64,000 bases of DNA from Gammaproteobacteria bacterium. Lineage in GTDB: Bacteria > Pseudomonadota > Gammaproteobacteria > Steroidobacterales > Steroidobacteraceae. The notes beneath the pieces were generated by a model, which had not been told where the DNA came from, made no database searches, and saw nothing but the letters and a program-made list of their open reading frames with translations. Within the stretch, counting starts at the first letter, position 1. Every line of letters starts with the position of its first letter. The stretch lies in assembly GCA_028293745.1 (NCBI GenBank), contig JAQGOF010000229.1:1-64000 (forward strand). Reading direction: 5' to 3'. The translations under genes were made by a program, and so were the position numbers. Of this stretch, positions 1-64,000 are shown piece after piece.

Positions 1-112
1 GAGTGTTACCTCTCAGGAAATTGGACGGCCGGGGTGAGGGGAAGTTCCGAATGATTTTCTAAAAAAATTCCATCCATATCAGTGGCTTGGCCTTTACATT
101 GTGGCTTTTTCG

Positions 113-667
113 CTACAGAAAGTGCCAGCTCACGTCGAGGCTCACAGCCTTCACGCCGTCGGTGTTCCTGACGTTAAACTGCTCATATTCCAGCCTCAGA
201 CCCAGCGCTCCGAAGCGCCCCTGCGCGCCGCCACCCCACGCGAAATCGGTACCGTGATCGTCGATGGCAAAAAGCGACGAATCGGTGTGGCCGCTGAGAT
301 TCCACCGTGCAAGCCCCGCTTTGCCAAAAATATCGACGAAGGGGAGGGGCAGCGGCACGAAACCGACCGCGAAGGCGGAAAAGGCGTGGGCGTCTGCGTG
401 GCCCCGGTCGCTGAACCCGCCGAACCCGAACCGCCCGGATTGACTGCCCAGGTCCATGTAGTTCGCCTCGACACCCAGGAAAGGCAGCGGCTTGACCCCA
501 ACGAACGCCTTCCAGGCTGTGTTGTTCAGGTCAAAGTCACGTCCGGAGCCGAAAATGTTATTCAGCCGGGCTTGGGAGACCCCCGCACCGACGTAGGCGT
601 CCGGTAGCTGGGCGTGGGCTGCTGTTGCGCCAAGAGCCAGCGTCGCAGCGATCAAGAGATTGCGCAT
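113..667 (-). CDS. Small outer-membrane beta-barrel protein
   Basis: Predicted 184-residue protein starting with a clear Sec signal peptide (basic MRN, hydrophobic LLIAATLALGATA, cleavage after AHA at about residue 19). The rest alternates hydrophobic and polar residues, is rich in Gly/Phe/Tyr/Trp and ends in VSWHFL, the terminal aromatic/hydrophobic pattern of BamA-inserted barrels; the size suits an eight-stranded OmpA/OmpW-like porin. The ATG at 667 was chosen because a GAGGAC ribosome site lies just upstream and the signal peptide begins there; a longer in-frame start at 805 adds a non-signal-like 46 residues. It lies downstream of polA on the same strand, 160 bases away. Substrate or role unknown. 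Confidence 0.75.
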   Translation of the reverse strand: MRNLLIAATLALGATAAHAQLPDAYVGAGVSQARLNNIFGSGRDFDLNNTAWKAFVGVKPLPFLGVEANYMDLGSQSGRFGFGGFSDRGHADAHAFSAFAVGFVPLPLPFVDIFGKAGLARWNLSGHTDSSLFAIDDHGTDFAWGGGAQGRFGALGLRLEYEQFNVRNTDGVKAVSLDVSWHFL

Positions 668-827
668 AGTGTCCTCGTTGTCGGCATGACAGAGGACCGC
701 AGATTGAAGCTGGAATGCGTCCAATGTTGTATTGGCGCGACAGAATTCCACCTGCGGTCTCAGTAGAGACGCCGTCAGGCGGCCGAAGTTCCTTTTCCCC
801 GGCATTCGTTACATTTACCGCCACGAT

Positions 828-3650
828 CTAGTGCGCTTTGTCCCAATTGGGACCTACGCCGATGTCAACCCTCAGCGGAACACGAAGCTCGCCGGCGCCG
901 ATCATGCGCTGCTGTATCGCTGCGGCTACACTTTCGGCTGCGTCCGCGCGAACCTCCAGGACCAGTTCGTCGTGCACTTGCATGATAAGACGCGCCGGGG
1001 TGTCTTCCCGTTGACACCACGCATCCACGGCAATCATCGCCCGCTTGATGATGTCCGCGGCGGTGCCCTGCATTGGGGCATTGATGGCACTGCGCTCCGC
1101 GTATTGCCGCAGCGCCGCGGCACCCGATCGGATATCCGGAAGGTAGAGACGTCGGCCGTATACCGTCTCGACGTACCCAGCGTCGCGCGCGCTGTGACGG
1201 GTCTCATCCATGAAGCGCTTTACACCCGGGTACCGGGCGAAATATCGCTCGACGTAGCGCTGTGCAGATCCCCGATCAATGCCCAGCTGCCGAGCCAGTC
1301 CAAACGGCGACATGCCATAGATCAGCCCGAAATTGATCGTCTTGGCAGTTCGCCGCTGGTCCGGGGTCACCGAATCCAGCGGCACACTGAATACCTCCGC
1401 AGCAGTTGCCACGTGCACGTCGCGATCTTCGGCAAAGGCCGATAGCAGGCCCTCGTCACCCGACAGGTGGGCCATGATCCGCAGCTCGATCTGCGAGTAG
1501 TCCGCTGCCATGAGCACGTAGCCGGGAGGCGCGATGAATGCCTGGCGGATACGGCGCCCTTCCGGCCGGCGGATCGGGATGTTCTGCAGGTTGGGATCGG
1601 CGGATGACAGCCTGCCGGTCTGTGCCACGGCCTGATGGTAGGAGGTGTGGATGCGCCCGGTCCGCGGATCCACCAGCTCCGGCAGCTTGTCGGTGTAAGT
1701 TGATTTCAGCTTGGCCAAGGCCCGGTATTCGAGAATGAGCCGCGGCAGCGGATACGAGACGGCCAGCTCTTCCAACACATCCTCTGCGGTGGATGGCTGA
1801 CCCGTAGGTGTCTTGCGCGTCACCGGTATCTGCAGTTTTTCAAACAGAATCTGCTGGAGCTGCTTGGGGGAGTCCATGTTGAACTCCGTACCTGCTTCCT
1901 TGCGCCCCTGTGCCGTCAGCTCCTGAAGCTGGACGCTGAATTCCCGGCTCTGAGCACGTAGCAGCTCGCGATCGACCAGCACCCCCAGATGTTCCATGCG
2001 GAGTAACACCGGCGCGAGAGGTTGCTCCAACTCCTCGTAAAGCTGCCTGAGCCGAGGAAAGCTCTCGAGCTGGGGCCACAGTGCGTGGTGCAGACACAGT
2101 GTGATATCCGCATCTTCCGCCGCGTATTGCGCTGCCTTGTCCACCGGTACCTGGTTGAAGGGAAGTTGCTTGGCGCCCTTGCCAGCAACATCCTCATACG
2201 TAATCTTTCTGATGCCGAGATAACACAAAGCTGTCGAGTCCATGTCGTGGCGCGCGGCGACGCTGTTGAGCACGTACGACTCGAGCATGGTGTCGAATCG
2301 CATGCCGGCGAGCTGGATGCCGTAGTTCGCCAGGACATGCGCATGGTATTTCAAATCATGCCCCAGCTTGCCGCGCTCCGGATCCTCGAGAATGGGCTTC
2401 AGAGCGGCCAGCACCTTGTCGCGGTCGAGCTGCTCGGGCGCGCCCGTATAGTCGTGAAGCAGGGGCACATAGGCCGCTTTCCCCCGTTCGAGGCCGAATG
2501 ACACGCCGACGATTTCCGCCTTCATGTAATCGAGGTTCGTCGTTTCGGTGTCGAATGCAAACAGAGCTGCGCCGCGCAGCAGATCCAACCACCGTTCCAG
2601 ATCCTCCCAGCGCGTAATGCTTTCGTATTGGCGCTCGACGCCAGCGAGCGGAGAGGGTGCTCCTGGTGCCAAGCGCCCCGGGGCCACCGGTAGCGGGCTG
2701 CCCGTTCCGCCGGCGCCTGACACAGTCCGTCCGGCGCCCGACTCAACACTCCGCGCGGCCGACTCTGAAGAGCCGGTGGGCGTATCACCCGCTGCTCCGC
2801 CGTCGATCTGCTTCAACAACGACCGCAGCTCGTAGCGTGTGTACAGTTCGCGCAACTTCGCCGTGTCAGGCTCGGTCGGCGTGAGTTGGTCGTGCGCGAG
2901 TGGCAGGTCCAGGTCAACGTGGATGGTCGCCAGTTTCCTGGACAACTCCAGGGTTGTCAGACCCGCTCGCAGGTTCTCTCCCACCTTCCCAGTAATCTGC
3001 TCAACGTTCGTAACGAGATTATCCAGCGTCTGGTACTGGTTGAGCCACTTCGCAGCGGTCTTCGGCCCCACCTTCTCGATACCCGGAATGTTGTCGGAGC
3101 TGTCGCCCACCAACGCCAGGTAGTCGATGATCTGTTCAGGAAACACGTCGAACTTGGTCTTGACGCCGGCGCGGTCCAGCACCGAGTTGGTCATGGTGTT
3201 GACGAGCGTGATGGAGCCGTCAACGAGCTGGGCCATATCCTTGTCGCTCGTGGAGATGAGCACAGACTTCCCCGCCTTTGCTGCACGACAGGCCAGGGTT
3301 CCGATGACATCGTCCGCCTCGACCCCTTCGATGCGCAGGATGGGCAGCCCTTGTGCACGAATGATCGACAGCAGAGGCTCGATCTGCGATCGCAGATCGT
3401 TAGGCATGGGCTGGCGGTGCGCCTTGTACTCGGCGAACAAGTCATCGCGAAAGGTCTTCCCCGAAGCGTCGAATACCACCGCAATGCACCGCGGCTGGTA
3501 GTCCTTGACGAACTTCAGCAGCATGTTCAGAACGCCGTAGACGGCGCCCGTCGGCTCGCCACGCGAGTTGGTGAGCGGGGGCAGGGCATGGAAGGCTCGG
3601 TAAACATAAGACGAGCCGTCGACTAGAACCAGGTCGGGAGAAGTGGTCAT
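828..3650 (-). CDS. polA: DNA polymerase I
   Basis: 940 residues, close to the E. coli length (928). Order of domains: 5'-3' exonuclease (about 1-300, begins DLVLVDGSSYVYRAFHALPP and includes the DSSDNIPG helix-hairpin-helix region), a Gly/Ser/Pro/Ala-rich linker (about 310-370) longer than usual, a 3'-5' exonuclease domain with an intact FDTET motif (so proofreading is likely active), and the polymerase domain with motif A DYSQIELRIMAHLSGD, motif B RRTAKTINFGLIYG and motif C QVHDELV. It fills gaps and removes Okazaki primers. Start ATG at 3650 matches the family N-terminus; the frame is open further upstream without similarity. Confidence 0.98.
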   Translation of the reverse strand: MTTSPDLVLVDGSSYVYRAFHALPPLTNSRGEPTGAVYGVLNMLLKFVKDYQPRCIAVVFDASGKTFRDDLFAEYKAHRQPMPNDLRSQIEPLLSIIRAQGLPILRIEGVEADDVIGTLACRAAKAGKSVLISTSDKDMAQLVDGSITLVNTMTNSVLDRAGVKTKFDVFPEQIIDYLALVGDSSDNIPGIEKVGPKTAAKWLNQYQTLDNLVTNVEQITGKVGENLRAGLTTLELSRKLATIHVDLDLPLAHDQLTPTEPDTAKLRELYTRYELRSLLKQIDGGAAGDTPTGSSESAARSVESGAGRTVSGAGGTGSPLPVAPGRLAPGAPSPLAGVERQYESITRWEDLERWLDLLRGAALFAFDTETTNLDYMKAEIVGVSFGLERGKAAYVPLLHDYTGAPEQLDRDKVLAALKPILEDPERGKLGHDLKYHAHVLANYGIQLAGMRFDTMLESYVLNSVAARHDMDSTALCYLGIRKITYEDVAGKGAKQLPFNQVPVDKAAQYAAEDADITLCLHHALWPQLESFPRLRQLYEELEQPLAPVLLRMEHLGVLVDRELLRAQSREFSVQLQELTAQGRKEAGTEFNMDSPKQLQQILFEKLQIPVTRKTPTGQPSTAEDVLEELAVSYPLPRLILEYRALAKLKSTYTDKLPELVDPRTGRIHTSYHQAVAQTGRLSSADPNLQNIPIRRPEGRRIRQAFIAPPGYVLMAADYSQIELRIMAHLSGDEGLLSAFAEDRDVHVATAAEVFSVPLDSVTPDQRRTAKTINFGLIYGMSPFGLARQLGIDRGSAQRYVERYFARYPGVKRFMDETRHSARDAGYVETVYGRRLYLPDIRSGAAALRQYAERSAINAPMQGTAADIIKRAMIAVDAWCQREDTPARLIMQVHDELVLEVRADAAESVAAAIQQRMIGAGELRVPLRVDIGVGPNWDKAH

Positions 3651-4005
3651 GGAGTGTGCCAACGCGGGGGGAGTGTAAGTATAACGGACCCGTGCACCGT
3701 TTCGGCCCGGCCCTTTCCGGGCTGGCCCATCCGGGCCGGCCGCGCGCCAGTCCCTCTCGGCTCGCTGGCCCATCCGGCCCCCGTTCAGGTCAACGCGCGA
3801 AGGTCTGCCGCGCTATGGGAACAGCCCTCAACGGGTGCGCCGCATGCGGCGCACGGGTGTCCGCGGAAGCGGCACCCAGGACCGAGGGTGAGCAGGCGAA
3901 TGCCTGCGCAAAAGGGTGCAACGCATGCGTTGCACGGGCGACCCGCGAGGGTTGCCCCGGACCGACGGTGAGCAGGCAATGCCTGCGCAAAAGGAGGACC
4001 TTCAC
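3651..4005. other. 355-base intergenic region with structured repeats
   Basis: No convincing gene. The polA promoter should lie in the left part (3651-3830), which is very G+C-rich. The right part (3833-3992) consists of two tandem palindromic repeats listed separately, ending directly before the ribosome site of the DUF1800 gene (AAGGAGGA at about 3991-3998). Confidence 0.7.
3833..3992. repeat. Two tandem ~80-bp imperfect repeats with covarying palindromes
   Basis: Unit 1 is 3833-3913 and unit 2 is 3914-3992. Each begins GGGTGC, contains a perfect 20-bp palindrome with a CGCATGCG core (3835-3854, GTGCGCCGCATGCGGCGCAC; 3916-3935, GTGCAACGCATGCGTTGCAC), then a second arm pair, and ends with GAGCAGGC-AAT-GCCTGCGCAAAA, another short hairpin. 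The palindromes differ at two positions in each arm (GC versus AA, matched by GC versus TT), so pairing is preserved. The last unit ends at the ribosome site of the next gene. Role unknown: candidates are a REP-like element, a translation-control leader of the DUF1800 gene, or a protein-binding array. Confidence 0.85.
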
Positions 4006-5448
4006 ATGCTGGAGCGGCCCTCGCCCGCAGTTGCCGCCAATCGCTTCGGCCTGGGTGCCAGACCCGGCGAATTGGCTCAGATCGGCTCCCAGCCGCGGGA
4101 CTGGCTGCGTGCGCAGCTCGCCGGCGCCCCGCCGCTAGTGGCAGACAGCGAGCTTCGCAGTTCTGCGGAGACGTTGGCGCGGGCACTTGATGCGCGGCGC
4201 GAGCTCCGCGCCGCCAAGCGCGCTGCTGCGGCCGAGCGAACGTCACAGTCGTCGGATACGGCGGACGCGCCCAATCAAGCCAACGCCCTCGCCGCACTCA
4301 CGAAAGTCGGGCAGATCTATCGGCCCGTCTACATAGCCGAAGCCAGCGCGAGATTTCGTCAGGCCGCTAGCACTGATCGTCCTTTCGTCGAAAGGCTGAC
4401 GTACTTCTGGACGAATCACTTTGCAGTGTCGATCGACAAGAACATCGTGCTGGGCCTCGCAGGTAGTCTGGAGCGCGAAGCAATTCGTCCGAATGTACTA
4501 GGGCGCTTCTCAGACATGCTGCTTGCCGTCGAGCGGCATCCAGCCATGCTGCTATACCTCGACAACCACATGTCTGTTGGGCCGCACTCCAAGGCTGCTC
4601 GTTTGCTCGGACGCCGTCAGAGCGGCCGCCGCGTTGGTATCAACGAGAACCTCGCACGGGAAACCCTCGAGCTGCATACGCTTGGCGTGCACGGGGGCTA
4701 CACGCAAGCTGATGTGACTACTTTTGCCGAGGTAATCACTGGGTGGTCTATCGGCGGCGACGTCGGGCGATTTCCCCGTGGAGAACCTGGTGAGTTCCTG
4801 TTTCGTCCCGAGCTCCATGAGCCCGGTGCAAAGGTTGTGCTAGGGAAACGATACGCTGACACAGGTTACGACCAGGGCGTTGCTGTACTCCGTGATCTCG
4901 CGGCTAACACCGCAACGGCTCACTTCATAGCCACCAAGCTGGCTCGTCATTTCATCGCTGATGACCCGCCGGCTCGCGCGGTGGAGCGTATCGCGAACGC
5001 GTTCTTGTCAAGCGACGGTCACCTTCCTACCGTCTATCGCGCGCTCATCGAGACGCCCGAATCATGGACGCAACCTCTCTCGAAGTATAAAACGCCCAAC
5101 GATTACATCGTGTCGACCTTCCGTGGGCTCGAGCTACCAGTTGACGCTGGCCGCTCGCCACTAGCACCGTTCGAAGTGATGGGGCAGCGGACGTACAGCC
5201 CCGGATCGCCCGCCGGCTGGCCTGATCGCGGTGCAGATTGGGACGGCGCGTCCGCGCTGATCAAACGCATCGAATGGGCCGACGCTGTGGGCCAGCGTGT
5301 TGGATCACGGCGCGACGCCGTTGCATTGGCTCCGCAGCTTCTGGGCGACAGCCTGACGCCAGCGACTCGAACCGCCATCGCGCGCGCTGCCAGTACTTCG
5401 CAGGCGGTCACCCTGTTGCTATCCTCGCCGGAGTTCATGCGGCGATGA
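4006..5448 (+). CDS. DUF1800 family protein
   Basis: 480 residues. The N-terminal motif AAVAANRFGLGARPGE (here VAANRFGLGARPGEL) and the segments FWTNHFAVS, NENLARETLELHTLGV and GGYTQADVTTFAEVITGW are hallmarks of the DUF1800 family. Function is not known; members nearly always sit beside a DUF1501 gene, as here (30 bases downstream). The ATG at 4006 was chosen because a strong AAGGAGGA site lies 7-8 bases upstream; the in-frame GTG at 3916 would run through the palindromic repeat. No obvious signal peptide, unlike its partner. Confidence 0.9.
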   Translation: MLERPSPAVAANRFGLGARPGELAQIGSQPRDWLRAQLAGAPPLVADSELRSSAETLARALDARRELRAAKRAAAAERTSQSSDTADAPNQANALAALTKVGQIYRPVYIAEASARFRQAASTDRPFVERLTYFWTNHFAVSIDKNIVLGLAGSLEREAIRPNVLGRFSDMLLAVERHPAMLLYLDNHMSVGPHSKAARLLGRRQSGRRVGINENLARETLELHTLGVHGGYTQADVTTFAEVITGWSIGGDVGRFPRGEPGEFLFRPELHEPGAKVVLGKRYADTGYDQGVAVLRDLAANTATAHFIATKLARHFIADDPPARAVERIANAFLSSDGHLPTVYRALIETPESWTQPLSKYKTPNDYIVSTFRGLELPVDAGRSPLAPFEVMGQRTYSPGSPAGWPDRGADWDGASALIKRIEWADAVGQRVGSRRDAVALAPQLLGDSLTPATRTAIARAASTSQAVTLLLSSPEFMRR

Positions 5449-5478
5449 AAAGCCTCCGATCCGTACTTGGAGCACGCT

Positions 5479-6735
5479 ATGCGCACGCTTAAACGCCGTG
5501 AATTCCTGCATGCCGGAGCGCTGGCGCTAGGTGGCACATTCCTGACCTCGCGACTGGCGTTTGCAAGCACGGGCAACACCAAATCACGACTTGTCTTCAT
5601 CGTTATGCGTGGAGCGCTTGACGGTCTTGCCGCCGCGCCACCCTACGGAGATTCCGACTATGCGGGATTGCGACGCGAACTCGCGCTAAAAGCTCCAGGG
5701 TCGCCCGGCGGTGTTCTGCCGCTCAATGGCTTCTTCGGCCTCCATCCCAGTCTGACATTCCTCCACGATTCGTACACTGCGCGCGAGCTTGTCGTATTTC
5801 ACGCAATCGCCAGCCCTTATCGGGAGCGCTCGCACTTCGACGGCCAGGACGTGTTGGAAAACGGGTCCTCGCAAGCCCATGCCGTGCAAACCGGCTGGCT
5901 CAATCGCGCGCTCGCGTCGCTGCAATCAGGTCAAGGCCAGTCAAAGGAGTTGGGTGTCGCTCTGGGACAAAACATCCCGCTCGTCATGCGCGGCCCGGCA
6001 TCGGTGACCTCCTGGTCCCCATCAAAGCTTGCGGCGCTCGACGACGATACGTTGGAGCGCATCACCGACCTCTACGCGGGCGATCCATTGCTGGCCGCGC
6101 GGCTAGGCGATGCGCTCGCCGCCGATGCCATCGCCGATTCCGCGGCTTCGCCAATGCAAGCCGCCGCCGCAATCGGCGATGCGCTCCCTAACCAGTCTCT
6201 CCCCCAACGCGGAAGACCCATGCGGTACACCGAACTCGTCCGCGCAGCCGCCGGTTTCCTCCGCCGCGACGACGGCCCCCAAGTAGCCGTCTTCGACACT
6301 ACTGGCTGGGACACACATGCCAACGAAGGCAACGCCGAGGGCCAACTCGCGGGCCGCCTCGTCGCGCTGGATGCGGGCTTGAGAACACTAAAGGAAGAAC
6401 TCGGCCCAGCGTGGGCTGACACCGCCGTCGTTCTCGCCACCGAGTTTGGCCGCACCGCAGCCACCAATGGAACGCGCGGAACTGACCACGGCACCGCCAC
6501 CGCAGCATTTTTGTTGGGCGGGGCCGTGCAAGGCGGCCGAGTCCTGGCCGATTGGCCCGGTCTATCGGCCCACTCGCTATATCAGGGTCGCGACCTGAAA
6601 CCGACCACAGACCTGCGGTCCGTGCTCAAGGGTGTCCTCTCGGAGCACCTGCTTGTCTCCTCCAGCGCGCTAGAGACCTCGGTATTTCCCAACAGCGCCG
6701 ACGCGAGACCCATCAAGGACCTGCTCCGGGGGTGA
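5479..6735 (+). CDS. DUF1501 family protein with Tat signal
   Basis: 418 residues. The N-terminus (TLKRREFLHAGALALGG) is a twin-arginine signal with the RRxFL core, followed by a hydrophobic stretch and a likely cleavage near AFA (about residue 27-30), so it should be exported folded. The body matches DUF1501, a family with an alkaline-phosphatase/sulfatase-like fold: FIVMRGALDGL, FHAIASPYRERSHFDGQDVLE, DTTGWDTHANEG, and TEFGRTAATNGTRGTDHGTA carry the usual conserved Asp/His positions. GGAG lies about 6 bases before the ATG at 5479. It forms a unit with the DUF1800 gene upstream. Catalytic activity is not established for the family. Confidence 0.92.
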   Translation: MRTLKRREFLHAGALALGGTFLTSRLAFASTGNTKSRLVFIVMRGALDGLAAAPPYGDSDYAGLRRELALKAPGSPGGVLPLNGFFGLHPSLTFLHDSYTARELVVFHAIASPYRERSHFDGQDVLENGSSQAHAVQTGWLNRALASLQSGQGQSKELGVALGQNIPLVMRGPASVTSWSPSKLAALDDDTLERITDLYAGDPLLAARLGDALAADAIADSAASPMQAAAAIGDALPNQSLPQRGRPMRYTELVRAAAGFLRRDDGPQVAVFDTTGWDTHANEGNAEGQLAGRLVALDAGLRTLKEELGPAWADTAVVLATEFGRTAATNGTRGTDHGTATAAFLLGGAVQGGRVLADWPGLSAHSLYQGRDLKPTTDLRSVLKGVLSEHLLVSSSALETSVFPNSADARPIKDLLRG

Positions 6736-6801
6736 CTCGCGGCTACGCAGGAACCTGTGTGTTAGTGTTGCCCTGTCACGAATGCTGCCGGAGCGACTCA
6801 A

Positions 6802-7035
6802 ATGGCAACGATCAAGGTTCTACAGAACGGCCCCTATCTCGTCCAAGGCGATGATGTGTCGTTGGTGGATTGGAACGGTGCCACCTATGCGATTCCGAAG
6901 CGCCCGTTTGCCCTGTGCCGGTGCGGCGGCTCCACCACGAAGCCTTTCTGCGACGGAACCCACTCTCGAACGGGCTTCAAAGCTGCAGAAGCTGCAGTCC
7001 CTGGCAGCCAGGACAAACCAGCCACGAAGCCCTAG
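6802..7035 (+). CDS. CDGSH iron-sulfur domain protein
   Basis: 77-residue protein with a single CDGSH-type motif, CRCGGSTTKPFCDGTH (about residues 39-54), supplying the three Cys and one His that bind a [2Fe-2S] cluster in this family. The bacterial single-motif form is small and cytosolic and is thought to transfer or sense Fe-S clusters or electrons. It lies 66 bases after the DUF1501 gene and may be transcribed separately. The tail (PGSQDKPATKP) is disordered. Confidence 0.93.
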   Translation: MATIKVLQNGPYLVQGDDVSLVDWNGATYAIPKRPFALCRCGGSTTKPFCDGTHSRTGFKAAEAAVPGSQDKPATKP

Positions 7036-7108
7036 ACGGAGGGGTTCGCCTGAAGGAGTCCCTCTTTCAGCTGGGCGAGCGTCAGCGGGTTCGGCCGGTT
7101 ACCGTTGC

Positions 7109-7396
7109 CTACTTCGGCGGCTGCGAACTGTCGTCGTTGCTCTTCTTACCCGTCGCCCCGGGCCCCGTCGTCTGCGGGGTTGCCGTCCCCGGTGTTGATG
7201 ACTGCGGAGGCGTCTGCGGCGTTGACGACGGCTGCTGATCTGTCGTCGACGGTGTATTAGGCGTCGTCGCGCTTGACCCAGCAGGACGTGTCACCACCGT
7301 CCCGTTACGAGGCGGCAGATATAGCGGCCCCTTCTGCCCACATGCTGCCGTCATGAGCTGCATGATTACGGCACCCAACAACACGAGCCCCTTCAT
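7109..7396 (-). CDS. lptM: LptM-like small lipoprotein
   Basis: 95 residues. A lipoprotein signal ends in LMTAAC (Cys about residue 20), followed at once by GQKGPLYLPP, the signature of LptM (formerly YifL), which helps LptD mature in the LPS export translocon. After that the chain is a Thr/Pro/Ser/Gln-rich disordered tail, longer than in E. coli. Start ATG at 7396 has GAAGGG 7 bases upstream; a GTG at 7411 overlapping the upstream stop is an alternative. In many gammaproteobacteria the gene sits with lysA-dapF; here it does not. Confidence 0.8.
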   Translation of the reverse strand: MKGLVLLGAVIMQLMTAACGQKGPLYLPPRNGTVVTRPAGSSATTPNTPSTTDQQPSSTPQTPPQSSTPGTATPQTTGPGATGKKSNDDSSQPPK

Positions 7397-7407
7397 CGCG
7401 ATGCCCT

Positions 7408-7836
7408 TCACGGATTCACCGGCCGCTGGTCACGCAGCGCCAGCCACCCGCGAATGATGCGGTAGATCACCCAAATACCCAGCAACACAAAGCCGACCCA
7501 CAACGTGAAGAATCCAACCACGATCAGCATCAACGGCAACGACACCGCCAAAATCACGATCACCCAAAGCAGCGCAAACCAGAACGTCCGAATCTGCCAG
7601 CGGAAATGCGACTCAAGGAACGTCCCGCGCACATCCGACTGCCGCGCATAATTCATGATCACCGCAATGATCGATGGCAACCCGAAGACGAAGCTACCAA
7701 CGATTGTCACCGCCGACGTCAACCCAATCAGCACTGACAGCGAATGCAACGCGTAAATGATGTGTGTATACGAAATCAGCGAAGCGTCAACCGGCTGCCC
7801 GGAAACCGTCACGCTGGGGTTCACGTTATCGACCAT
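7408..7836 (-). CDS. DUF4870/COG3671-type small membrane protein
   Basis: 142 residues with three strongly hydrophobic segments (about 25-60, 83-105 and 107-128). The sequence pattern (VSYTHIIYALHSLSVLIG, IINYARQSDVRGTFLESHFRWQIRTF) matches the uncharacterised COG3671/DUF4870-like membrane family, in which the central region NYxR...RGT...SHFRWQIRTFW is conserved. It ends just before the LptM-like gene on the same strand, so the two may be co-transcribed. Role unknown. Confidence 0.75.
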   Translation of the reverse strand: MVDNVNPSVTVSGQPVDASLISYTHIIYALHSLSVLIGLTSAVTIVGSFVFGLPSIIAVIMNYARQSDVRGTFLESHFRWQIRTFWFALLWVIVILAVSLPLMLIVVGFFTLWVGFVLLGIWVIYRIIRGWLALRDQRPVNP

Positions 7837-7857
7837 GACACCAATATCGTACGTCTT

Positions 7858-8295
7858 TTAGGGCACATCTTTCGGGCGATCTACGACGGCAATGGTCAGC
7901 CGCGAAACACACACCAGCTTCTCCTGCTCGTCCCGGATCTCGATGCCCCAGACGTGGCTCCGCTTCCCAATGTGATAGGGACGCGCCGTCGCGGTCACGA
8001 TGCCGGATGACACCGGACGAAGATGGTTCGCGTTGATCTCCTGTCCCAGGCAGACGTACAGCGCCTGATCCACACACAAGTTCGCAGCCAAGCTTCCAAC
8101 CGTCTCAGCCAGCGCCACTGAGGCGCCGCCATGCAAAACACCCATCGGCTGGTGCGTCCGGGGACTCACCGGCATAGTCGCGCGGACATAATCGGGCCCG
8201 ATTTCCGTCACACGAATGCCAACGGTGTCCGCTAGTGTATTCCGCGAGTGCACTTGAAGTTGCTCGACGGAAGTCTGGGTGCGCCAAATACTCAT
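7858..8295 (-). CDS. Hotdog-fold acyl-CoA thioesterase (PaaI/MenI type)
   Basis: 145 residues, the size of single-hotdog thioesterases. The active-site segment HQPMGVLHGGASVALAETVGS (about 60-80) matches the COG2050/PaaI family, with Glu in the ALAE helix as the probable catalytic acid. The C-terminal half (CVSRLTIAVVDRP) is the typical last strand. Such enzymes hydrolyse acyl-CoAs such as 1,4-dihydroxynaphthoyl-CoA or phenylacetyl-CoA intermediates; the substrate cannot be read here. Start ATG at 8295, with GGTAGACTACC-type G-rich sequence upstream; a longer in-frame extension is not conserved-looking. Confidence 0.88.
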   Translation of the reverse strand: MSIWRTQTSVEQLQVHSRNTLADTVGIRVTEIGPDYVRATMPVSPRTHQPMGVLHGGASVALAETVGSLAANLCVDQALYVCLGQEINANHLRPVSSGIVTATARPYHIGKRSHVWGIEIRDEQEKLVCVSRLTIAVVDRPKDVP

Positions 8296-8346
8296 GGGAG
8301 GTAGTCTACCGCTACCCTTGAGTCTGCGCCGGCTCGGAGCAGTGTG

Positions 8347-9063
8347 ATGACCGTCCCTACGACCGAATTCGTTTTCCTGCCACCCCCGATTCCCACCGTG
8401 GAAATCGCTGGAACAAGGCAGCGCTTCCCAGTGCATCGGATCTATTGCGTCGGGCGCAACTATGCTGAGCACGCACGCGAAATGGGCTCCGATCCTAAGG
8501 TCGAGCCGCCCGTTTTCTTCACCAAGCCCGCTGATGCCATCGTCCCGAGCGGAGCCGCCATACCCTACCCGCCCAGAACCGAGAACCTCCACTACGAAGT
8601 AGAGCTGGTCGTCGCAATTGGCGATGCAGGGAGGAACATCGCCGCAGGGCAGGCGCACGGACACATATTTGGCTACGCCGTCGGAAACGATCTGACTCGG
8701 CGCGATTTGCAGGGAGCATCTAAGAAGAAGGGTTTGCCATGGGACACGGGTAAGGCATTCGACGCATCGGCACCCATCGCCGCAATACGTCCCGCCTCAC
8801 TGGGCCACGTAGAAGGCGGACGTATCTGGCTGTCCGTCAACGGTGAGACCCGCCAGCAGTCCGATGTCAGTGAAATGATCTGGGGTGTGTCCGAAATCAT
8901 TGCCGAGCTGTCCACCCTGTTCGAGCTGAAAGCCGGCGACCTGATCTACACTGGCACCCCCGCTGGCGTCGGACCGCTCAAACCAGGGGACCGGATCGAA
9001 TGCGGGGTCGAGGGATTGGAGACACTGCGTAACACCATTGCCGCTGCGCGCCCCACCAAATGA
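8347..9063 (+). CDS. Fumarylacetoacetate hydrolase family protein
   Basis: 238 residues. IYCVGRNYAEHAREMG, EPPVFFTKP, EVELVVAIG, GYAVGNDLTRRDLQ and YTGTPAGVGPLKPGD are the conserved blocks of the small FAA-hydrolase family, including the metal-binding Glu/Asp residues. Length and the VGRNYAEHAREMG block resemble fumarylpyruvate hydrolase of the gentisate route more than the ~420-residue tyrosine-pathway enzyme. The stop overlaps the ATG of the next gene (ATGA at 9060-9063), so it is translationally coupled to a maleylacetoacetate/maleylpyruvate isomerase. A GTG at 8344 is an equally possible start. Confidence 0.92.
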   Translation: MTVPTTEFVFLPPPIPTVEIAGTRQRFPVHRIYCVGRNYAEHAREMGSDPKVEPPVFFTKPADAIVPSGAAIPYPPRTENLHYEVELVVAIGDAGRNIAAGQAHGHIFGYAVGNDLTRRDLQGASKKKGLPWDTGKAFDASAPIAAIRPASLGHVEGGRIWLSVNGETRQQSDVSEMIWGVSEIIAELSTLFELKAGDLIYTGTPAGVGPLKPGDRIECGVEGLETLRNTIAAARPTK

Positions 9064-9716
9064 AGCTATACACTTACTTCCGCAGCTCCGCCGCCTATCG
9101 CGCGCGTATCGCGTTCAATGTCAAAGGCATCGAGTGCGAGGCTGTGTACGTTGACCTTCGGACCCAGGCAAGCGCTCAACAAAAGCCCGAGTATCTCGCG
9201 GTCAACCCTCAGGGCCTGGTGCCCGCCCTGGTTGTCGGCGACACCACGGTTGCACAATCGCTGGCAATCATCGAGTACCTCGACGAAGTACACCCGGAGC
9301 CCCCACTGCTCCCGCGCTCCCCAGTTGACCGCGCCCGCGTCCGGGCCATGGCACTAGCGGTCGCATGCGACTTGCATCCACTCAACAACCTGCGTGTCCT
9401 GAATTACCTGCGCTCACCACTGGGCCACGACGAAGAAACCGTCAACGCCTGGTATCGTCACTGGATTGCAGTTGGCTTCAGCGGCTTGGAGCAGGAAGCC
9501 CGCCGCGCCACCGGCGACGGCCGGCACATGTTCGGCTCAACTATAACCATCGCGGATATCTACATCGTCCCGCAGATGTACAACGCCCGAAGATTCAAAT
9601 GCGACCTCACGCCGTACCCAACACTGCGCGGGATCTGCGAGCATCTGGAGGCGCTACCCGCATTTGCGAAAGCAGCGCCCGAAGCGCAACCCGACGCAGG
9701 TAAGCCATCCGCTTAG
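9060..9716 (+). CDS. maiA: Maleylacetoacetate (or maleylpyruvate) isomerase, zeta-class GST
   Basis: 218 residues. The N-terminal thioredoxin fold carries the zeta-class SSAAYRARIAF motif (about 8-18) that positions glutathione, then QGLVPALVVGD and QSLAIIEYLDE (glutathione gamma-Glu contact). The C-terminal helical domain has IADIYIVPQMYNARRF. It isomerises the ring-cleavage product cis to trans, and the coupled upstream hydrolase would cleave the product. No ring-cleaving dioxygenase is in the window, so tyrosine/homogentisate and gentisate pathways cannot be separated. Confidence 0.92.
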   Translation: MKLYTYFRSSAAYRARIAFNVKGIECEAVYVDLRTQASAQQKPEYLAVNPQGLVPALVVGDTTVAQSLAIIEYLDEVHPEPPLLPRSPVDRARVRAMALAVACDLHPLNNLRVLNYLRSPLGHDEETVNAWYRHWIAVGFSGLEQEARRATGDGRHMFGSTITIADIYIVPQMYNARRFKCDLTPYPTLRGICEHLEALPAFAKAAPEAQPDAGKPSA

Positions 9717-9750
9717 CTGACACCGTATCTAATGCACCAGCACCAAATGA

Positions 9751-9876
9751 ATTGCCGTCGGATGGCGATGCTATTCTGCATACTACAGCGTCAATGACCA
9801 ATTCTTCTTCGTCCTGTTGGGGGAACACGGAGCCCGCGTATATTCGCTTGCGGAGTTTTCAAAAAGGAAAATGTGA
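9751..9876 (+). other. Coding-like fragment without a start codon
   Basis: An open frame of about 41 codons between a TGA (9748-9750) and a TGA (9874-9876) reads like real protein (…AYYSVNDQFFFVLLGEHGARVY…SKRKM) but has no ATG, GTG or TTG near its beginning. It may be the 3' remnant of a decayed gene, or a tiny gene with an unusual start (ATT at 9751). No family recognised. Confidence 0.3.
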
Positions 9877-9909
9877 GGCAGACGAACCGCGTCCATCGGT
9901 GCGGAGCCG

Positions 9910-11097
9910 CTAACCTCCCTTCAGCTTCGCCCCCACCCGCCGGTAAGCCTCCCGAAAGGGAATCCCCTCCTGCACCACCAGCCGGTTCGCCTCCTCGGCC
10001 GCATGGATAGCCGGGTCCAACTTGATCCGCTCGGGCAGGAACCTCATCGCATCAATCGCAGGCGGCAGGATATCCAACGTCTGCAGCGCGAGATCGATGC
10101 TGCGAAACAAAGGGAACTTCAACAATTGCAGATCGCGTTGATATCCCGACGGCAGCTTGGCGAAGATCCCCAGCGCCTCCGTGAGACACCCCAACGCAGT
10201 CGCCGAACGCCCCCGAATCAACTCGAACACGTCCGGGTTGCGCTTCTGCGGCATGATGGAGGAGCCGGTCGTGAATGCATCCGGCAACTCGAGGAACCCG
10301 AACTCCTGGGTGTAGAACAGCAGCACGTCGGCCGCAAATCGTCCGAGATCCTGCACCAACAGCGCGATCTCGAACAGCAGTTGCGCCTCGGCCTTGCCGC
10401 GCGAGAGCTGCACGCCCGTCACCGGTTCCTGCGTAACATCGAACCCGAGCCTTGCGCTCGTCGCGCCACGATCCAGCGGCAAACCCGGTGTGCCGTATCC
10501 GGCGGCCGATCCGAGCGGGTTCTTGCCAACCCGGCGCTGCACCTGCCGCAACCCTTCCGCATCATCACGAATCTCAGCCGCGAATCCGCCAGCCCACAGA
10601 GCGACAGAGCTCGGCATCGCCTGCTGCATGTGGGTATATCCGGGCAGCACGGTATTGACCTCGCGTGCAGCGAGCCGATCCAGCGCGTCAACAACGTGCG
10701 CAGCGCCGGTCCCCAACTCTTCAATGACATCACGCAGGTACAGCCGGATGGCAGTCAACACCTGATCGTTTCGCGAACGCCCCAGATGTACCCGGCCGCC
10801 TGCCGCCCCAATTCGCTCGGTCAGACGCTTCTCCAGCGCCGTCTGCCCATCCTCATCCTCGAGCGAAATGTGCCACTCACCGCGCGCATGCTCTTCGCCA
10901 AGCGCGGTCAGGCCAAACCGGATCACCTGCAGATCGTCGGCGGACAGCAGCTTCTGCGCATGCAGCATTTCAACATGCGCGATCGATGCAGCCACGTCAT
11001 AACGTACGAGCCGCTCGTCGAGGGCATAGTCCTCCCCCGCCGTGTATCGCAACACGCGGCTATCGAGTGGAGCGCCCTTGTCCCACAAGCGGCTCAT
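9910..11097 (-). CDS. argH: Argininosuccinate lyase
   Basis: 395 residues, shorter than the common ~460-residue enzyme because the C-terminal domain is compact. Signature GSSIMPQKRNPDVFELIRG (fumarase/aspartase superfamily loop with the catalytic Ser) and the substrate-binding LHLGRSRNDQ and GYTHMQQAMP blocks are intact; the end EEANRLVVQEGIPFREAYRRVG matches the family. Splits argininosuccinate into arginine and fumarate, the last step of the pathway encoded by this operon. Lies 8 bases after argB. Confidence 0.95.
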   Translation of the reverse strand: MSRLWDKGAPLDSRVLRYTAGEDYALDERLVRYDVAASIAHVEMLHAQKLLSADDLQVIRFGLTALGEEHARGEWHISLEDEDGQTALEKRLTERIGAAGGRVHLGRSRNDQVLTAIRLYLRDVIEELGTGAAHVVDALDRLAAREVNTVLPGYTHMQQAMPSSVALWAGGFAAEIRDDAEGLRQVQRRVGKNPLGSAAGYGTPGLPLDRGATSARLGFDVTQEPVTGVQLSRGKAEAQLLFEIALLVQDLGRFAADVLLFYTQEFGFLELPDAFTTGSSIMPQKRNPDVFELIRGRSATALGCLTEALGIFAKLPSGYQRDLQLLKFPLFRSIDLALQTLDILPPAIDAMRFLPERIKLDPAIHAAEEANRLVVQEGIPFREAYRRVGAKLKGG

Positions 11098-11105
11098 GGC
11101 GGCGC

Positions 11106-12050
11106 TCAGGTACCGCCAAGCGCCGTCTGCTGCTCAGCCGGAGTCAGCGCGTTTACGTCGGCAACGATCAATGTCCCGGTGCCTTCGTTGGTAAACACCT
11201 CGCCGAGGATTCCTTCCGGCGACTTGTACGACACCACGTGAACGCGGCGGACCCCGCCGTGAATGGCATTCTCGATAGCCTTCGCCTTGGGCAACATGCC
11301 CTCGACGATCCGGCCTTCCTCGCGCAACCGTTTCAGTCCACGCAAGTCCGTGTACGAAATCAGAGAGGTAGCATCTTCCACCCGCTCCAGGATTCCCGGG
11401 GCGCCGGTGCAGAGAATCAACTTCTCGGCTCCGAGCGCCGCCCCGATCGCGGCGGCAACGGTGTCCGCGTTGATATTGAGAAGAACACCTGTCTCGTCAG
11501 CCGACAGCGGGCTGACCACGGGCATCAGTCCACTGTCCAGCAACTTGCGAATGACGGTCGTGTCGATGCCGTCAATGTCGCCAACGAAGCCGTAGTCGAC
11601 CAACTCGCCGCTCGTCCCAACCTTCACAGGCGGGCGCCGATGCGCTCGCACCAGCCCCGCATCGACCCCGCTGATTCCGACTGCATCGATGTTGAGATCC
11701 CGGCACATCCCGAGAATGCGCGTATTGATCAGGCCGTTGAGCACCATCGCCGCCACATCGATCGCCTTCTGGTCGGTCACCCGCCGGCCTTCGACCATGC
11801 GCGTGGGAATCCCCAGCGCCTCGGAAATCTCGGTAGTCTGTGGGCCGCCCCCATGCACCATCACGACGCGCACGCCGAAGTAATGCAGGATCGCGATCTG
11901 CTCGATCAGAACCCGCGTGGCGTCGGCGTCGCCGAACACACCACCACCGGCCTTCACGATGAAGGTCTTGCCCTTGTACATGCGGATATAGGGAGCGGCG
12001 CTCTTCAGCGCCCGGATGGCGAGAGTCTGTTCGCCTCGATGCATGATCAT
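11106..12050 (-). CDS. argB: Acetylglutamate kinase
   Basis: 314 residues, amino-acid-kinase fold. KGKTFIVKAGG (phosphate-binding Lys; usual consensus KYGG), VMVHGGGPQ, GISGVDAGLVRA, and NINADTVAAAIGAALGAEKLI are the expected ATP/N-acetylglutamate blocks. It phosphorylates N-acetylglutamate. The C-terminus stops after the kinase fold with no GNAT acetyltransferase domain, unlike the bifunctional NAGS-NAGK of Xanthomonas, so this protein does not supply the first step. Start could be the ATG at 12050 or 12044. Confidence 0.95.
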   Translation of the reverse strand: MIMHRGEQTLAIRALKSAAPYIRMYKGKTFIVKAGGGVFGDADATRVLIEQIAILHYFGVRVVMVHGGGPQTTEISEALGIPTRMVEGRRVTDQKAIDVAAMVLNGLINTRILGMCRDLNIDAVGISGVDAGLVRAHRRPPVKVGTSGELVDYGFVGDIDGIDTTVIRKLLDSGLMPVVSPLSADETGVLLNINADTVAAAIGAALGAEKLILCTGAPGILERVEDATSLISYTDLRGLKRLREEGRIVEGMLPKAKAIENAIHGGVRRVHVVSYKSPEGILGEVFTNEGTGTLIVADVNALTPAEQQTALGGT

Positions 12051-12059
12051 GTGATTTTC

Positions 12060-13061
12060 TTACACTCCTTTGAGCATTTGATAGAGCACGGCCATCTGAA
12101 CGACCAGCCGGTTGTAAGCTTCGCGCTGCACGATGCTGCGCGGGCTGTCGAGCACTTCGTCGGCGACCGCGGTGTTGCGTCGTACCGGTAAACAATGCAT
12201 GAGGCGGCAATCCGGGGCCGTCCGGGTAAACCAGTCGTTCCTGACACACCAGCCCGTCAGCTCGCCGCGCAGCTTGGCGTCACCCTGTGCGTCGCCATAG
12301 ACACTCGTCGAGCCCCATTCTTTCGCGTAGATAATGTTCGCGCCCGCCAGCGCATCGCCACGATCCGCCGTCTCGCGTACTGACCCACCTGAGCGCGCCG
12401 CAGCCGAGCGAGCCTTGCTCATGATGTCGGGAGGCAAAGCGAAGCCCTCCGGCCTCAGCACGACCACGTCCATCCCGCGCATCGCAGCCATATGGACTGC
12501 CGCCGCAGGCACCGCAAGCGGCAGCGCGCGCGGATGATACGCCCAAGACAGCACAAAGCGGCCATTTCGCGGCACGCCGAGATCGTCCATGGTCTTCCAG
12601 TCAGCGAGCGCCTGGCAGGGATGATTGATTGCCGACTCGAGGTTGATGAGCGGCTTGTCGACCAGCTCGGCCATGGCCTTGAAGTTCGTCTCCGCGAGGT
12701 CGTTGGCCAGATCCTTGCACTCGGCAAACGCCCGGATGCCGAGCGCGTCGCAATAAGACGCCAGCACCGGGATTCCCTCACGCACATGCTCGGCAGCGGC
12801 ACCGTTCATCACAGCCCCCAGCCGGGTCTCCAACTGCCACGTTCCCTGTCCCGGGGTGATCACGAACGAGTTGCCCCCGAGTCGCGCCATGCCCGACTGG
12901 AATGAGGCCAGCGTACGCAAGGACGGATTGAAGAACACGAGCCCCAGGATCTTTCCCGCGAGCGCGCGCGGCTCCGGACTCGTCTCGAGTCGCCGCGCAA
13001 GCTCCAACAGAGCGCTGACCTCGTCGCGCTCGAAATCGGCAAGATCCAGGAACCGCCTCAT
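12060..13061 (-). CDS. argF': N-acetylornithine carbamoyltransferase
   Basis: 333 residues. Carbamoyl-phosphate loop FFNPSLRTLASFQ (ordinary OTCases have STRT), NHPCQALADW and HCLPVRRNTAVADEVLDSP place it with the transcarbamylases that act on N-acetylornithine rather than ornithine, described in Xanthomonas. The Glu of GAAAEHVRE (about residue 91) aligns, from memory, with the Xanthomonas Glu92 that selects the acetylated substrate over succinylated. Product is N-acetylcitrulline, which then needs a deacetylase not present in the window. The ATG at 13061 overlaps the argD stop (ATGA), so translation is probably coupled. Confidence 0.9.
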   Translation of the reverse strand: MRRFLDLADFERDEVSALLELARRLETSPEPRALAGKILGLVFFNPSLRTLASFQSGMARLGGNSFVITPGQGTWQLETRLGAVMNGAAAEHVREGIPVLASYCDALGIRAFAECKDLANDLAETNFKAMAELVDKPLINLESAINHPCQALADWKTMDDLGVPRNGRFVLSWAYHPRALPLAVPAAAVHMAAMRGMDVVVLRPEGFALPPDIMSKARSAAARSGGSVRETADRGDALAGANIIYAKEWGSTSVYGDAQGDAKLRGELTGWCVRNDWFTRTAPDCRLMHCLPVRRNTAVADEVLDSPRSIVQREAYNRLVVQMAVLYQMLKGV

Positions 13062-14233
13062 GCAGGCAGGTCCGCGAGCGTATCCCGCAGCATGTCGATC
13101 TGCTCCTCCTGCAGGATGAACGGCGGCAACAACCGCAGAATGTGAGGGTCCGTGGCCGTGCCCGCCAGGATCCCACATTCCAACAGCTCGGCCTGGATCT
13201 CCTTCGCCGGCCGCGTCGTTCGCAATCCGGTGAGAAAGCCCGCGCCCTGGTGTCCGGTGACAGGCCCCACGATGCAGGTTTGTCGAATGTAGCTGCCCAC
13301 CCGGCGCACCCGCTCGAGAAGATTCTCGGACTCGATGGCATCGATGACGGCCTCCATGACTGCGCAGGCCATCGGGCCGCCCCCGAAGGTCGTGCCCAGC
13401 AGATCCAGCTTGAGAGCTGCCGAGACCTTCTGCGTGGCAAGCAGTGCGGCACACGGGAAACCGTTGCCGAGCGCCTTCGCGGTGGTGATCATGTCAGGCG
13501 TAACGCCGTACATGTTTGCCGCGAAAGGATGGCCGACACGGCCCATTCCACATTGCACTTCGTCGAAAACCAACACGGCGCCCACTTCATCGCAGCGCCG
13601 GCGCAGCGCCTCGAGATACTCCTTGCCCAGATCGACGGCCCCTGCGAGTCCCTGCACCGGCTCGACAATGACGGCTGCAGTCTTGTCCGTCACAAAACCC
13701 GCGATCGAATCAACACTGCCGCGCGGCATGAAACTGACATCGAAGGGCGTGCGCGGGAAGCCATACCACTTCGCCTGCGCGCCCCAGGTCACGGCGCCCG
13801 CCGCGGCGGTGCGGCCATGAAAGCTGCCCTCCACGGCAGCGACTTGCGCGCGAGAAGTCATCCGGAATGCGAGCTTGAGCGCATTCTCGTTGGCTTCTGC
13901 GCCGCTATTCACGAAGAAGACGCTTGTCATGGGCAACTTGGAGAAACGCACCAGCCTTTCCGCCGCGCGCGTGCGTACCTGCATCGCGACGGCATTCGAC
14001 TGGAAGTTGCACGACTGCGCCTGGTTCGTCAGCGCACGCGTGAATCCGGGATGCCCGTAGCCAAGTGCCGCTACTGCATGTCCCCCGTAGAGGTCGAGGA
14101 CGCGCTCGCCGCGGCTGTTCGTGAGCCAGACCCCTTGGGCTGACACCACTTCAATGGGGTACTGCGCAAACACGGGCGCAAGGAAATCGTGGCTGGCCGC
14201 GGCCGGCCGAGTTGCTGGGATCGGTGGGTTCAT
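13058..14233 (-). CDS. argD: Acetylornithine aminotransferase
   Basis: 391 residues, class-III PLP aminotransferase. YGGHAVAALGYGHP, NSGAEANENALKLA, FDEVQCGMGRVG (PLP-binding Asp) and TTAKALGNGFPCAALLA (Schiff-base Lys) are all present. Converts N-acetylglutamate semialdehyde to N-acetylornithine using glutamate. Ten bases downstream of argC and overlapping argF' by 4 bases, which matches its place in the pathway. Confidence 0.95.
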   Translation of the reverse strand: MNPPIPATRPAAASHDFLAPVFAQYPIEVVSAQGVWLTNSRGERVLDLYGGHAVAALGYGHPGFTRALTNQAQSCNFQSNAVAMQVRTRAAERLVRFSKLPMTSVFFVNSGAEANENALKLAFRMTSRAQVAAVEGSFHGRTAAAGAVTWGAQAKWYGFPRTPFDVSFMPRGSVDSIAGFVTDKTAAVIVEPVQGLAGAVDLGKEYLEALRRRCDEVGAVLVFDEVQCGMGRVGHPFAANMYGVTPDMITTAKALGNGFPCAALLATQKVSAALKLDLLGTTFGGGPMACAVMEAVIDAIESENLLERVRRVGSYIRQTCIVGPVTGHQGAGFLTGLRTTRPAKEIQAELLECGILAGTATDPHILRLLPPFILQEEQIDMLRDTLADLPA

Positions 14234-14243
14234 GATTCTCGCT

Positions 14244-15305
14244 TCAGGTCCATCCGGGGGCAGGAGCCGTGAGACCTGAGGTCTCAGCCAGGCCGAATAT
14301 GCGGTTCATCCACTGCACGGCGCCGCCCGCCGCACCTTTGTTGAGATTGTCCACAACGCACATGACAGCGACGGTCCGACCGTTCGCCACCGCGGACAGA
14401 TGTGCGTAGTTGCTGGTGGCAACTTCCTTCACACGCGGAGCCTGTTCGCCCACACGTATGAACGGACAATCTGCATAGAATTCGCGCAGCGCCGCTAAAA
14501 CCTTCGGCGTATCCACTGATGCCTTGAGAGGCGCTTGCACGGTGACATGAATGCCGCGTGCAAACGGGCCGGAGTGCGGCACGAAAGCAAAGTCAGCTTC
14601 AACACCGGAAGCTGCGCGCGCGCAGGCCGCGATCTCAGGCGCGTGACGGTGCGTCAGCGCGTTGTAAGAGTACAGATCGCTATGCCGGAGTGGGTGATGA
14701 GTGCCCTCGATCGGCTTGCGTCCGGCACCCGTACTGCCGGTGATACCGGCCACGAACAATGTCGTTGAAGTCAGGCCTAGGGCCAGAAGCGGGACGCTCG
14801 CAAGCAACGTGGCCGTCGCAAAGCAGCCGGGGTGAGCTACATGCGTCGTTTCCAGCTTCTTCAGGTGCTCGGGCACGGCGCACGTGAACTCGGCGATTCG
14901 CTTTGGTGCCCCATGCGCGTGCTTGTATACGGCCTCATAGGCTTCGGCCGAGGAGTACCGAAAGTCAGCGGAGATATCCACGACTCGCGGCCGCGTGCCG
15001 GCCCGGGCCGCAACGCTGAGCAATGAGTCGATGAGCGCCGCCGAGACTCCGTGCGGGGCTGCCGAGAAGACGGCTGACTGCGGTGTTTCCACCAACAGCC
15101 TTTCGACATCTGCTTGCGACTTGAAGCGCACGTCGCTGTACACACTCGCCAGATGAGGGAACGCTTTCGACACGCTCTCGCCCGGCTGGCTGTCAGACAT
15201 GACTGCGGCCAGGTCGAACTGCGGATGCCCGGCAATCAGGCGCAACAATTCCCCGGCGACATAGCCGGTTCCACCCAGAACGACGGTGGGTATCTTCGCG
15301 CTCAC
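14244..15305 (-). CDS. argC: N-acetyl-gamma-glutamyl-phosphate reductase
   Basis: 353 residues. Rossmann motif VLGGTGYVAGELLRLIAGHP at the start, the catalytic Cys in AHPGCFATA, and GITGSTGAGRKP plus PHSGPFARGIHV in the dimerisation/active-site region. Reduces the acyl phosphate made by ArgB. The start is a GTG at 15305 that overlaps the stop of the preceding P-loop gene (GTGA), which links the two translationally. Confidence 0.95.
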   Translation of the reverse strand: MSAKIPTVVLGGTGYVAGELLRLIAGHPQFDLAAVMSDSQPGESVSKAFPHLASVYSDVRFKSQADVERLLVETPQSAVFSAAPHGVSAALIDSLLSVAARAGTRPRVVDISADFRYSSAEAYEAVYKHAHGAPKRIAEFTCAVPEHLKKLETTHVAHPGCFATATLLASVPLLALGLTSTTLFVAGITGSTGAGRKPIEGTHHPLRHSDLYSYNALTHRHAPEIAACARAASGVEADFAFVPHSGPFARGIHVTVQAPLKASVDTPKVLAALREFYADCPFIRVGEQAPRVKEVATSNYAHLSAVANGRTVAVMCVVDNLNKGAAGGAVQWMNRIFGLAETSGLTAPAPGWT

Positions 15306-16372
15306 TGGGGTGCCTTCACGCCGATAGCCTCGATCACGCGGTCGCCGAGTGATGCACCGTTGGTCAGCGCATTGAAGGCGGGGACGCCGAGCTGGCTGTT
15401 GATGATCTCGACGCCCACCTGGTTGTCCGTCGAAGGTCCGGTAACCACACAAGGCTCGATTCCAAACCGCTCACGCAATAACTTCACACCACCCCAGGCG
15501 GCTACGGGATCGTTTGCAGACAGAATGACGCCGGTCAGCGCCGCCCGGATATCCGGGCATTCGAGGATGGCGTCGACGCCGTAGGTGCCCAGAATGCCGT
15601 CACCGAGCTCGAAGACGATCGCGTCGGGTTTGCCAGCGGCGAGCGCTGTCAACATAGTACGTGTCAGCGCCGGCCCGTTGACCCTCGTTGTGGTCACAAC
15701 ACCCAGATCGGTGAAGATCATCGAATTGCGGGCGCCAGCATCTTCCATCGCGAGGATATCGCGGCGGAGCGAGACACCCGTGGCTTTGAAGGCATCAATC
15801 ACCAGCCCGCGATGCCGCATGCGGCTGATCACCGCGCATGCGGCAGCTGTCTTGCCCGCTTCCATACAGGTGCCGGCAAGCGCCACCACCGGCACTGCGC
15901 GAGCTTCCAGTTTCGCCTCGAAGTCGAGCCGCTTGTGACCAACGCGGGCGGGCACGCCGATGCGCTCGCCAAGGTAGGGGAAATGCAGCACTCCACCGAT
16001 GACACGGCAGTCGAATGGCTTGCCCTTATCAGGGTTCACCGAGTCGCATATGCCCAGCACACCCCCGATGTTGAGCATCTGGATGATGTCGCCGGGCTGG
16101 ACAGACTGCGGAATGTGGCCGGAGTATCCAAACAGCGCCTTGCGGTGGCCGAGCGCGCCGACGACGATATCACCCTTGCCGACCTTGGCCATGCGGCCGC
16201 TCGTCAGCTCGAGCGTGTTGTAAGTGGACTTGTTGGTCAGAACTTCGACCGCGACGACGACGCCTTCCTCGGCAGGAATGTCGTTGGACACGCGCACTTC
16301 GTGCGAAAGCCCGCAGGCCTGCGTTACCGAGGCAACCTTGTCGACAACAATACTGCGCATCCCGTTAACCAT
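15302..16372 (-). CDS. P-loop protein of the arginine operon (DUF1611/DgcN-like?)
   Basis: 356 residues, not a canonical arginine enzyme. The N-terminal ~150 residues form a beta-rich domain (VVAVEVLTNKSTYNTLEL, KGDIVVGALGHRKALFGYSG). The C-terminal part begins with ALAGTCMEAGKTAAACAV (about 170-187), a Walker-A-like GxxxxGKT loop, then KATGVS, TDLGVV and FELGDGILG, resembling P-loop proteins of the DUF1611 type. DUF1611 includes DgcN, reported as a D-glutamate N-acetyltransferase. It starts 2 bases after argG and overlaps argC, so it belongs to the operon. As no argA, argJ or GNAT gene accompanies the operon, making N-acetylglutamate is a plausible role; this is inference. Family assignment itself is tentative. 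Confidence 0.6.
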   Translation of the reverse strand: MVNGMRSIVVDKVASVTQACGLSHEVRVSNDIPAEEGVVVAVEVLTNKSTYNTLELTSGRMAKVGKGDIVVGALGHRKALFGYSGHIPQSVQPGDIIQMLNIGGVLGICDSVNPDKGKPFDCRVIGGVLHFPYLGERIGVPARVGHKRLDFEAKLEARAVPVVALAGTCMEAGKTAAACAVISRMRHRGLVIDAFKATGVSLRRDILAMEDAGARNSMIFTDLGVVTTTRVNGPALTRTMLTALAAGKPDAIVFELGDGILGTYGVDAILECPDIRAALTGVILSANDPVAAWGGVKLLRERFGIEPCVVTGPSTDNQVGVEIINSQLGVPAFNALTNGASLGDRVIEAIGVKAPQ

Positions 16373-16374
16373 GT

Positions 16375-17610
16375 TCAAGCGTCCTTGGCCCGCTCGCCCG
16401 CACGCCGCGCGAACACGCCTGTCAGCGAAACTATCTTGGAAAAGCCCAGAGCATCCGTCGCAGTCCATTCACCGACCGCTTCACCGTAGACGCCCTTGGA
16501 AGCCGCCATCAACGAGTAGGGCGACTCGACGCCTTCGATGAACAGGCTTCCCGGTCTGAACAGCACGTGTACATCGCCGGTCACGCGCTCCTGCGAGGAC
16601 TGCAACAGCGCTTCGATGTCGCGGCAGACCGGGTCGAGAAGCTGGCCTTCGTGCACCAGGTCTCCATAAGGCTGTGCGACCAACTCCTTGATGCGCTGTT
16701 GGCGCCCTGTCAGCACGAGCTTCTCGAGCTCGCGATGAGCCGTGAGCAACGTCTCCGCTGCCGGCGCCTCGAAAGCGACCCGGCCCTTGGTACCAATGAT
16801 GGTATCCCCCAGGTGAATGCCGCGCCCGACGCCAAACGGCGCGGCCACAGACTCGAGAGACTCGATGACCTGCACCGGTGACATCGCCTTGCCGTCAAGC
16901 GCCACAGGCCGGCCTCGCTCGAACGAAATGACGTGCCGCTCCGGCGCACGCGGATTCGTGAACGCATCGCGAGTGAGCACCCAGGCGCTGTCAGGAATGC
17001 TGCCGGCGGACGTGAGAGTCTCCTTGCCGCCGATCGTCACACCCCACAGACCGCGATTGATCGAGTACGCAGCACCGGAGGGCGGGACGGGCAGGTTGCG
17101 CTTCTGCAGATAATCGAGCTCATCCTGCCGTTTGAACGCTTTGTCACGAACCGGTGCGAGCACTTCGAGATCCGGCGCCAGCGTTCGAAGGGCGACTTCA
17201 AACCGCACCTGATCGTTGCCTGCAGCAGTGCAGCCATGCGCAATCATGTTAGTGCCAAGCTGTCGCGCCATGCGCGCGATGGTCTGTGCCTGCATGACAC
17301 GTTCCGCGCCCACGCACAGCGGGTACAGCTGGCCGCGCTTCACATTTCCCATGATCAGGAAACGCAGCACTTGTTCAAAGTAGTCCGCGCGCGCATCAAT
17401 CTGATGATGTTCAATCGCGCCCAGAGCACGCGCTCTTTCCGCCAGCGTGCGTGCGGCAGCTGCATCGATGCCGCCGGTGTCGACAGTGACGGTGATAACC
17501 GGGCGGCCGGTGTTCTCCGCGACCCACGGCACCAGGAAAGAGGTATCGAGCCCACCGGAGTAGGCGAGGACAATGGGCTTGGAGCCCGCGTCAGCGGCAG
17601 TGTGAGGCAT
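16375..17610 (-). CDS. argG: Argininosuccinate synthase
   Basis: 411 residues. The ATP-pyrophosphatase loop AYSGGLDTSFLVPW is at about residues 15-28; VTVDTGGIDA, HGCTAAGNDQVRFE and YSINRGLWGVTIGG cover citrulline and aspartate binding. Joins citrulline and aspartate using ATP. ATG at 17610 lies 7 bases after the argR stop; an upstream in-frame extension would overlap argR and is not conserved. First enzyme gene of the operon although it acts late in the pathway. Confidence 0.95.
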   Translation of the reverse strand: MPHTAADAGSKPIVLAYSGGLDTSFLVPWVAENTGRPVITVTVDTGGIDAAAARTLAERARALGAIEHHQIDARADYFEQVLRFLIMGNVKRGQLYPLCVGAERVMQAQTIARMARQLGTNMIAHGCTAAGNDQVRFEVALRTLAPDLEVLAPVRDKAFKRQDELDYLQKRNLPVPPSGAAYSINRGLWGVTIGGKETLTSAGSIPDSAWVLTRDAFTNPRAPERHVISFERGRPVALDGKAMSPVQVIESLESVAAPFGVGRGIHLGDTIIGTKGRVAFEAPAAETLLTAHRELEKLVLTGRQQRIKELVAQPYGDLVHEGQLLDPVCRDIEALLQSSQERVTGDVHVLFRPGSLFIEGVESPYSLMAASKGVYGEAVGEWTATDALGFSKIVSLTGVFARRAGERAKDA

Positions 17611-17617
17611 GATTTGT

Positions 17618-18073
17618 TTAGACGACTCGGAAGATCGATTGCAGGCGGCCGAGGAGCTCGTCCTGCGCACGAGAATTGGCGGTGGCGATGAATATGGTGT
17701 CGTCACCCGAAATCGTGCCCGCCACCTCCGGCCACTCGGCCTTGTCGATGGCAACGGCGACGCTCTGAGCGGCACCTACAGTGGTCTTCAACACAGTGAG
17801 CGAGGGACCAGCTCGCTTCAAGCCGCGCACGAATTGCGCGAGCATCCCGAAATCCCCATTGGCGCGCGTCACCTCTTCGGGAGGTAAAACATAGCGCCCG
17901 CTTGCTTTCAACACGCCGAGGTCCCGAAGGTCACGGCTCACGGATGACTGCGTGACCTCGTGGCCCTCTTTCTTCAACAGGCGCACGAGATCCTCCTGCT
18001 TGCGGACAAAGTCCTCCCGCAGGATGCGCACAATGGCGCTACGGCGTTCGTGTTGTTGAGTATCGTTCAGCAC
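17618..18073 (-). CDS. argR: Arginine repressor
   Basis: 151 residues. N-terminal winged helix with TQSSVSRDLRDLGVLKASGRYVLP (recognition helix at about 40-52) and C-terminal hexamerisation/arginine-binding domain ending GTISGDDTIFIATANSRAQDELLGRLQ, where the GDDTI Asp residues bind arginine. The start is a GTG at 18073. As first gene of the arginine operon it probably represses its own transcription together with the whole pathway, with operators in the AT-rich upstream stretch. Confidence 0.95.
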   Translation of the reverse strand: MLNDTQQHERRSAIVRILREDFVRKQEDLVRLLKKEGHEVTQSSVSRDLRDLGVLKASGRYVLPPEEVTRANGDFGMLAQFVRGLKRAGPSLTVLKTTVGAAQSVAVAIDKAEWPEVAGTISGDDTIFIATANSRAQDELLGRLQSIFRVV

Positions 18074-18123
18074 CGACGCATAAATAAGCGCATAAAGGGG
18101 CGCGTATTGTGCATATTCATGCA
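18074..18123 (-). promoter_or_regulatory. Probable promoter/operator region of the arginine operon
   Basis: Short AT-rich stretch in an otherwise G+C-rich gap. On the minus strand it holds TTTATGCGCTTATTTATGCG and, further upstream, TGCATGAATATGCA (18110-18123), a dyad with arms TGCAT/ATGCA around a four-base centre. The spacing and the TGAATAT core resemble ARG-box half sites (consensus TGAAT-N4-ATTCA) but the match is partial. Binding by the adjacent ArgR is inferred. Confidence 0.4.
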
Positions 18124-18240
18124 GGCACGGTCAAGGGGGCTTGTGAGCCTCGCAGACTGCCGCGTCCCGGATTGCTGCAGCGCAATCTGAACGATACTTA
18201 CGCCCTCTAGCCGACCGACGCACGCACCGGGAGACCGACC

Positions 18241-18951
18241 ATGCAATGGACCTTCACCTCAGCCGCTCGCCGTTGCCACCTCATAGCGTCCTGCGCCTTG
18301 ATTCTGTCCGTTCCGCTCACCGCGGTAGCCGCCTCGATCGACACGGTGACCTCGAAGGACGCCTCCGCCGGCCTGCGCGCGGCAATATCTCAAGGAGTCG
18401 ACAAGGCCATTGGAATGCTCGGCGCACCCAACGGATTCCTCGGAAACCCGAAGTACACCATCCCGCTCCCATCGGCACTCGAAAAAGCCGATCGCGCACT
18501 GCGCATGATCGGCATGTCAGGCGATGCCGACCAGCTCAAAGCCGCCATGAACCACGCCGCGGAGATGGCCGTCGCAGATGCCAAGCCGGTTTTCAAACAA
18601 GCGGCGCAACGTATGACCGTTGCGGACGCCAAGGGCATCCTGACCGGCGGCGAAACCGCAGCGACGCAATACTTCCGACAGGCCACCAGCGCCCAGCTCG
18701 TCACCCGCTTCAAACCCATCGTCGCCCGCGCGACCGCCCAACTCAAGCTCCGCGGCCTGTACGACCAGTACGCGGGAAAAGCCGCGCAGGTTGGTTTGAT
18801 CAGTTCCGAGGATGCCAACCTCAACGACTACGTCACCGCTAAAGCACTCGACGGCCTGTTCACCGCCATCGGCGAAGAGGAACGCGCCATCCGCACGGAT
18901 CCCATGGGGCAGGCGAGCTCGCTCATCAAGAAAGTCTTCGGCGCGCTGTGA
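18241..18951 (+). CDS. DUF4197 family exported protein
   Basis: 236 residues with an N-terminal signal peptide (LIASCALILSVPLTAVA, cleavage near AAS about residue 31). The body matches DUF4197: GVDKAIGMLG, GFLGNPKYTIPLPSALEKADRALRMIG, NHAAEMAVADAKPVF, DAKGILTGGETAATQYFR. Family members are periplasmic or secreted, mostly helical and of unknown function. Preceded by a 50-60-base leader with GGGAGA just upstream of the ATG; divergent from argR. Confidence 0.92.
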   Translation: MQWTFTSAARRCHLIASCALILSVPLTAVAASIDTVTSKDASAGLRAAISQGVDKAIGMLGAPNGFLGNPKYTIPLPSALEKADRALRMIGMSGDADQLKAAMNHAAEMAVADAKPVFKQAAQRMTVADAKGILTGGETAATQYFRQATSAQLVTRFKPIVARATAQLKLRGLYDQYAGKAAQVGLISSEDANLNDYVTAKALDGLFTAIGEEERAIRTDPMGQASSLIKKVFGAL

Positions 18952-19044
18952 TTGCCGTAAGCGTTTTCCCGTAGAAGGCGGCACTCGCGGATCAGACCGT
19001 CGGACGTAGTTGCTTACGCCGGCTCTAGGGTACTGTAGAGCCCC

Positions 19045-19725
19045 ATGTGCGCCCGCTTCCAAACACCCGCCCAGTCCGCTGCCGAACGGTATTGGCAACT
19101 CATCGACCCACTCTGGCGATACGAGCAGAGCTGGCGCGTGCTCCCCACCGATCCGGTTCCGGTGGTACTGGCGATAAACGGACAACGCACCGGCCGCATG
19201 ATGCGGTGGGACCTCGTACCGTATCGGAGTCACGGCGAGCCTACCGGCAAGGTCCTGATCAACGCCAAGGTCGAGAACCTGGAGACCAACTACTTTTGGA
19301 AGGGACCTTGGGATCGGCGGCAGCGCTGCATTCTCTCGATGGCCGGCTTCTACGAGCCGCACAAGTTCGAAGATGGACGCAAAGAGCCCTTCTACGTACA
19401 CCTCGCAGATCGCGAAGTCTTCGGCGTGGCGGGTCTGTGGGATCGGTCCGTGAAGGCCGATGGCACTGAGGTGCTCTCATGCGCGCTGATTACCACTCCA
19501 GCCAATGAGCTGATGGCTCAGATCCACAACGAAAAGCTCCGCATGCCGGCGGTGCTGCGGGAAGAGGATCACGATGCCTGGTTGCGCGGCTCAGCTGCCG
19601 AGGCGAAAACGGTGCTGACACCATACCCCTCCGAGGTCATGGTCACATGGCAGGTCAGTCGGCGTCTCTATGCGAACAAAGGCCCCAACGACGCAAGCTT
19701 GATCGAGCCCGCCGAGGGCCCGTGA
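19045..19725 (+). CDS. yedK: YedK/HMCES abasic-site shield protein (SRAP)
   Basis: 226 residues. Begins MCAR, so Cys2 becomes the N-terminal nucleophile that forms a thiazolidine crosslink with abasic sites in single-stranded DNA. Other SRAP motifs are visible: RWDLVP, INAKVENL (usual NARAE-type Asn/Glu), MAGFYEP (catalytic Glu), and IHNEKLRMPAVL (His/RMP). It protects abasic sites during replication; called SOS-response-associated in E. coli. Starts after a 90-base gap; no SOS box is evident in that gap. Confidence 0.95.
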   Translation: MCARFQTPAQSAAERYWQLIDPLWRYEQSWRVLPTDPVPVVLAINGQRTGRMMRWDLVPYRSHGEPTGKVLINAKVENLETNYFWKGPWDRRQRCILSMAGFYEPHKFEDGRKEPFYVHLADREVFGVAGLWDRSVKADGTEVLSCALITTPANELMAQIHNEKLRMPAVLREEDHDAWLRGSAAEAKTVLTPYPSEVMVTWQVSRRLYANKGPNDASLIEPAEGP

Positions 19726-19733
19726 CCGACGTG

Positions 19734-19761
19734 GAATTTCGGGTATGAGTTTGCGAAATTC
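19734..19761. terminator. Inverted repeat after yedK
   Basis: GAATTTCG (19734-19741) is repeated inverted as CGAAATTC (19754-19761) around a 12-base loop, 8 bases past the yedK stop. Weak, A+T-rich stem without a T-run; could be a terminator or an operator for what follows. Confidence 0.4.
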
Positions 19762-19966
19762 GGTGGAGAAATTGACCATAACGACAGGCAGCTGAGCAAC
19801 CTGAGGCAATCACGAAGTGAGACGGATCGCACACGTCAGCGGCAACGTCAACGCGATCAACAGGCTCTCCCCAAATATTGAGAACCCCAGCGCCGACGGA
19901 GTGTACGTGACCCGTGAAAGTGCACTCGGCGCACGATCGCGTTGGAATTTGTCAGGGCGCAATCAT

Positions 19967-20146
19967 ATGTCGAACAATTTCTGGACGATCTTCGTTCTGA
20001 CCTGGGTGTTCGGCCCGTTCGTACTGTGGGTCAGTGTGCTCAGCGCGGTCAGAGGGTACTACCAGATCCAACAGTCGATGAAGCGGCTTATGGATCAGAT
20101 CCACGCGGCTCACCATCCGGTGCGAGCTCGCCACGTAAGCAACTGA
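19967..20146 (+). CDS. Possible small membrane protein
   Basis: 59-residue frame beginning MSNNFWTIFVLTWVFGPFVLWV, one clear transmembrane helix (about residues 5-27), followed by a basic, Gln-rich cytoplasmic tail with YYQIQQSMKRLMDQIH. The hydrophobic start placed exactly at an ATG with CAGGG upstream makes a real small protein plausible. No family recognised and no partner gene nearby. Confidence 0.4.
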   Translation: MSNNFWTIFVLTWVFGPFVLWVSVLSAVRGYYQIQQSMKRLMDQIHAAHHPVRARHVSN

Positions 20147-20631
20147 CGTCCGCACGCGCAATAGTATCTCGCACGGCCCGCTGCCACACACGCTGGACGT
20201 AGTAGCGAGGGTTCGAGTTTGCCTCCTCAAAGGGCGTCACTCGGTGCCGGGAAGTGCGACGCTAGTCCCGACGAGCCCGGGGGTTTCGCTTTTAGGGAGC
20301 CTGCTGTTATCCCGCAAGGGTCGACGTCGTGGAGACTCGTTCAGCGCCCGATGCTCCGAGCCGATGCTGAGTTCCCGGCGTGCGATGGCGTTGGGGCGAA
20401 ATCAGTGGATTGTCATTGGGTTATTGAGCGTCAGCGACCGACGGGCGAGGCTTCCACGATCCACCGAGCACGGCGCGTCGTGCGAAATTGTCCAACGTCC
20501 GACCATCACGGTTCATCTTCGCTCCCGGGTTTTCCAGTGTCAGTCATGGTGTACACACCCTCCTCTAGCGCGCCCGTAGGCACTTTTTCAAGTACCACTG
20601 GGCCCCCACGCGCGTCCGTGTTTGACATAAC
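20147..20631. other. 485-base region with no supported gene
   Basis: No reading frame here has a convincing start, ribosome site and protein-like composition. A frame containing RNQWIVIGLLSVS (around 20400) looks hydrophobic locally but its surroundings are unlike protein. The GGTTCGAGT at about 20210 resembles a tRNA T-arm but no cloverleaf fits. Confidence 0.5.
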
Positions 20632-21333
20632 TCATCTGGTCCCACGGCCTTCCCCGCGCGGCTCCTTCGCATTCACCTGCTCCAACGCTTTCAACTCAGT
20701 CGCCAGCAGCTGCACCCCATGCAGGCGCGCCATCTCCAGGGCGAGGCCTTCGCCCGAGATCGCAGCTTCCAACAACTGCCGCCAGATCTTCACGCGCCCG
20801 GCCCAACGGGGCCGTAACCAACCCGCATGCTGATTCGCAAGGTCCGTCACCTGTCGTATGGTGCAAGCCCGTAACAAGCTTGCGCAATGAGTGGGCATGC
20901 CTAAATAGAGTGGGGCCCCGATGGGCTGAGTGCGCGCGATGTACCAGGCGTTGGTGAACACATGATGAGCTACCTGCGTAGCGCCAGGTGCCGTAAAAAA
21001 CGAGGCGTAAGCGGCAGGCTCGCGGTCGCCTACCCGATTTCCACCGACCCACGTCCATCGATACGGATCCGCAAACCCGGCATCGATGAGCAGGTACGGA
21101 CACGCGGCCGCCCGGCGGCGCGAGGTCACATTAAGTTGGCCCCATAGATCTGCCAGCTCCCGGAACATAGGCGCGGCAGGCGAGGCACGCATCATCGCCT
21201 GCTCGCTCAGCAGTTCCAAACACTGGTCGTTCAATTCCGCGAGCGTCTTGAGTGTCTCCGTACACGGCCACGGCTGCTCCCAATTGTTGGGACCGCCTTG
21301 CGCGCTCGTTTCAATTTCGTTGTGTTGCCACAT
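20632..21333 (-). CDS. Hypothetical protein divergent from FlhC-like regulator
   Basis: 233 residues, no signal peptide or membrane segment. Trp- and Ala-rich and mostly helical; a central region RAAACPYLLIDAGFADPYRWTW and a later LGMPTHCASLLRACTI could be structural cores. The ATG at 21333 has CGGAGG about 7 bases upstream, so it is probably a real gene. I do not recognise the family. It is divergent from an FlhC-like gene with a 150-base shared control region, so it may be a target of that regulator. Confidence 0.6.
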   Translation of the reverse strand: MWQHNEIETSAQGGPNNWEQPWPCTETLKTLAELNDQCLELLSEQAMMRASPAAPMFRELADLWGQLNVTSRRRAAACPYLLIDAGFADPYRWTWVGGNRVGDREPAAYASFFTAPGATQVAHHVFTNAWYIARTQPIGAPLYLGMPTHCASLLRACTIRQVTDLANQHAGWLRPRWAGRVKIWRQLLEAAISGEGLALEMARLHGVQLLATELKALEQVNAKEPRGEGRGTR

Positions 21334-21483
21334 GACCTGCCTCCGAAGCTTATCCTTATCCTACCCACCTGCGCCGGCAATGCATCCATCTATTTGGTCG
21401 AAAATAACCAAATTTGTGGTGGTTGTGTTTTGGGAATTTTTTCCCAAAACTGTGGTTGTAACCGGTAGCACACAGGAAGTGTC
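21334..21483. promoter_or_regulatory. Divergent control region with several dyads
   Basis: A+T-rich 150 bases between two divergent starts. Contains TTTTGGGAA (21428-21436) mirrored as TTCCCAAAA (21441-21449) across a TTTT loop, GGTTGTAACC (21454-21463) and an AACCAAATTTG element near 21408. The composition differs sharply from the flanking genes, which fits a promoter with operators; the protein that binds is unknown, the adjacent FlhC-like product being an obvious candidate. Confidence 0.55.
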
Positions 21484-22035
21484 ATGCGCATCTCGGACGA
21501 TCGCTACAGCCGCGAGCGGCTTTGCCTCGACCTGGCACTCAGGTTCCTGCGCCATGAAGCGCGCACCCAGACCATCCGAACCTGGACGGGTCTGACCGAC
21601 GACCGGATCCGGAATCTCTACCGCTCGTACATGAGTCGCGGTGCTCATTTTGTCCCGCGCCACCGTGGCAAGTCGCCACACCAGGTGGCCTACTTCACGC
21701 GCTCCCTTCGAGTGCAATGGGAAACCGCCCAACTCGCGAGCTTGTTGAGTCTTCTTGCTGTGGTGCCCGCGCAGCCGAGCCTCGAGCTCGCAGGCTCACT
21801 GCCAACGGTGGCCCGCGGTGAAAAGCTTTGTTATGCGTTCGAAACGTATCAGGCGACGATTCCCTCGTCGCAGATCTCGTTCGAGCACACAGTATTTCTG
21901 GCGGTGGCGCTCGCCCGCGGCGACCAGCTCAGACTCGGCTGCTGCCGGGAATGCGGCGGCCTGCTCGTGATCGAAAGGTTTCCGCTACGTGATAAGCGCT
22001 GCCAGTATTGCGCCAATCCAGTTCAACCCCGATGA
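21484..22035 (+). CDS. FlhC-family transcriptional regulator
   Basis: 183 residues. The N-terminal part RERLCLDLALRFLRHEARTQTIRTWTGLTDDRIRNLYRSY has the helix-turn-helix pattern of FlhC, and the C-terminus has the paired Cys motifs CRECGG...RCQYC (about 157-176) that bind zinc in FlhC. In enterobacteria FlhC works only as a complex with FlhD to switch on flagellar genes; no flhD or flagellar gene is in the window, so this is an orphan paralogue with an unknown regulon. AGGAAG precedes the ATG. Confidence 0.8.
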   Translation: MRISDDRYSRERLCLDLALRFLRHEARTQTIRTWTGLTDDRIRNLYRSYMSRGAHFVPRHRGKSPHQVAYFTRSLRVQWETAQLASLLSLLAVVPAQPSLELAGSLPTVARGEKLCYAFETYQATIPSSQISFEHTVFLAVALARGDQLRLGCCRECGGLLVIERFPLRDKRCQYCANPVQPR

Positions 22036-22080
22036 GCCCGTCCGGGGAGCCCGCATTGCGTGACTCATGACGGCTTTTCC

Positions 22081-22104
22081 GCCTGCGACGCATGCGACGC
22101 AGGC
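22081..22104. repeat. 24-base near-palindrome with CGCATGCG core
   Basis: Arms GCCTGCGACGCA and TGCGACGCAGGC pair with one mismatch. Sits in the 172-base gap before nudC. It shares the CGCATGCG-type core with the palindromes at 3835, 3916 and 51188, all in or next to intergenic DNA. Confidence 0.5.
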
Positions 22105-22207
22105 GTCGCACCCCACAGCGGCGCTTTTACTCAGGCAGGCTCCTTGCGACCTGAATTTCATCCGTGTGCTCTACAATGGCACAGCTCCGCCGCCAGAAAC
22201 TGCGCTC

Positions 22208-23119
22208 ATGGATCAAATTCGGCCGAATTTCTTTGCAGGTCCCTACATCGATCGCCGCGCCGACGTGCGCGAAGAAGCCGACTGGCCAGCTGCCGCCGTG
22301 TCCGACCCGCAGACCCTATATATAGTGGCTCGCGATACCGCGCAGTTGGTGTACACGGGGCCCCAGCCGCGTATTGCGTTTGTCACTCGTGAACATCCGG
22401 CGCTCCGCGAGCCTGATCCCCATGCCCTCGTGCTCCTGGGCTGGTACAAGGGCGCGCGATGCGTGCTGTATGAGCTGGGTCCGGGCACCCAAGCCTTCGA
22501 TCCGCCGCCCGGCACGAGCTTCGAAGAGCTGCGGCCTCTTTCGCCTCTTTTACCGGCAGAACAGGCTGGGCTTCTGGCTTATGCGCGTGCGTTGACCATC
22601 TGGCGCAAACGGCAGCGGTTCTGCGGCGTCTGCGGATTCACTGCACTCCCGGAACGCGCCGGCCACGTGATTCGCTGTACTAACGAAACCGAATCGCATG
22701 AATTTTTCCCGCGCATAGACCCGGCCATCATCGTGCTCGTCACCGATGGCGAACGCGCCCTCCTGGGCCGGCAAGCCAGCTGGCCTCCCGGGCGTTATTC
22801 GACCATTGCCGGTTTCGTCGAGCCGGGAGAGAGCCTGGAAGACGCTGTGCTGCGCGAAGTTTTGGAGGAAACCGGCGTCACGGTCACCAACCCGCGTTAT
22901 GACTCATCGCAGCCCTGGCCCTTTCCTTCCTCGCTGATGATCGGGTTCCAGGCGCAGGCGGAGCGAGGCAGCCCCATCCGCACCGGCGAGGAGTTGGAAG
23001 ACGCCCGCTGGTTCACTCGTGCCCAGATCCGTTCTGATGGGCTGCCCCTCGTGCCCCCGTCACATTCGATTTCCTACCGGCTCATCACGACGTGGCTGGA
23101 ATCCGAGCGGCAGTCCTGA
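22208..23119 (+). CDS. nudC: NAD(+) diphosphatase (NADH pyrophosphatase / deNADding enzyme)
   Basis: 303 residues. Order: variable N-terminal domain; zinc ribbon starting RFCGVCG (about 184-190), whose second pair is degenerate (a single Cys, CTNE); Nudix box G-FVEPGESLEDAVLRE-V-EE-TG (about 246-268) with all catalytic Glu; and the NudC-specific SQPWPFPSSLM (about 277-287). Hydrolyses NAD(H) and can remove NAD caps from RNA. The ATG at 22208 was preferred because the longer frame from 22067 would run through a palindrome and non-conserved sequence. Three bases before the NRDE gene. Confidence 0.93.
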   Translation: MDQIRPNFFAGPYIDRRADVREEADWPAAAVSDPQTLYIVARDTAQLVYTGPQPRIAFVTREHPALREPDPHALVLLGWYKGARCVLYELGPGTQAFDPPPGTSFEELRPLSPLLPAEQAGLLAYARALTIWRKRQRFCGVCGFTALPERAGHVIRCTNETESHEFFPRIDPAIIVLVTDGERALLGRQASWPPGRYSTIAGFVEPGESLEDAVLREVLEETGVTVTNPRYDSSQPWPFPSSLMIGFQAQAERGSPIRTGEELEDARWFTRAQIRSDGLPLVPPSHSISYRLITTWLESERQS

Positions 23120-23122
23120 GCG

Positions 23123-23905
23123 ATGTGCCTGCTCGTCCTCGCCTGGCAGGTCCACCCCCGCTACCGCCTGGTCGTCGCCGCCAATCGTGACGAGTTTCAT
23201 GAGCGCCCGACTGCCGCGATGGCCAAATGGCCAGCCCCGGACGACATCATCGCGGGCCGTGATCTGCGAGCCGGGGGAACGTGGCTCGCCATGGACCGTG
23301 CCAGACGGTTTGGGATCGTCACGAACTTTCGCGACCTGCAGCCCCCGGCGCCCGATGCACCCTCACGTGGAAATCTGATCCCGAACTATTTACGTAATGA
23401 GGCGGGAGCGCAGCGCTACCTCACAGAACTCCAGTCCGACGCCGAGAGTTACTCGGGGTTCAACTTGCTACTAACGGACAGTGATGCTCTGTGGTACGCA
23501 TCCAACCGCGCCAATCACTTCGCAAGGCCTCTGCCACCCGGGATTTATGGCCTTTCGAATGAATTCCTCGATACGCCGTGGCCAAAACTCCAACGCGTGC
23601 GACGGCGTTTCGATCCTCTCCTGAGGCAGGGGGGTGAGGTCTCCAGGAACGAGTTGTTCGCCATCCTCGCCGATCCCACCCAGGCCGGAATCAACGATGA
23701 ACTGCCCAAAACAGGCGTATCAGCGGAGTGGGAACAGCTGCTCTCATCCCCTTTCATCCGCAACGAGCATTATGGAACACGCTGTTCCACGATAGTCCTG
23801 CTCGAGCCCTCGGGTGCCGTTTCTCTCACGGAGCGTCGGTTCGATTCCCGGGGCAGCGTGATTGCCGAAACGGAATTCACCATCCCCGACGATGAATGGC
23901 TGTGA
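23123..23905 (+). CDS. NRDE (TANGO2-like) family protein
   Basis: 260 residues beginning MCLLVLAWQVHPRYRLVVAANRDEFHERPT: the N-terminal Cys and the AANRDE motif define the NRDE/TANGO2 family. Later blocks RDLRAGGTWLAM, TNFRD, GFNLLL, YGLSNEFLDTPWPKL and GTRCSTIVL fit as well. The fold is Ntn-hydrolase-like; eukaryotic TANGO2 has been linked to haem or lipid handling, but the bacterial role is unknown. Three bases after nudC, probably co-transcribed. Confidence 0.92.
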   Translation: MCLLVLAWQVHPRYRLVVAANRDEFHERPTAAMAKWPAPDDIIAGRDLRAGGTWLAMDRARRFGIVTNFRDLQPPAPDAPSRGNLIPNYLRNEAGAQRYLTELQSDAESYSGFNLLLTDSDALWYASNRANHFARPLPPGIYGLSNEFLDTPWPKLQRVRRRFDPLLRQGGEVSRNELFAILADPTQAGINDELPKTGVSAEWEQLLSSPFIRNEHYGTRCSTIVLLEPSGAVSLTERRFDSRGSVIAETEFTIPDDEWL

Positions 23906-24008
23906 ACGCAGGCGCTTCACGTGCGTTGACTGACGAGTAATGGCTTCGAGCGAGAGCTGGGCGACCCCAGCTAGAATCCCGGCACATCCGTGACGTCGCA
24001 CCTTATTG

Positions 24009-25829
24009 ATGGCGCAGCGCAATTCCTTCATGCAGGCTCTGGGGCACAGCCGAGCCGCAATGGTCCTCATGTGCCTGATCGCTTACCAACCCGTTCGCGC
24101 CAATGTCGACGTAGAGCTTCACGGTGTGGATGACGAGCTGCGGACCAACGTGCTCGCCTATCTGAGCTTCGAGCGCTACAAGAAGACCACTGACCTGAGC
24201 GCCGACACGATTGAGCGGCTCCACGAGCGCGTCGAGCGCGAAGTCCAGTCCGCGCTGCGGCCCTTCGGCTACTACGAACCCAAGGTTCACTCCGATCTTG
24301 CAGAGCTCGGCAAAGGCGACTGGCGAGTTACGATCGACATCGACCCGGGCCCGCCGGTGCTCATAGATCTCATCGACGTGCAAGTTCACGGCGTCGGCGA
24401 GAAGGATGCTCTCTTCACGAGGATAACGGACAACTTGCCGCTGCACCGGGGCGACCGGCTGAGCCACGCGACCTACGACAGTCTCAAAGGGGATCTGCAG
24501 CGCACCGCTGCCACCTATGGATACCTTGATGCGAAGCTGACACGCAACGAGCTTACCGTCGATCCACAGAGCCATAAGGCAAGTATCTCCCTGGAACTGC
24601 AAACAGGGGAAAGATACCGCTTTGGCGCAACGACGATCGACCAGAGGGCGGTCAACGACGCCCTCGTGCGCCGTTACCTGCGCTACAGGCAGGACGAGCC
24701 GTTCGATCTGACAGAAATCCTGCGGACCCAGTTTGCCCTGGATGACGCGCAGTATTTCACCAACCTCGAGGTGCTGCCCGGTGACCCGGACCGCAACGCC
24801 CACGTCGTGCCAGTCAACATCAAGGCAGATCCCAGCCGCCGCAACTGGTACTCAGTTGGCGCTGGCTATGCCACGGACACCGGGCCCCGAGGGACACTTA
24901 CCTGGGAAAACCGCCGGATCAACACACGCGGCCATCGCTTCAGCGTCATCATCCAGGCCGCTCAGGTGACGAAGTACCAGGTCCAGAGCAACTACATCAT
25001 CCCTATCGGTGATCCGGCGGTCGAAAAACTGACATTGCAGGGTGTCGTCGAGCAGCGAGACCTCGCCGACGTGACGACCCGGAGCGAATACCTGCAGCCC
25101 TCAATCACCAAGGTATCGGGAAACTGGCAAACCGTGTGGTTTGTGCAGGGGCTGAGAACCACCGGCGAGTCCGCGGCCGAAACCCGCACGGACCGGATGC
25201 TCATACCCGGTATCGACATCGCGTCCGTTCCCAAGGGTTACCTGGGCGAGCCCATCTTCCAACACGGGCTGTTCCTGGAACTGAAGGGCGCGGACGGAAT
25301 CGTCGGAGCCAACACCCGCTTCCTTCAAGCCCATCTGACCGGCGTACGTGTCTTCAACTTCCGCCCGAAGTGGCACCTGCTCCTGCGCGATGAGATCGGC
25401 GCAACGGTCGTGTCCCGTTTCAGCCAGTTGCCGGTGCTGGAGCGTTTCTTCGCAGGCGGCGACAACAGCGTACGAGGCTTTGCGTACAACTCCTTGTCGC
25501 CCACTGAGAATGTCTGTGACAAGAATGGCCGCAATCCAGATGGCAGTTGCAAGGGCGCCATCACCGGAACCGTCAAAGTAGGTGGCAAAGACGTCGTCAC
25601 TGGCACTGTCGAAGTGATCCGGGATCTGCCGCGCAACTTCGGCGTCGCCGCCTTCTTCGACTATGGCAACGCTTTCAACCGCTTCGGCGGTACCCCGCTG
25701 GAGTATGCAGTGGGCGTGGGGTTCCGGCTGCGCCTCCCCGTCCTGACCTTGGGCGTCGATATAGCGCAGCCGATCTCCCGGCCCGGCGCCAGCCCCAGGC
25801 TCCACATCAACTTCTCGCCCAAACTCTGA
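24009..25829 (+). CDS. tamA: Translocation and assembly module subunit TamA (Omp85 family)
   Basis: 606 residues. Signal peptide at the start (AMVLMCLIAYQPVRA), then POTRA domains (about 30-270: VELHGVDDELRTNVLAYL, PPVLIDLIDVQVHG, YRFGATTI), then a 16-strand Omp85 barrel with VGAGYATDTGPRGTLTWENR and FFAGGDNSVRGFAYNSL, which contains the VRGF loop motif. TamA in the outer membrane works with TamB to insert autotransporters and move phospholipids. A TTG at 24006 directly precedes the ATG. Ten bases before tamB. Confidence 0.95.
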   Translation: MAQRNSFMQALGHSRAAMVLMCLIAYQPVRANVDVELHGVDDELRTNVLAYLSFERYKKTTDLSADTIERLHERVEREVQSALRPFGYYEPKVHSDLAELGKGDWRVTIDIDPGPPVLIDLIDVQVHGVGEKDALFTRITDNLPLHRGDRLSHATYDSLKGDLQRTAATYGYLDAKLTRNELTVDPQSHKASISLELQTGERYRFGATTIDQRAVNDALVRRYLRYRQDEPFDLTEILRTQFALDDAQYFTNLEVLPGDPDRNAHVVPVNIKADPSRRNWYSVGAGYATDTGPRGTLTWENRRINTRGHRFSVIIQAAQVTKYQVQSNYIIPIGDPAVEKLTLQGVVEQRDLADVTTRSEYLQPSITKVSGNWQTVWFVQGLRTTGESAAETRTDRMLIPGIDIASVPKGYLGEPIFQHGLFLELKGADGIVGANTRFLQAHLTGVRVFNFRPKWHLLLRDEIGATVVSRFSQLPVLERFFAGGDNSVRGFAYNSLSPTENVCDKNGRNPDGSCKGAITGTVKVGGKDVVTGTVEVIRDLPRNFGVAAFFDYGNAFNRFGGTPLEYAVGVGFRLRLPVLTLGVDIAQPISRPGASPRLHINFSPKL

Positions 25830-25838
25830 AGCCGCCCC

Positions 25839-28800
25839 ATGCGCCGCCTGCTGTTACTCATTGCCGCTGCGTTGATTCTCATAGCAGTGGCAGTGCCTAC
25901 GGCCGCCGTTTACTACCTCGCATTCACACCGGCCGGCTTCCAGTTCATCGTCAGCCGCATCCCGCACAAAGTTGCCGGCACTGTAATTGATGTGATCGGC
26001 GCAAGCGGTACGTTGGCCCATGGCATCCGCGTGGAGCAGCTGGATCTCGACCATCACCTCGTCCACCTGACACTCAAAGACATACGAGCCCGGGTGGAGC
26101 TGACCCCCCTGCTGCTGCAAACCATTCGCACCAAGGGTGCCTCTATAGAGGCTGTGACGGTAGAGATCAAACGCCGCAAAAAACCTCCTATCCCATCCAC
26201 GCCCTTCTTTCTGCCGCACTGGCTGGTCGTCAGCGCTGATCACACGCGCATTGGAAGTATCAATGTCGCCGTCTACAACGGATTCCACCTCGAGGCAAAC
26301 AACCTGTACGCCTCCGGCATTGCCCGGTATCGCAAGATCCGGTTGTTCGAATTCGGGATGCAGACGGGCAACGCGCGCATCGATGGCTCCGGCGAAATGC
26401 TCGCCTACGACCCGCTGCGTCTCGACCTGCAGACCAAGATCAACTGGACACCGCCCGATCAGCCCGCTTGGGCGTACAGTACTACCGCCAAGGGCGATCT
26501 CGGTATTCTCGGCCTGACCGTCCATACCAGCGCGCCTTTCAGGTCTGACTTCACCGGCCAGGTGTTGAATCTCGTGGGTCAATGGCACTGGCAGGGCAAC
26601 GCCATCCTGCACGATCTCGACGTCACCGCCTGGGGCGGCAACAAGATACTCGGACTGCTGACCGGGCAACTCGCGCTCAAGGGAAACGCAAACGGATTCA
26701 CAGCTCACGGTCCCCTCGATTCCTCCGGCCTGAAAGTCGGCATCTTCGACACCGAGTTCCAAGGCGCCTACTCCAACCACGTTCTCTGGGCCAAGCACAT
26801 CGGGATCACGCATCACACCTCCGGCGCCCACGCAACAGGCGGTGGCACCATTGAGGTAGTCAGGAACGGCCCGCGACTGGACCTGCGCGGCACCTGGAAT
26901 GATTTTCGCTGGCCTCTGGCTGGCAAGGTTGCGCCGTTCCACAGCTCATCAGGCGATTTCACGTTGCAAGGGACGTGGCCGTATTCCGTTCACGCAACTG
27001 GCATGGCGCAAGCCCGGGATCTGCCCCCCGTGCCGACAACGATCGATGGCAGCCTCGCCAAGGACCGCTTCACTTTCACCAGGGCCGACGTCGATCTCTA
27101 CGGCGGACACGCGACACTGAGCGGCGAAGCTGTCTGGGCCCCGCTGGACCGTTGGTCGTTCGCCGGACATGCAACTGACCTCAATCCGGTCCTTGTTCGC
27201 GCGGACCTGCCGGGCAAGTTGAGTTTCAACATAGCCACCCAGGGGTTGGGCTTTGACGGCAATGGCGACTTTTCTGTCGAAGTGCGCGAGATCGGTGGCC
27301 GTTTACGCGGCGTGCCCGCCAGTGGCGGCGGCAGAGTCGAGCGCCGCGGCACTACGTGGCAATTCGACAAATTGCGCGTCAGCCTGGGCGGAACCAATCT
27401 CGCCGTCGACGGCCACATAAACGACGCATTCGACCTGCGGTTCGCCGTCACGGCCAAGGACTTGAGCCTGCTGGCACCGGAGAGTCGGGGTCAGTTCGAG
27501 GGCAACGGCACAGTCCGGGGCACACTCAAAGAACCGACCATCGCTGCGAACATCCACGGTAACGGCATCCAGCACGAAGGTATTACCGTCGCCGAAGTCG
27601 ATGCGGACATCGACTTCGATCCCAACCCGCAGTACGAATCCAAGATCGACGCGCGCATTCACAACCTCCTCTACAAGGAGCGCAAAGTCGACCACCTGGC
27701 CTTCAAGCTCAACGGCAAGCCAGGCAACTATGCCGTCAAGCTGGATGCCGCGGCCTTGGGAATGTCACTGAGCGCACGAGCCAACGGCCCATTCAATGAT
27801 GGGGCCTGGCAGGGTCAACTCCAATCCATGGACATTGCCGGCACCGAATCCCTGCGGCTGAAGTTGGAACGCCCGGTCGGCCTGCTCGTGTCTGCGGACG
27901 CGGTCCGAGCGGAGTGGATGTGCATGGTCGGTCAGCTGGGGAGCATGTGCGCCGACGGTGAATGGACGCCCAGGCAATGGAATGCCACGTTTACTGCGAA
28001 TCACATGCCGCTGGCCACATTTACGGCCGGCCTGACGCGCGCCGTGGAATACAGCGGCCAAATCAACTTCCTGGCGCGGCTTTCCGCCGTAGGTCAGGAT
28101 CCTGTGCAAGGCTCCGTGCGGATCGATCTCGCGGATGCGCAACTCTCCCACAAGTTGTCGAGTGGGCGCATCAGTCATTCGAAAATCGGCTCGGGGCTCA
28201 TCACCATCAATGCGAACCGGTCGGCGATCAGTGGCCAGCTGGGCTTGGAGTCGGGGGATGTCGGAACTATCGCAGGCACGCTCGTTGCGCAGCGAAATGC
28301 TGATAGCTGGCAAGCCATGCCTGTTCAAGGCGAGATTCACGCCCATACGGACCAGCTGGGCCTCATCACGCTGTACGTCCCCGATATCGACCGCGCCGCC
28401 GGCCATCTGGATGGCGACATGAAGGTCGCCGGTACGCTGGGCACGCCGCTCGTTGACGGCAACCTGAAGATCTCCGATGGCGAGATTGACTACTACCAGG
28501 TCAACGTCGGGTTGCGCCAGCTCGCGTTCGACGCCAAGTTGACCGACAACGGCGTCGATTTCAGCGGCTCGACGCGCCTCGGCTCCGGGATCGCAAATGC
28601 CAAGGGCCGACTCGAATGGCGAAACTCTCTTCCCTACGGCAGGGTCAGCGTCGAGGGCACGAACCTTCGCGTCACCGACGTGCCCGAGGCCCAGATCGAC
28701 GCCTCGCCCAATCTCGAATTCAACATCAACGGCCGCAAAATCGAAGTCATAGGTGCCGTCAAGATACCGTATGCCAGGATTGTCCCCGCCGACCTCACCG

Positions 28801-29558
28801 GCGCGGTGCGTTCATCGTCAGACGAAGTGATCGTCGGCGAGGAGCAGACCGACCCACTCAAGCGCTTCGAGGTCGTCAGCACGATCACGCTGATCCTGGC
28901 CGACCACGTAAATATCGACACCACCGGCCTCACCGGCAGGCTGGCCGGCAACATTACCGTGCGCAGTGGCTACGACAAGGTCACGAGCGCAACCGGCGAG
29001 CTCAATATCGAACAGGGCAAATACACAGCTTACGCGCGCAAACTTGACATTCAACGCGGCCGCCTGATCTTCACCGGCGGCCCCATCGGCAACCCAGGCA
29101 TCGACATCCGCGCAATCAAGGTGTACCCCGACGTAACTGCCGGCGTGAACGTGCGCGGTACATTGCTCCAACCACGCATCAGCTTCTTTTCCGACCCCTC
29201 ACTCACGCAATCCCAGATAGTCTCGCTGATCCTCGCCGGCGGCTCCCTCGAGACCGCCCAGAACCGCCAGCCCGGCGCCGGCAACGAGCTCCTCGCCCAG
29301 GGCGGCGCCATCCTCGCGCAGCAGCTCGGCTCCCATGTTGGTATCGAAGACGTGAGTCTCGAGTCCGACCTCACCAACGAGACCTCGCTGGTGTTGGGCC
29401 GCTACCTCTCACCGCGCCTGTATGTCAGCTATGGGATCGCGCTCACGCAACAGCTCAACGTGCTCAAACTGCGCTACAGCCTCGGCGATCGCTGGACGAT
29501 CAAGACAGAGGTCGGGCAAGCGCGCGGCGCGGATTTGGTTTACACGATTCAGAAATAG
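25839..29558 (+). CDS. tamB: Translocation and assembly module subunit TamB (AsmA-like bridge)
   Basis: 1239 residues, typical for the family. An N-terminal membrane anchor (LLLLIAAALILIAVAVPTAAVYYL) is followed by a long repetitive beta-rich segment spanning the periplasm as a taco-shaped lipid groove. The C-terminal DUF490 region is clear: LRVTDVPEAQIDASPNLEF, TGRLAGNITVRSGYDKVTSATGELNIEQGKYTAY, GRLIFTGGPIGNPGIDIRA, LAGGSLE and LGRYLSPRLYVSYGIAL. Forms the Tam complex with the TamA just upstream. Confidence 0.95.
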   Translation: MRRLLLLIAAALILIAVAVPTAAVYYLAFTPAGFQFIVSRIPHKVAGTVIDVIGASGTLAHGIRVEQLDLDHHLVHLTLKDIRARVELTPLLLQTIRTKGASIEAVTVEIKRRKKPPIPSTPFFLPHWLVVSADHTRIGSINVAVYNGFHLEANNLYASGIARYRKIRLFEFGMQTGNARIDGSGEMLAYDPLRLDLQTKINWTPPDQPAWAYSTTAKGDLGILGLTVHTSAPFRSDFTGQVLNLVGQWHWQGNAILHDLDVTAWGGNKILGLLTGQLALKGNANGFTAHGPLDSSGLKVGIFDTEFQGAYSNHVLWAKHIGITHHTSGAHATGGGTIEVVRNGPRLDLRGTWNDFRWPLAGKVAPFHSSSGDFTLQGTWPYSVHATGMAQARDLPPVPTTIDGSLAKDRFTFTRADVDLYGGHATLSGEAVWAPLDRWSFAGHATDLNPVLVRADLPGKLSFNIATQGLGFDGNGDFSVEVREIGGRLRGVPASGGGRVERRGTTWQFDKLRVSLGGTNLAVDGHINDAFDLRFAVTAKDLSLLAPESRGQFEGNGTVRGTLKEPTIAANIHGNGIQHEGITVAEVDADIDFDPNPQYESKIDARIHNLLYKERKVDHLAFKLNGKPGNYAVKLDAAALGMSLSARANGPFNDGAWQGQLQSMDIAGTESLRLKLERPVGLLVSADAVRAEWMCMVGQLGSMCADGEWTPRQWNATFTANHMPLATFTAGLTRAVEYSGQINFLARLSAVGQDPVQGSVRIDLADAQLSHKLSSGRISHSKIGSGLITINANRSAISGQLGLESGDVGTIAGTLVAQRNADSWQAMPVQGEIHAHTDQLGLITLYVPDIDRAAGHLDGDMKVAGTLGTPLVDGNLKISDGEIDYYQVNVGLRQLAFDAKLTDNGVDFSGSTRLGSGIANAKGRLEWRNSLPYGRVSVEGTNLRVTDVPEAQIDASPNLEFNINGRKIEVIGAVKIPYARIVPADLTGAVRSSSDEVIVGEEQTDPLKRFEVVSTITLILADHVNIDTTGLTGRLAGNITVRSGYDKVTSATGELNIEQGKYTAYARKLDIQRGRLIFTGGPIGNPGIDIRAIKVYPDVTAGVNVRGTLLQPRISFFSDPSLTQSQIVSLILAGGSLETAQNRQPGAGNELLAQGGAILAQQLGSHVGIEDVSLESDLTNETSLVLGRYLSPRLYVSYGIALTQQLNVLKLRYSLGDRWTIKTEVGQARGADLVYTIQK

Positions 29559-29579
29559 AGGTTAGTAACTCAACTCGCG

Positions 29580-30152
29580 TTAAGGCTTCTCCTTCAGATC
29601 GGCAGTGAATCCGATGGGGCGGCCCTTGGGCGACGGTGGTGGGGCTGGCGGGGGCGCCATGAGCTCGCGGATGGCGGAGAGGATCACGGTGATGGCCTCA
29701 TCGTGGGCGACGAGCTTCTCCACTCGTGCTTCGAGCTGATCGAAACGGCGGGCCAACTCTTTGTTCGAGGCCAATAGCTCCCGCAGCTTCACGAACGCGC
29801 GCATGATCTCGATGTTGACCGCGATGGCGCGTTCGCTGTTGAGCACGGAAGACAGCATGGCCACGCCCTGCTCGGTGAACACGTAGGGAGTATAGCGCCG
29901 GCCGCCGCGCTGGGGCTTTGAGGTCACAAATTGTGACCTCAAAGCGGCCCACTCTGCGGCGGTGAGCTGGAACATGAAATCTTCGGGGAAACGGCCAATA
30001 TTGCGCTTGACCGCCTGAAGCAGCACTTTGGTGGCCACGCTGTAGAGGACAGCAAGATCTTCATCGAGGAGGACCTTGTGACCGCGGAACACCAGGATCG
30101 ATTGCGTGATCTGCTCGCCCGACACGAGGGCTGAGCGCTTCGCTCTCGCCAT
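29580..30152 (-). CDS. ORF6N domain protein
   Basis: 190 residues. The N-terminal half (LVFRGHKVLLDEDLAVLYSVATKVLLQAVKRNIGRFPEDFMFQLT, then FTEQGVAMLSSVLNSERAIAVNIEIMRAF) is an ORF6N domain, known from phages and mobile islands and thought to bind DNA. A coiled-coil stretch (LRELLASNKELARRFDQLEARVEKLV) and a Pro-rich linker follow. ATG at 30152 has AAAGGGA upstream. Lone gene, convergent with tamB; no phage neighbours, so it is probably domesticated or a remnant. Confidence 0.88.
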   Translation of the reverse strand: MARAKRSALVSGEQITQSILVFRGHKVLLDEDLAVLYSVATKVLLQAVKRNIGRFPEDFMFQLTAAEWAALRSQFVTSKPQRGGRRYTPYVFTEQGVAMLSSVLNSERAIAVNIEIMRAFVKLRELLASNKELARRFDQLEARVEKLVAHDEAITVILSAIRELMAPPPAPPPSPKGRPIGFTADLKEKP

Positions 30153-30760
30153 GTCCGATCCCTTTAGCGCCCCCCGGTGGGCGAGGCCGTACGCGGCCTG
30201 TTCTCGATCTTTTCCAACAGTCGAGATTGCTCCTCGCGCCACTCACTCTCAGCGGCATTGAATTCCATGACGAAGCACAATGGCGGCTCACCGGCCTGCG
30301 AGTGTGCATTCACCGCATCAAAGGCAACGACCCCGCGACCGGGTAAGGGAATCGAAGCCGAAACCGAAGCGCTCGTGGCGTGATTTTGGAAAATGGTGGG
30401 CATATCGTGCAGTGCCTGAATCTGTGGCCCCGGGCGTGTCGTCACGTCGGATAAACTGGCTGCGCACGATACTCCCCGACGGGAAGCTCAGCAACGGAAT
30501 TGTTATGTTGAAAAATGCTACAGACTCAGACTTCAGGACGCTCTACGTACCGTCCGAATTCGATGCTTACTGCCCCGTCATCGTACCCGCGCGCCACGAC
30601 GTGTTCATCAGCGTCGGCGATCAACGCCCCCGGATCCCGAGCCCATCCCTCAACGCATTCGCTGTTCGCCCGCTGCCGCGGTCAGCGCGATCATGGCAGG
30701 TGCGGCCCCGCCATCACCCTGCGCTTAGACGGCGCTTCGACTTGTGCCCAACCGGTCCCC
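30153..30760. other. 608-base region without a confirmed gene
   Basis: Lies between ORF6N and the 3' end of pyruvate carboxylase. A rightward frame from about 30505 encodes protein-like residues (LKNATDSDFRTLYVPSEFDAYCPVIV, VFISVGDQ) but loses protein character before 30700 and then runs antisense into pyc. This may be the decayed end of a former gene; an intact gene cannot be supported. Confidence 0.4.
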
Positions 30761-33700
30761 TCACACCAACACCACCAACAAATCCTTCGCATCCACCTGT
30801 TGCCCCGGCCGCGCCAGCACCTCCGCGACCTCCCCATCCGTCTCCGCCCGAACCGCAGTTTCCATCTTCATCGCCTCGAGCGTGGCGAGCACGTCACCCC
30901 GGGCAACCTTGCGTCCCACTGTCACCGCTATGGTGGCAATGGTCCCCGGCATCGGCGCACCCACATGCTTGACGTTCCCCGGCTCAATCTTCCGCTGCGG
31001 CGCCTTCTTGGCAACCTGACTGCGATCGTGGACACGTACAGACCGTGGCAACCCGTTCAACTCAAAAAACACCGTCCGCGTCCCATCCTCATGCGCTTCG
31101 CTGGTCGCGACATAACGGACGATCAAGGTCTTGCCGCGTTCAATGTCGACACTGATCTCCTGCCCGGGCTCCATGCCGTAGAAGAACACCGGCGTCGGCA
31201 GAATACTGACATCCCCGTACTGCAGCCGGTCGCTCGCGTAGTCCATCCATACCCGCGGGTACATCAGATATGACGCCAGATCGTCGTCCGTAACGGGGCG
31301 GGGCAGCTTCTGTTGGATCTTCGCCCGCTCTGCCTCCAGATCGGCCGGCTGCAGATGAGCCCCCGGCCGATCCGTCAGGGGCTTCTTCCCCTTCAGTATT
31401 TTCTTCTGCAGCGCTTCCGGGAAGCCACCATAGGGCTGCCCGATATCGCCCCGGAACAGTTGTACGACCGACTCCGGAAAAGCGACATCGGAGGCAGGAT
31501 CCAGCACCTGCTCCTTGCTCAATCCGCTCGTCATCATCAACAACGCCATGTCCCCGACCACCTTCGAGGTCGGCGTGACCTTGATGATGTCTCCGAACAT
31601 CATATTGACGTCAGTGTAGGTCTGGGCCACTTCCGGCCAGCGCGCGTCATCGATCCCCAGGGAGCGGGCCTGCTCGCGCAAGTTCGTATACTGCCCGCCG
31701 GGCATGCCATGTACATACACTTCCGAAGCGCCCGAACGGATGTCGCTTTCAAACGCGCCATACAGCTTGCGCGTCTGCTCCCAGTAGGAAGACAGCAATC
31801 GAATCTTCGCCGGATCGATTCCCGTATCACGCGGTCCAAAGCGCAAAGCTTCGACAATCGAGCCCATGTTGGGTTGCGAAGTGAGGCCGCTCATCGAGTC
31901 AATCGCGCAGTCCACCGCATGAGCGCCTGCATCGACCGCGGCCAGCACGCTGGCCGCCGCGATACCGCTCGTGTCATGCGTATGGAAATGGATCGGCAGG
32001 CCGATCTCTTCCTTCAAGGCTGTCACGAGCAGCCGCGCTGCCGCGGGGCGGCACTGGCCACCCATGTCCTTGATGCCGAGAACGTGCGTACCGGCCGCCC
32101 GCAGCTCACGCGCCAGCCTCAAGTAGTAATCCAATGTGTATTTCTTCTCGCCCGGGTCGCTGAGATTGCCGGTGTAGCAGATGGCCGCTTCGCACAGCTT
32201 GCCCGACTCCAGCACCGCATCGATCGACACGCGCATGTTTTCGACCCAGTTGAGCGAGTCGAAAATCCGAAACACGTCGATGCCACGCTCTGCGGCCCGC
32301 TTGACAAAGAACCGCACCACGTTATCCGGATAGTTCGTATAACCAACCGCGTTCGCCGATCGCAACAGCATCTGCAACAGCAGATTCGGCATCCGCTCCC
32401 GGAATACCGCCAGCCGCTGCCACGGATCCTCGCTCAGGAACCGCATCGCGACGTCAAATGTCGCACCACCCCAGCACTCCATCGAAAACAGCTGTGGCAG
32501 CAATTGAGCGTAATGAGGCGCAACAGCTGCCATGTCGAGTGTCCGCACCCGGGTGGCGAGCAGCGACTGATGCGCATCGCGCATCGTGGTATCAGTCAAC
32601 AGTACCCGCCGCTCTCCCAGCATCCACTTGGCAAAGCGCTCCGGCCCGAGCTCGTCGAGCTTCTGCTTCGTCCCGGCAACCGGCGCAGAATCCAGCGCAA
32701 CCGCCGGCAGCCGCGGCAGGTTGAATTGCGCCGGCCGGGCGCGGTTCTTCGTCTCCGCGTTGCCGTTGACGACGGTTTCACCGATGTACTTGAGTATCCG
32801 GGTTGCGCGATCGCGTTTGCGCGGCCAGCGGAACAGTTCAGGCGTGGTATCGATGAACTTCGTCGTGTAGTTACCCTGTGCAAACTGCGGGTGAGTGATG
32901 AGTTGGTCCAGAAAGCGCAGGTTGGTCACGACACCCCGAATGCGGAACTCCCATAGCGCCCGGTGCATGCGCGCTATGGTCTCCTCGGCAGTTGGCGACC
33001 ACGCCGTCACCTTCACGAGCAGCGAATCATAAGAGCGGGTTATGATCGCTCCGGTGTAGGCAGTGCCGGCATCCAGCCGCACCCCGAACCCCGCGGGGCT
33101 GCGGTACGCCGTAACGCGCCCGTAGTCCGGAATGAAATTGTTCTCAGGATCTTCGGAGGTTATGCGGCACTGCATCGCATGAGCAGTGATGCGAATCTGA
33201 TCCTGCGGCGGCACTCCGCTCTCCGGCGTACCGATCCGCGCACCGCTCGCGATTCGAATCTGCGCCTTTACCAGGTCTATGCCGGTCGCACACTCTGTCA
33301 CGGTGTGCTCCACCTGGATGCGTGGATTCACCTCGATGAAATAGAAGTTGCCAGTGTCCGCATTCTGCAGAAACTCGACCGTTCCGGCATTGAGATACTG
33401 GGTGGCGCGTCCAATCGCCAGGGCGGCCTCGCAAAGCTTCGCGCGCTGCGCGTCCGTCAGAAAAACCGCCGGTGCGCGCTCGACAACTTTCTGGTTGCGT
33501 CGCTGTACGGAACAGTCGCGTTCGAAAAGGTGAACAAGCCCGCCGTGACTGTCGCCGAGAATCTGAACCTCGACATGCCGTGCGTGCCGCACGAGCTTTT
33601 CCAGGTAGACTTCGTCGTTGCCGAAAGCGGCTTTGGCCTCGCGACGTGCAACCGGCACCATCTCAGCAAGTTGCGCATCATCCTCCACCACGCGCATTCC

Positions 33701-34210
33701 CCGACCGCCACCGCCCCAGCTCGCCTTCAGCATCACCGGATAGCCGATGCTCATAGCAAGCCGCTTGCACTCATTGATGTCGGTGGGCAGAGGAGGGGTG
33801 GCCGGCATCACTGGCACGCCGGCGGAGCTGGCAAGGTTGCGAGCTGCAACCTTGTTGCCGAGCGAGCGCATCGTGTCCGGCATCGGGCCGATAAAGACAA
33901 TTCCAGCAGCTGCGCAGGCTTCTGCAAACTCCGGGTTCTCGGATAGAAAGCCATAGCCCGGGTGAATCGCATCAACATTGGCCTCGCGCGCGGTACGCAG
34001 GATGTCGTGGATGTCGAGGTACGCCTCGATGGGTCCTTTGTTGCGCCCGACGAGATAGGCCTCGTCGGACTTGGTTCGATGCAGCGAGAATCGGTCCTCC
34101 TGCGAATAGATGGCCACTGTCCTGATCCCGAGCTCGCTCGCCGCGCGCATGACGCGAATGGCGATCTCGCCACGATTGGCAACCAGGAGACTACGGATCC
34201 GCTGCGGCAT
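30761..34210 (-). CDS. pyc: Pyruvate carboxylase
   Basis: 1149 residues, the usual single-chain form. Biotin carboxylase domain (about 1-450) with LVANRGEIAIRVMRAASELG, the Gly-rich ATP loop KASWGGGGRGMRVV and EVNPRIQVEHTVTE; carboxyltransferase domain (about 530-800) with LLTDTTMRDAHQSLLATR and IHFHTHDTSG (metal His pair); biotin carrier domain at the C-terminus with LATLEAMKMET, the Lys being biotinylated. Makes oxaloacetate from pyruvate (anaplerosis). ATG at 34210 matches the family start. A frame extends upstream but is unrelated. Confidence 0.97.
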   Translation of the reverse strand: MPQRIRSLLVANRGEIAIRVMRAASELGIRTVAIYSQEDRFSLHRTKSDEAYLVGRNKGPIEAYLDIHDILRTAREANVDAIHPGYGFLSENPEFAEACAAAGIVFIGPMPDTMRSLGNKVAARNLASSAGVPVMPATPPLPTDINECKRLAMSIGYPVMLKASWGGGGRGMRVVEDDAQLAEMVPVARREAKAAFGNDEVYLEKLVRHARHVEVQILGDSHGGLVHLFERDCSVQRRNQKVVERAPAVFLTDAQRAKLCEAALAIGRATQYLNAGTVEFLQNADTGNFYFIEVNPRIQVEHTVTECATGIDLVKAQIRIASGARIGTPESGVPPQDQIRITAHAMQCRITSEDPENNFIPDYGRVTAYRSPAGFGVRLDAGTAYTGAIITRSYDSLLVKVTAWSPTAEETIARMHRALWEFRIRGVVTNLRFLDQLITHPQFAQGNYTTKFIDTTPELFRWPRKRDRATRILKYIGETVVNGNAETKNRARPAQFNLPRLPAVALDSAPVAGTKQKLDELGPERFAKWMLGERRVLLTDTTMRDAHQSLLATRVRTLDMAAVAPHYAQLLPQLFSMECWGGATFDVAMRFLSEDPWQRLAVFRERMPNLLLQMLLRSANAVGYTNYPDNVVRFFVKRAAERGIDVFRIFDSLNWVENMRVSIDAVLESGKLCEAAICYTGNLSDPGEKKYTLDYYLRLARELRAAGTHVLGIKDMGGQCRPAAARLLVTALKEEIGLPIHFHTHDTSGIAAASVLAAVDAGAHAVDCAIDSMSGLTSQPNMGSIVEALRFGPRDTGIDPAKIRLLSSYWEQTRKLYGAFESDIRSGASEVYVHGMPGGQYTNLREQARSLGIDDARWPEVAQTYTDVNMMFGDIIKVTPTSKVVGDMALLMMTSGLSKEQVLDPASDVAFPESVVQLFRGDIGQPYGGFPEALQKKILKGKKPLTDRPGAHLQPADLEAERAKIQQKLPRPVTDDDLASYLMYPRVWMDYASDRLQYGDVSILPTPVFFYGMEPGQEISVDIERGKTLIVRYVATSEAHEDGTRTVFFELNGLPRSVRVHDRSQVAKKAPQRKIEPGNVKHVGAPMPGTIATIAVTVGRKVARGDVLATLEAMKMETAVRAETDGEVAEVLARPGQQVDAKDLLVVLV

Positions 34211-34301
34211 GGAGGTTTTCACTTTAAAATAAGTGTCATGAGAAAATGTACGAAGACCGCCCAAACTATAGCGAACCCGTCGAACGGGCGTGTCGCTAAA
34301 A

Positions 34302-35285
34302 ATGCGCGCCCCGCTGCTGTCGGTGATCGTTGAAATGCCGGGAATGCACGCTGACGGAGCACGTCCGCTCGCAATTGCCATTCATGGGGGCGCCGGTGTG
34401 ATTGATCGCACTCAGATGGCACCTGAACGCGAAGCGTCATATCTCGCGGGACTGTCCGCAGCGCTGGATGCAGGATATTCGATCCTCGAGCGTGGCGGCT
34501 CGAGCCTCGACGCTGTGGCCGATGCCGTTCGCCTCTTGGAAGACGATCCGCAGTTCAACGCAGGCCGTGGCGCTGTGCTGACCCATGACGGCGAAGCGGA
34601 ACTTGATGCCTCGATCATGGATGGCGCTGGCCCGCGTGCCGGCGCCGTCGCGGGCATCCGTCACGTGAAAAATCCCATCGGCCTCGCGCGGCTCATCATG
34701 GACAAATCGCCGCATGTCATGCTGATCGGCCAGGGCGCAGAGAAGTTCGCGCGCGAGCAAGGTCTGGAGTTCGTACCCAACACTTACTTCCGCACACCCT
34801 ATCGCGAAGAGGAATTGCAGCGCGCGATACACAGGGAGCGGCACAGCGACAAAGGCGCGCCGGCCCCTGGCACGATCACCGGCACAGTTGGTGCCGTGGC
34901 CCTCGACCGTGCTGGAAACCTGGCAGCAGCTACCTCTACCGGCGGAATGACCAACAAGCGTTACGGCCGTGTTGGAGACTCACCCATTATCGGCGCTGGC
35001 ACATACGCCAACAACGAGTCCTGTGCGGTCTCCGCCACCGGCTCGGGCGAGTTCTTCATCCGCTCCGTTGTCGCATACGATATCCACGCGCTCGTCCAAT
35101 ACAAGCAACTCTCCGTCCAGGACGCCGCCAAGGAAGTCGTGCAGGTAAAACTGAAACGCGCCGGCGGGGACGGGGGCATCATCGCGATCGACCGTGCCGG
35201 TGACATCGTGCTGGAATTCAACTGCGAAGGTATGTTCCGCGGCGCCCGCGATTCACGCGGCCGGCGCGACGTCGCGATCTACTAA
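34302..35285 (+). CDS. iaaA: Isoaspartyl peptidase / L-asparaginase (Ntn hydrolase)
   Basis: 327 residues from the ATG at 34302. LAIAIHGGAGVIDR and FNAGRGAVLT define the family, and autocleavage is expected before Thr195 in TGTVGAVALDRAGNLAAATSTGG, which becomes the N-terminal nucleophile of the beta chain. GRVGDSPIIGAGTYANN and ATGSGEFFIRS complete the active site. Removes isoaspartyl dipeptides and hydrolyses asparagine. The first ~20 residues are unlike the family, so the true start may be the ATG at 34335 or 34344. Divergent from pyc with a 90-base gap. Confidence 0.92.
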   Translation: MRAPLLSVIVEMPGMHADGARPLAIAIHGGAGVIDRTQMAPEREASYLAGLSAALDAGYSILERGGSSLDAVADAVRLLEDDPQFNAGRGAVLTHDGEAELDASIMDGAGPRAGAVAGIRHVKNPIGLARLIMDKSPHVMLIGQGAEKFAREQGLEFVPNTYFRTPYREEELQRAIHRERHSDKGAPAPGTITGTVGAVALDRAGNLAAATSTGGMTNKRYGRVGDSPIIGAGTYANNESCAVSATGSGEFFIRSVVAYDIHALVQYKQLSVQDAAKEVVQVKLKRAGGDGGIIAIDRAGDIVLEFNCEGMFRGARDSRGRRDVAIY

Positions 35286-35310
35286 CATCGAGCGCCCCGC
35301 GCCCCCGCGC

Positions 35311-36294
35311 CTATTGAGCCGGCGCCGCCCCCACACCGTGCCCCTCATTCACCGCCCTGAACGCACTCGGCGGCCTGGGCTCCCACCGCGCCCACACCCG
35401 CCGCAACTGCTGAGCCGACCGAAACCCCGCGCGTACCGCAACCCGCTCCAAATCGAGCCTGCTCTGCGTAACCAGCTCCTTTGCGAAAGCAAAGCGGATC
35501 AACTGCACATAGTCGAGCGGCGAGCAATGCGCGTGCTCGGCAAACAGCCGCGCGAGATTGCGCGGACTCGTACACGCAACCGCCGAAAGCTCGTTGGAAG
35601 TCCACGACGCCGCCGGCCTGCGCGCCACCGCGTCCTGCACACGATGCACCGCCGGATGCAGATGGTTGCGATGTTGTACCCAAGGCGACAGCGCCGGATC
35701 CGTCCCAGCCCGGCGCAGATACACCACGAGATCCCGCGCGACGTCCGCAGCAACACGGGGCCCGAGTTGGGTCCCGATCACGTGCAGCGCCAAATCCAAT
35801 CCGGCGGTCACCCCAGCGCTACTGAGCACAGCCCCATCCTCGACAAAGATCCGGTTATCGAGAACCCGTGCATCCGGAGCTACTGTCCGCAACTCGTCGA
35901 TATGCGCGTGGTGGCTGGTGCACTCGCGGCCCGAGAGCAAACCCGCCTTACCCGCAATCACACTGCCCGCGCACACGCAGAGCAACAGCCCCGGGGAAGT
36001 GATGCCCGATTCCAGCCACGCGAGTACGCGTTGAGTTGACGGTTCGTTGAAATCCACCGATTCACCGCTGACACCGGTAAGAACGACAATGGAGTCCTCG
36101 GTCAGCTTCGCCGGCAGCGGCTCGAGGGAGCTGAGCTGCAAGCCAATCGCCGCCTGCATGGAGCGTGCAGGGGCGACGAAGTGCAGCCGATAGCTGTCGG
36201 GCACCTTCCGACCCGCTATTCGAAACGCCTCCGCGGGCCCCGCTAGGTCGAGCAGCACCAACTGCGGCAACACTACGAAATACACGTCCTTCAC
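35311..36294 (-). CDS. GlxA-type AraC-family transcriptional regulator
   Basis: 327 residues. N-terminal DJ-1/PfpI (glutamine-amidotransferase-like) domain, about 1-185, with VYFVVLPQLVLLDLAGPAEAF and LLLCVCAGSVIAGKAGLLSGRECTSHHAHID; C-terminal AraC helix-turn-helix pair, about 210-315, with ELSAVACTSPRNLARLFAEHAHCSPLDYVQLIRF and VAVRAGFRSAQQLRRVW. This is the GlxA layout. It follows the isochorismatase gene by 26 bases on the same strand and probably controls it; the signal is unknown. Confidence 0.93.
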   Translation of the reverse strand: MKDVYFVVLPQLVLLDLAGPAEAFRIAGRKVPDSYRLHFVAPARSMQAAIGLQLSSLEPLPAKLTEDSIVVLTGVSGESVDFNEPSTQRVLAWLESGITSPGLLLCVCAGSVIAGKAGLLSGRECTSHHAHIDELRTVAPDARVLDNRIFVEDGAVLSSAGVTAGLDLALHVIGTQLGPRVAADVARDLVVYLRRAGTDPALSPWVQHRNHLHPAVHRVQDAVARRPAASWTSNELSAVACTSPRNLARLFAEHAHCSPLDYVQLIRFAFAKELVTQSRLDLERVAVRAGFRSAQQLRRVWARWEPRPPSAFRAVNEGHGVGAAPAQ

Positions 36295-36320
36295 GTTCGT
36301 ACCGCCGTTGATTCGTTACG

Positions 36321-36896
36321 TCACGCAAGCGCCTCGGCGACCGACACAATTCGCGCAAATCGCCCATCGAGCACCAGTTCCGTCCGCTCGCGAATCTCGG
36401 CGGTCGAAAACGTTCGCCCGGCGCGCGAGCGCATTGGGAACGTCAATGTTGCATCCGTTGCGAATCGCACCTTGAATCCAACATCTGACGCATGGCGCGC
36501 AGTGGTCTCGCAGCACTGCTCCGTGCGGATGCCTGTCACCAGGATTTCCTGCACGCCGTGGTCACGCAACCACGTCTCGAGTGTAAGGCCTGCCGAAGTC
36601 TTGCCGTAAAGAGCCGAATGCACCTGCTTGTAAAACACGGCGTCCGCATTCAGCTGCAGTTCCGGCATCGTCCGTACCAGCCCGGAGGCGGGATGGAATG
36701 GATTGCCTACATCCTCACCGGGCTCCTGGTGAAACACCTGGAGCACTGGGATGCCGCGCTCGCGGCAGCCATCGATCAGCGCTTGAGTATTCGCAAGGAA
36801 CGCGGGTAGCTCTTCGGGCTGCCAGTAAGGACGGCTCCGGAACGATTCCTGCACGTCGATGACCATCAATGCGGTTTTCTGCGTGGCGGTTTTCAT
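36321..36896 (-). CDS. Isochorismatase-family hydrolase
   Basis: 191 residues. Catalytic triad visible: Asp14 in ALMVIDVQ, Lys in FYKQVHSALYG (about 96) and Cys in RTEQCCETTA (about 133). Family members hydrolyse isochorismate, nicotinamide or small amides; the substrate is not indicated. Start ATG at 36896 agrees with the family. Followed 26 bases later by a GlxA-type regulator, so the pair looks like a small catabolic unit. Confidence 0.92.
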   Translation of the reverse strand: MKTATQKTALMVIDVQESFRSRPYWQPEELPAFLANTQALIDGCRERGIPVLQVFHQEPGEDVGNPFHPASGLVRTMPELQLNADAVFYKQVHSALYGKTSAGLTLETWLRDHGVQEILVTGIRTEQCCETTARHASDVGFKVRFATDATLTFPMRSRAGRTFSTAEIRERTELVLDGRFARIVSVAEALA

Positions 36897-37158
36897 GGTG
36901 GTTTCCGGTTCTAATTGGACACATGATGCCGTTTGCTCCACGCTACCGCTACAGGCCCACCGGACAGCCACCATTCAAAAACGGCCAGCACCGGACTGCA
37001 TCGCGGCGGGCGTACGTTGCGGCTGCAACCGGACGCTTGCGACTGCCATCCCAACCCGGGCAGACCGCGGTTCCCACGGGTGGGACGTTGGCTTACACTG
37101 CCCGCAGCACGCGAACCGCTTTTTTGAACAAAAACAGTTTGATCCGGAGGGTCTAGCA

Positions 37159-38085
37159 GTGTTGCACGATAAGGCGAAGAACGCCGTGCCCGTGGCGTTC
37201 ACAGTGATGTTCCTGTGCGCAGCAGCAGCCGCCCGGGCTGACGCGCCGCAGCCGGAAATTCCGACCTGTGACAAGAAGATCGGCACCCTCGCGGTGACCG
37301 AGCCTGAAAATCACTGGTGGCTCCAGTACAACCTGGAGTCCCCCGAAGCACTGATCAAAGTCTATGTGTCCAAGTCCAAGTGCTTCTCGCTCGTCGACCG
37401 CGGCAAAGGCCTCGCAGCCGCACAGGGCGAGCGGGCACTCGCCAGCGGGGGCGAAATGCGCGCCGCTCAAAACATCGGCAAAGGCCAGATGAAAGCGGCC
37501 GACTACATCCTCGTCCCCGACGTTGCCGTGAAAAACAACGATTCGGGCGGAAAGAGGATTGGTGGCATGCTGGGCGGATTCCTCCCAGGAATCGCAGGCG
37601 TAGTGGCCGGCGGTGTCAGCATGAAGAGCAAGACCGCCGACGTCGTACTCACATTGACTGACGTCCGTTCGACAGAGCAGGTTGCGCTCGAGCAGGGTCA
37701 CTACAAGAAGACCGACTTAGGCTGGGCCGGCGGCGGCGGTGGATTCTTCGGGGCGTTTGCGGCCGCGGGAGCCAGCAGCTACGCGAACACGGAGATCGGG
37801 CAGGTGGTGGCTATCGCCTACCTCGACGCTTTCAGCAAGCTGGTCGCCGACGCCAAGAGCATGAGCCACGACGCCAAGACCGACAACGTCCAGCAGTCAG
37901 TCACGATGGCCAAGCCCGGCCATTTGTATGCGCAGCCCAACAACAAGTCCAACGTCGTCCGCGACCTGGACCCCGGCACGACGCTGTATCCCAGCGGTGA
38001 GAAGGACAAGATCTGGTGGAAAGTGAGCGACGAGCTCGGCAACGAAGGCTGGGTCCCGTCGCCGCTGTTCGAGCTGGCGAAGTAA
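37159..38085 (+). CDS. Exported CsgG-like protein with C-terminal SH3 domain
   Basis: 308 residues starting with GTG at 37159, chosen for the GGAGG site 8 bases upstream and the signal peptide that follows (AVPVAFTVMFLCAAAAARADA). The middle (IGTLAVTEP, CFSLVDRGKGLAAAQGERAL, ADYILVPDVAV, ADVVLTLTDVRSTEQVALEQG) reads like a CsgG/Curli-assembly-type lipoprotein domain without its lipobox. A bacterial SH3 segment closes the protein (GHLYAQPNNKSNVVRDLDPGTTLYPSGEKDKIWWKVSDELGNEGWVPSPL). Gly-rich AGGGGGFFGAFAAAGAS between them. Periplasmic; likely envelope-associated, partner unknown. Confidence 0.75.
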   Translation: MLHDKAKNAVPVAFTVMFLCAAAAARADAPQPEIPTCDKKIGTLAVTEPENHWWLQYNLESPEALIKVYVSKSKCFSLVDRGKGLAAAQGERALASGGEMRAAQNIGKGQMKAADYILVPDVAVKNNDSGGKRIGGMLGGFLPGIAGVVAGGVSMKSKTADVVLTLTDVRSTEQVALEQGHYKKTDLGWAGGGGGFFGAFAAAGASSYANTEIGQVVAIAYLDAFSKLVADAKSMSHDAKTDNVQQSVTMAKPGHLYAQPNNKSNVVRDLDPGTTLYPSGEKDKIWWKVSDELGNEGWVPSPLFELAK

Positions 38086-38098
38086 CTTTCCGTGCTCA

Positions 38099-38124
38099 CC
38101 CTGGGCGGCACGAGCCGTCCAGGG
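38099..38124. terminator. Strong hairpin between convergent genes
   Basis: CCCTGGGCGGC (38099-38109) pairs with GCCGTCCAGGG (38114-38124), 11 pairs including one G-U, loop ACGA. It is 13 bases after the CsgG-like gene's stop and opposite the end of the SPFH gene. No T-run, so termination may be factor-assisted. Confidence 0.65.
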
Positions 38125-38194
38125 CGCCCGGGCCGCCGCCGGCGAAAGCCCGCCGTCTTCGGCGCGCGCCCAGATGCCCCGCGCCGCTGCCCTC

Positions 38195-39088
38195 TCAATG
38201 CCCCACATTGAAAAACGGTATCGGGGCCCCCGCATACACATTCTGCGGCAGCTGCCCATTCCAGCGTTCCGCCTTCACCCGCTCGACCTCGATCCGCCGC
38301 AACTCCAGCACATCCTTGTTCTGCGCCAGCGCTGCGTTCTGGATCTTCAGCGCCTCGGCCTGCGCGGTCGCTACCTTCAGGCTGGCATAAGCATCGCCAT
38401 CCGCGCGTGCCCGCACGGCGCTTGCCTCGGCTTCCGCGACCGCCACCTTCTGCTTCTGCTCCGACTCGACCGTCTTCAGCCGATTCTCCGCTGCCAGCCG
38501 CAGCTGCTCCTGCGTCACCTTGTCGTTGATGGCATGCATATACGACTCGGAAAACTCGAAGTTGCGCATGTCAATGTTGATCACCTGCGCGCCATACAAT
38601 GCAAGTTTGGTCTGCAGCGCGGCGTTGATATCCGCGGAAACCACCGCACGCTGGGCAATGAGATCGGGAGCGCTATAGCGCGCCGTAACTGCCTTGAACA
38701 CTTCCTGGGTTGCCGTCTGAACGTACGACGACAGATCACCATTGTGGCTGTACTTCTCGTACACCTCGACCACCTTGTCCGTCATGATGCTGTAACGGAC
38801 CGTCAGACTGACGCTGACCGGTTGCGTATCGGAAGTCGAGCCGCCGGCATTGTCGATGTTGGCCTGCTCGGCGCGGATACTGAAGATGGCGAGTTGCTGC
38901 CAGGGTAGCAGCACCGCGAGCCCCTCGTTCTCGATCCCGACGATCCGGCCAAACTGGGTAACGACACCCCGGCTTCCGGTCGGAACGGAGTAGAAGGGCC
39001 ACAACATTTTCATCGCCAGCAGCACCACCACCGCAATGACGATGTAGGTGATGCGCTTGAACGAAATGGACGTAGTCGCAGCGTTCAT
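38195..39088 (-). CDS. SPFH/prohibitin-family membrane protein
   Basis: 297 residues. One N-terminal membrane segment (ITYIVIAVVVLLAMKMLWPF), then an SPFH domain (SVPTGSRGVVTQFGRIVGIENEGLAVLLPWQ, SVSLTVRYSI, YSAPDLIAQRAVVSADINAAL) and a coiled-coil tail rich in Ala/Glu/Lys (KQKVAVAEAEASAVRARADGDAY). Layout and length resemble prohibitin-type or HflC-like proteins, which form large rings that organise membrane proteases. No protease gene is adjacent. Confidence 0.9.
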   Translation of the reverse strand: MNAATTSISFKRITYIVIAVVVLLAMKMLWPFYSVPTGSRGVVTQFGRIVGIENEGLAVLLPWQQLAIFSIRAEQANIDNAGGSTSDTQPVSVSLTVRYSIMTDKVVEVYEKYSHNGDLSSYVQTATQEVFKAVTARYSAPDLIAQRAVVSADINAALQTKLALYGAQVINIDMRNFEFSESYMHAINDKVTQEQLRLAAENRLKTVESEQKQKVAVAEAEASAVRARADGDAYASLKVATAQAEALKIQNAALAQNKDVLELRRIEVERVKAERWNGQLPQNVYAGAPIPFFNVGH

Positions 39089-39147
39089 CGGAACCTCTCC
39101 AGTGGTAGACGGGCTCCCCGCTTAAGCTGTAGCGGAGCAGTGAGCAA

Positions 39148-40818
39148 TCATCGCACCCCGCGCCGTCTCACGGCGAATCCAGCAGCGCCACCGAGTACCG
39201 CTAGAATCGCCGGGTCCAAACTCCCCCCACCCCCGCCACTTCCGCTCGCGCCGGCATCGCCACTTGTGGCCCCGCTGGTGCTCGGAGTCGCCGCTGAGAT
39301 CTGAATGGAAACCTGGGCGGAGTTGTTGCCCACCAGGTAGTCGTTGGGCGATGCGACCGAGACCGTCACGGTGCTGCCGCCCGTGGCGGTACCCACGACA
39401 GTCAAATCAATCTGCCGCGTTTCCTGTGGCATCAGCTTGCCGAGCGAGCAGCTGACCGATCCGCCGGCTACGGCGCCCCCGTCGGTCGTGCATGTGCCAC
39501 CCGCCGCGGTTGCGGACTGCACGGTCAGATTCGCCGGTAGCGAGGCGATCGCCGACACATCGTTGGAGGCATCATCGCCGATAGCGTGGGCAACGAAGGA
39601 CAGGGTGAAAGCTGAATTGGCGACCGCGCCAATCGATGTGGCCGGCAACTCGACTGCCACATCGGGGGCCTGGTATGGAGTGAGACACTGTGCCGTCCTG
39701 ATCCGCGCGTTGATCTGTTCCAGGCTGCAGCTCGAGAACTGATCACTGAAATTGACCCGTGGCGCCATCAGAAAAGTCTGCGCAGTTGCCGCGCAAGCTC
39801 CCGCCTCACCGTCGTGCGGCGCATTGAAATTGTGGCCCAGCTCGTGAGCGGCGATGAGCGCTGACATCAACGTTGAATGCGTTCCCTCCGATAAACTGTC
39901 CGCATACCGACCGTCGCAGACCGAGCCCATGTACGATATGCCAACGGTGTCCCCGTCCAGGTCGCGCCCGGTCATGAGATGAGTGACACCGGTCTGCATC
40001 TGCGCCGAATTCGAGCTGCGGTACTGCCGTACCTGGGCCAACAAGTCGGCAGGCACTGTCTTGGTGAACGGCTCGGTCGCGGTTCTCAACACTGTCAGGG
40101 GCGCGAGCGAAATCTTCACTCCAACCTGGCTCGACCAGATGCCATCAACGATGTCCATGCGCGAGATGATCGTGCCTTCCGGATCGTCGCTGAAGTGTTG
40201 GTAAAACTCGTAATCGGCAACCACGCCGACGGTCAATTCCAGGTCAGGGCCCGCAGGCAGGGTCGCCGCGTCCCTGGCGATCGAGTTGAATAACATTTTT
40301 GCCGTCACGCGGCCCTGGGTCGTCGCATCGCCCGAAGACGCAACGCCGTCACCGCCAACGTACGGCGTGCCATCGGCATTCAGGATTTGGCAAAACGCCG
40401 GCCCAACAGGTAACAGGGCGTCTTTCAACCGATACATCACGGCCGCAGAACCCGATGCCCCAACCAGGGGTTGAACAACCGCGCCTGCGACCTCTGCCGC
40501 CGGTTCGATCGCATACAGCTCCTGGCCGTCGGAAATCATTCCATGCCAGCCGGTGCGTGTGTGCGTCATCCTCACCCAGGATCCCGGTTGCCCCTCGAGC
40601 TGCCCGCTCAACGGCTCGATGTCGGAGCGGCCCGCAGGTATTGCGCGACGAACGGCTTCATTGGGTTGCAGGGCGAAATTGAACCGGCGACCGTAGGCAT
40701 CGAAGGTCATGCTGCGGGTGTGCCCGGCAACCTGATGTATCTGCGGCCGTATCGCCTCGTGATAAAGAATTCTAAAGGTTGGCCCCGCCGTTGCGTCCGA
40801 GAACGCGTAACAGCCCAA
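39148..40818 (-). CDS. Secreted reprolysin-like zinc metalloprotease with C-terminal sorting tail
   Basis: 556 residues from TTG at 40818. Zinc motif HELGHNFNAPHDG (about 326-338) is HExxHxxxxxHD-like, that of M12B/reprolysins. An N-terminal propeptide-like region precedes it. After it come beta-sandwich repeats, a Gly/Ser-rich linker and a C-terminal hydrophobic stretch ending in basic residues (AILAVLGGAAGFAVRRRG), as in GlyGly-CTERM-type sorting signals. Upstream in the same frame, codons back to 40912 encode a signal-peptide-like stretch (RKRLFAITRPLLVGGSLG...HALGAALG) without ATG, GTG or TTG; the true start may be CTG at 40893. Confidence 0.82.
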   Translation of the reverse strand: MGCYAFSDATAGPTFRILYHEAIRPQIHQVAGHTRSMTFDAYGRRFNFALQPNEAVRRAIPAGRSDIEPLSGQLEGQPGSWVRMTHTRTGWHGMISDGQELYAIEPAAEVAGAVVQPLVGASGSAAVMYRLKDALLPVGPAFCQILNADGTPYVGGDGVASSGDATTQGRVTAKMLFNSIARDAATLPAGPDLELTVGVVADYEFYQHFSDDPEGTIISRMDIVDGIWSSQVGVKISLAPLTVLRTATEPFTKTVPADLLAQVRQYRSSNSAQMQTGVTHLMTGRDLDGDTVGISYMGSVCDGRYADSLSEGTHSTLMSALIAAHELGHNFNAPHDGEAGACAATAQTFLMAPRVNFSDQFSSCSLEQINARIRTAQCLTPYQAPDVAVELPATSIGAVANSAFTLSFVAHAIGDDASNDVSAIASLPANLTVQSATAAGGTCTTDGGAVAGGSVSCSLGKLMPQETRQIDLTVVGTATGGSTVTVSVASPNDYLVGNNSAQVSIQISAATPSTSGATSGDAGASGSGGGGGSLDPAILAVLGGAAGFAVRRRGVR

Positions 40819-40961
40819 CGCCGCGCCCAGCGCATGCCACGCAAATCTTCCCAGGGAGCCCCCAACTAGGAGCGGCCTCGTTATGGCAAACAGCCGCTTT
40901 CTGCCCGCAGCATGTCACACGGCGCCGACGCGCAATGTGCGCCGGATCACGCGCAGTGAAG

Positions 40962-42197
40962 TCAGACCGAGTCTCTGAGGGGAATGCCTGGATCGGCCAG
41001 CTTGTCGAGATTCGGCCGGGCCCGCGCTGCGATCAACTTGCGGGCCGCCATCTGATCCTTCGGGCTGTTGACGCTGTCGATGGCGACCAACTCGCCCGCG
41101 CGCAGGTAGCAGGCGCTGAAGCTGCGCGATGCCGCCGAACCCCGGACTACAACAGTGTCATGTCCCTGACACAATCCAACGATGATCATCTTCAAATCGT
41201 ACTGATCCGACCAGAACCACGGCACCTTGTCGTGAACAGTCGGCGTACCGAGAAGATTGTGAGCAGCGCTCGCCGCCTGCTCGAACGCATTGTCGACCGA
41301 CTCCAGCCGCAGCCGCCGCCCGTAATGACGGTTGGGATGATTAGTGCAGTCGCCAGCGGCATAGATGGCCGGATCCGACGTCCGGCAGTACTCATCCACT
41401 ACGATGCCGTTCGCGCACTCGATGCCGGCGCCCACCGCGAGTTCATCGGCAGCCGTTACGCCAACTCCAACAACCACAACGTCGGCCGGGTGTTCAGCGC
41501 TATCGTCGGTGACCACAGCCTTCACGCGGCCCGTCTTGGAATCACCAGCGAGCGCTTGAACCTTCGAATCCGTAATGATCCGGACACCGTGGCGCGCGTG
41601 TTCCGTCTCGTAGAAATCCGAGACCTCCTTGCACGTAACCCGGTTCATCACGCGATCGGCCATCTCGAGCACGGTGACGTCCAGTCCCAACTCGCGAGCC
41701 GTCGCCGCGACCTCCAGGCCAATGTACCCGCCGCCGATAATCACCAGGCGTTGGCCTGCTCCGAAGTCGGCGCGAATCCGCTCGACATCGCCAATGGTCC
41801 TCAATGTATGAACGCCAACGAGCTCAGCGCCCGGAACAGTGAGTGGCCTTGGACGGCTGCCGGTCGCCAGAAGAAGTGCGTCGTACGGAAGCACCGAACC
41901 ATCGTCCAGCCGCAGGCGGCGCGTAGCGCGCGAGATTTCCTGTACCCGGCGGCCAAGGTGCGTTTCGACCGAGTGCTCCGTATAAAAGTGAGAAGGCCGC
42001 AGGAGCAAGCGGTCGCGGTCCAAGGCACCTGCCAGGTATTTCTTCGACAAGGGCGGCCGCTGGTAGGGCAACCACGGCTCGTCGCCTACCACAACCAGCT
42101 TCCCCGCGAAGCCTTTGCGGCGTAGTGTATGAACAGCTTGGTCGGCCGCCTGACCAGCTCCCACGATCACGATCTGTCCGAACATCGTTGGGAGCAT
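40962..42197 (-). CDS. FAD-dependent ferredoxin/rubredoxin reductase-like oxidoreductase
   Basis: 411 residues from the ATG at 42197 (alternative 42185). FAD Rossmann motif IVIVGAGQAADQAVHTLR near the start; PYQRPPLSKKYL (substrate cleft); second, NAD-binding motif LVIIGGGYIGLEVAATARELG; and the FAD-contact segment YAAGDCTNHPN. This is the ferredoxin reductase type of class-I dioxygenases and P450 systems: NADH electrons are passed to a ferredoxin. No partner ferredoxin or oxygenase is adjacent. Upstream reading continues to 42260 without similarity. Confidence 0.92.
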   Translation of the reverse strand: MLPTMFGQIVIVGAGQAADQAVHTLRRKGFAGKLVVVGDEPWLPYQRPPLSKKYLAGALDRDRLLLRPSHFYTEHSVETHLGRRVQEISRATRRLRLDDGSVLPYDALLLATGSRPRPLTVPGAELVGVHTLRTIGDVERIRADFGAGQRLVIIGGGYIGLEVAATARELGLDVTVLEMADRVMNRVTCKEVSDFYETEHARHGVRIITDSKVQALAGDSKTGRVKAVVTDDSAEHPADVVVVGVGVTAADELAVGAGIECANGIVVDEYCRTSDPAIYAAGDCTNHPNRHYGRRLRLESVDNAFEQAASAAHNLLGTPTVHDKVPWFWSDQYDLKMIIVGLCQGHDTVVVRGSAASRSFSACYLRAGELVAIDSVNSPKDQMAARKLIAARARPNLDKLADPGIPLRDSV

Positions 42198-42331
42198 AGC
42201 CGAAGTTTCCAGGGTCGTGCTGCACCAGTCGTGGGCGTCAGGCGCGCAGGATCGCGCCACAACGGTGCAGGTCGGGATTGGAGGGCTGGGCCAGCGGCGC
42301 GAATTACGTGATTTCGTTGCACAGCGACGCG

Positions 42332-42347
42332 TGGCATGAAAGCTGCA
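42332..42347 (+). promoter_or_regulatory. Sigma-54 promoter of glnK
   Basis: TGGCATGAAAGCTGCA matches the sigma-54 consensus TGGCACG-N4-TTGCA: GG (42334-35 region) and GC (42345-46) are separated by 10 bases, the required -24/-12 spacing. Transcription would start near 42358, about 55 bases before the glnK ATG, which suits nitrogen control by NtrC. Confidence 0.8.
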
Positions 42348-42382
42348 AAAAAGTCTAGAGTCGAGAATCTGCGTATAACTAA

Positions 42383-42751
<369 letters not shown>

Positions 42752-42759
42752 CGTCGTGT

Positions 42760-42787
42760 GCTGACCCCGGCAGCCGCCGGGGTCAGC
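42760..42787 (+). terminator. Intrinsic-type terminator after glnK
   Basis: Perfect 12-bp stem GCTGACCCCGGC / GCCGGGGTCAGC with an AGCC loop, 9 bases past the glnK stop. Followed by TAA rather than a T-run, but its stability suggests a genuine terminator or processing site; it separates glnK from the next gene. Confidence 0.8.
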
Positions 42788-42799
42788 TAAACTCCGCGA

Positions 42800-43774
42800 A
42801 TGCCCAAAGCCATTCGCTTCTACGAAACCGGTGGTCTGGAAGTCCTTCGCTTCGAAGACGTCGAAGTCGGCAAACCTGCGCCTGATGAGGCCCAAGTGCG
42901 GCATACCGCCATTGGGGTTAACTTCATCGACGTCTACGACCGCACTGGCCTCTATCCCACTTCGCTTCCCAGTGGTTTGGGTCGCGAGGCGGCCGGTGTC
43001 GTTACTGCAGTTGGTCGCAAAGCCAAGGGTCTCCGCGTCGGCAATCGCGTGGCGTACTGTCTCCCGAAGCCAGGTGCCGCTTCAGAGCTGAGTAACGTCC
43101 CGGCCGATCGCCTGGTCAAAGTCCCCAAGGGAATTTCCGACCAACAGGCCGCGGCAATAATGATGAAGGGCCTGACCGCGCATTACCTGATAAGGCGGAC
43201 GTACCGCGTCGCCAAGGGCGATTACATCCTGGTGCACGCCGCAGCAGGTGGTGTGGGCTTGGTCCTGTGCCAATGGGCCAAGTCACTGGGTGCGAAAGTC
43301 ATCGGCGTCGTCGGCAGCCAACCCAAGGCCGACCTCGCTCGTAAGAACGGCTGCCGCCACGTGTTGCTATCGGGGCAGGACGACATCGTCGCCCGCGTCA
43401 AAGAGATCACCCGTGGAGAAGGCGTCGCCGTCGTCTACGACTCCGTCGGCAAAGACGTCTTCATGCTCTCGCTTGATTGCATAAGGCGCCTAGGCATGAT
43501 GGTCACGTTCGGAAACGCGTCCGGCCCCGTGCCGCCCATAGCTCCGTTGGAACTCAGCAAGCGCGGGTCGCTATTCCTGACGCGCCCGACGGTGTTCCAC
43601 TACGTCGCGAAGCGCACGGACCTCGAATCTGCCGCCAGGGAGCTATTTGCCGCTGTGAAGAGCAAGAAAGTCAAAGTGCACATCGGCCAGACTTATCCGC
43701 TGGCCGAAGCCGCCAAGGCATACGAGGACCTGGAAGCCCGACGCACCACCGGCTCAACCGTCCTCATCCCCTGA
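42800..43774 (+). CDS. qor: Quinone oxidoreductase, zeta-crystallin type
   Basis: 324 residues of the medium-chain dehydrogenase family. PAPDEAQVRHTAIGVNFIDVYDRTGLYP and GLGREAAGVV form the catalytic fold; the NADPH-binding motif VHAAAGGVGLVLCQWAKSLGA (about 150-170) is clear, and the Zn-binding residues of true alcohol dehydrogenases are missing, as in zeta-crystallin. Reduces quinones in one-electron steps with NADPH. It lies 12 bases after the glnK terminator. Confidence 0.94.
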   Translation: MPKAIRFYETGGLEVLRFEDVEVGKPAPDEAQVRHTAIGVNFIDVYDRTGLYPTSLPSGLGREAAGVVTAVGRKAKGLRVGNRVAYCLPKPGAASELSNVPADRLVKVPKGISDQQAAAIMMKGLTAHYLIRRTYRVAKGDYILVHAAAGGVGLVLCQWAKSLGAKVIGVVGSQPKADLARKNGCRHVLLSGQDDIVARVKEITRGEGVAVVYDSVGKDVFMLSLDCIRRLGMMVTFGNASGPVPPIAPLELSKRGSLFLTRPTVFHYVAKRTDLESAARELFAAVKSKKVKVHIGQTYPLAEAAKAYEDLEARRTTGSTVLIP

Positions 43775-43777
43775 GCC

Positions 43778-45400
43778 TCAGGCGTCTTCATACCCCGCCC
43801 CCGCCCGCTTATCCTGAGCCGATCTCCCCGTCAGGCTGGCAATAACAATCGCCAGCTCCTGCGGCTCAACCGGCTTCGCCACGTGATTCTGATAGCCGGC
43901 CTGCAGCGCCCTGAGCCGGTCCAACGGCGACGCATATCCCGTGACTGCAATCGCAGGCGTCTGCCCGCCAAAGTCCGGATCGAGCGCCCGCACCTGCTCG
44001 ATCAACGCGTAACCATCCATCCCAGGCATCCCAAGGTCGGCGACCAGCACGTGTGGGCGCTGCTCGAAAAGCTTCGTTAGCGCCGCCTGTCCACTCTCCG
44101 CCAGACAGACTTCCGCCCCATAGCCCTGCAGGACATTCGCGATCAACTCACGCGCGCCCGGCTCATCATCGACCACCAAGAGCCGAATGCCCGCCAACAT
44201 CGATGAAGTCGTAGGGCTGGCTACGACGTCATCGGCCGCTCCGCCCTTGGCAGCCCCCAAGCGCGTGGGGAGCCGCACGACAAATCGCGACCCTTGGCCC
44301 TCTCCGGCGCTGAAGGCTTCGACAGACCCCGCGTGCAGCTCGACTAGATGCCTGACAATCGCCAAACCCAGGCCCAAACCCCCGTGCCGACGACTGATCG
44401 AGCCATCCTCCTGGCGGAAACGGTCGAAAACGAGTGGCAGGAATTCAGGTTTGATGCCCTGCCCACTGTCGCTCACGCTGATCTCGGCTTCCCCGTTGCG
44501 ATGCGCGAGGCAGACGTCCACTTTGCCGCCGGAAGGCGTGAACTTGATCGCATTTGACAGCAAGTTGCACACAATTTGCTGCAAACGAGCAAAGTCACCC
44601 CGCACCGTGGCCACTCCGGTGTCCAGCAGCGGAACCACCGTGATCCCCTTTGCCTGCGCCGCCGGCGCCATCGTCTCCAAGGCCGCCTCGACGACCCGCC
44701 GGGGATCGACCGGCATGATCTCGAGCGCAACTTTGCCGGTAACGATACGCGAAACGTCGAGAAGATCCTCGATCAGGCGCTTTTGCGCCCGCGCATTGCG
44801 CTCAATGGTCTCCAGCGCGCGCTCCTGCGTGGGCTCGTCCAGCCGCCGCGTCCGCAGCAGCGTCACCCAGCCAAAAATCGCGTTCAGCGGGGTCCGCAGC
44901 TCGTGCGACATCGTCGCCAGGAACTCGTCCTTGAGCCGGCTCAGCTGCTCGAGTTCCGCAGTGCGCTCCTTGACCCGCGTCTCCAGCTCTTGGTTGGAGC
45001 GGGCGAGGGCCGAGTGAGCGTTATACAGATCGACGAACACCTGCACCTTGGTTCGGAGCACCGGCGCAACAATGGGCGACAAAATGTAGTCCACTGCCCC
45101 AAGGGCGTAACCCCGCGCCGTCTGTATCTCATCGGCGTAAGCAGTGATGAAAATAATGGGGGTGTGCCGACCGTTACGGTGCCCACGAATCAACGTGGCC
45201 GTCTCCAGCCCGTCAATGTCCGGCATGTTGACGTCTAGCAGGATGACGGCGAACGAGCCTTCCAGAACTCGCTTCAGAGCCTCCGTGCCGGATCGCGCCT
45301 GAACAATTTCAGCATCGATGTCCTCGAGGAGACTGCTGTAAACCAGCAGCTTCTCCGCAAGGTCGTCAACGATCAGGATTCGAGCACGGGTCACTCGCAC
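43778..45400 (-). CDS. Hybrid histidine kinase with receivers at both ends
   Basis: 540 residues, cytoplasmic: no membrane segment. N-terminal receiver (ILIVDDLAEK; phospho-acceptor Asp in ILLDVNMPDIDG, about 54), a short helical linker, HisKA with DEFLATMSHELRTPLNAIFGW (His about 165), HATPase with NLLSNAIKFTPSGG, DSGQGI and RRHGGLGLGLAIV, then a C-terminal receiver (LLVVDDEPGARELIA; Asp in VLVADLGMPGMDG). The GTG start at 45400 shares one base with the ilvH stop, so it is probably translated from the ilvH message. Its input signal and output regulator are not visible. Confidence 0.93.
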   Translation of the reverse strand: MRVTRARILIVDDLAEKLLVYSSLLEDIDAEIVQARSGTEALKRVLEGSFAVILLDVNMPDIDGLETATLIRGHRNGRHTPIIFITAYADEIQTARGYALGAVDYILSPIVAPVLRTKVQVFVDLYNAHSALARSNQELETRVKERTAELEQLSRLKDEFLATMSHELRTPLNAIFGWVTLLRTRRLDEPTQERALETIERNARAQKRLIEDLLDVSRIVTGKVALEIMPVDPRRVVEAALETMAPAAQAKGITVVPLLDTGVATVRGDFARLQQIVCNLLSNAIKFTPSGGKVDVCLAHRNGEAEISVSDSGQGIKPEFLPLVFDRFRQEDGSISRRHGGLGLGLAIVRHLVELHAGSVEAFSAGEGQGSRFVVRLPTRLGAAKGGAADDVVASPTTSSMLAGIRLLVVDDEPGARELIANVLQGYGAEVCLAESGQAALTKLFEQRPHVLVADLGMPGMDGYALIEQVRALDPDFGGQTPAIAVTGYASPLDRLRALQAGYQNHVAKPVEPQELAIVIASLTGRSAQDKRAGAGYEDA

Positions 45401-45900
45401 TACCGTACGACCCTCAGGGGGCGAGCATTTCGGCCTATGCCCAAGGCACCGCTACGTACAACCTCCAGCAATTCGGCTTGCTGCGCCAGATCGGTCACGA
45501 ATGTATTGATCTCCACTTCACTCGCCGCGAGCTCAACGATGAATCCATCGATTGCGGGGTCCAGAACGCGTCCACCCGTCCGCACGACGTATCCGCGTAC
45601 GCCGTCCGTGCGCTCGGGCCGGACCCTAAGCTTCAGCAAGATGAGTTCGCGCTCGAGATGTTCACCACCCGTCATGTCCTCCGTGCTCACGACGTCCACA
45701 AGCTTGTTCAACTGATTGGCGATCTGCTGTATCACTGCTTCCGAACCAGTGGTAACAAGCGTAAGGCGCGATACCGTCGGATCGTCCGTCGGGGCTACAG
45801 AGAGGGACTCGATATTGTAGCCGCGGGTGGAAAACAGACCCGCAACGCGAGCAAGGGCACCAGCTTCGTTTTGCAGGAGTATGGCGATGATGTGACGCAT
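45400..45900 (-). CDS. ilvH: Acetolactate synthase, small (regulatory) subunit
   Basis: 166 residues, with the N-terminal ACT domain (MRHIIAILLQNEAGALARVAGLFSTRGYNIESLSVAPTDD) that binds valine and the C-terminal domain with FIVELAASEVEINTFVTDL. It activates the catalytic subunit and confers feedback inhibition by valine. Normally downstream of ilvB/ilvI in one operon; here it points left while ilvB points right, with starts 166 bases apart. ATG at 45900 matches the family N-terminus. Confidence 0.95.
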   Translation of the reverse strand: MRHIIAILLQNEAGALARVAGLFSTRGYNIESLSVAPTDDPTVSRLTLVTTGSEAVIQQIANQLNKLVDVVSTEDMTGGEHLERELILLKLRVRPERTDGVRGYVVRTGGRVLDPAIDGFIVELAASEVEINTFVTDLAQQAELLEVVRSGALGIGRNARPLRVVR

Positions 45901-46066
45901 GGCTATAAAGACCGCAGTGGATCGCAAGCCAGAATAAAGGATTCCGTGGCCGGTCAGCACGTACTGTACGAGGCCACGCACCTTTCGCTCGCAGGTTTTG
46001 CGCCGCGTACGCAAGCTGCTAGTCTCGTACGTTCCCCCGCCACCGCCTGCAAATGAGCGCGCCCCC
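45901..46066. promoter_or_regulatory. Divergent ilvH/ilvB promoter region
   Basis: 166 bases separating divergent starts. Contains an inverted repeat, CGTGGCC (45945-45951) and GGCCACG (45972-45978) with a 20-base loop. No Leu/Ile/Val-rich leader peptide is seen, so classical attenuation is not supported. Promoter elements are not obvious. Confidence 0.5.
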
Positions 46067-47914
46067 ATGAGCGACACGGTCATCCAGCCACGCCCCTTCG
46101 GGCACCCACTTGCCGGCCAGACGATGTCTGGCGCCCGGATGATCATGCAGGTCCTTGCGGATGAAGGCGTTACTGCCATCTTCGGCTATAGCGGCGGAGC
46201 CATCCTTCCCACTTATGACGCAGTATTCCTCTACAACGAGCAGCACGCCCGTGACGGGGAGCCGCAGATTCCCTTGATCGTCCCCGCCAATGAGCAGGGC
46301 GCGGGATTCATGGCTGCCGGCTACGCGCGGGCTACTGGGCGCGTGGGGGTCTGCATCGTTACATCTGGGCCGGGCGCGACGAACACTGTTACGCCGGTGC
46401 GCGATTCCATGGCCGATTCGGTGCCAATGGTCGTCATCTGTGGACAAGTGGCGCGGGCCTCGATCGGTACGGACGCTTTCCAGGAGGCACCCGTTCCCTC
46501 GATCATGGGCTCGGTCGCAAAGCACATATTCCTGGTCACCGATCCCTCGCGGCTCGAAGCAACCATGCGGACGGCGTTCGAGATTGCCCGCACCGGCCGC
46601 CCCGGGCCCGTCGTCGTGGATATTCCGAAGGACGTCCAGAACTGGGAGGGCGTCTTCCACGGTGGCGGAATGCTTCCCATCCCAGGCTATCGCCGGCGGA
46701 TGAACGAGCTTTCGCACCGCACCCTCGATGACCTCGAAGCCTCCAAGTTCTTCGACATGTTGAGTGACTCCAAGCGGCCTTTGATCTACGCCGGTGGCGG
46801 AGTCATCAACGGCAATGCCGCCGTTGCATTGTCCGAATTCGCGGAAGTGTTCAACATTCCCGTTGTAACCACCCTCATGGGCATTGGCGCCGTCGACACG
46901 ACTCACCGGCTGGCGATGCGCATGCTGGGCATGCACGGCACCGCCTTTGCCAACTACGCCGTCGAGGACGCTGACTTCCTCATAGCGGTCGGGGCGCGAT
47001 TCGATGACCGGGTCGCCGGAGTGCCTGCGAAGTTTGCGCGCAATGCCAAACGCATTGCCCACCTCGACATCGACCGGGCGGAGGTCAACAAGGTCAAGCG
47101 AGTGCACTGGAGTTACGTCGGCCTGCTCGCGGATGCCCTGCAGGTGTTGACCTCTTACGGACGTCGGAAGAAGTTTCAGCCTGACTATACGGAATGGCAT
47201 ACGGAGCTGGCCGAGCTGAAACGCGTCTACGCAATGAATTACGACCGTGCCAGTCCGCTGATCCAGCCGTATTACGTTATCGAGGAGGTCAACAAGCTCG
47301 CGGGCGGCGAAGCCATCATCTCGACTGGCGTCGGCCAACATCAGATGTGGGCCGCTCAATACTGCGACTTTCGCCAGCCGCGACTGTGGCTGACATCCGG
47401 AAGCATGGGCACCATGGGTTTCGGCCTGCCCGCTGCGATCGGCGCGCAGATTGCCAACCCGCGTCGCCTCGTTATCGACATCGACGGCGATTCGAGCATC
47501 CGCATGAACATGGGAGAGCTCGAGACGGTGACGACCTATGACCTGCCCGTGAAAGTGATGGTGCTGAACAACTTCGGCGATGGGATGGTCAAGCAATGGC
47601 AGAAGCTCTTCTTCAAGGGCCGCCTGTCCGCCAGCGACCGCTCCCTTCACAAAAAGGACTTCGTCAAGGCCGCACAGGCTGATGGCTTCCGCTATGCGGT
47701 TCGCCTGGATCGCAAGGAAGATGTGCCGCGCGTCATCCAGGAATTCATCCAGTTCCCGGGTCCCGCGTTCCTGGAAGTCATGATCGACCGGGACGCCGGC
47801 GTGTACCCGATGGTCGGCCCCGGGCAGAGCTATGACGAAATGATCACCGGCGACTTCATCCCCTCGCGGTACAAAGTGAACATCAAGACGCCGGGCGCGT
47901 CAGAAATGTTCTGA
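46067..47914 (+). CDS. ilvB: Acetolactate synthase, large (catalytic) subunit
   Basis: 615 residues. N-terminal ThDP-pyrimidine domain with VPANEQGAGFMAAGYARATGRVGVCIVTSGPGATN (catalytic Glu in NEQ), central FAD/beta domain with GIGAVDTTH...GMHGTAFAN, and C-terminal ThDP-diphosphate domain with the GDSS...N-NFGDGMVKQWQ motif. Condenses pyruvate to acetolactate or acetohydroxybutyrate, the first step to Val/Leu/Ile. The ATG at 46067 was chosen over an upstream ATG (45998) by family similarity. Divergent from ilvH. Confidence 0.95.
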   Translation: MSDTVIQPRPFGHPLAGQTMSGARMIMQVLADEGVTAIFGYSGGAILPTYDAVFLYNEQHARDGEPQIPLIVPANEQGAGFMAAGYARATGRVGVCIVTSGPGATNTVTPVRDSMADSVPMVVICGQVARASIGTDAFQEAPVPSIMGSVAKHIFLVTDPSRLEATMRTAFEIARTGRPGPVVVDIPKDVQNWEGVFHGGGMLPIPGYRRRMNELSHRTLDDLEASKFFDMLSDSKRPLIYAGGGVINGNAAVALSEFAEVFNIPVVTTLMGIGAVDTTHRLAMRMLGMHGTAFANYAVEDADFLIAVGARFDDRVAGVPAKFARNAKRIAHLDIDRAEVNKVKRVHWSYVGLLADALQVLTSYGRRKKFQPDYTEWHTELAELKRVYAMNYDRASPLIQPYYVIEEVNKLAGGEAIISTGVGQHQMWAAQYCDFRQPRLWLTSGSMGTMGFGLPAAIGAQIANPRRLVIDIDGDSSIRMNMGELETVTTYDLPVKVMVLNNFGDGMVKQWQKLFFKGRLSASDRSLHKKDFVKAAQADGFRYAVRLDRKEDVPRVIQEFIQFPGPAFLEVMIDRDAGVYPMVGPGQSYDEMITGDFIPSRYKVNIKTPGASEMF

Positions 47915-47928
47915 CAGGAGAGGTTGCC

Positions 47929-48348
47929 GTGAAATACCTGCATACCATGGTTCGCGTGACCGACCTCGATGCCTCGCTGCGTTTTTACCGGGACGCGCTG
48001 GGACTGAAGGAGCTGTCTCGCAAGGACGTTCCCCAAGGCCGTTACACCCTGGTGTTCCTGGCAGCCCCGGCAGATGAGTCCGCCCAAGTCGAGCTCACCT
48101 ACAACTGGGACCCGCAGCCCTACCCCGGTGGGCGGAACTTCGGGCACCTCGCGTACGAAGTGGACGACGTGTACGCCACCTGCCAACGCCTGATGGATCA
48201 CGGAGTTACCATCAACCGCCCACCACGGGACGGGTGGATGGCCTTTGTGCGCTCCCCGGACAACATCTCGATTGAACTGCTTCAAAAGGGATCTGCGCGA
48301 GAGCCTGCCGAGCCCTGGAAGTCCATGCAAAACACAGGGGTGTGGTAA
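47929..48348 (+). CDS. gloA: Lactoylglutathione lyase (glyoxalase I)
   Basis: 139 residues with the VOC fold of GlxI: HTMVRVTDLDASLRFYRDALGLKEL (metal His), YTLVFLAAP..VELTYNW (metal Glu), NFGHLAYEVDDV (second His) and RSPDNISIELLQKG (second Glu). Short, Ni/Co-type like E. coli. Converts the methylglyoxal-glutathione adduct to lactoylglutathione. Begins with GTG at 47929, preceded by CAGGAGAGG, 14 bases after ilvB and probably co-transcribed. Confidence 0.95.
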   Translation: MKYLHTMVRVTDLDASLRFYRDALGLKELSRKDVPQGRYTLVFLAAPADESAQVELTYNWDPQPYPGGRNFGHLAYEVDDVYATCQRLMDHGVTINRPPRDGWMAFVRSPDNISIELLQKGSAREPAEPWKSMQNTGVW

Positions 48349-48462
48349 CCCTCCGTTCTCCCCCCGGCTTATGACAATACAGGGTGCGTTCAGCCGCCAC
48401 CCGGCATTCTGACGGCCGTCGCAATCACGTATGATGCGCAGCCTTCAGGTTCGCGTGTACCC

Positions 48463-51093
48463 ATGAAGTCTCTACCTGGCTTGTTGATCGCAGCGGCCTT
48501 CGCTGCCTTGACGTGTGCCGTCTGGGCTTTCCTGAACCGCCCGGCAGCGGAGCCGCCATGGCCCGCCCACATCCAGGGATTCGCCTTCTCACCCTTCCGG
48601 ACCGGTGAAGATCCAACTCACCACGTCATGCCGACGGATGCCGAGATCGATTCCGATCTGAAGCTGCTGGCCGGCAAGATCAACACCGTCCGTACCTACA
48701 GTGTCGATGGCTCGCTGGGTGACGTGCCGCAGCTCGCAGAGCGCCACGGAATCAACGTTGCGGTGGGCGCGTGGATCGACGACCACCGCGATGCCAACGA
48801 AAGACAACTCGAGATCGCGATCGAGCTGGCGCGCACGCACATGAACGTCATGCGCGTCTTTGTGGGCAACGAAGTTGCCTTGCGCGGGGATGTGCCCCTC
48901 AAGGAGCTCGAGAGATATCTCGATCGCGCCCGCGCTGCGATCGGCCAGCCGGTGGGCACCGCGGAGCCCTGGCACGTGTGGCTGGAGCATCCCGAGCTCG
49001 CCGAGCATTGCGACTTCATCGGCGTTCACCTGCTGCCCTACTGGGAAGGCGTGCCGGTTGACGACGCCGCGGCCTACTCACTGGGGCAATTCCGCAGGCT
49101 GCAGAAGGCCTTTCCCACCAAGCAGGTCATCATCGCGGAGGTAGGTTGGCCGAGCCGTGGCCGAACGCACCAGTCGGCCGTCGCCTCGGACGCGAACGAA
49201 GCACTGTTCCTGCGGCGATTTTTGAAACGCGCCGAGCACGAGCAGCTCATCTACTACCTGATGGAAGCCTTCGACCAGCCCTGGAAGGCGTATCAGGAGG
49301 GCGCTGTTGGATCGTACTGGGGCGTCTACGACGTGAACCGCAAGCCGAAGTTTGCCTTCACGGCCGCCATCGTGCGGGTGCCGGAGTGGCACACCCTCGC
49401 GGCGGTCTCAGTCGCGGTGGCCCTCTTCATTCTCTTCGCCTTCTACTTTAACAGCGCCACGCTGCGCAACCGCGGGCGTAGTTTTCTCGCGGTCGTCGTG
49501 TACACCGCCGCCACGATCACCGTGTGGGTTTTCTACGATTTCACCCAGCAGTACATGACCGTCTCGAGTGTCGTCGCGGGCGTCATGCTGTTGTTGGGAA
49601 TGCTGGGAGTCATTCTCGTGCTGCTCGCAGAGGCGCACGAGTGGGCCGAAGCCCACTGGGTGACCTCCCGCCGGCGCCTGGGCCCGCCCATGCGCGCGAA
49701 TGGCGAGCCCCAGCCGAAGGTCTCCATTCACGTCCCCGCTTACAACGAACCGCCCGACATGGTAATCGAGACCCTCGATGCGCTCGCGCGGCTCGACTAT
49801 TCGAACTTCGAAGTGCTGGTGATCGACAACAACACGCGCGATGAGGCGGTCTGGCGGCCGGTGGAGGCCCACTGCGCAAAGCTGGGCGAACGCTTCCGAT
49901 TCTTCCATGTCGCGCCGCTGGCGGGATTCAAGGCGGGAGCCTTGAATTTCGCACTGCGGCAGACGGCCGCAGATGCGCAGATCGTGGCCGTGATCGACAG
50001 CGACTATGTCGTTGAACCGAACTGGTTGTGCGAGCTCGTACCGGGCTTCCAGGACGCGAAGACCGCCATCATTCAGGCGCCGCAGGACTACCGTGACGAG
50101 AGCCAGAGCGCGTTCAAGGCAATGTGTTACGCCGAGTATCGCGGGTTCTTCCACATCGGCATGATCACCCGCAACGAGCGCAACGCCATCATCCAGCACG
50201 GCACGATGACACTGGTGCGCCGCAAGCTTCTGGAACGCGCCGGCTGGGCCGAATGGTGCATTACGGAGGACGCCGAGCTCGGGCTGCGTATTTTCGAGGC
50301 CGGCCACCAGGCGAACTACGTTCCTACCAGCTACGGCCGCGGGCTGATGCCCGACACCTTCATCGACTTCAAGAAACAGCGGTTTCGGTGGGCGTATGGC
50401 GCCATGCAGATCCTGAAGAGCCACGCGCGCTCGCTGTTCACCGAAGGCGGCTCGTTATCTCCCGGTCAACGCTATCACTTCGTCGCCGGCTGGCTTCCCT
50501 GGGTGGCGGACGGATGCAACATGCTTTTCAATATTGCGGCGCTGGCCTGGTCCGCCGCAATGATATGCTTGCCGCGGCAGATCGACCCACCCCTCGTCAT
50601 GTATTCGGTTCTTCCGCTATCACTCTTCACATTCAAGCTCGCGAAGCTCGTGCACCTGTACCAAGTCAGGGTAGGCGCGAACTTCCGCCAGACCGCTGCC
50701 GCCGCCATCGCCGGATTGGCGTTGACGCATACGATTGGCACTGCGGTCGTGAAGGGATTGTTCACGCGCGGGGAGCCGTTCTTCCGCACACCCAAGAAGG
50801 GCGATTCGCAGCGCGTGCTGCAAGCGCTCGGTGCTGCTCGCGATGAGACCATCATGATGCTCGGCCTATGGCTTTCAGCCTGGGGCGTCTCCCACGTGAC
50901 AACGTGGCAAACGCGGGGGCCGGATCGGTTCGCCTGGATCGTGGTGCTGCTGATCCAGTCGGTGCCGTACGCATCCTCACTGATAGTGTCCCTGGCCAGT
51001 GCGTTCCCGCTGCCCGCAAAACTACTCGGGCGCGGCTACCGGCCGGCGGTCATGCACCCCCCGCACCCCGCTGAACCCGACTCGGCCACCTGA
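48463..51093 (+). CDS. GH17-GT2 membrane beta-glucan synthase (NdvB-like)
   Basis: 876 residues. N-terminal membrane anchor, then a GH17-like domain (about 35-310) with acid/base Glu137 in VGNEVA and nucleophile Glu226 in IAEVGWPS, i.e. both catalytic residues kept. Transmembrane helices (from about 310) lead to a GT2 domain (about 390-640) with VPAYNEPPDM, DSDYV, TEDAELGL and KKQRFRWAYG (Q/RxxRW), followed by more helices. This layout is that of proteins making cyclic or branched beta-1,3/1,6-glucans (NdvB-type), where the GH17 part acts as a transglycosylase. The product is probably periplasmic or extracellular glucan. Confidence 0.93.
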   Translation: MKSLPGLLIAAAFAALTCAVWAFLNRPAAEPPWPAHIQGFAFSPFRTGEDPTHHVMPTDAEIDSDLKLLAGKINTVRTYSVDGSLGDVPQLAERHGINVAVGAWIDDHRDANERQLEIAIELARTHMNVMRVFVGNEVALRGDVPLKELERYLDRARAAIGQPVGTAEPWHVWLEHPELAEHCDFIGVHLLPYWEGVPVDDAAAYSLGQFRRLQKAFPTKQVIIAEVGWPSRGRTHQSAVASDANEALFLRRFLKRAEHEQLIYYLMEAFDQPWKAYQEGAVGSYWGVYDVNRKPKFAFTAAIVRVPEWHTLAAVSVAVALFILFAFYFNSATLRNRGRSFLAVVVYTAATITVWVFYDFTQQYMTVSSVVAGVMLLLGMLGVILVLLAEAHEWAEAHWVTSRRRLGPPMRANGEPQPKVSIHVPAYNEPPDMVIETLDALARLDYSNFEVLVIDNNTRDEAVWRPVEAHCAKLGERFRFFHVAPLAGFKAGALNFALRQTAADAQIVAVIDSDYVVEPNWLCELVPGFQDAKTAIIQAPQDYRDESQSAFKAMCYAEYRGFFHIGMITRNERNAIIQHGTMTLVRRKLLERAGWAEWCITEDAELGLRIFEAGHQANYVPTSYGRGLMPDTFIDFKKQRFRWAYGAMQILKSHARSLFTEGGSLSPGQRYHFVAGWLPWVADGCNMLFNIAALAWSAAMICLPRQIDPPLVMYSVLPLSLFTFKLAKLVHLYQVRVGANFRQTAAAAIAGLALTHTIGTAVVKGLFTRGEPFFRTPKKGDSQRVLQALGAARDETIMMLGLWLSAWGVSHVTTWQTRGPDRFAWIVVLLIQSVPYASSLIVSLASAFPLPAKLLGRGYRPAVMHPPHPAEPDSAT

Positions 51094-51168
51094 GGCGCCC
51101 ACAATGGTCCGCCCGGAGGCCGGTCCGCCTGCTGCGCGCGCATTGCGCGCTCACGGCGGGCCAGGGTG

Positions 51169-52101
51169 ATGCCTGACGGCCTCACCCGCTCGACGCATGC
51201 GTCGAGCCCTATTAAAGCCATTGCGTTCATGCTGATCGCGGTTGCGGCGTTCAGTGGCATGGATACGCTGCTCAAGCTCTTGTCGCAGTACTACCCGCCA
51301 ATGGAGGTGGTGGTGCTGCGCGGCGCCTCCTCTATACCCTTCATGCTCTTGCCACTGATCGTGATGGGCCGTTTGAGCGCCCTGAAGCCCGTACGTATTG
51401 GCATGCACATGATGCGCGGAGTATTGATGCTCCTGGTGCTGGTAGCCTTTGTCTACGCGGTGCGCGCACTGTCCCTGGCGGACGCCTATGCGATCTTTCT
51501 CGCAGCGCCGCTGATAGTGACTGCACTTTCTGTGCCGCTGCTCGGCGAGCATGTTGGCTGGCGGCGCTGGCTTGCCATTTGTGTTGGCCTGGTCGGCGTC
51601 ATCACCATGCTGCACCCAACTGCCTCGAGCCTGGTTTCGCTGGGGGCGGTGGCCGCGCTCCTGTCGGCTACGGGCTATGCATTCAACGCAATTGCACTAC
51701 GCGTCATTACCCGCACCGATACGACTGCCAGCGTCGTCTTCTGGATGATCAGCCTCATGACCCTGCTGGCCCTGATCTTCGCCGCGCCGCACTGGGTTCC
51801 GATTCGTAGAGAGGACTGGCCTCTACTTGCGGCCATCGGTGTATTTTCGGCGATAGCCCAACATCTGCTCACAGAAGCGTTCCGTAATGCACCACCGTCG
51901 GTTGTGGCGCCTTTCGAATACACAGCTTTGCTGTGGGGTATCCTCGTCGATCGCGTCGTGTGGGGAGTCTTCCCGACGAGCCGTGTGTACATCGGCGGAG
52001 GTATCGTCATTGCCAGTGGCCTGTACCTGATCTGGCGCGAGCATCGGACCAGCGGCCCTCCGATTGCTGCGGAGACAGCCGCCCATACGACGCAGCCTTG
52101 A
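51169..52101 (+). CDS. EamA/DMT-superfamily transporter
   Basis: About 310 residues with ten hydrophobic helices in two EamA repeats; IAVAAFSGMDTLLKLLSQYYPPMEVVVLRG and GVLMLLVLVAFVYAVRALSLADAYAIFLAAPLIV are typical. Substrate unknown (amino-acid or metabolite exporter by family). The first 20 residues overlap the palindrome at 51188 and the true start may be the later ATG at 51229, where the first helix begins. Confidence 0.88.
   Translation: MPDGLTRSTHASSPIKAIAFMLIAVAAFSGMDTLLKLLSQYYPPMEVVVLRGASSIPFMLLPLIVMGRLSALKPVRIGMHMMRGVLMLLVLVAFVYAVRALSLADAYAIFLAAPLIVTALSVPLLGEHVGWRRWLAICVGLVGVITMLHPTASSLVSLGAVAALLSATGYAFNAIALRVITRTDTTASVVFWMISLMTLLALIFAAPHWVPIRREDWPLLAAIGVFSAIAQHLLTEAFRNAPPSVVAPFEYTALLWGILVDRVVWGVFPTSRVYIGGGIVIASGLYLIWREHRTSGPPIAAETAAHTTQP
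51188..51207. repeat. Perfect 20-bp palindrome at the transporter start
   Basis: GCTCGACGCATGCGTCGAGC is exactly self-complementary with the same CGCATGCG core as the repeats at 3835 and 3916. Lies in the 75-base gap after the glucan synthase or in the first codons of the transporter gene, depending on its start; a hairpin there could limit ribosome access. Confidence 0.65.
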
Positions 52102-52127
52102 GCGATACATCTTTGACGACGATCGAC

Positions 52128-52565
52128 ATGCAAAACTACCTGCACTCGAACATCCCGCTCTCCGGGGCCATGGGTGTGCAGGTCAAAGTGGCTACTCCCG
52201 TGCAGGTGCTGTTGTCGGCGCCACTGGCGCCCAACATCAACCATCACCAGACCGTTTTCGGCGGAAGCGGCGTAGTGCTCGCAACCCTGGCCGCCTGGAC
52301 GCTGCTGCACCTGCGCCTGGATCTTGAACGGCTCGATGCGCAACTGGTCATCCAGCGCAGCTCGATGGAATACGAGCGGCCGATTGCCGGGGATTTCGAG
52401 GCGGAGTGCAGGTTTGCGGATGAGACTGCCTGGCGCCGATTCCGGTTGATGTTCGAGCGGCACGGACGCGCCCGGATGACGCTGCGTGCGCACCTGCTCT
52501 ACGCAGCGCGCGAGATGGGCTCTTTTGTGGGAGACTTCGTAGCGCTCGCACAGAGAGGCTCCTAG
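52128..52565 (+). CDS. YiiD C-terminal-type hotdog thioesterase
   Basis: 145 residues, single hotdog domain: SNIPLSGAMGVQVKVATPVQVLLSAPLAPNINHHQTVFGGSGVVLATLAAWTLLH is the YiiD_C family pattern, with the HQTVFGGS turn in place of a catalytic loop. Putative acyl-CoA or acyl-ACP thioesterase. ATG at 52128 is 27 bases after the upstream transporter's stop; a TTG overlapping that stop (52098) is another option. Its TAG stop is in the same frame as the next transporter gene. Confidence 0.85.
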   Translation: MQNYLHSNIPLSGAMGVQVKVATPVQVLLSAPLAPNINHHQTVFGGSGVVLATLAAWTLLHLRLDLERLDAQLVIQRSSMEYERPIAGDFEAECRFADETAWRRFRLMFERHGRARMTLRAHLLYAAREMGSFVGDFVALAQRGS

Positions 52566-52592
52566 GAAATTCCGACCACTGCACTGATCGCG

Positions 52593-53429
52593 GTGCTGCT
52601 CGCCGCGGCGGCGCACGCCACGTGGAATCTGTTCGCAAAGAAAGCAGCTGGATGTCGGCACTTCGTCTGGCTGTACTCCGTCGGCTCCTCTCTCCTCTAT
52701 CTGCCTGTCATCATCTGGATTTTCATCCAGCACCGGCCGCACTTCGAGCCGCATCACTATCTCGCTCTGGCCGCGACCAGCGTACTGCACCTCGGTTACT
52801 CGCTCTCTTTGCAAGCCGGGTACCGGACCTCCGATCTGTCACTTGTCTATCCCATCGCCCGCGGCTTTGGTCCATTGTTGTCCTTCATCGGCGCCGTCCT
52901 GTTGTTGGGGGAGCGGCCGACCGTGCTCTCCGCGTTCGGGCTCGTGCTCATCGTCGCCGGCATCCTGCTGGTCGCCGGCCTCACTCGCGAACCGCATCGC
53001 GCACCCCGAAAAGGCATCTTTTTCGGCCTTTTGACGGGCCTGTTTATCGCCTCGTACACCCTGAATGATGGATGGGCCGTCAAAATATTGGCACTCTCGC
53101 CGTTCATCGTGGATTTCACGGGCAACTGTATGCGCCTCGTGGTGCTCACGCCTTTCGCGTGGCGAGACAGCGCCAGAGCAATGCACGAGGCGCGCGAGTA
53201 CGCCGTACCCACCGCAGTAGTGAGCGTGCTCGGCCCACTGGGCTACATTCTCGTTCTGTTCGCCATGCGGATTGCACCCATAAGTCACATCGCACCCGCC
53301 AGAGAGCTCGCAACCCTCGCTGGAGCGTACATGGGATCGAAACTGCTCAGTGAACGAACGACACCGGAGCGGGTCCTTGGAGCAGTATGTATTGTTGTCG
53401 GTGTCGTGAGTCTGTCGTTCGCGCGTTAG
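52593..53429 (+). CDS. EamA/DMT-superfamily transporter
   Basis: 278 residues from GTG 52593, with nine to ten hydrophobic helices in two EamA repeats (HATWNLFAKK, LSLVYPIARGFGPLLSFIGAVLLLGERPT, GPLGYILVLFAMRIAPISHIAPARELATLAGAYMGSKLLSERT). The GTG start cuts the first helix short; in-frame codons back to 52566 (EIPTTALIA) would complete it, but no ATG, GTG or TTG is available there, only ATT 52569 or CTG 52584. They are directly in frame behind the TAG of the thioesterase gene. Confidence 0.85.
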   Translation: MLLAAAAHATWNLFAKKAAGCRHFVWLYSVGSSLLYLPVIIWIFIQHRPHFEPHHYLALAATSVLHLGYSLSLQAGYRTSDLSLVYPIARGFGPLLSFIGAVLLLGERPTVLSAFGLVLIVAGILLVAGLTREPHRAPRKGIFFGLLTGLFIASYTLNDGWAVKILALSPFIVDFTGNCMRLVVLTPFAWRDSARAMHEAREYAVPTAVVSVLGPLGYILVLFAMRIAPISHIAPARELATLAGAYMGSKLLSERTTPERVLGAVCIVVGVVSLSFAR

Positions 53430-53477
53430 ACAGTGCAGAATGTCGCGCGGCTCGCTCCAACAAGGGGAAAACTCGCC

Positions 53478-54605
53478 ATGAGCAACGCTGAGATTCGGGG
53501 ACGGTTCGTCTGGCATGAGTTGATGACGACTGATACAGACGCTGCCAGTGATTTTTATTCACACGTCGTCCCGTGGAAGACGCAGGACTCGGGAATGCCT
53601 TCCTACACGCTGTGGATGTCGGGCAAGTACCGAGCCGCCGGGCTGATGGCTCTGCCCGAGGAGGGTGCCTCTGCACCCCCACACTGGATCATCTATATCG
53701 GCACGCCTGACGTCGACGCGACGGTCGAGGCTGCCGAGAAACTGGGCGGCAAGGTTCTCAAAGGCGCGTCGGACATCCCGAATGTCGGGCGTTTTGCCGT
53801 TCTCTCCGATCCGCAGGGCGCTGCATTCGCGGTCTTCACACCGATGCCGGCGTCGGGTGACGATGTCCCGCCTGGCGGGGACGTGGGAGATTTCACCTGG
53901 CACGAGCTCGCCACCACCGACCCCGAGGCAGCCTTGGATTTCTACTCCGAGCTGTTTGGCTGGTCCAAGGGCGCCGCCCACGACATGGGCGAGATGGGCA
54001 TCTACCAGCTCGTCTCTCATGACGCTAAGGACGTCGGAGGTGTCTTCAAGGCACGCGACAATTCGACCCCCCCGAGCTGGCTGAGCTACGTGCGCGTCGC
54101 CGATGCGGCGAAAGCGGCGGGCGCGGCCAAGTCCGCCGGTGGCCGGATCCTGAACGGCCCCATGGAGGTCCCGGGCGGCTCCTGGATCGCGCAGATGCTC
54201 GATCCTCAGGGCGGCTCCTTCGCGGTGGTCGAGGCCCCCAAGGTGGCCAGGGCCGGCGCGCAGAAGTCTGCAGCCGAGAAGCCGGCCCGATCATCCGCTG
54301 GAAAGAAAGCGGTGAAAAAGGCCCCCGCCAAGAAGGCGCCGGCCACCGTCGCCAAGGGAGCACCTGCGAAAGCCGCTCCAGCCAAAAAGAGCGCGGCGGC
54401 CAAGAAGGCTCCGCCAGCCAGGAAGGGCGCTGCCAAGAAGGGCGCTGCCAAGAAGGCGGCGGGGAAAAAGCCCGCAATGAAGCGCGCGGCAGCAAAGAAG
54501 AGCACCACTGCCAAACGGGGTCCTGCGGCGAAGAAAGGCGCCGCGGTCAAGGCCAAAGGCAAGGCCAAGAGCAAAGCCAAAAGCAAAGCCAAAAGCAAAA
54601 AGTGA
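53478..54605 (+). CDS. Double VOC-domain protein with histone-H1-like tail
   Basis: 375 residues. Two VOC (glyoxalase-fold) domains: about 7-122 (FVWHELMTTDTDAASDFYSHVVPW) and 137-252 (FTWHELATTDPEAALDFYSELFGW). Then about 120 residues made of Lys/Ala/Pro repeats (KKAPAKKAPA, KKGAAKKGAAKKAA, KSKAKSKAKSKK), as in histone-H1-like or AlgP-type proteins that bind DNA by charge. The domain pair alone resembles antibiotic-resistance/dioxygenase-family VOC proteins of unknown substrate. ATG at 53478 is preceded by AAGGGGAAA. Confidence 0.9.
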   Translation: MSNAEIRGRFVWHELMTTDTDAASDFYSHVVPWKTQDSGMPSYTLWMSGKYRAAGLMALPEEGASAPPHWIIYIGTPDVDATVEAAEKLGGKVLKGASDIPNVGRFAVLSDPQGAAFAVFTPMPASGDDVPPGGDVGDFTWHELATTDPEAALDFYSELFGWSKGAAHDMGEMGIYQLVSHDAKDVGGVFKARDNSTPPSWLSYVRVADAAKAAGAAKSAGGRILNGPMEVPGGSWIAQMLDPQGGSFAVVEAPKVARAGAQKSAAEKPARSSAGKKAVKKAPAKKAPATVAKGAPAKAAPAKKSAAAKKAPPARKGAAKKGAAKKAAGKKPAMKRAAAKKSTTAKRGPAAKKGAAVKAKGKAKSKAKSKAKSKK

Positions 54606-54615
54606 CAGTGAGCTA

Positions 54616-54724
54616 GCCCCGCTCGGCGCGGGTGGGGCGTCCCTTTTCACGCGCTAAAGCGCGGGGTTCAAGGGGGATCGCGCTGACGCGCGACCCCCGA
54701 CGATTAGCGGCGCGAAGACGCGCC
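54616..54724. terminator. Cluster of G+C-rich hairpins between convergent genes
   Basis: GCCCC/GGGGC (54616-54638) followed by a TTTT (54644-54647) is the best rightward terminator. Downstream lie CGCGC-TAAA-GCGCG (54650-54663), GGGGG/CCCCC with an inner TCGCG/CGCGA stem (54672-54698) and GGCGCG-AAGA-CGCGCC (54709-54724). They may serve both converging transcripts. Confidence 0.6.
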
Positions 54725-54741
54725 GGGAAGAGCGGGTCGGC

Positions 54742-54954
54742 TTACTGCGAAGCGGCCTCGGCCGCACTGCGCTGATCAGCCGCTTGCTTGGATGCCGCGT
54801 CGAGCTGCTCGCGCACCCGTGCCTCGGTTTTCAGTCCTTGGCGCGCCTCCTCAGCCTTGGCGGCGCCTGCGGCCGCGGCGGCTGCGCCGGTTTCGGCGAC
54901 ACCGCAACCTGTCACTGACAGGACGAGGAACAACAGAACGAGTGACCTTGCCAT
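54742..54954 (-). CDS. Small lipoprotein
   Basis: 70 residues. Lipoprotein signal ARSLVLLFLVLSVTGC (lipobox VTGC, Cys at about 17), then an Ala/Glu/Lys/Gln-rich helical tail (AAKAEEARQGLKTEARVREQLDAASKQAADQ). Resembles short Lpp-like periplasmic lipoproteins in layout but no named family. ATG at 54954 is preceded by GGAGG. Convergent with the VOC gene. Confidence 0.8.
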   Translation of the reverse strand: MARSLVLLFLVLSVTGCGVAETGAAAAAAGAAKAEEARQGLKTEARVREQLDAASKQAADQRSAAEAASQ

Positions 54955-55174
54955 GGGACCTCCATTGAATGCGGAGCTTTGAACGACCCGTCGGCCCACG
55001 CAAGCCGAGCCTTGCGCTTTCGTGACCGGGTCTACGCGACCGGGTCTGGGCGACCCCGTGCACATGGCAACCGATGGTTCATGGCACTATCTGGCAGTCG
55101 TCAATGCAGGCACTCGCTGCCGCGCAGGTCGGACGGAACCGTAACCCGCGCGCCTCGTTGTTCGGAGCACGTAA

Positions 55175-56011
55175 ATGGCTAAAGGAACTGTCGCAAACCG
55201 ACCCGTAGATGTGGAGCCTCGCGTCCGCCGCGGATACTTCGAATGTCGTTACGGACAGCTGCACGTTCATAACGCCATCCCGCCGGGCGGAGGTTTTGAG
55301 GAAGGCACCCCTCTGCTGTGTCTCCATCACACCACGGGGTCGGGCAGGGTATTCGATCGCTTCCTGGCGTTAGCGGGACGCGACCGGTCCGTCTACGCGC
55401 CCGACACACCCGGGTTCGGGGAATCGGATCCACCGCCATCGCGGCCGACGATTTCGGACTATGCTGCCGCGGTTGGCGACTTCATTGACACCATGCGCTT
55501 CCGCCAGATCGACGTCCTCGGCTACCAGGCCGGCGCGCTAATTGCTGCCGAACTTGCGATTGCACGTCCTACCCAAGTCCGCCGGGTTGTCATGGTCTCG
55601 GTACCTGTCTTGAACGACGCGGAGCGGGATGCTTTCCGGCGGGGATCCTGGTTGCCCTCCGAGGATGGAAGTCATTTGATTACAGAGTGGAAGCGTACTC
55701 TCGAGTTGTACGGACCAGGCGTTCCACTCGAAGTGCGCGCACGCGCGTTCGCCGAGAAGTTGAAAAGCGGCGTCCATGCGGCTTGGGCGTTGGCTGCGGC
55801 TCAGCAGTACGCATCCCGCGAGCGTCTGGCGCTTGTCACACAAACAGCGTTGGTATTACGTCCGAAAGATGATTTTTGGGAGGCTACTCTGCGTGCACGG
55901 GAGCTGCTCTCCAAGGCGCGTTTCATCGACCTGCCCGAGCAGGGAAATGGCCTTTTTGAGGCCGCCCCCGAGCCCGTCGTCGAGTCAACGAAGGACTTTC
56001 TCCGCGGTTGA
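55175..56011 (+). CDS. Alpha/beta hydrolase-fold protein with altered triad
   Basis: 278 residues with the alpha/beta hydrolase outline (CLHHTTGSGRVFDRFLALAG, YAPDTPGFGESDPPP, LGYQAGALIAAELAIARPTQVRRVVMVSVP). The nucleophile elbow reads G-Y-Q-A-G: Gln118 replaces Ser. The C-terminal catalytic-His site reads LPEQGNGLFEAAPE, with Asn258 where His is expected. It may be a pseudoenzyme or have a different chemistry. ATG at 55175 is preceded by GGAG. Divergent from the small lipoprotein. Confidence 0.85.
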   Translation: MAKGTVANRPVDVEPRVRRGYFECRYGQLHVHNAIPPGGGFEEGTPLLCLHHTTGSGRVFDRFLALAGRDRSVYAPDTPGFGESDPPPSRPTISDYAAAVGDFIDTMRFRQIDVLGYQAGALIAAELAIARPTQVRRVVMVSVPVLNDAERDAFRRGSWLPSEDGSHLITEWKRTLELYGPGVPLEVRARAFAEKLKSGVHAAWALAAAQQYASRERLALVTQTALVLRPKDDFWEATLRARELLSKARFIDLPEQGNGLFEAAPEPVVESTKDFLRG

Positions 56012-56267
56012 GCCTTCAAGGGAGCCATCAAACCGCCCGCAGGAAGGTGTTTATGTCACATCTGCGCGACAGCTCTCACGCTTTAGTCTTGAATAGCGGT
56101 CAGCGGCGACCCGCAGCGGTAGACTTTGGTCCACAACGACCTGAAACGAGCGCAAACCGCGCTTTTTGCTCGCGCCGGGGTCCGCGACAACGGTCACAGG
56201 CCGCTGTCGACGAATTAACGAATGGGGACCGCCCGAGAGCACTACTGGGCGCGCGAGGAGACTTGCG
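56012..56267. other. 256-base gap upstream of the FHA gene
   Basis: No gene supported. Contains the paired CGAGC / GCTCG around 56150-56175 (with an inner GCGC pairing) and presumably the FHA gene promoter. The ribosome site GAGGAG precedes the ATG at 56268. Confidence 0.5.
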
Positions 56268-58358
56268 ATGAACCTACAACAACGCCAATCGTCGCCATCC
56301 GAAGAGGCCGATCTCGAGGTCACGGCGGAGTTGCCCGTTCTGGACGTGGCCGCTTACGAGGCCAACGTAGCCTCAGGAACCGTCGCCACCGGGACCCAGG
56401 CTGGTGCGGCCAACACTTCGCGTGAGCGTGACTCGCTCAGCGCGACCGACACTTGGCACATCCCGCCCCCAGCTTTGCGCAAAGCGGCTGCGTCCCAGGC
56501 TCCCAACACCGTCATCGACGAGAACCGCGCTCGCCTCGAAGTCAACCTTCAGGCCCTGTCGGCGACGCTGCGTGACGTCGAAGAGCGCCTGACACGCAAA
56601 GGCGAGCGACTGGCCGAAAGCGAGAAGGCACTCGAGCTCGCTGTCGCGGAACGCAACGTCACCGAACAACGTGCACGTGCTCTCGCCGACGAGGTAGCTC
56701 GAGCGGAAGCCGCCTCGGTGGCCGCGCGGGCCCGCGTCGCGGAGCTGCAGAAGGCCCTGGAGGATCGCCAGGCCGCGGACGACGCGCGCCAGGCGCGCGA
56801 TGCTGATGTCCAGGCCCAGCTTCTCGAGCGCAATAAACAGATCCAGGCGCAGCTCGCGAGCAGCGGCCGTGATTTCGAAGCGAAGCTGGCCGCCGGCCAC
56901 CGCGACTTCGAAACCCGGTTCGCCACCCACGGGCAGGTCCTCGCCCGGCTCGAAAAGGACCTGAATGACGCACGCGAACGTAACACCGGGTACCTGGAGA
57001 CACTGCAGTCCAACGAAGGCCGCCGGTCCGTATCCGAAGATCTGATCGCGACGTTGGAAGACGACATCGAACAGCGGAATGCACGCATCGCACAGTTCGA
57101 AGACGCACTCTCCAGGCACAGCGGACAAGAGAGCGTATTGCAATCGGAGCTGCGCGAGCGCGTTGCGCGCATTGCGGCTCTCGATAAGCAGGTGAGCTCA
57201 CTCAGCGCAGCCCTGGCTCAGCGCACCGAACAGCAGACTGATGGCGAGCGTACGCGCGCGGCCCTGCAACAGACTCTCAACGCGCTCAACGGGACACTGG
57301 CAGAGCGCAACGACCGTCTGAAAGTGCTCGAAGCCACCGTCTCGCAGCAAACCACCGTCGCCGCGCAACAGCGCCGCGAGTTGGAACGACTCACGGCCGA
57401 GCGCGACCAACTCGTGGCCGGGGCCGCAAGCCTGGAGGCCGCCCTGAAAGCGGCTACCGCTCGCGGTGATCAGCTCGAGGCGGTTGCCCGGGCGGCCCAG
57501 GGCCGGCTCGAGGAACACGATGCGAGTGCTCCGGCCCAGCGGCGGCGCATCGAGCAGCTCGAATCCGAAATTGCCGCCGTGCGCGCCGAGCTGCAGTCAT
57601 CCGCTTCCGCGTTGCAGACTGCAGCGGTCGAGCGCAACGAGCATGTGGCCCGGATCGCCGCCGGCGACGCACGGGTCCAGGACCTCGAGAGCCGGGTGGC
57701 CGAGCAGCAGGAAGTCGTCCGGCAGCTGCAGGCCGAATCCAACGCCAGCATGGCCAGTGCGAAGGAGTTGGAAAACGATTTGCGCGCCGCCGAAGAGACG
57801 CTCAACCGCCTGGAGGTCGAAGGGCGCAGCAAGGGCGCGCGGGTGGAAGAGCTCGAGAAGATCAACAGCGAGTGGTGTGCCACAGTCGAAGAAGCGCGCC
57901 ACGCCATTGCCGACCGCGACGGCTTGATCGAGCGGCTCGAGCAGGAAACCGCCGCGAGCGCCGTACTGGTCGGCCACATCCAGAAGAGCATTACCCGGTT
58001 GGACAGCGACGCGCCCCAGGGTCACGAACCGGCAGCGGACGGGGCCACTCGCCTCTTGATTCGTACGGATGGCGAGACGGAAGTTGTACACGTTCTCGCG
58101 CGCAAGACGACCGTTGGACGCACTCCGGACAACGATCTGCAGATCGACGCGAAGTTCATCAGCCGCCACCATGCTGTGATTCTCGCAGGTCCAGCACACG
58201 CGATCATCGAAGACCTCAACAGCACTAACGGCGTGACGGTCAACAACCGCCGTATCACACGTCAGCCGTTGAAAGACGGTGACAATGTCGTAATCGGCAA
58301 GACGCAGTTCAGGTTTGTGGTTCGGCCTGCGAGAAGCGCGGCCCCTGCCGGCGCATAG
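56268..58358 (+). CDS. FHA-domain protein with long coiled coil
   Basis: 696 residues. A disordered N-terminus, then about 450 residues of heptad-like Ala/Glu/Arg/Leu sequence (residues ~85-580, typical coiled coil), then a C-terminal FHA domain (~597-690): TTVGRTPDNDLQIDAKFISRHHAVI, NSTNGVTVNN, LKDGDNVVIG. Its phosphothreonine-binding residues (Arg in VGR, Ser/Arg in SRHH, Asn in STNG) are intact. No signal peptide or membrane segment. The layout suggests a cytoplasmic scaffold recognising a phosphorylated partner; no Ser/Thr kinase is in the window. Confidence 0.9.
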   Translation: MNLQQRQSSPSEEADLEVTAELPVLDVAAYEANVASGTVATGTQAGAANTSRERDSLSATDTWHIPPPALRKAAASQAPNTVIDENRARLEVNLQALSATLRDVEERLTRKGERLAESEKALELAVAERNVTEQRARALADEVARAEAASVAARARVAELQKALEDRQAADDARQARDADVQAQLLERNKQIQAQLASSGRDFEAKLAAGHRDFETRFATHGQVLARLEKDLNDARERNTGYLETLQSNEGRRSVSEDLIATLEDDIEQRNARIAQFEDALSRHSGQESVLQSELRERVARIAALDKQVSSLSAALAQRTEQQTDGERTRAALQQTLNALNGTLAERNDRLKVLEATVSQQTTVAAQQRRELERLTAERDQLVAGAASLEAALKAATARGDQLEAVARAAQGRLEEHDASAPAQRRRIEQLESEIAAVRAELQSSASALQTAAVERNEHVARIAAGDARVQDLESRVAEQQEVVRQLQAESNASMASAKELENDLRAAEETLNRLEVEGRSKGARVEELEKINSEWCATVEEARHAIADRDGLIERLEQETAASAVLVGHIQKSITRLDSDAPQGHEPAADGATRLLIRTDGETEVVHVLARKTTVGRTPDNDLQIDAKFISRHHAVILAGPAHAIIEDLNSTNGVTVNNRRITRQPLKDGDNVVIGKTQFRFVVRPARSAAPAGA

Positions 58359-58382
58359 GGGCCTGTTTAGCCAGGCACGCTT

Positions 58383-59174
58383 CTAAGGCTTTTTGCTCTC
58401 GTCAATGGCCGCCGTCCACAGCACGACGTCATCAGGACTCATCGTGCTGGCGTCAGTGTGCCGCACGTCCTCCAATCCCCAGCGCTGGACGTCAATCAGG
58501 TATTGCTCGCGCGACAGCAGTGTTCCTTGAACCGTCTTTTCCTGGGGCGGCGGAGAGCGCATTTCCCGGTCCAATCGTCCGATGAGCCCGTTCATGACCC
58601 ACTCGGGAATCCTGTTACGCTCTGACGGGTAGACAAAGCCGAACAGACACAGGTGGGAGAGCAACACGCGCCAGTGCGGACCGAATCGAGTGACCAGCCG
58701 TGGCCAGTCGATCACCTCCGCGCACGCCAGGATCAAATGCATGATGTCTGCGCCGTCAAAGCGTTCGCGCTCCATGATGAACGCCTTGGACCAGATCATT
58801 TCCTCGACCGGGCAGAACCTGACGGGAACTCCAAACGCTTCGCCCTCGGATGCATGCTCAAACCAGCCATCGTCCACCCGCGCCACCCCGTTGCCCGAGT
58901 TGAAAATAACATCGACGTAGCCATGCTCACAGGCTGCCTTCCCCAGCCAATGGGGAAACGTGAGCTCGGTGTGATAACCATGCCGTGCTAAAACCCCCAT
59001 GATGGCGTCGTAGTCTTCGCGACGTACGAAGATGTCGAAATCCTTTGTATCGCGCTCCACCCCCGTGTAGTGGCCCAGGGCGTACCCACCGCCCACGAGA
59101 AAGAGGAGGCCGGCCTCATTGAGGGCCGCCATCGTCTGGCGATAGAATTCGCGGGCATCCGACCCGGCGGGCAT
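58383..59174 (-). CDS. Nucleotidyltransferase-fold protein
   Basis: 263 residues. FLVGGGYALGHYTGVERDTKDFDIFVRREDYD (about 25-55) has the GG...DxD pattern of the Pol-beta-like nucleotidyltransferase fold; the rest has SKAFIMERERFDGADI. Family functions range from antibiotic modification to AMPylation of toxins; none can be assigned. The ATG at 59174 overlaps the start of the divergent metallophosphoesterase gene. The reading frame stays open upstream to 59327. Confidence 0.8.
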   Translation of the reverse strand: MPAGSDAREFYRQTMAALNEAGLLFLVGGGYALGHYTGVERDTKDFDIFVRREDYDAIMGVLARHGYHTELTFPHWLGKAACEHGYVDVIFNSGNGVARVDDGWFEHASEGEAFGVPVRFCPVEEMIWSKAFIMERERFDGADIMHLILACAEVIDWPRLVTRFGPHWRVLLSHLCLFGFVYPSERNRIPEWVMNGLIGRLDREMRSPPPQEKTVQGTLLSREQYLIDVQRWGLEDVRHTDASTMSPDDVVLWTAAIDESKKP

Positions 59175-59973
59175 GCATATTGCTCCAAGTGCCGCGTTGC
59201 GAGGACTTCTGCAGCTGAACAGTAAGCAAACAACGCGCCTAGCCGCAGTGGGCGACCTGCACGTAAAGAAGACATCGCAGGGTGTCTTGCAGCCGCTGCT
59301 CGCCCCGGTGAACGACGCGGCGGACATCCTCCTGCTCTGCGGTGACCTGACGGACTACGGCCTTCCCGAGGAAGCTCACATCCTGGCGAAGGAGTTGACC
59401 GCCGCTGTCACCATTCCCATTGTGGCCGTGCTCGGCAACCACGACTATGAGTCTGGTCAACATGTGGACGTGTGCAAGATCCTCACCGAGGCGGGCATCA
59501 GGGTGCTCGACGGCGAGGCCTACGAGATCAACGGCATTGGCATTGCGGGCGCCAAGGGCTTCGCAGGGGGGTTCGGACGCGCCACCCTGGGCGCCTGGGG
59601 CGAGCCGGCCACCAAGCGCTTCGTGCAGGAAGCCATTGACGAGGCGCTCAAATTTGAAGGCGCCCTGGCACGGCTGCGCACGCCTGCGCGCATTGCCATG
59701 CTCCACTATTCCCCGATCCGGGCCACCGTCGAGGGCGAGCCGCTCGAGATCTTTCCCTACCTCGGCACGAGCCGCCTGGAAGAGCCCCTGAACCGCTATC
59801 CGGTCAACATGGTGTTTCACGGACACGCCCATCACGGGTGCCTGGAGGGCCGCACCAGCACCGGCGTCCCCGTCTTCAATGTCGCAATGCCGCTATTGCT
59901 GCAGAAGTTTCCGGGCCGGCCCCCGTTTCGCGTGTTCGAGATTCCGATGCCACCGAAGCTCGAAGCGCCGTAG
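59173..59973 (+). CDS. Metallophosphoesterase
   Basis: 266 residues. All calcineurin-like motifs are in order: GDLHV, CGDLTDYG, LGNHDYE, HYSP and HGHAHHG, which bind two metal ions. C-terminal part PNRYPVNMVFHGHAHHGCLEGRTSTGVPVFNVA. Substrate unknown (phosphodiester or nucleotide). ATG at 59173 lies inside GCATGCAT, overlapping the start of the nucleotidyltransferase gene on the other strand. A pairing of nucleotidyltransferase and phosphoesterase could make and break the same modification; that is speculation. Confidence 0.9.
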   Translation: MHIAPSAALRGLLQLNSKQTTRLAAVGDLHVKKTSQGVLQPLLAPVNDAADILLLCGDLTDYGLPEEAHILAKELTAAVTIPIVAVLGNHDYESGQHVDVCKILTEAGIRVLDGEAYEINGIGIAGAKGFAGGFGRATLGAWGEPATKRFVQEAIDEALKFEGALARLRTPARIAMLHYSPIRATVEGEPLEIFPYLGTSRLEEPLNRYPVNMVFHGHAHHGCLEGRTSTGVPVFNVAMPLLLQKFPGRPPFRVFEIPMPPKLEAP

Positions 59974-60046
59974 GCGACTTTCGACCATCGGAGAATCGTA
60001 AAAATGGTTAAGCTTCCGACCCCCCTTCCCCGATCGAGACCACCCC

Positions 60047-61564
60047 GTGGCCAGTCCGTATATCGAAAGAATCCTCAAGGCCCGGGTGTACGACGTCGCG
60101 GTCGAGTCGCCTCTGGAAGAAGCAGCCCGCCTGTCGCGCAGGCTCGACAACCAGGTACTGCTGAAGCGCGAAGACCTGCAGCCCATCTTCTCGTTCAAGC
60201 TGCGAGGCGCGTATAACCGCATAGCTCATCTCTCCGACGCGATCGCAAAGCGCGGCGCAGTCTGTGCATCCGCCGGCAACCACGCGCAAGGCGTAGCGCT
60301 TGCCGCCAACCACCGCAGAATACCGGCCGTCATCGTGATGCCCCAGACGACGCCGCAGATCAAAGTGCAGGCGGTGGTTGACCTCGGTGCTGAAGTGGAG
60401 CTCCATGGAGATGACTACGACAGCGCGTTCGATCGCGCGCTGACCCTCGCACGCGAGCGCAATCTCGTGTTCGTACATCCCTTCGACGATCCCGATGTCA
60501 TCGCAGGCCAGGGTACGGTCGGTGTTGAGATACTCAGGCAGACCGGGGGCCACGTCGATGCGATATTCGTACCCATCGGCGGCGGTGGCCTGATCTCGGG
60601 CATCGCCGTGTACGTGAAGTATCTTTATCCCAACGTCCGGGTCATTGGCGTCGAGCCTGAAGATGCCGCCGGCATGTATGAATCACTGCGCGCCGGCAAG
60701 CGGGTGACCCTGGACCGAGTTGGAATTTTCGCAGACGGCGTGGCTGTCAAAAGGGTGGGCGAGGAGACCTTCACGCTCTGCCGCGCTCACGTCGATGAGA
60801 TATTGTTGGTGGATACGGACGAGATTTGCGCAGCCATCCAGGATGTATTCGAGGACACGCGCTCCATCGTCGAGCCCGCTGGTGCGCTCGCGGTCGCGGG
60901 CGTCAAGAAGTACGTAGCCCGCGAGAATTGCAAAGGCAAACGGCTGGTCGCCGTCAACAGCGGTGCCAACATGAACTTCGACCGGCTGCGCCACGTTGCC
61001 GAGCGCGCGGATCTGGGCGCCGAGCGCGAGGCGCTGCTATCGGTTGTGATCCCGGAAGAGCGCGGCAGTTTCCTGCGCTTTTGCGAGACACTCGGACTGC
61101 GCAGCGTCACCGAATTCAACTACCGTTACGAGGCCGGCCAGACGGCGCAGATATTTGTCGGCTTGAGCCTGTCGCAGGGCCGCACCGAGCGCAATGCCGT
61201 CGTCCAGGGCCTGCGCACTGCGGGGTATACCCTCACCGATGTCAGTGATAACGAGATCGCAAAGCTGCACGTCCGGTACATGATCGGTGGACATGCGCGT
61301 GGAATCCAGAACGAGCTGCTGTACCGCTTCGAATTTCCCGAGCGCCCCGGCGCCATGCTCAAATTCCTGCAAGCCATCGGCTCACGCTGGAACATCAGCC
61401 TGTTTCACTACCGCAATCACGGCTCCGACTATGGTCGCGTGCTCGCCGGAATCCAGGTTCCGCCAGCCGAGCGCACGGACTTCGTTCTGCACCTGAACGA
61501 GCTGCACTACGCCTATGTGGAGGAGACTTCCAACCCCGCCTACAAGATGTTCCTCGGCGCCTGA
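60047..61564 (+). CDS. ilvA: Threonine ammonia-lyase, biosynthetic
   Basis: 505 residues. PLP-binding Lys in SFKLRGAYNRI (about 47-57), Gly-rich PLP phosphate loop VPIGGGGLISG, and two C-terminal ACT-like regulatory domains (from about 330: LLSVVIPEERGSFLRFCETLG, YRFEFPERPGAMLKFLQAIG) that bind isoleucine and valine. Makes 2-oxobutyrate, the entry to isoleucine synthesis, feeding the acetolactate synthase encoded at 45-48 kb. Start GTG at 60047. Confidence 0.95.
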   Translation: MASPYIERILKARVYDVAVESPLEEAARLSRRLDNQVLLKREDLQPIFSFKLRGAYNRIAHLSDAIAKRGAVCASAGNHAQGVALAANHRRIPAVIVMPQTTPQIKVQAVVDLGAEVELHGDDYDSAFDRALTLARERNLVFVHPFDDPDVIAGQGTVGVEILRQTGGHVDAIFVPIGGGGLISGIAVYVKYLYPNVRVIGVEPEDAAGMYESLRAGKRVTLDRVGIFADGVAVKRVGEETFTLCRAHVDEILLVDTDEICAAIQDVFEDTRSIVEPAGALAVAGVKKYVARENCKGKRLVAVNSGANMNFDRLRHVAERADLGAEREALLSVVIPEERGSFLRFCETLGLRSVTEFNYRYEAGQTAQIFVGLSLSQGRTERNAVVQGLRTAGYTLTDVSDNEIAKLHVRYMIGGHARGIQNELLYRFEFPERPGAMLKFLQAIGSRWNISLFHYRNHGSDYGRVLAGIQVPPAERTDFVLHLNELHYAYVEETSNPAYKMFLGA

Positions 61565-61565
61565 C

Positions 61566-61937
61566 TCATTTCACCAGGCGCAGCGTGAAGGGGTAACGGT
61601 AGCGGGCGCCCTCGCTGGCCTTGATGGCCGCGACAATGGTCATGGCCAGCCAGAAAATGAACAGCGCCACCCCGAGCAGAATGCCGATCAGGATGAACAC
61701 GAGCACGCCACAGACGAGCGCCGCGAGCAACACCGAGATGTTGAAGTTCAGCGCCTCCTTGCCCTGGTCCGCGACAAATGCCGACTGGTCACGCTTGACC
61801 AGCCAGACAACGAGCGGGCCTATCACGTTGCCGAAAGGGCAGATGAAGAAGGCAAAGGCCGCCAGGTGCGCAAGCATTCCCCAGGTGCGCTCGTCCGGTG
61901 TCGGTAACGCCGTTTCAACGGGATTCGTCTCGTTCAT
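61566..61937 (-). CDS. DUF4870 membrane protein
   Basis: 123 residues with a typical DUF4870 pattern: ERTWGMLAHLAAFAFFICPFGNVIGPLVVWLVKRDQSAFVADQGKEALNFNISV, then two or three hydrophobic helices and a basic end. Function unknown; often stress-related. AAGGAG precedes the ATG at 61937. Stop lies 1-2 bases from the ilvA stop (convergent). Confidence 0.92.
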   Translation of the reverse strand: MNETNPVETALPTPDERTWGMLAHLAAFAFFICPFGNVIGPLVVWLVKRDQSAFVADQGKEALNFNISVLLAALVCGVLVFILIGILLGVALFIFWLAMTIVAAIKASEGARYRYPFTLRLVK

Positions 61938-61967
61938 GGACAGAGCTCCTTCCCCGGACTGATACAA

Positions 61968-62849
61968 GTGACATATACACCAAGGCGGTCTCCCCGGCAC
62001 GAACAACTGACCGTGCGCGGCCTCAAACACCGCCTGACATGGTGGGGCGAGCCCAGCGACACCCCGATTGTATTGCTGCACGGATTCCAGGACTGCGGCG
62101 ATACGTGGCAGTTCCTGGTGGACTGCCTGCCCGATACGTGGTCGTTGGTTGCGCCTGACTGGCGCGGCTTCGGCGGCAGCGAATGGGCGCCCGCAGGGTA
62201 TTGGTTCCCCGACTATCTGGCTGATCTCGAGGCATTGCTGGATGCCCTCGTGCCCAGGGGACCTGCGCGTGTCATTGCGCACAGCATGGGTGCAAACATC
62301 GCCCTCCTCTATGGCGGTATCCGCCCCCAACGGCTCAAATGGCTCGTCAATCTCGAAGGTATCGGCCTTCGGAGGACCCAACCCGATGAGGCCCCGGACC
62401 GCTACGCCACCTGGCTCGACGAGCTCAAGCAGCCGCTGGAGGACGGCGGCTACCAATCGGTCCAACAGTTAGCCGGCGTGTTGATGAAACGCAATCCGCG
62501 CCTGTCAGCGGATGGCGCGGAATTCCTGGCGCGGGCCTGGACACGGCAGGTCGAGGGCGCAGTTCGGCTGGCATTCGATCCGCGCCACCGGTTGGTCAAC
62601 CCGGTTCTTTACCGCAGAGAGGAAGCCGAGGCCTGCTGGTCGCGCGTGACGATCCCCATCCTGTTTGTCGGCGGCGGGAGTTCGGGCCACGAGCAGCGCC
62701 GACTCGCTGACTTCAGCGACGAACGCATGCACGCGTTGTTTCGCGATGTGCAAATCGTAACGTTGCCCGGTCTCGGCCACATGATGCATCACGAAGATCC
62801 GCAAGCCGTTGCCCATCCGATCATCAATTTCGCACGTACTCACCCATGA
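61968..62849 (+). CDS. Alpha/beta hydrolase
   Basis: 293 residues from GTG 61968. PIVLLHGFQDCGDTWQF (oxyanion), PDWRGFGGSEW, nucleophile Ser in VIAHSMGANIALLYGG, and a final LPGLGHMMHHEDP catalytic His region are all intact, in contrast to the protein at 55175. Substrate unknown; ester or thioester hydrolase. Its stop overlaps the cobU ATG (62846-62849), so the pair is coupled. Confidence 0.9.
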   Translation: MTYTPRRSPRHEQLTVRGLKHRLTWWGEPSDTPIVLLHGFQDCGDTWQFLVDCLPDTWSLVAPDWRGFGGSEWAPAGYWFPDYLADLEALLDALVPRGPARVIAHSMGANIALLYGGIRPQRLKWLVNLEGIGLRRTQPDEAPDRYATWLDELKQPLEDGGYQSVQQLAGVLMKRNPRLSADGAEFLARAWTRQVEGAVRLAFDPRHRLVNPVLYRREEAEACWSRVTIPILFVGGGSSGHEQRRLADFSDERMHALFRDVQIVTLPGLGHMMHHEDPQAVAHPIINFARTHP

Positions 62850-63493
62850 GAACACTGCTCATTGGGGGTGCCCGGTCTGGAAAGAGTGCTTTGGCCTTGC
62901 GCTGGTCAAACGAGCGCTCCACCGCAGTTTGCATGTTGGTGACGGGCACCGAATCGGATCCAGAGATGGCAGCGCGCATAGCCGCGCACCGTCGTGAACG
63001 ACCCGCACACTGGCGAGTCCGCGAGGAAGCCGTTCACTTGGGACGGGCGTTGCGCGAGGAAGGCGAGGTACTGACGGCACGGCCCAACGCGACGGCACCG
63101 CGCAACGCAACGGCACGGCCCAGTGCGCCTCCCAGTGCGACGCACCCCCCCTTGCTCCTGGTCGACTGCCTGACGCTGTGGATCTCCAACTGCCTGTGGC
63201 CGCCTGCTCCAGTTATCGAAGCCAACGACTATGCAACTTGGCATCGCGAACGCGACGACTTCCTCGAAGCGCTCAGTGCTTGCACCTCAGACGTCATCAT
63301 CGTCACGAACGAAGTGGGTACCGGCATCGTTCCCAACAATGCGGCCTCGCGCGTATTTCGCGACGAACAAGGCTGGCTCAACCAGGCCGTCGCTGCGATC
63401 TGTGACGAGGTGTTTTTAGTTACAGCAGGCTTGCCACTGTGCCTGAAGTCGTCCCAACCAGCGCCAGGGCGTACAACAACACAACTTCCGTAA
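62846..63493 (+). CDS. cobU: Adenosylcobinamide kinase/guanylyltransferase
   Basis: 215 residues; the family is usually about 180. Walker A GGARSGKS (7-14), guanylylated His in AHRRERPAHW (about 48), DCLTLWISN and TNEVGTGIVPNN are intact. An Ala/Pro/Arg/Thr-rich insertion (about residues 77-100) and an extended C-terminal tail account for the extra length. It phosphorylates and GMP-activates cobinamide in B12 nucleotide-loop assembly. Overlaps cobS tail to tail. Confidence 0.93.
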   Translation: MRTLLIGGARSGKSALALRWSNERSTAVCMLVTGTESDPEMAARIAAHRRERPAHWRVREEAVHLGRALREEGEVLTARPNATAPRNATARPSAPPSATHPPLLLVDCLTLWISNCLWPPAPVIEANDYATWHRERDDFLEALSACTSDVIIVTNEVGTGIVPNNAASRVFRDEQGWLNQAVAAICDEVFLVTAGLPLCLKSSQPAPGRTTTQLP

Positions 63494-64000
63494 TCTCGAC
63501 CCCCGCGCCAAGGCAGTCCCCCGTCGTGCCGCCGAGACGCCACCTCAGCCAGCCGCCCCACACCACGATGACAACTGGTGCGACACAAAGGATGGGCGCG
63601 ACCGCCACGCTGGCCATCAGCAGCGCCACTACCCAGAAGGCAATCCATCCGACATGCAGATGCCAGGCGAATCGCTCCCCGTGCCCCGGCTTGAGCGGCT
63701 TCAGCCACCGGCTCCACGCGAGGGGCCCGAGCCTGGCCCAGGCGGGTATGAGCGGAAAGGCGATCAACGCAGTGCCGGAGGTAGCGCTGGGAAGCTCCGC
63801 AAGTCCCGTTACCTTCAGAATCAACATCAGCACGATGCTCACGACACCGAACGCCCCGAGATGCGGATCGGCGAGCACAGCGAAGAATTTCTGGGGATCC
63901 CGGTGCGCCGCGGCCAATGCATCGCTCAGATCGGCGAGGCCATCAAGATGCAGAGCACCGGTCATCCATACCCAGGCGAGGAGCCCGATGGCCGCTGCCA
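63420..64000 (-). CDS. cobS: Adenosylcobinamide-GDP ribazoletransferase (5' end cut by window)
   Basis: 193 codons present; the frame runs out of the window with AAAIGLLAWVWMTGALHLDGLADLSDAL, so the start lies beyond 64000. HLDGLADLSDA and DPHLGAFGVVSIVLMLILK match the family, and five to six hydrophobic helices follow. It joins the activated cobinamide made by CobU to alpha-ribazole, the last step of B12 assembly. Its 3' end overlaps the end of cobU on the other strand by 74 bases. Confidence 0.9.
   Translation of the reverse strand, partial: AAAIGLLAWVWMTGALHLDGLADLSDALAAAHRDPQKFFAVLADPHLGAFGVVSIVLMLILKVTGLAELPSATSGTALIAFPLIPAWARLGPLAWSRWLKPLKPGHGERFAWHLHVGWIAFWVVALLMASVAVAPILCVAPVVIVVWGGWLRWRLGGTTGDCLGAGVEITEVVLLYALALVGTTSGTVASLL

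Follow-up and report, generated by a model that had tools for sequence, protein, structure and literature searches.

Which protein carries out the acylation of L-glutamate, the first and committing step of arginine synthesis, in an organism whose arginine operon encodes the later enzymes and none of the familiar ones for this step? The question is raised by an eight-gene operon in the window (the whole 64,000-nucleotide stretch analysed, from a gammaproteobacterium of the family Steroidobacteraceae with a 6.9 Mb genome, 91% complete), in which an additional gene, here called X, lies between argG and argC. The first-step enzymes covered by the available text of PMC4490483 are the classical NAGS, NAGS/K, ArgJ, ArgO, the short, ArgH-fused and Corynebacterium types, and LysW with ArgX; that of PMC9026213 adds ArgA2 from Bacteroidetes and ArgA3 from Veillonella and Dialister (a homologue of N-acetylcysteine deacetylase), and none of them is described as a P-loop protein in those portions of the two articles. 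Searches of an open-access library for earlier accounts of a P-loop enzyme in this role, or of a NAGS from Steroidobacter, turned up none, and the accessible part of PMC5764234 contains nothing on the first step of arginine synthesis.

The operon has the order argR-argG-X-argC-argD-argF'-argB-argH, as given in the original prediction, and comprises the following features:

17618..18073, minus strand: argR, first in the operon, 151 aa (name from the original prediction and the operon position)
16375..17610, minus strand: argG, argininosuccinate synthase (over the NCBIfam cut-off)
15302..16372, minus strand: X, P-loop protein, proposed N-acyl(succinyl)glutamate synthase, 356 aa
15848..15874, minus strand: Walker-type loop GTCMEAGKT of X, residues 167-175
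14244..15305, minus strand: argC, N-acyl-gamma-glutamyl-phosphate reductase (TIGR01850, 284 bits, cut-off 234)
13058..14233, minus strand: argD, class-III aminotransferase, presumed acylornithine aminotransferase (Pfam cut-off passed; NCBIfam argD models below their cut-offs)
12060..13061, minus strand: argF', N-acylornithine transcarbamylase, with A90, P181 and A298 at the specificity positions
12792..12794, minus strand: codon of ArgF' A90 (the Glu92 position of the acetyl enzyme)
11106..12050, minus strand: argB, N-acylglutamate kinase without NAT domain, 314 aa (over the NCBIfam cut-off)
9910..11097, minus strand: argH, argininosuccinate lyase, 395 aa, no acetyltransferase match (over the NCBIfam cut-off)

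ArgG, ArgC, ArgF', ArgB and ArgH pass curated models, ArgF' being over the cut-off of NF003384, 'N-acetylornithine carbamoyltransferase' (348 bits vs 288), and the best acetylornithine aminotransferase model gives ArgD 320 bits against a cut-off of 457. X is an open reading frame of 356 codons on the minus strand, and the plus strand across the same positions contains stops. The genes are separated by 7 (argR-argG), 2 (argG-X), 10 (argC-argD), 9 (argF'-argB) and 8 bases (argB-argH), or overlap by 4 (X-argC and argD-argF'), so that X begins 2 bases after argG and runs into argC, as had been described, and the Walker-type loop reported in it is present. The kinase domain of ArgB occupies residues 28-274 of 314 with no acetyltransferase match, in agreement with the earlier statement that the protein ends after its kinase fold, and its match to the ArgA model is confined to the kinase part. 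No match to ArgJ or to a GNAT domain was found in the seven operon proteins scanned, in agreement with the original statement that the operon has no argA, argJ or GNAT domain.

In the pathway proposed here, X would acylate the alpha-amino group of L-glutamate, ArgB, ArgC and ArgD would carry the protected intermediate to N-acylornithine, and ArgF' would carbamoylate the latter. That X catalyses the first step is judged somewhat better than an even proposition, from its position before argC, its mutual exclusion with the NAT domain, and the lack of ArgJ and of any GNAT with a NAGS-type score; this estimate concerns the first-step role, within which the ATP-ligase and acetyl readings weighed below are nested as variants. 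On this reading X would be a non-GNAT P-loop N-acylglutamate synthase of Gammaproteobacteria, probably an N-succinylglutamate synthase.

X was compared with the known first-step enzymes across 60 related genomes (the window's own included), X being called at 59% identity or more. It was detected in 46 genomes (three of them, G013, G014 and G032, with X in pieces) and the NAT domain of NAGS/K in nine; no genome had both and five had neither (G030 has its ArgB 180 bases from the beginning of a contig, and G036, G045, G048 and G058 have no ArgB hit). In eight of the nine NAT genomes, the domain and the kinase match share a single frame of 438-466 aa, the ninth frame being cut to 162 aa. This bifunctional NAGS/K (ArgB-NAT fusion, PF04768, Xanthomonas type) would supply the first step in relatives without X, and its operon type differs from that of X in having NAT on ArgB, an acetyl-type ArgF' and an M20-like gene in the operon. 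Because the exclusion follows whole operons (ArgB and ArgC of the NAT genomes are about 27-31% identical to those of the window), it represents few evolutionary events and not 55 independent ones. Neither ArgJ nor an ArgA over its cut-off was found in any of the 60 genomes. By its genomic context, X fits the role of an N-acylglutamate synthase: its gene accompanies argB and argC and occurs in genomes that lack the NAT domain.

The window's own genome holds 26 GNATs detected with PF00583 (some of their frames are cut by the edge of the fetched stretch), none of which reaches an NCBIfam NAGS cut-off; the best NAGS-type scores are 35 bits of 280 (CG3035 family) and 29 bits of 180 (PRK07922), and proteins of the RimI, ArsN2 and MSMEG_0567 types pass their own cut-offs. 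X itself matches no GNAT/NAT or ArgJ model (ArgA, ArgB-NAT, ArgJ, short and CG3035 types). When this 91% complete genome was searched, with PF00583 for the GNATs, no recognisable NAGS of a conventional type and no ArgJ were found elsewhere in it, which bears out the original prediction on this point.

The association of X with the arginine genes was surveyed in 94 X loci, namely the best 80 of 307 relatives plus 14 further loci (10 from other families of the order, three from other families of the class and one from another class). The full eight-gene order is kept in 63 of them and a shorter run of the same order in 24, mostly on short contigs; the remaining seven show other arrangements (ArgR-X-ArgC-ArgB in two, ArgF-ArgB-ArgH-ArgG-X-ArgC in two and this last order with ArgD in front in one, the other two being without ArgD). 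These figures exclude a chance association. argC is present in 93 of the loci, and in every one of them the first query gene upstream of it, on the same strand, is X, at 150 bp or less in 92 (658 bp in L150). In L149-L152, where X is 43-48% identical to that of the window, argG-X-argC is kept within another overall order or on cut contigs; in L289 (G675, of another class) argR-X-argC-argB stand alone within 17 kb; and in L072 argG, argD and argF' are absent from their usual places, on a contig that ends within or just after argB. X therefore stays, in L289 and L072, with the kinase and the reductase that act just after the acylation. The expected conservation of X between argG and argC was thus observed, X being retained in the arginine operon of close and distant relatives. 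A 47-row tree places the 18 operon-type X proteins on one side of a branch with support 94/94, present in 96% of the bootstrap trees, although the bootstrapping had not converged and long branches drew a warning. Among 398 genomes drawn from the phylum, 25 matched the X profile to any degree at E 0.001, and an operon-type score was reached only in the window's own genome (599 bits) and in G675 (563 bits), well ahead of the third-best score of 145 bits; no distant relatives of X were found in viral contigs. The X of L289 is 70% identical to that of the window, which could reflect horizontal transfer or misbinning. An arginine operon like the window's is also present in L059 (contig CAMCBU010000002.1), with X 79% identical and one stop codon in the X match; the record is entitled as a Klebsiella pneumoniae MAG, a title that looks wrong.

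X reaches the cut-off of no Pfam or NCBIfam model: the best one, DUF1611 (PF07755), gives 15 bits (E 0.017, cut-off 25), the DgcN model NF041892 (cut-off 480 bits) has no match at E of 1 or less, and no ATP-grasp match was found; towards the N terminus there is a hint of an EF-G domain 2 (14.3 bits, E 0.046, cut-off 27). PF07755 has no match at E 0.001 in the whole own genome. An hhalign comparison of X with DUF1611/DgcN yields E 0.006 and a probability of 6 over 172 collinear columns, and a paralogue of X is over the DUF1611 cut-off, at 28 bits. The resemblance to DUF1611 originally proposed does not, on these profile scores, amount to membership, and X was rejected as a member of that family. 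The accompanying claim that DUF1611 includes DgcN stands, since, among six DUF1611 proteins of the class that are well over the cut-off, four match the NCBIfam DgcN model NF041892 (551, 473, 157 and 136 bits). Two DUF1611 proteins, L201 and L209, occur in a single genome of the window's family (G076), L201 being the one with 473 bits, just below the DgcN cut-off of 480.

The AlphaFold model of X has a mean pLDDT of 61.7, with residues 1-147 below 50 and the P-loop domain better; the first 147 residues are left unmodelled because of the alignment used, 57 rows in which the 56 sequences besides X share 76-94% identity with it. In a Foldseek search with this model, which is poor before residue 148, dethiobiotin synthetase chains rank 1-4 (E from 1.5e-5), followed in fifth place by 2obn, a DUF1611 structure (E 7.6e-5); the P-loop domain of the model thus matches dethiobiotin synthetase at least as well as 2obn. 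The Walker A loop and the top structural similarity place a BioD-like P-loop domain in X, an assignment of fold that is not evidence of BioD function. BioD differs from X in length (about 220 aa vs 356), the two are 15-16% identical over the match, and the operon of X consists of arginine genes. In 21 rows of X and its paralogues, G167, G173, K174, T175, K196, D205, D222, E255 and D288 are invariant. A sequence search of the PDB with X returned two leucine-rich-repeat proteins, one with E 9.2e-5, which were judged spurious (single stretches of 7-9 bits); with profile A1 it gave seven matches (E 0.23-0.99), of which six were to P-loop proteins.

DgcN, a D-glutamate N-acetyltransferase (DUF1611, PF07755, NF041892), nevertheless shares with X a P-loop domain, weakly and collinearly alignable, and glutamate as acyl acceptor (presumed for X). 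The differences are that X reaches neither the Pfam nor the NCBIfam model, that its gene is part of an arginine operon, and that its substrate would be L-glutamate. The homology argument from DgcN to the function of X is weak. The donor to X would most likely be an acyl-CoA, given that DgcN is annotated in this way (EC 2.3.1.312 in the available part of PMC11747546); a BioD-like, ATP-dependent route from the free acid would be a live alternative.

The nature of the acyl group can be approached through ArgF'. According to the accessible text of PMC4581275, N-acetylornithine transcarbamylase is marked by Glu92, Asn185 and Lys302, and the N-succinyl enzyme by A/S/P/V/Q, P and V/I/E at the same positions; S, P, A or V at the first of them is stated to cause succinyl preference in that of PMC7311316. 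An ArgF' match is present in 87 loci, of which three were too short and 84 were read. All 82 readable X-linked rows, among which at least three are second copies of one genome (L095/L113, L097/L107 and L098/L114), are succinyl-type at the equivalents of Glu92 and Asn185 (A and P in the window). Their triplets are A-P-A in 66 (the window's type), A-P-V in 12, A-P-unread in one, P-P-E in two and V-P-E in one; within the window's order the triplet is A-P-A or A-P-V, and four genomes of other families have P/V-P-E. At the Lys302 equivalent, the 81 rows have Ala (66, the window included), Val (12) or Glu (3), and the Ala of the window is neither Lys nor one of the V/I/E listed for the succinyl enzyme. 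E-N-K was read in the other two of the 84 rows, both from NAT-fusion genomes, and likewise in four more NAT genomes, that is, in all six examined of the 13 found. As judged from these positions, the residues of ArgF' are typical of N-succinyl- rather than N-acetylornithine transcarbamylase, and the acyl group of the pathway is more likely succinyl than acetyl.

The same pattern was seen in 369 genomes of the class: operon-type X is present in nine, all nine with a succinyl-type ArgF', and an acetyl-type ArgF' in four, all with NAT and without X. Two genomes (G212 and G389) have a succinyl-type ArgF' without detected X, both on 3-kb contigs, and the match in G124 (27%), with residues unlike either type, was set aside. 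Fisher's test on the counts 9/2/0/358 gives 1.7e-16, a value that is only descriptive, since entire operons differ and the genomes cannot be counted as independent. A second, divergent transcarbamylase, 31% identical to ArgF', accompanies the operon copy in one genome (L217, G042:C5). A close parallel to the proposed pathway is ArgA2/BT3761 of Bacteroidetes, proposed as N-succinylglutamate synthase from genetics and context, which has the same predicted step as X and co-occurs, like X, with N-succinylornithine transcarbamylase (available portions of PMC9026213 and PMC7311316); the two differ in that ArgA2 has been described as a GNAT, a family to which X, with its P-loop domain, shows no match.

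For the removal of the acyl group, an M20-like match lies between argG and argB in all five NAT-type loci (with acetyl-type ArgF') examined. No deacylase was seen in the X operons, and an M20-like match was found in one of the 94 X loci (L011), outside the operon, in a search made with five queries at E 1e-4 and in which many loci were short. The window's own genome encodes DapE (565 bits), and none of the 15 scanned of its 21 M20 frames passes an acetylornithine-deacetylase model. As the candidate desuccinylase of Bacteroides is a protein distantly related to DapE (accessible part of PMC7311316), DapE or another M20 enzyme may, as a guess by analogy, be the deacylase here.

Four other explanations were weighed against this reading. 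The one closest to the original prediction is that the pathway is acetyl after all and X an N-acetylglutamate synthase, which is doubtful but deserves to be taken seriously: ArgF' has its best match in N-acetylornithine carbamoyltransferase (NF003384), its overall score is nearer the acetyl enzyme (224 bits with PDB 3l02 vs 177 with the Bacteroides fragilis enzyme) and its Lys302 equivalent is outside the published succinyl list, although the other two positions are succinyl-type in every readable X-linked ArgF' and four more distant genomes, with Pro or Val, Pro and Glu, comply with that list throughout. The part of the original prediction that made X the missing N-acylglutamate-forming enzyme is thus supported by the operon, the exclusion with NAT and the lack of a recognisable NAGS, and the acetyl part is probably wrong, because the transcarbamylase residues point to succinyl. 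X could also be an ATP-dependent N-acylglutamate ligase, in which succinate or acetate would first be converted to an acyl phosphate, with the amino group of glutamate as the attacking nucleophile, a route that may be likened to the carbamate chemistry of dethiobiotin synthetase. The rank of dethiobiotin synthetases as best structural matches (E 1.5e-5) and the invariance in 21 rows of the Walker G, K and T, of the Lys before (T/S)G and of the acidic D222, E255 and D288 speak for it; the acetyltransferase annotation of the closest functionally named relatives (DgcN, NF041892), and the possibility that the P-loop binds the phosphates of CoA instead, speak against it, and this ligase seems unlikely. 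Its narrower form, a BioD-like P-loop enzyme outside the known NAGS families that would be an N-succinylglutamate synthase joining free succinate with ATP, and not succinyl-CoA, is quite improbable.

An accessory or regulatory role of X as an ATPase, with the first step performed by an unrecognised GNAT encoded elsewhere, as proposed for BT3761/ArgA2 in Bacteroidetes, is rather unlikely. NAGS enzymes are described as highly diverse in the available text of PMC4490483, nine of the 26 own GNATs have no NCBIfam match at E 1e-6, and small GNATs resembling the ArgA NAT domain exist in several X-bearing relatives (49 bits in G024, 41 bits in G013, with weaker ones in many relatives); however, no GNAT of the own genome matches the ArgA model at E 0.001, the genomes with a NAT domain yielded no X, and X remains beside argC and argB in loci from which argG, argD and argF' have gone. 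Very improbable is a role of X in removing the acyl group from N-acylcitrulline or in returning it to glutamate in the manner of ArgJ. The contrast between the X operons, where no deacylase was seen, and the five acetyl-type loci with an M20-like match would fit such a role, but X stays with argB-argC, not argF'-argG, in altered operons, and DapE offers an M20 candidate in the own genome. Moreover, neither ArgJ nor any deacylase of this kind is known to resemble a P-loop NTPase-type domain.

If X is the N-acylglutamate synthase proposed here, it would be a first-step arginine enzyme that is neither a GNAT nor ArgJ, and the succinyl arginine route, best known from Bacteroidetes, would operate in an order of Gammaproteobacteria, the genomes of which could otherwise be scored as arginine auxotrophs. 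A function would also be suggested for a larger uncharacterised superfamily of P-loop proteins, one branch of which lies beside M20 hydrolases. No arginine genes were found beside the other P-loop relatives in the class (25-32% identity), which were left out of consideration, except in L292, where an ArgD-like match is located about 1.7 kb from the relative. A third clade of X-like P-loop proteins comprises L103, L104, L106 and L130-L144; the neighbour is an ABC transporter (Pfam) in L104 and weakly resembles an alpha/beta hydrolase in L106. The sister clade of X (L099, L101, L102 and L105) consists of paralogues 26-31% identical to it, with the P-loop GTSMSAGKT. Their neighbouring gene codes for an M20 hydrolase in L099 and L102, followed in L099 by a flavin-reductase-like gene (Pfam), and the neighbouring frames of L101 and L105 are similar to those of L099 and L102; this clade is perhaps part of another N-acyl amino acid system.
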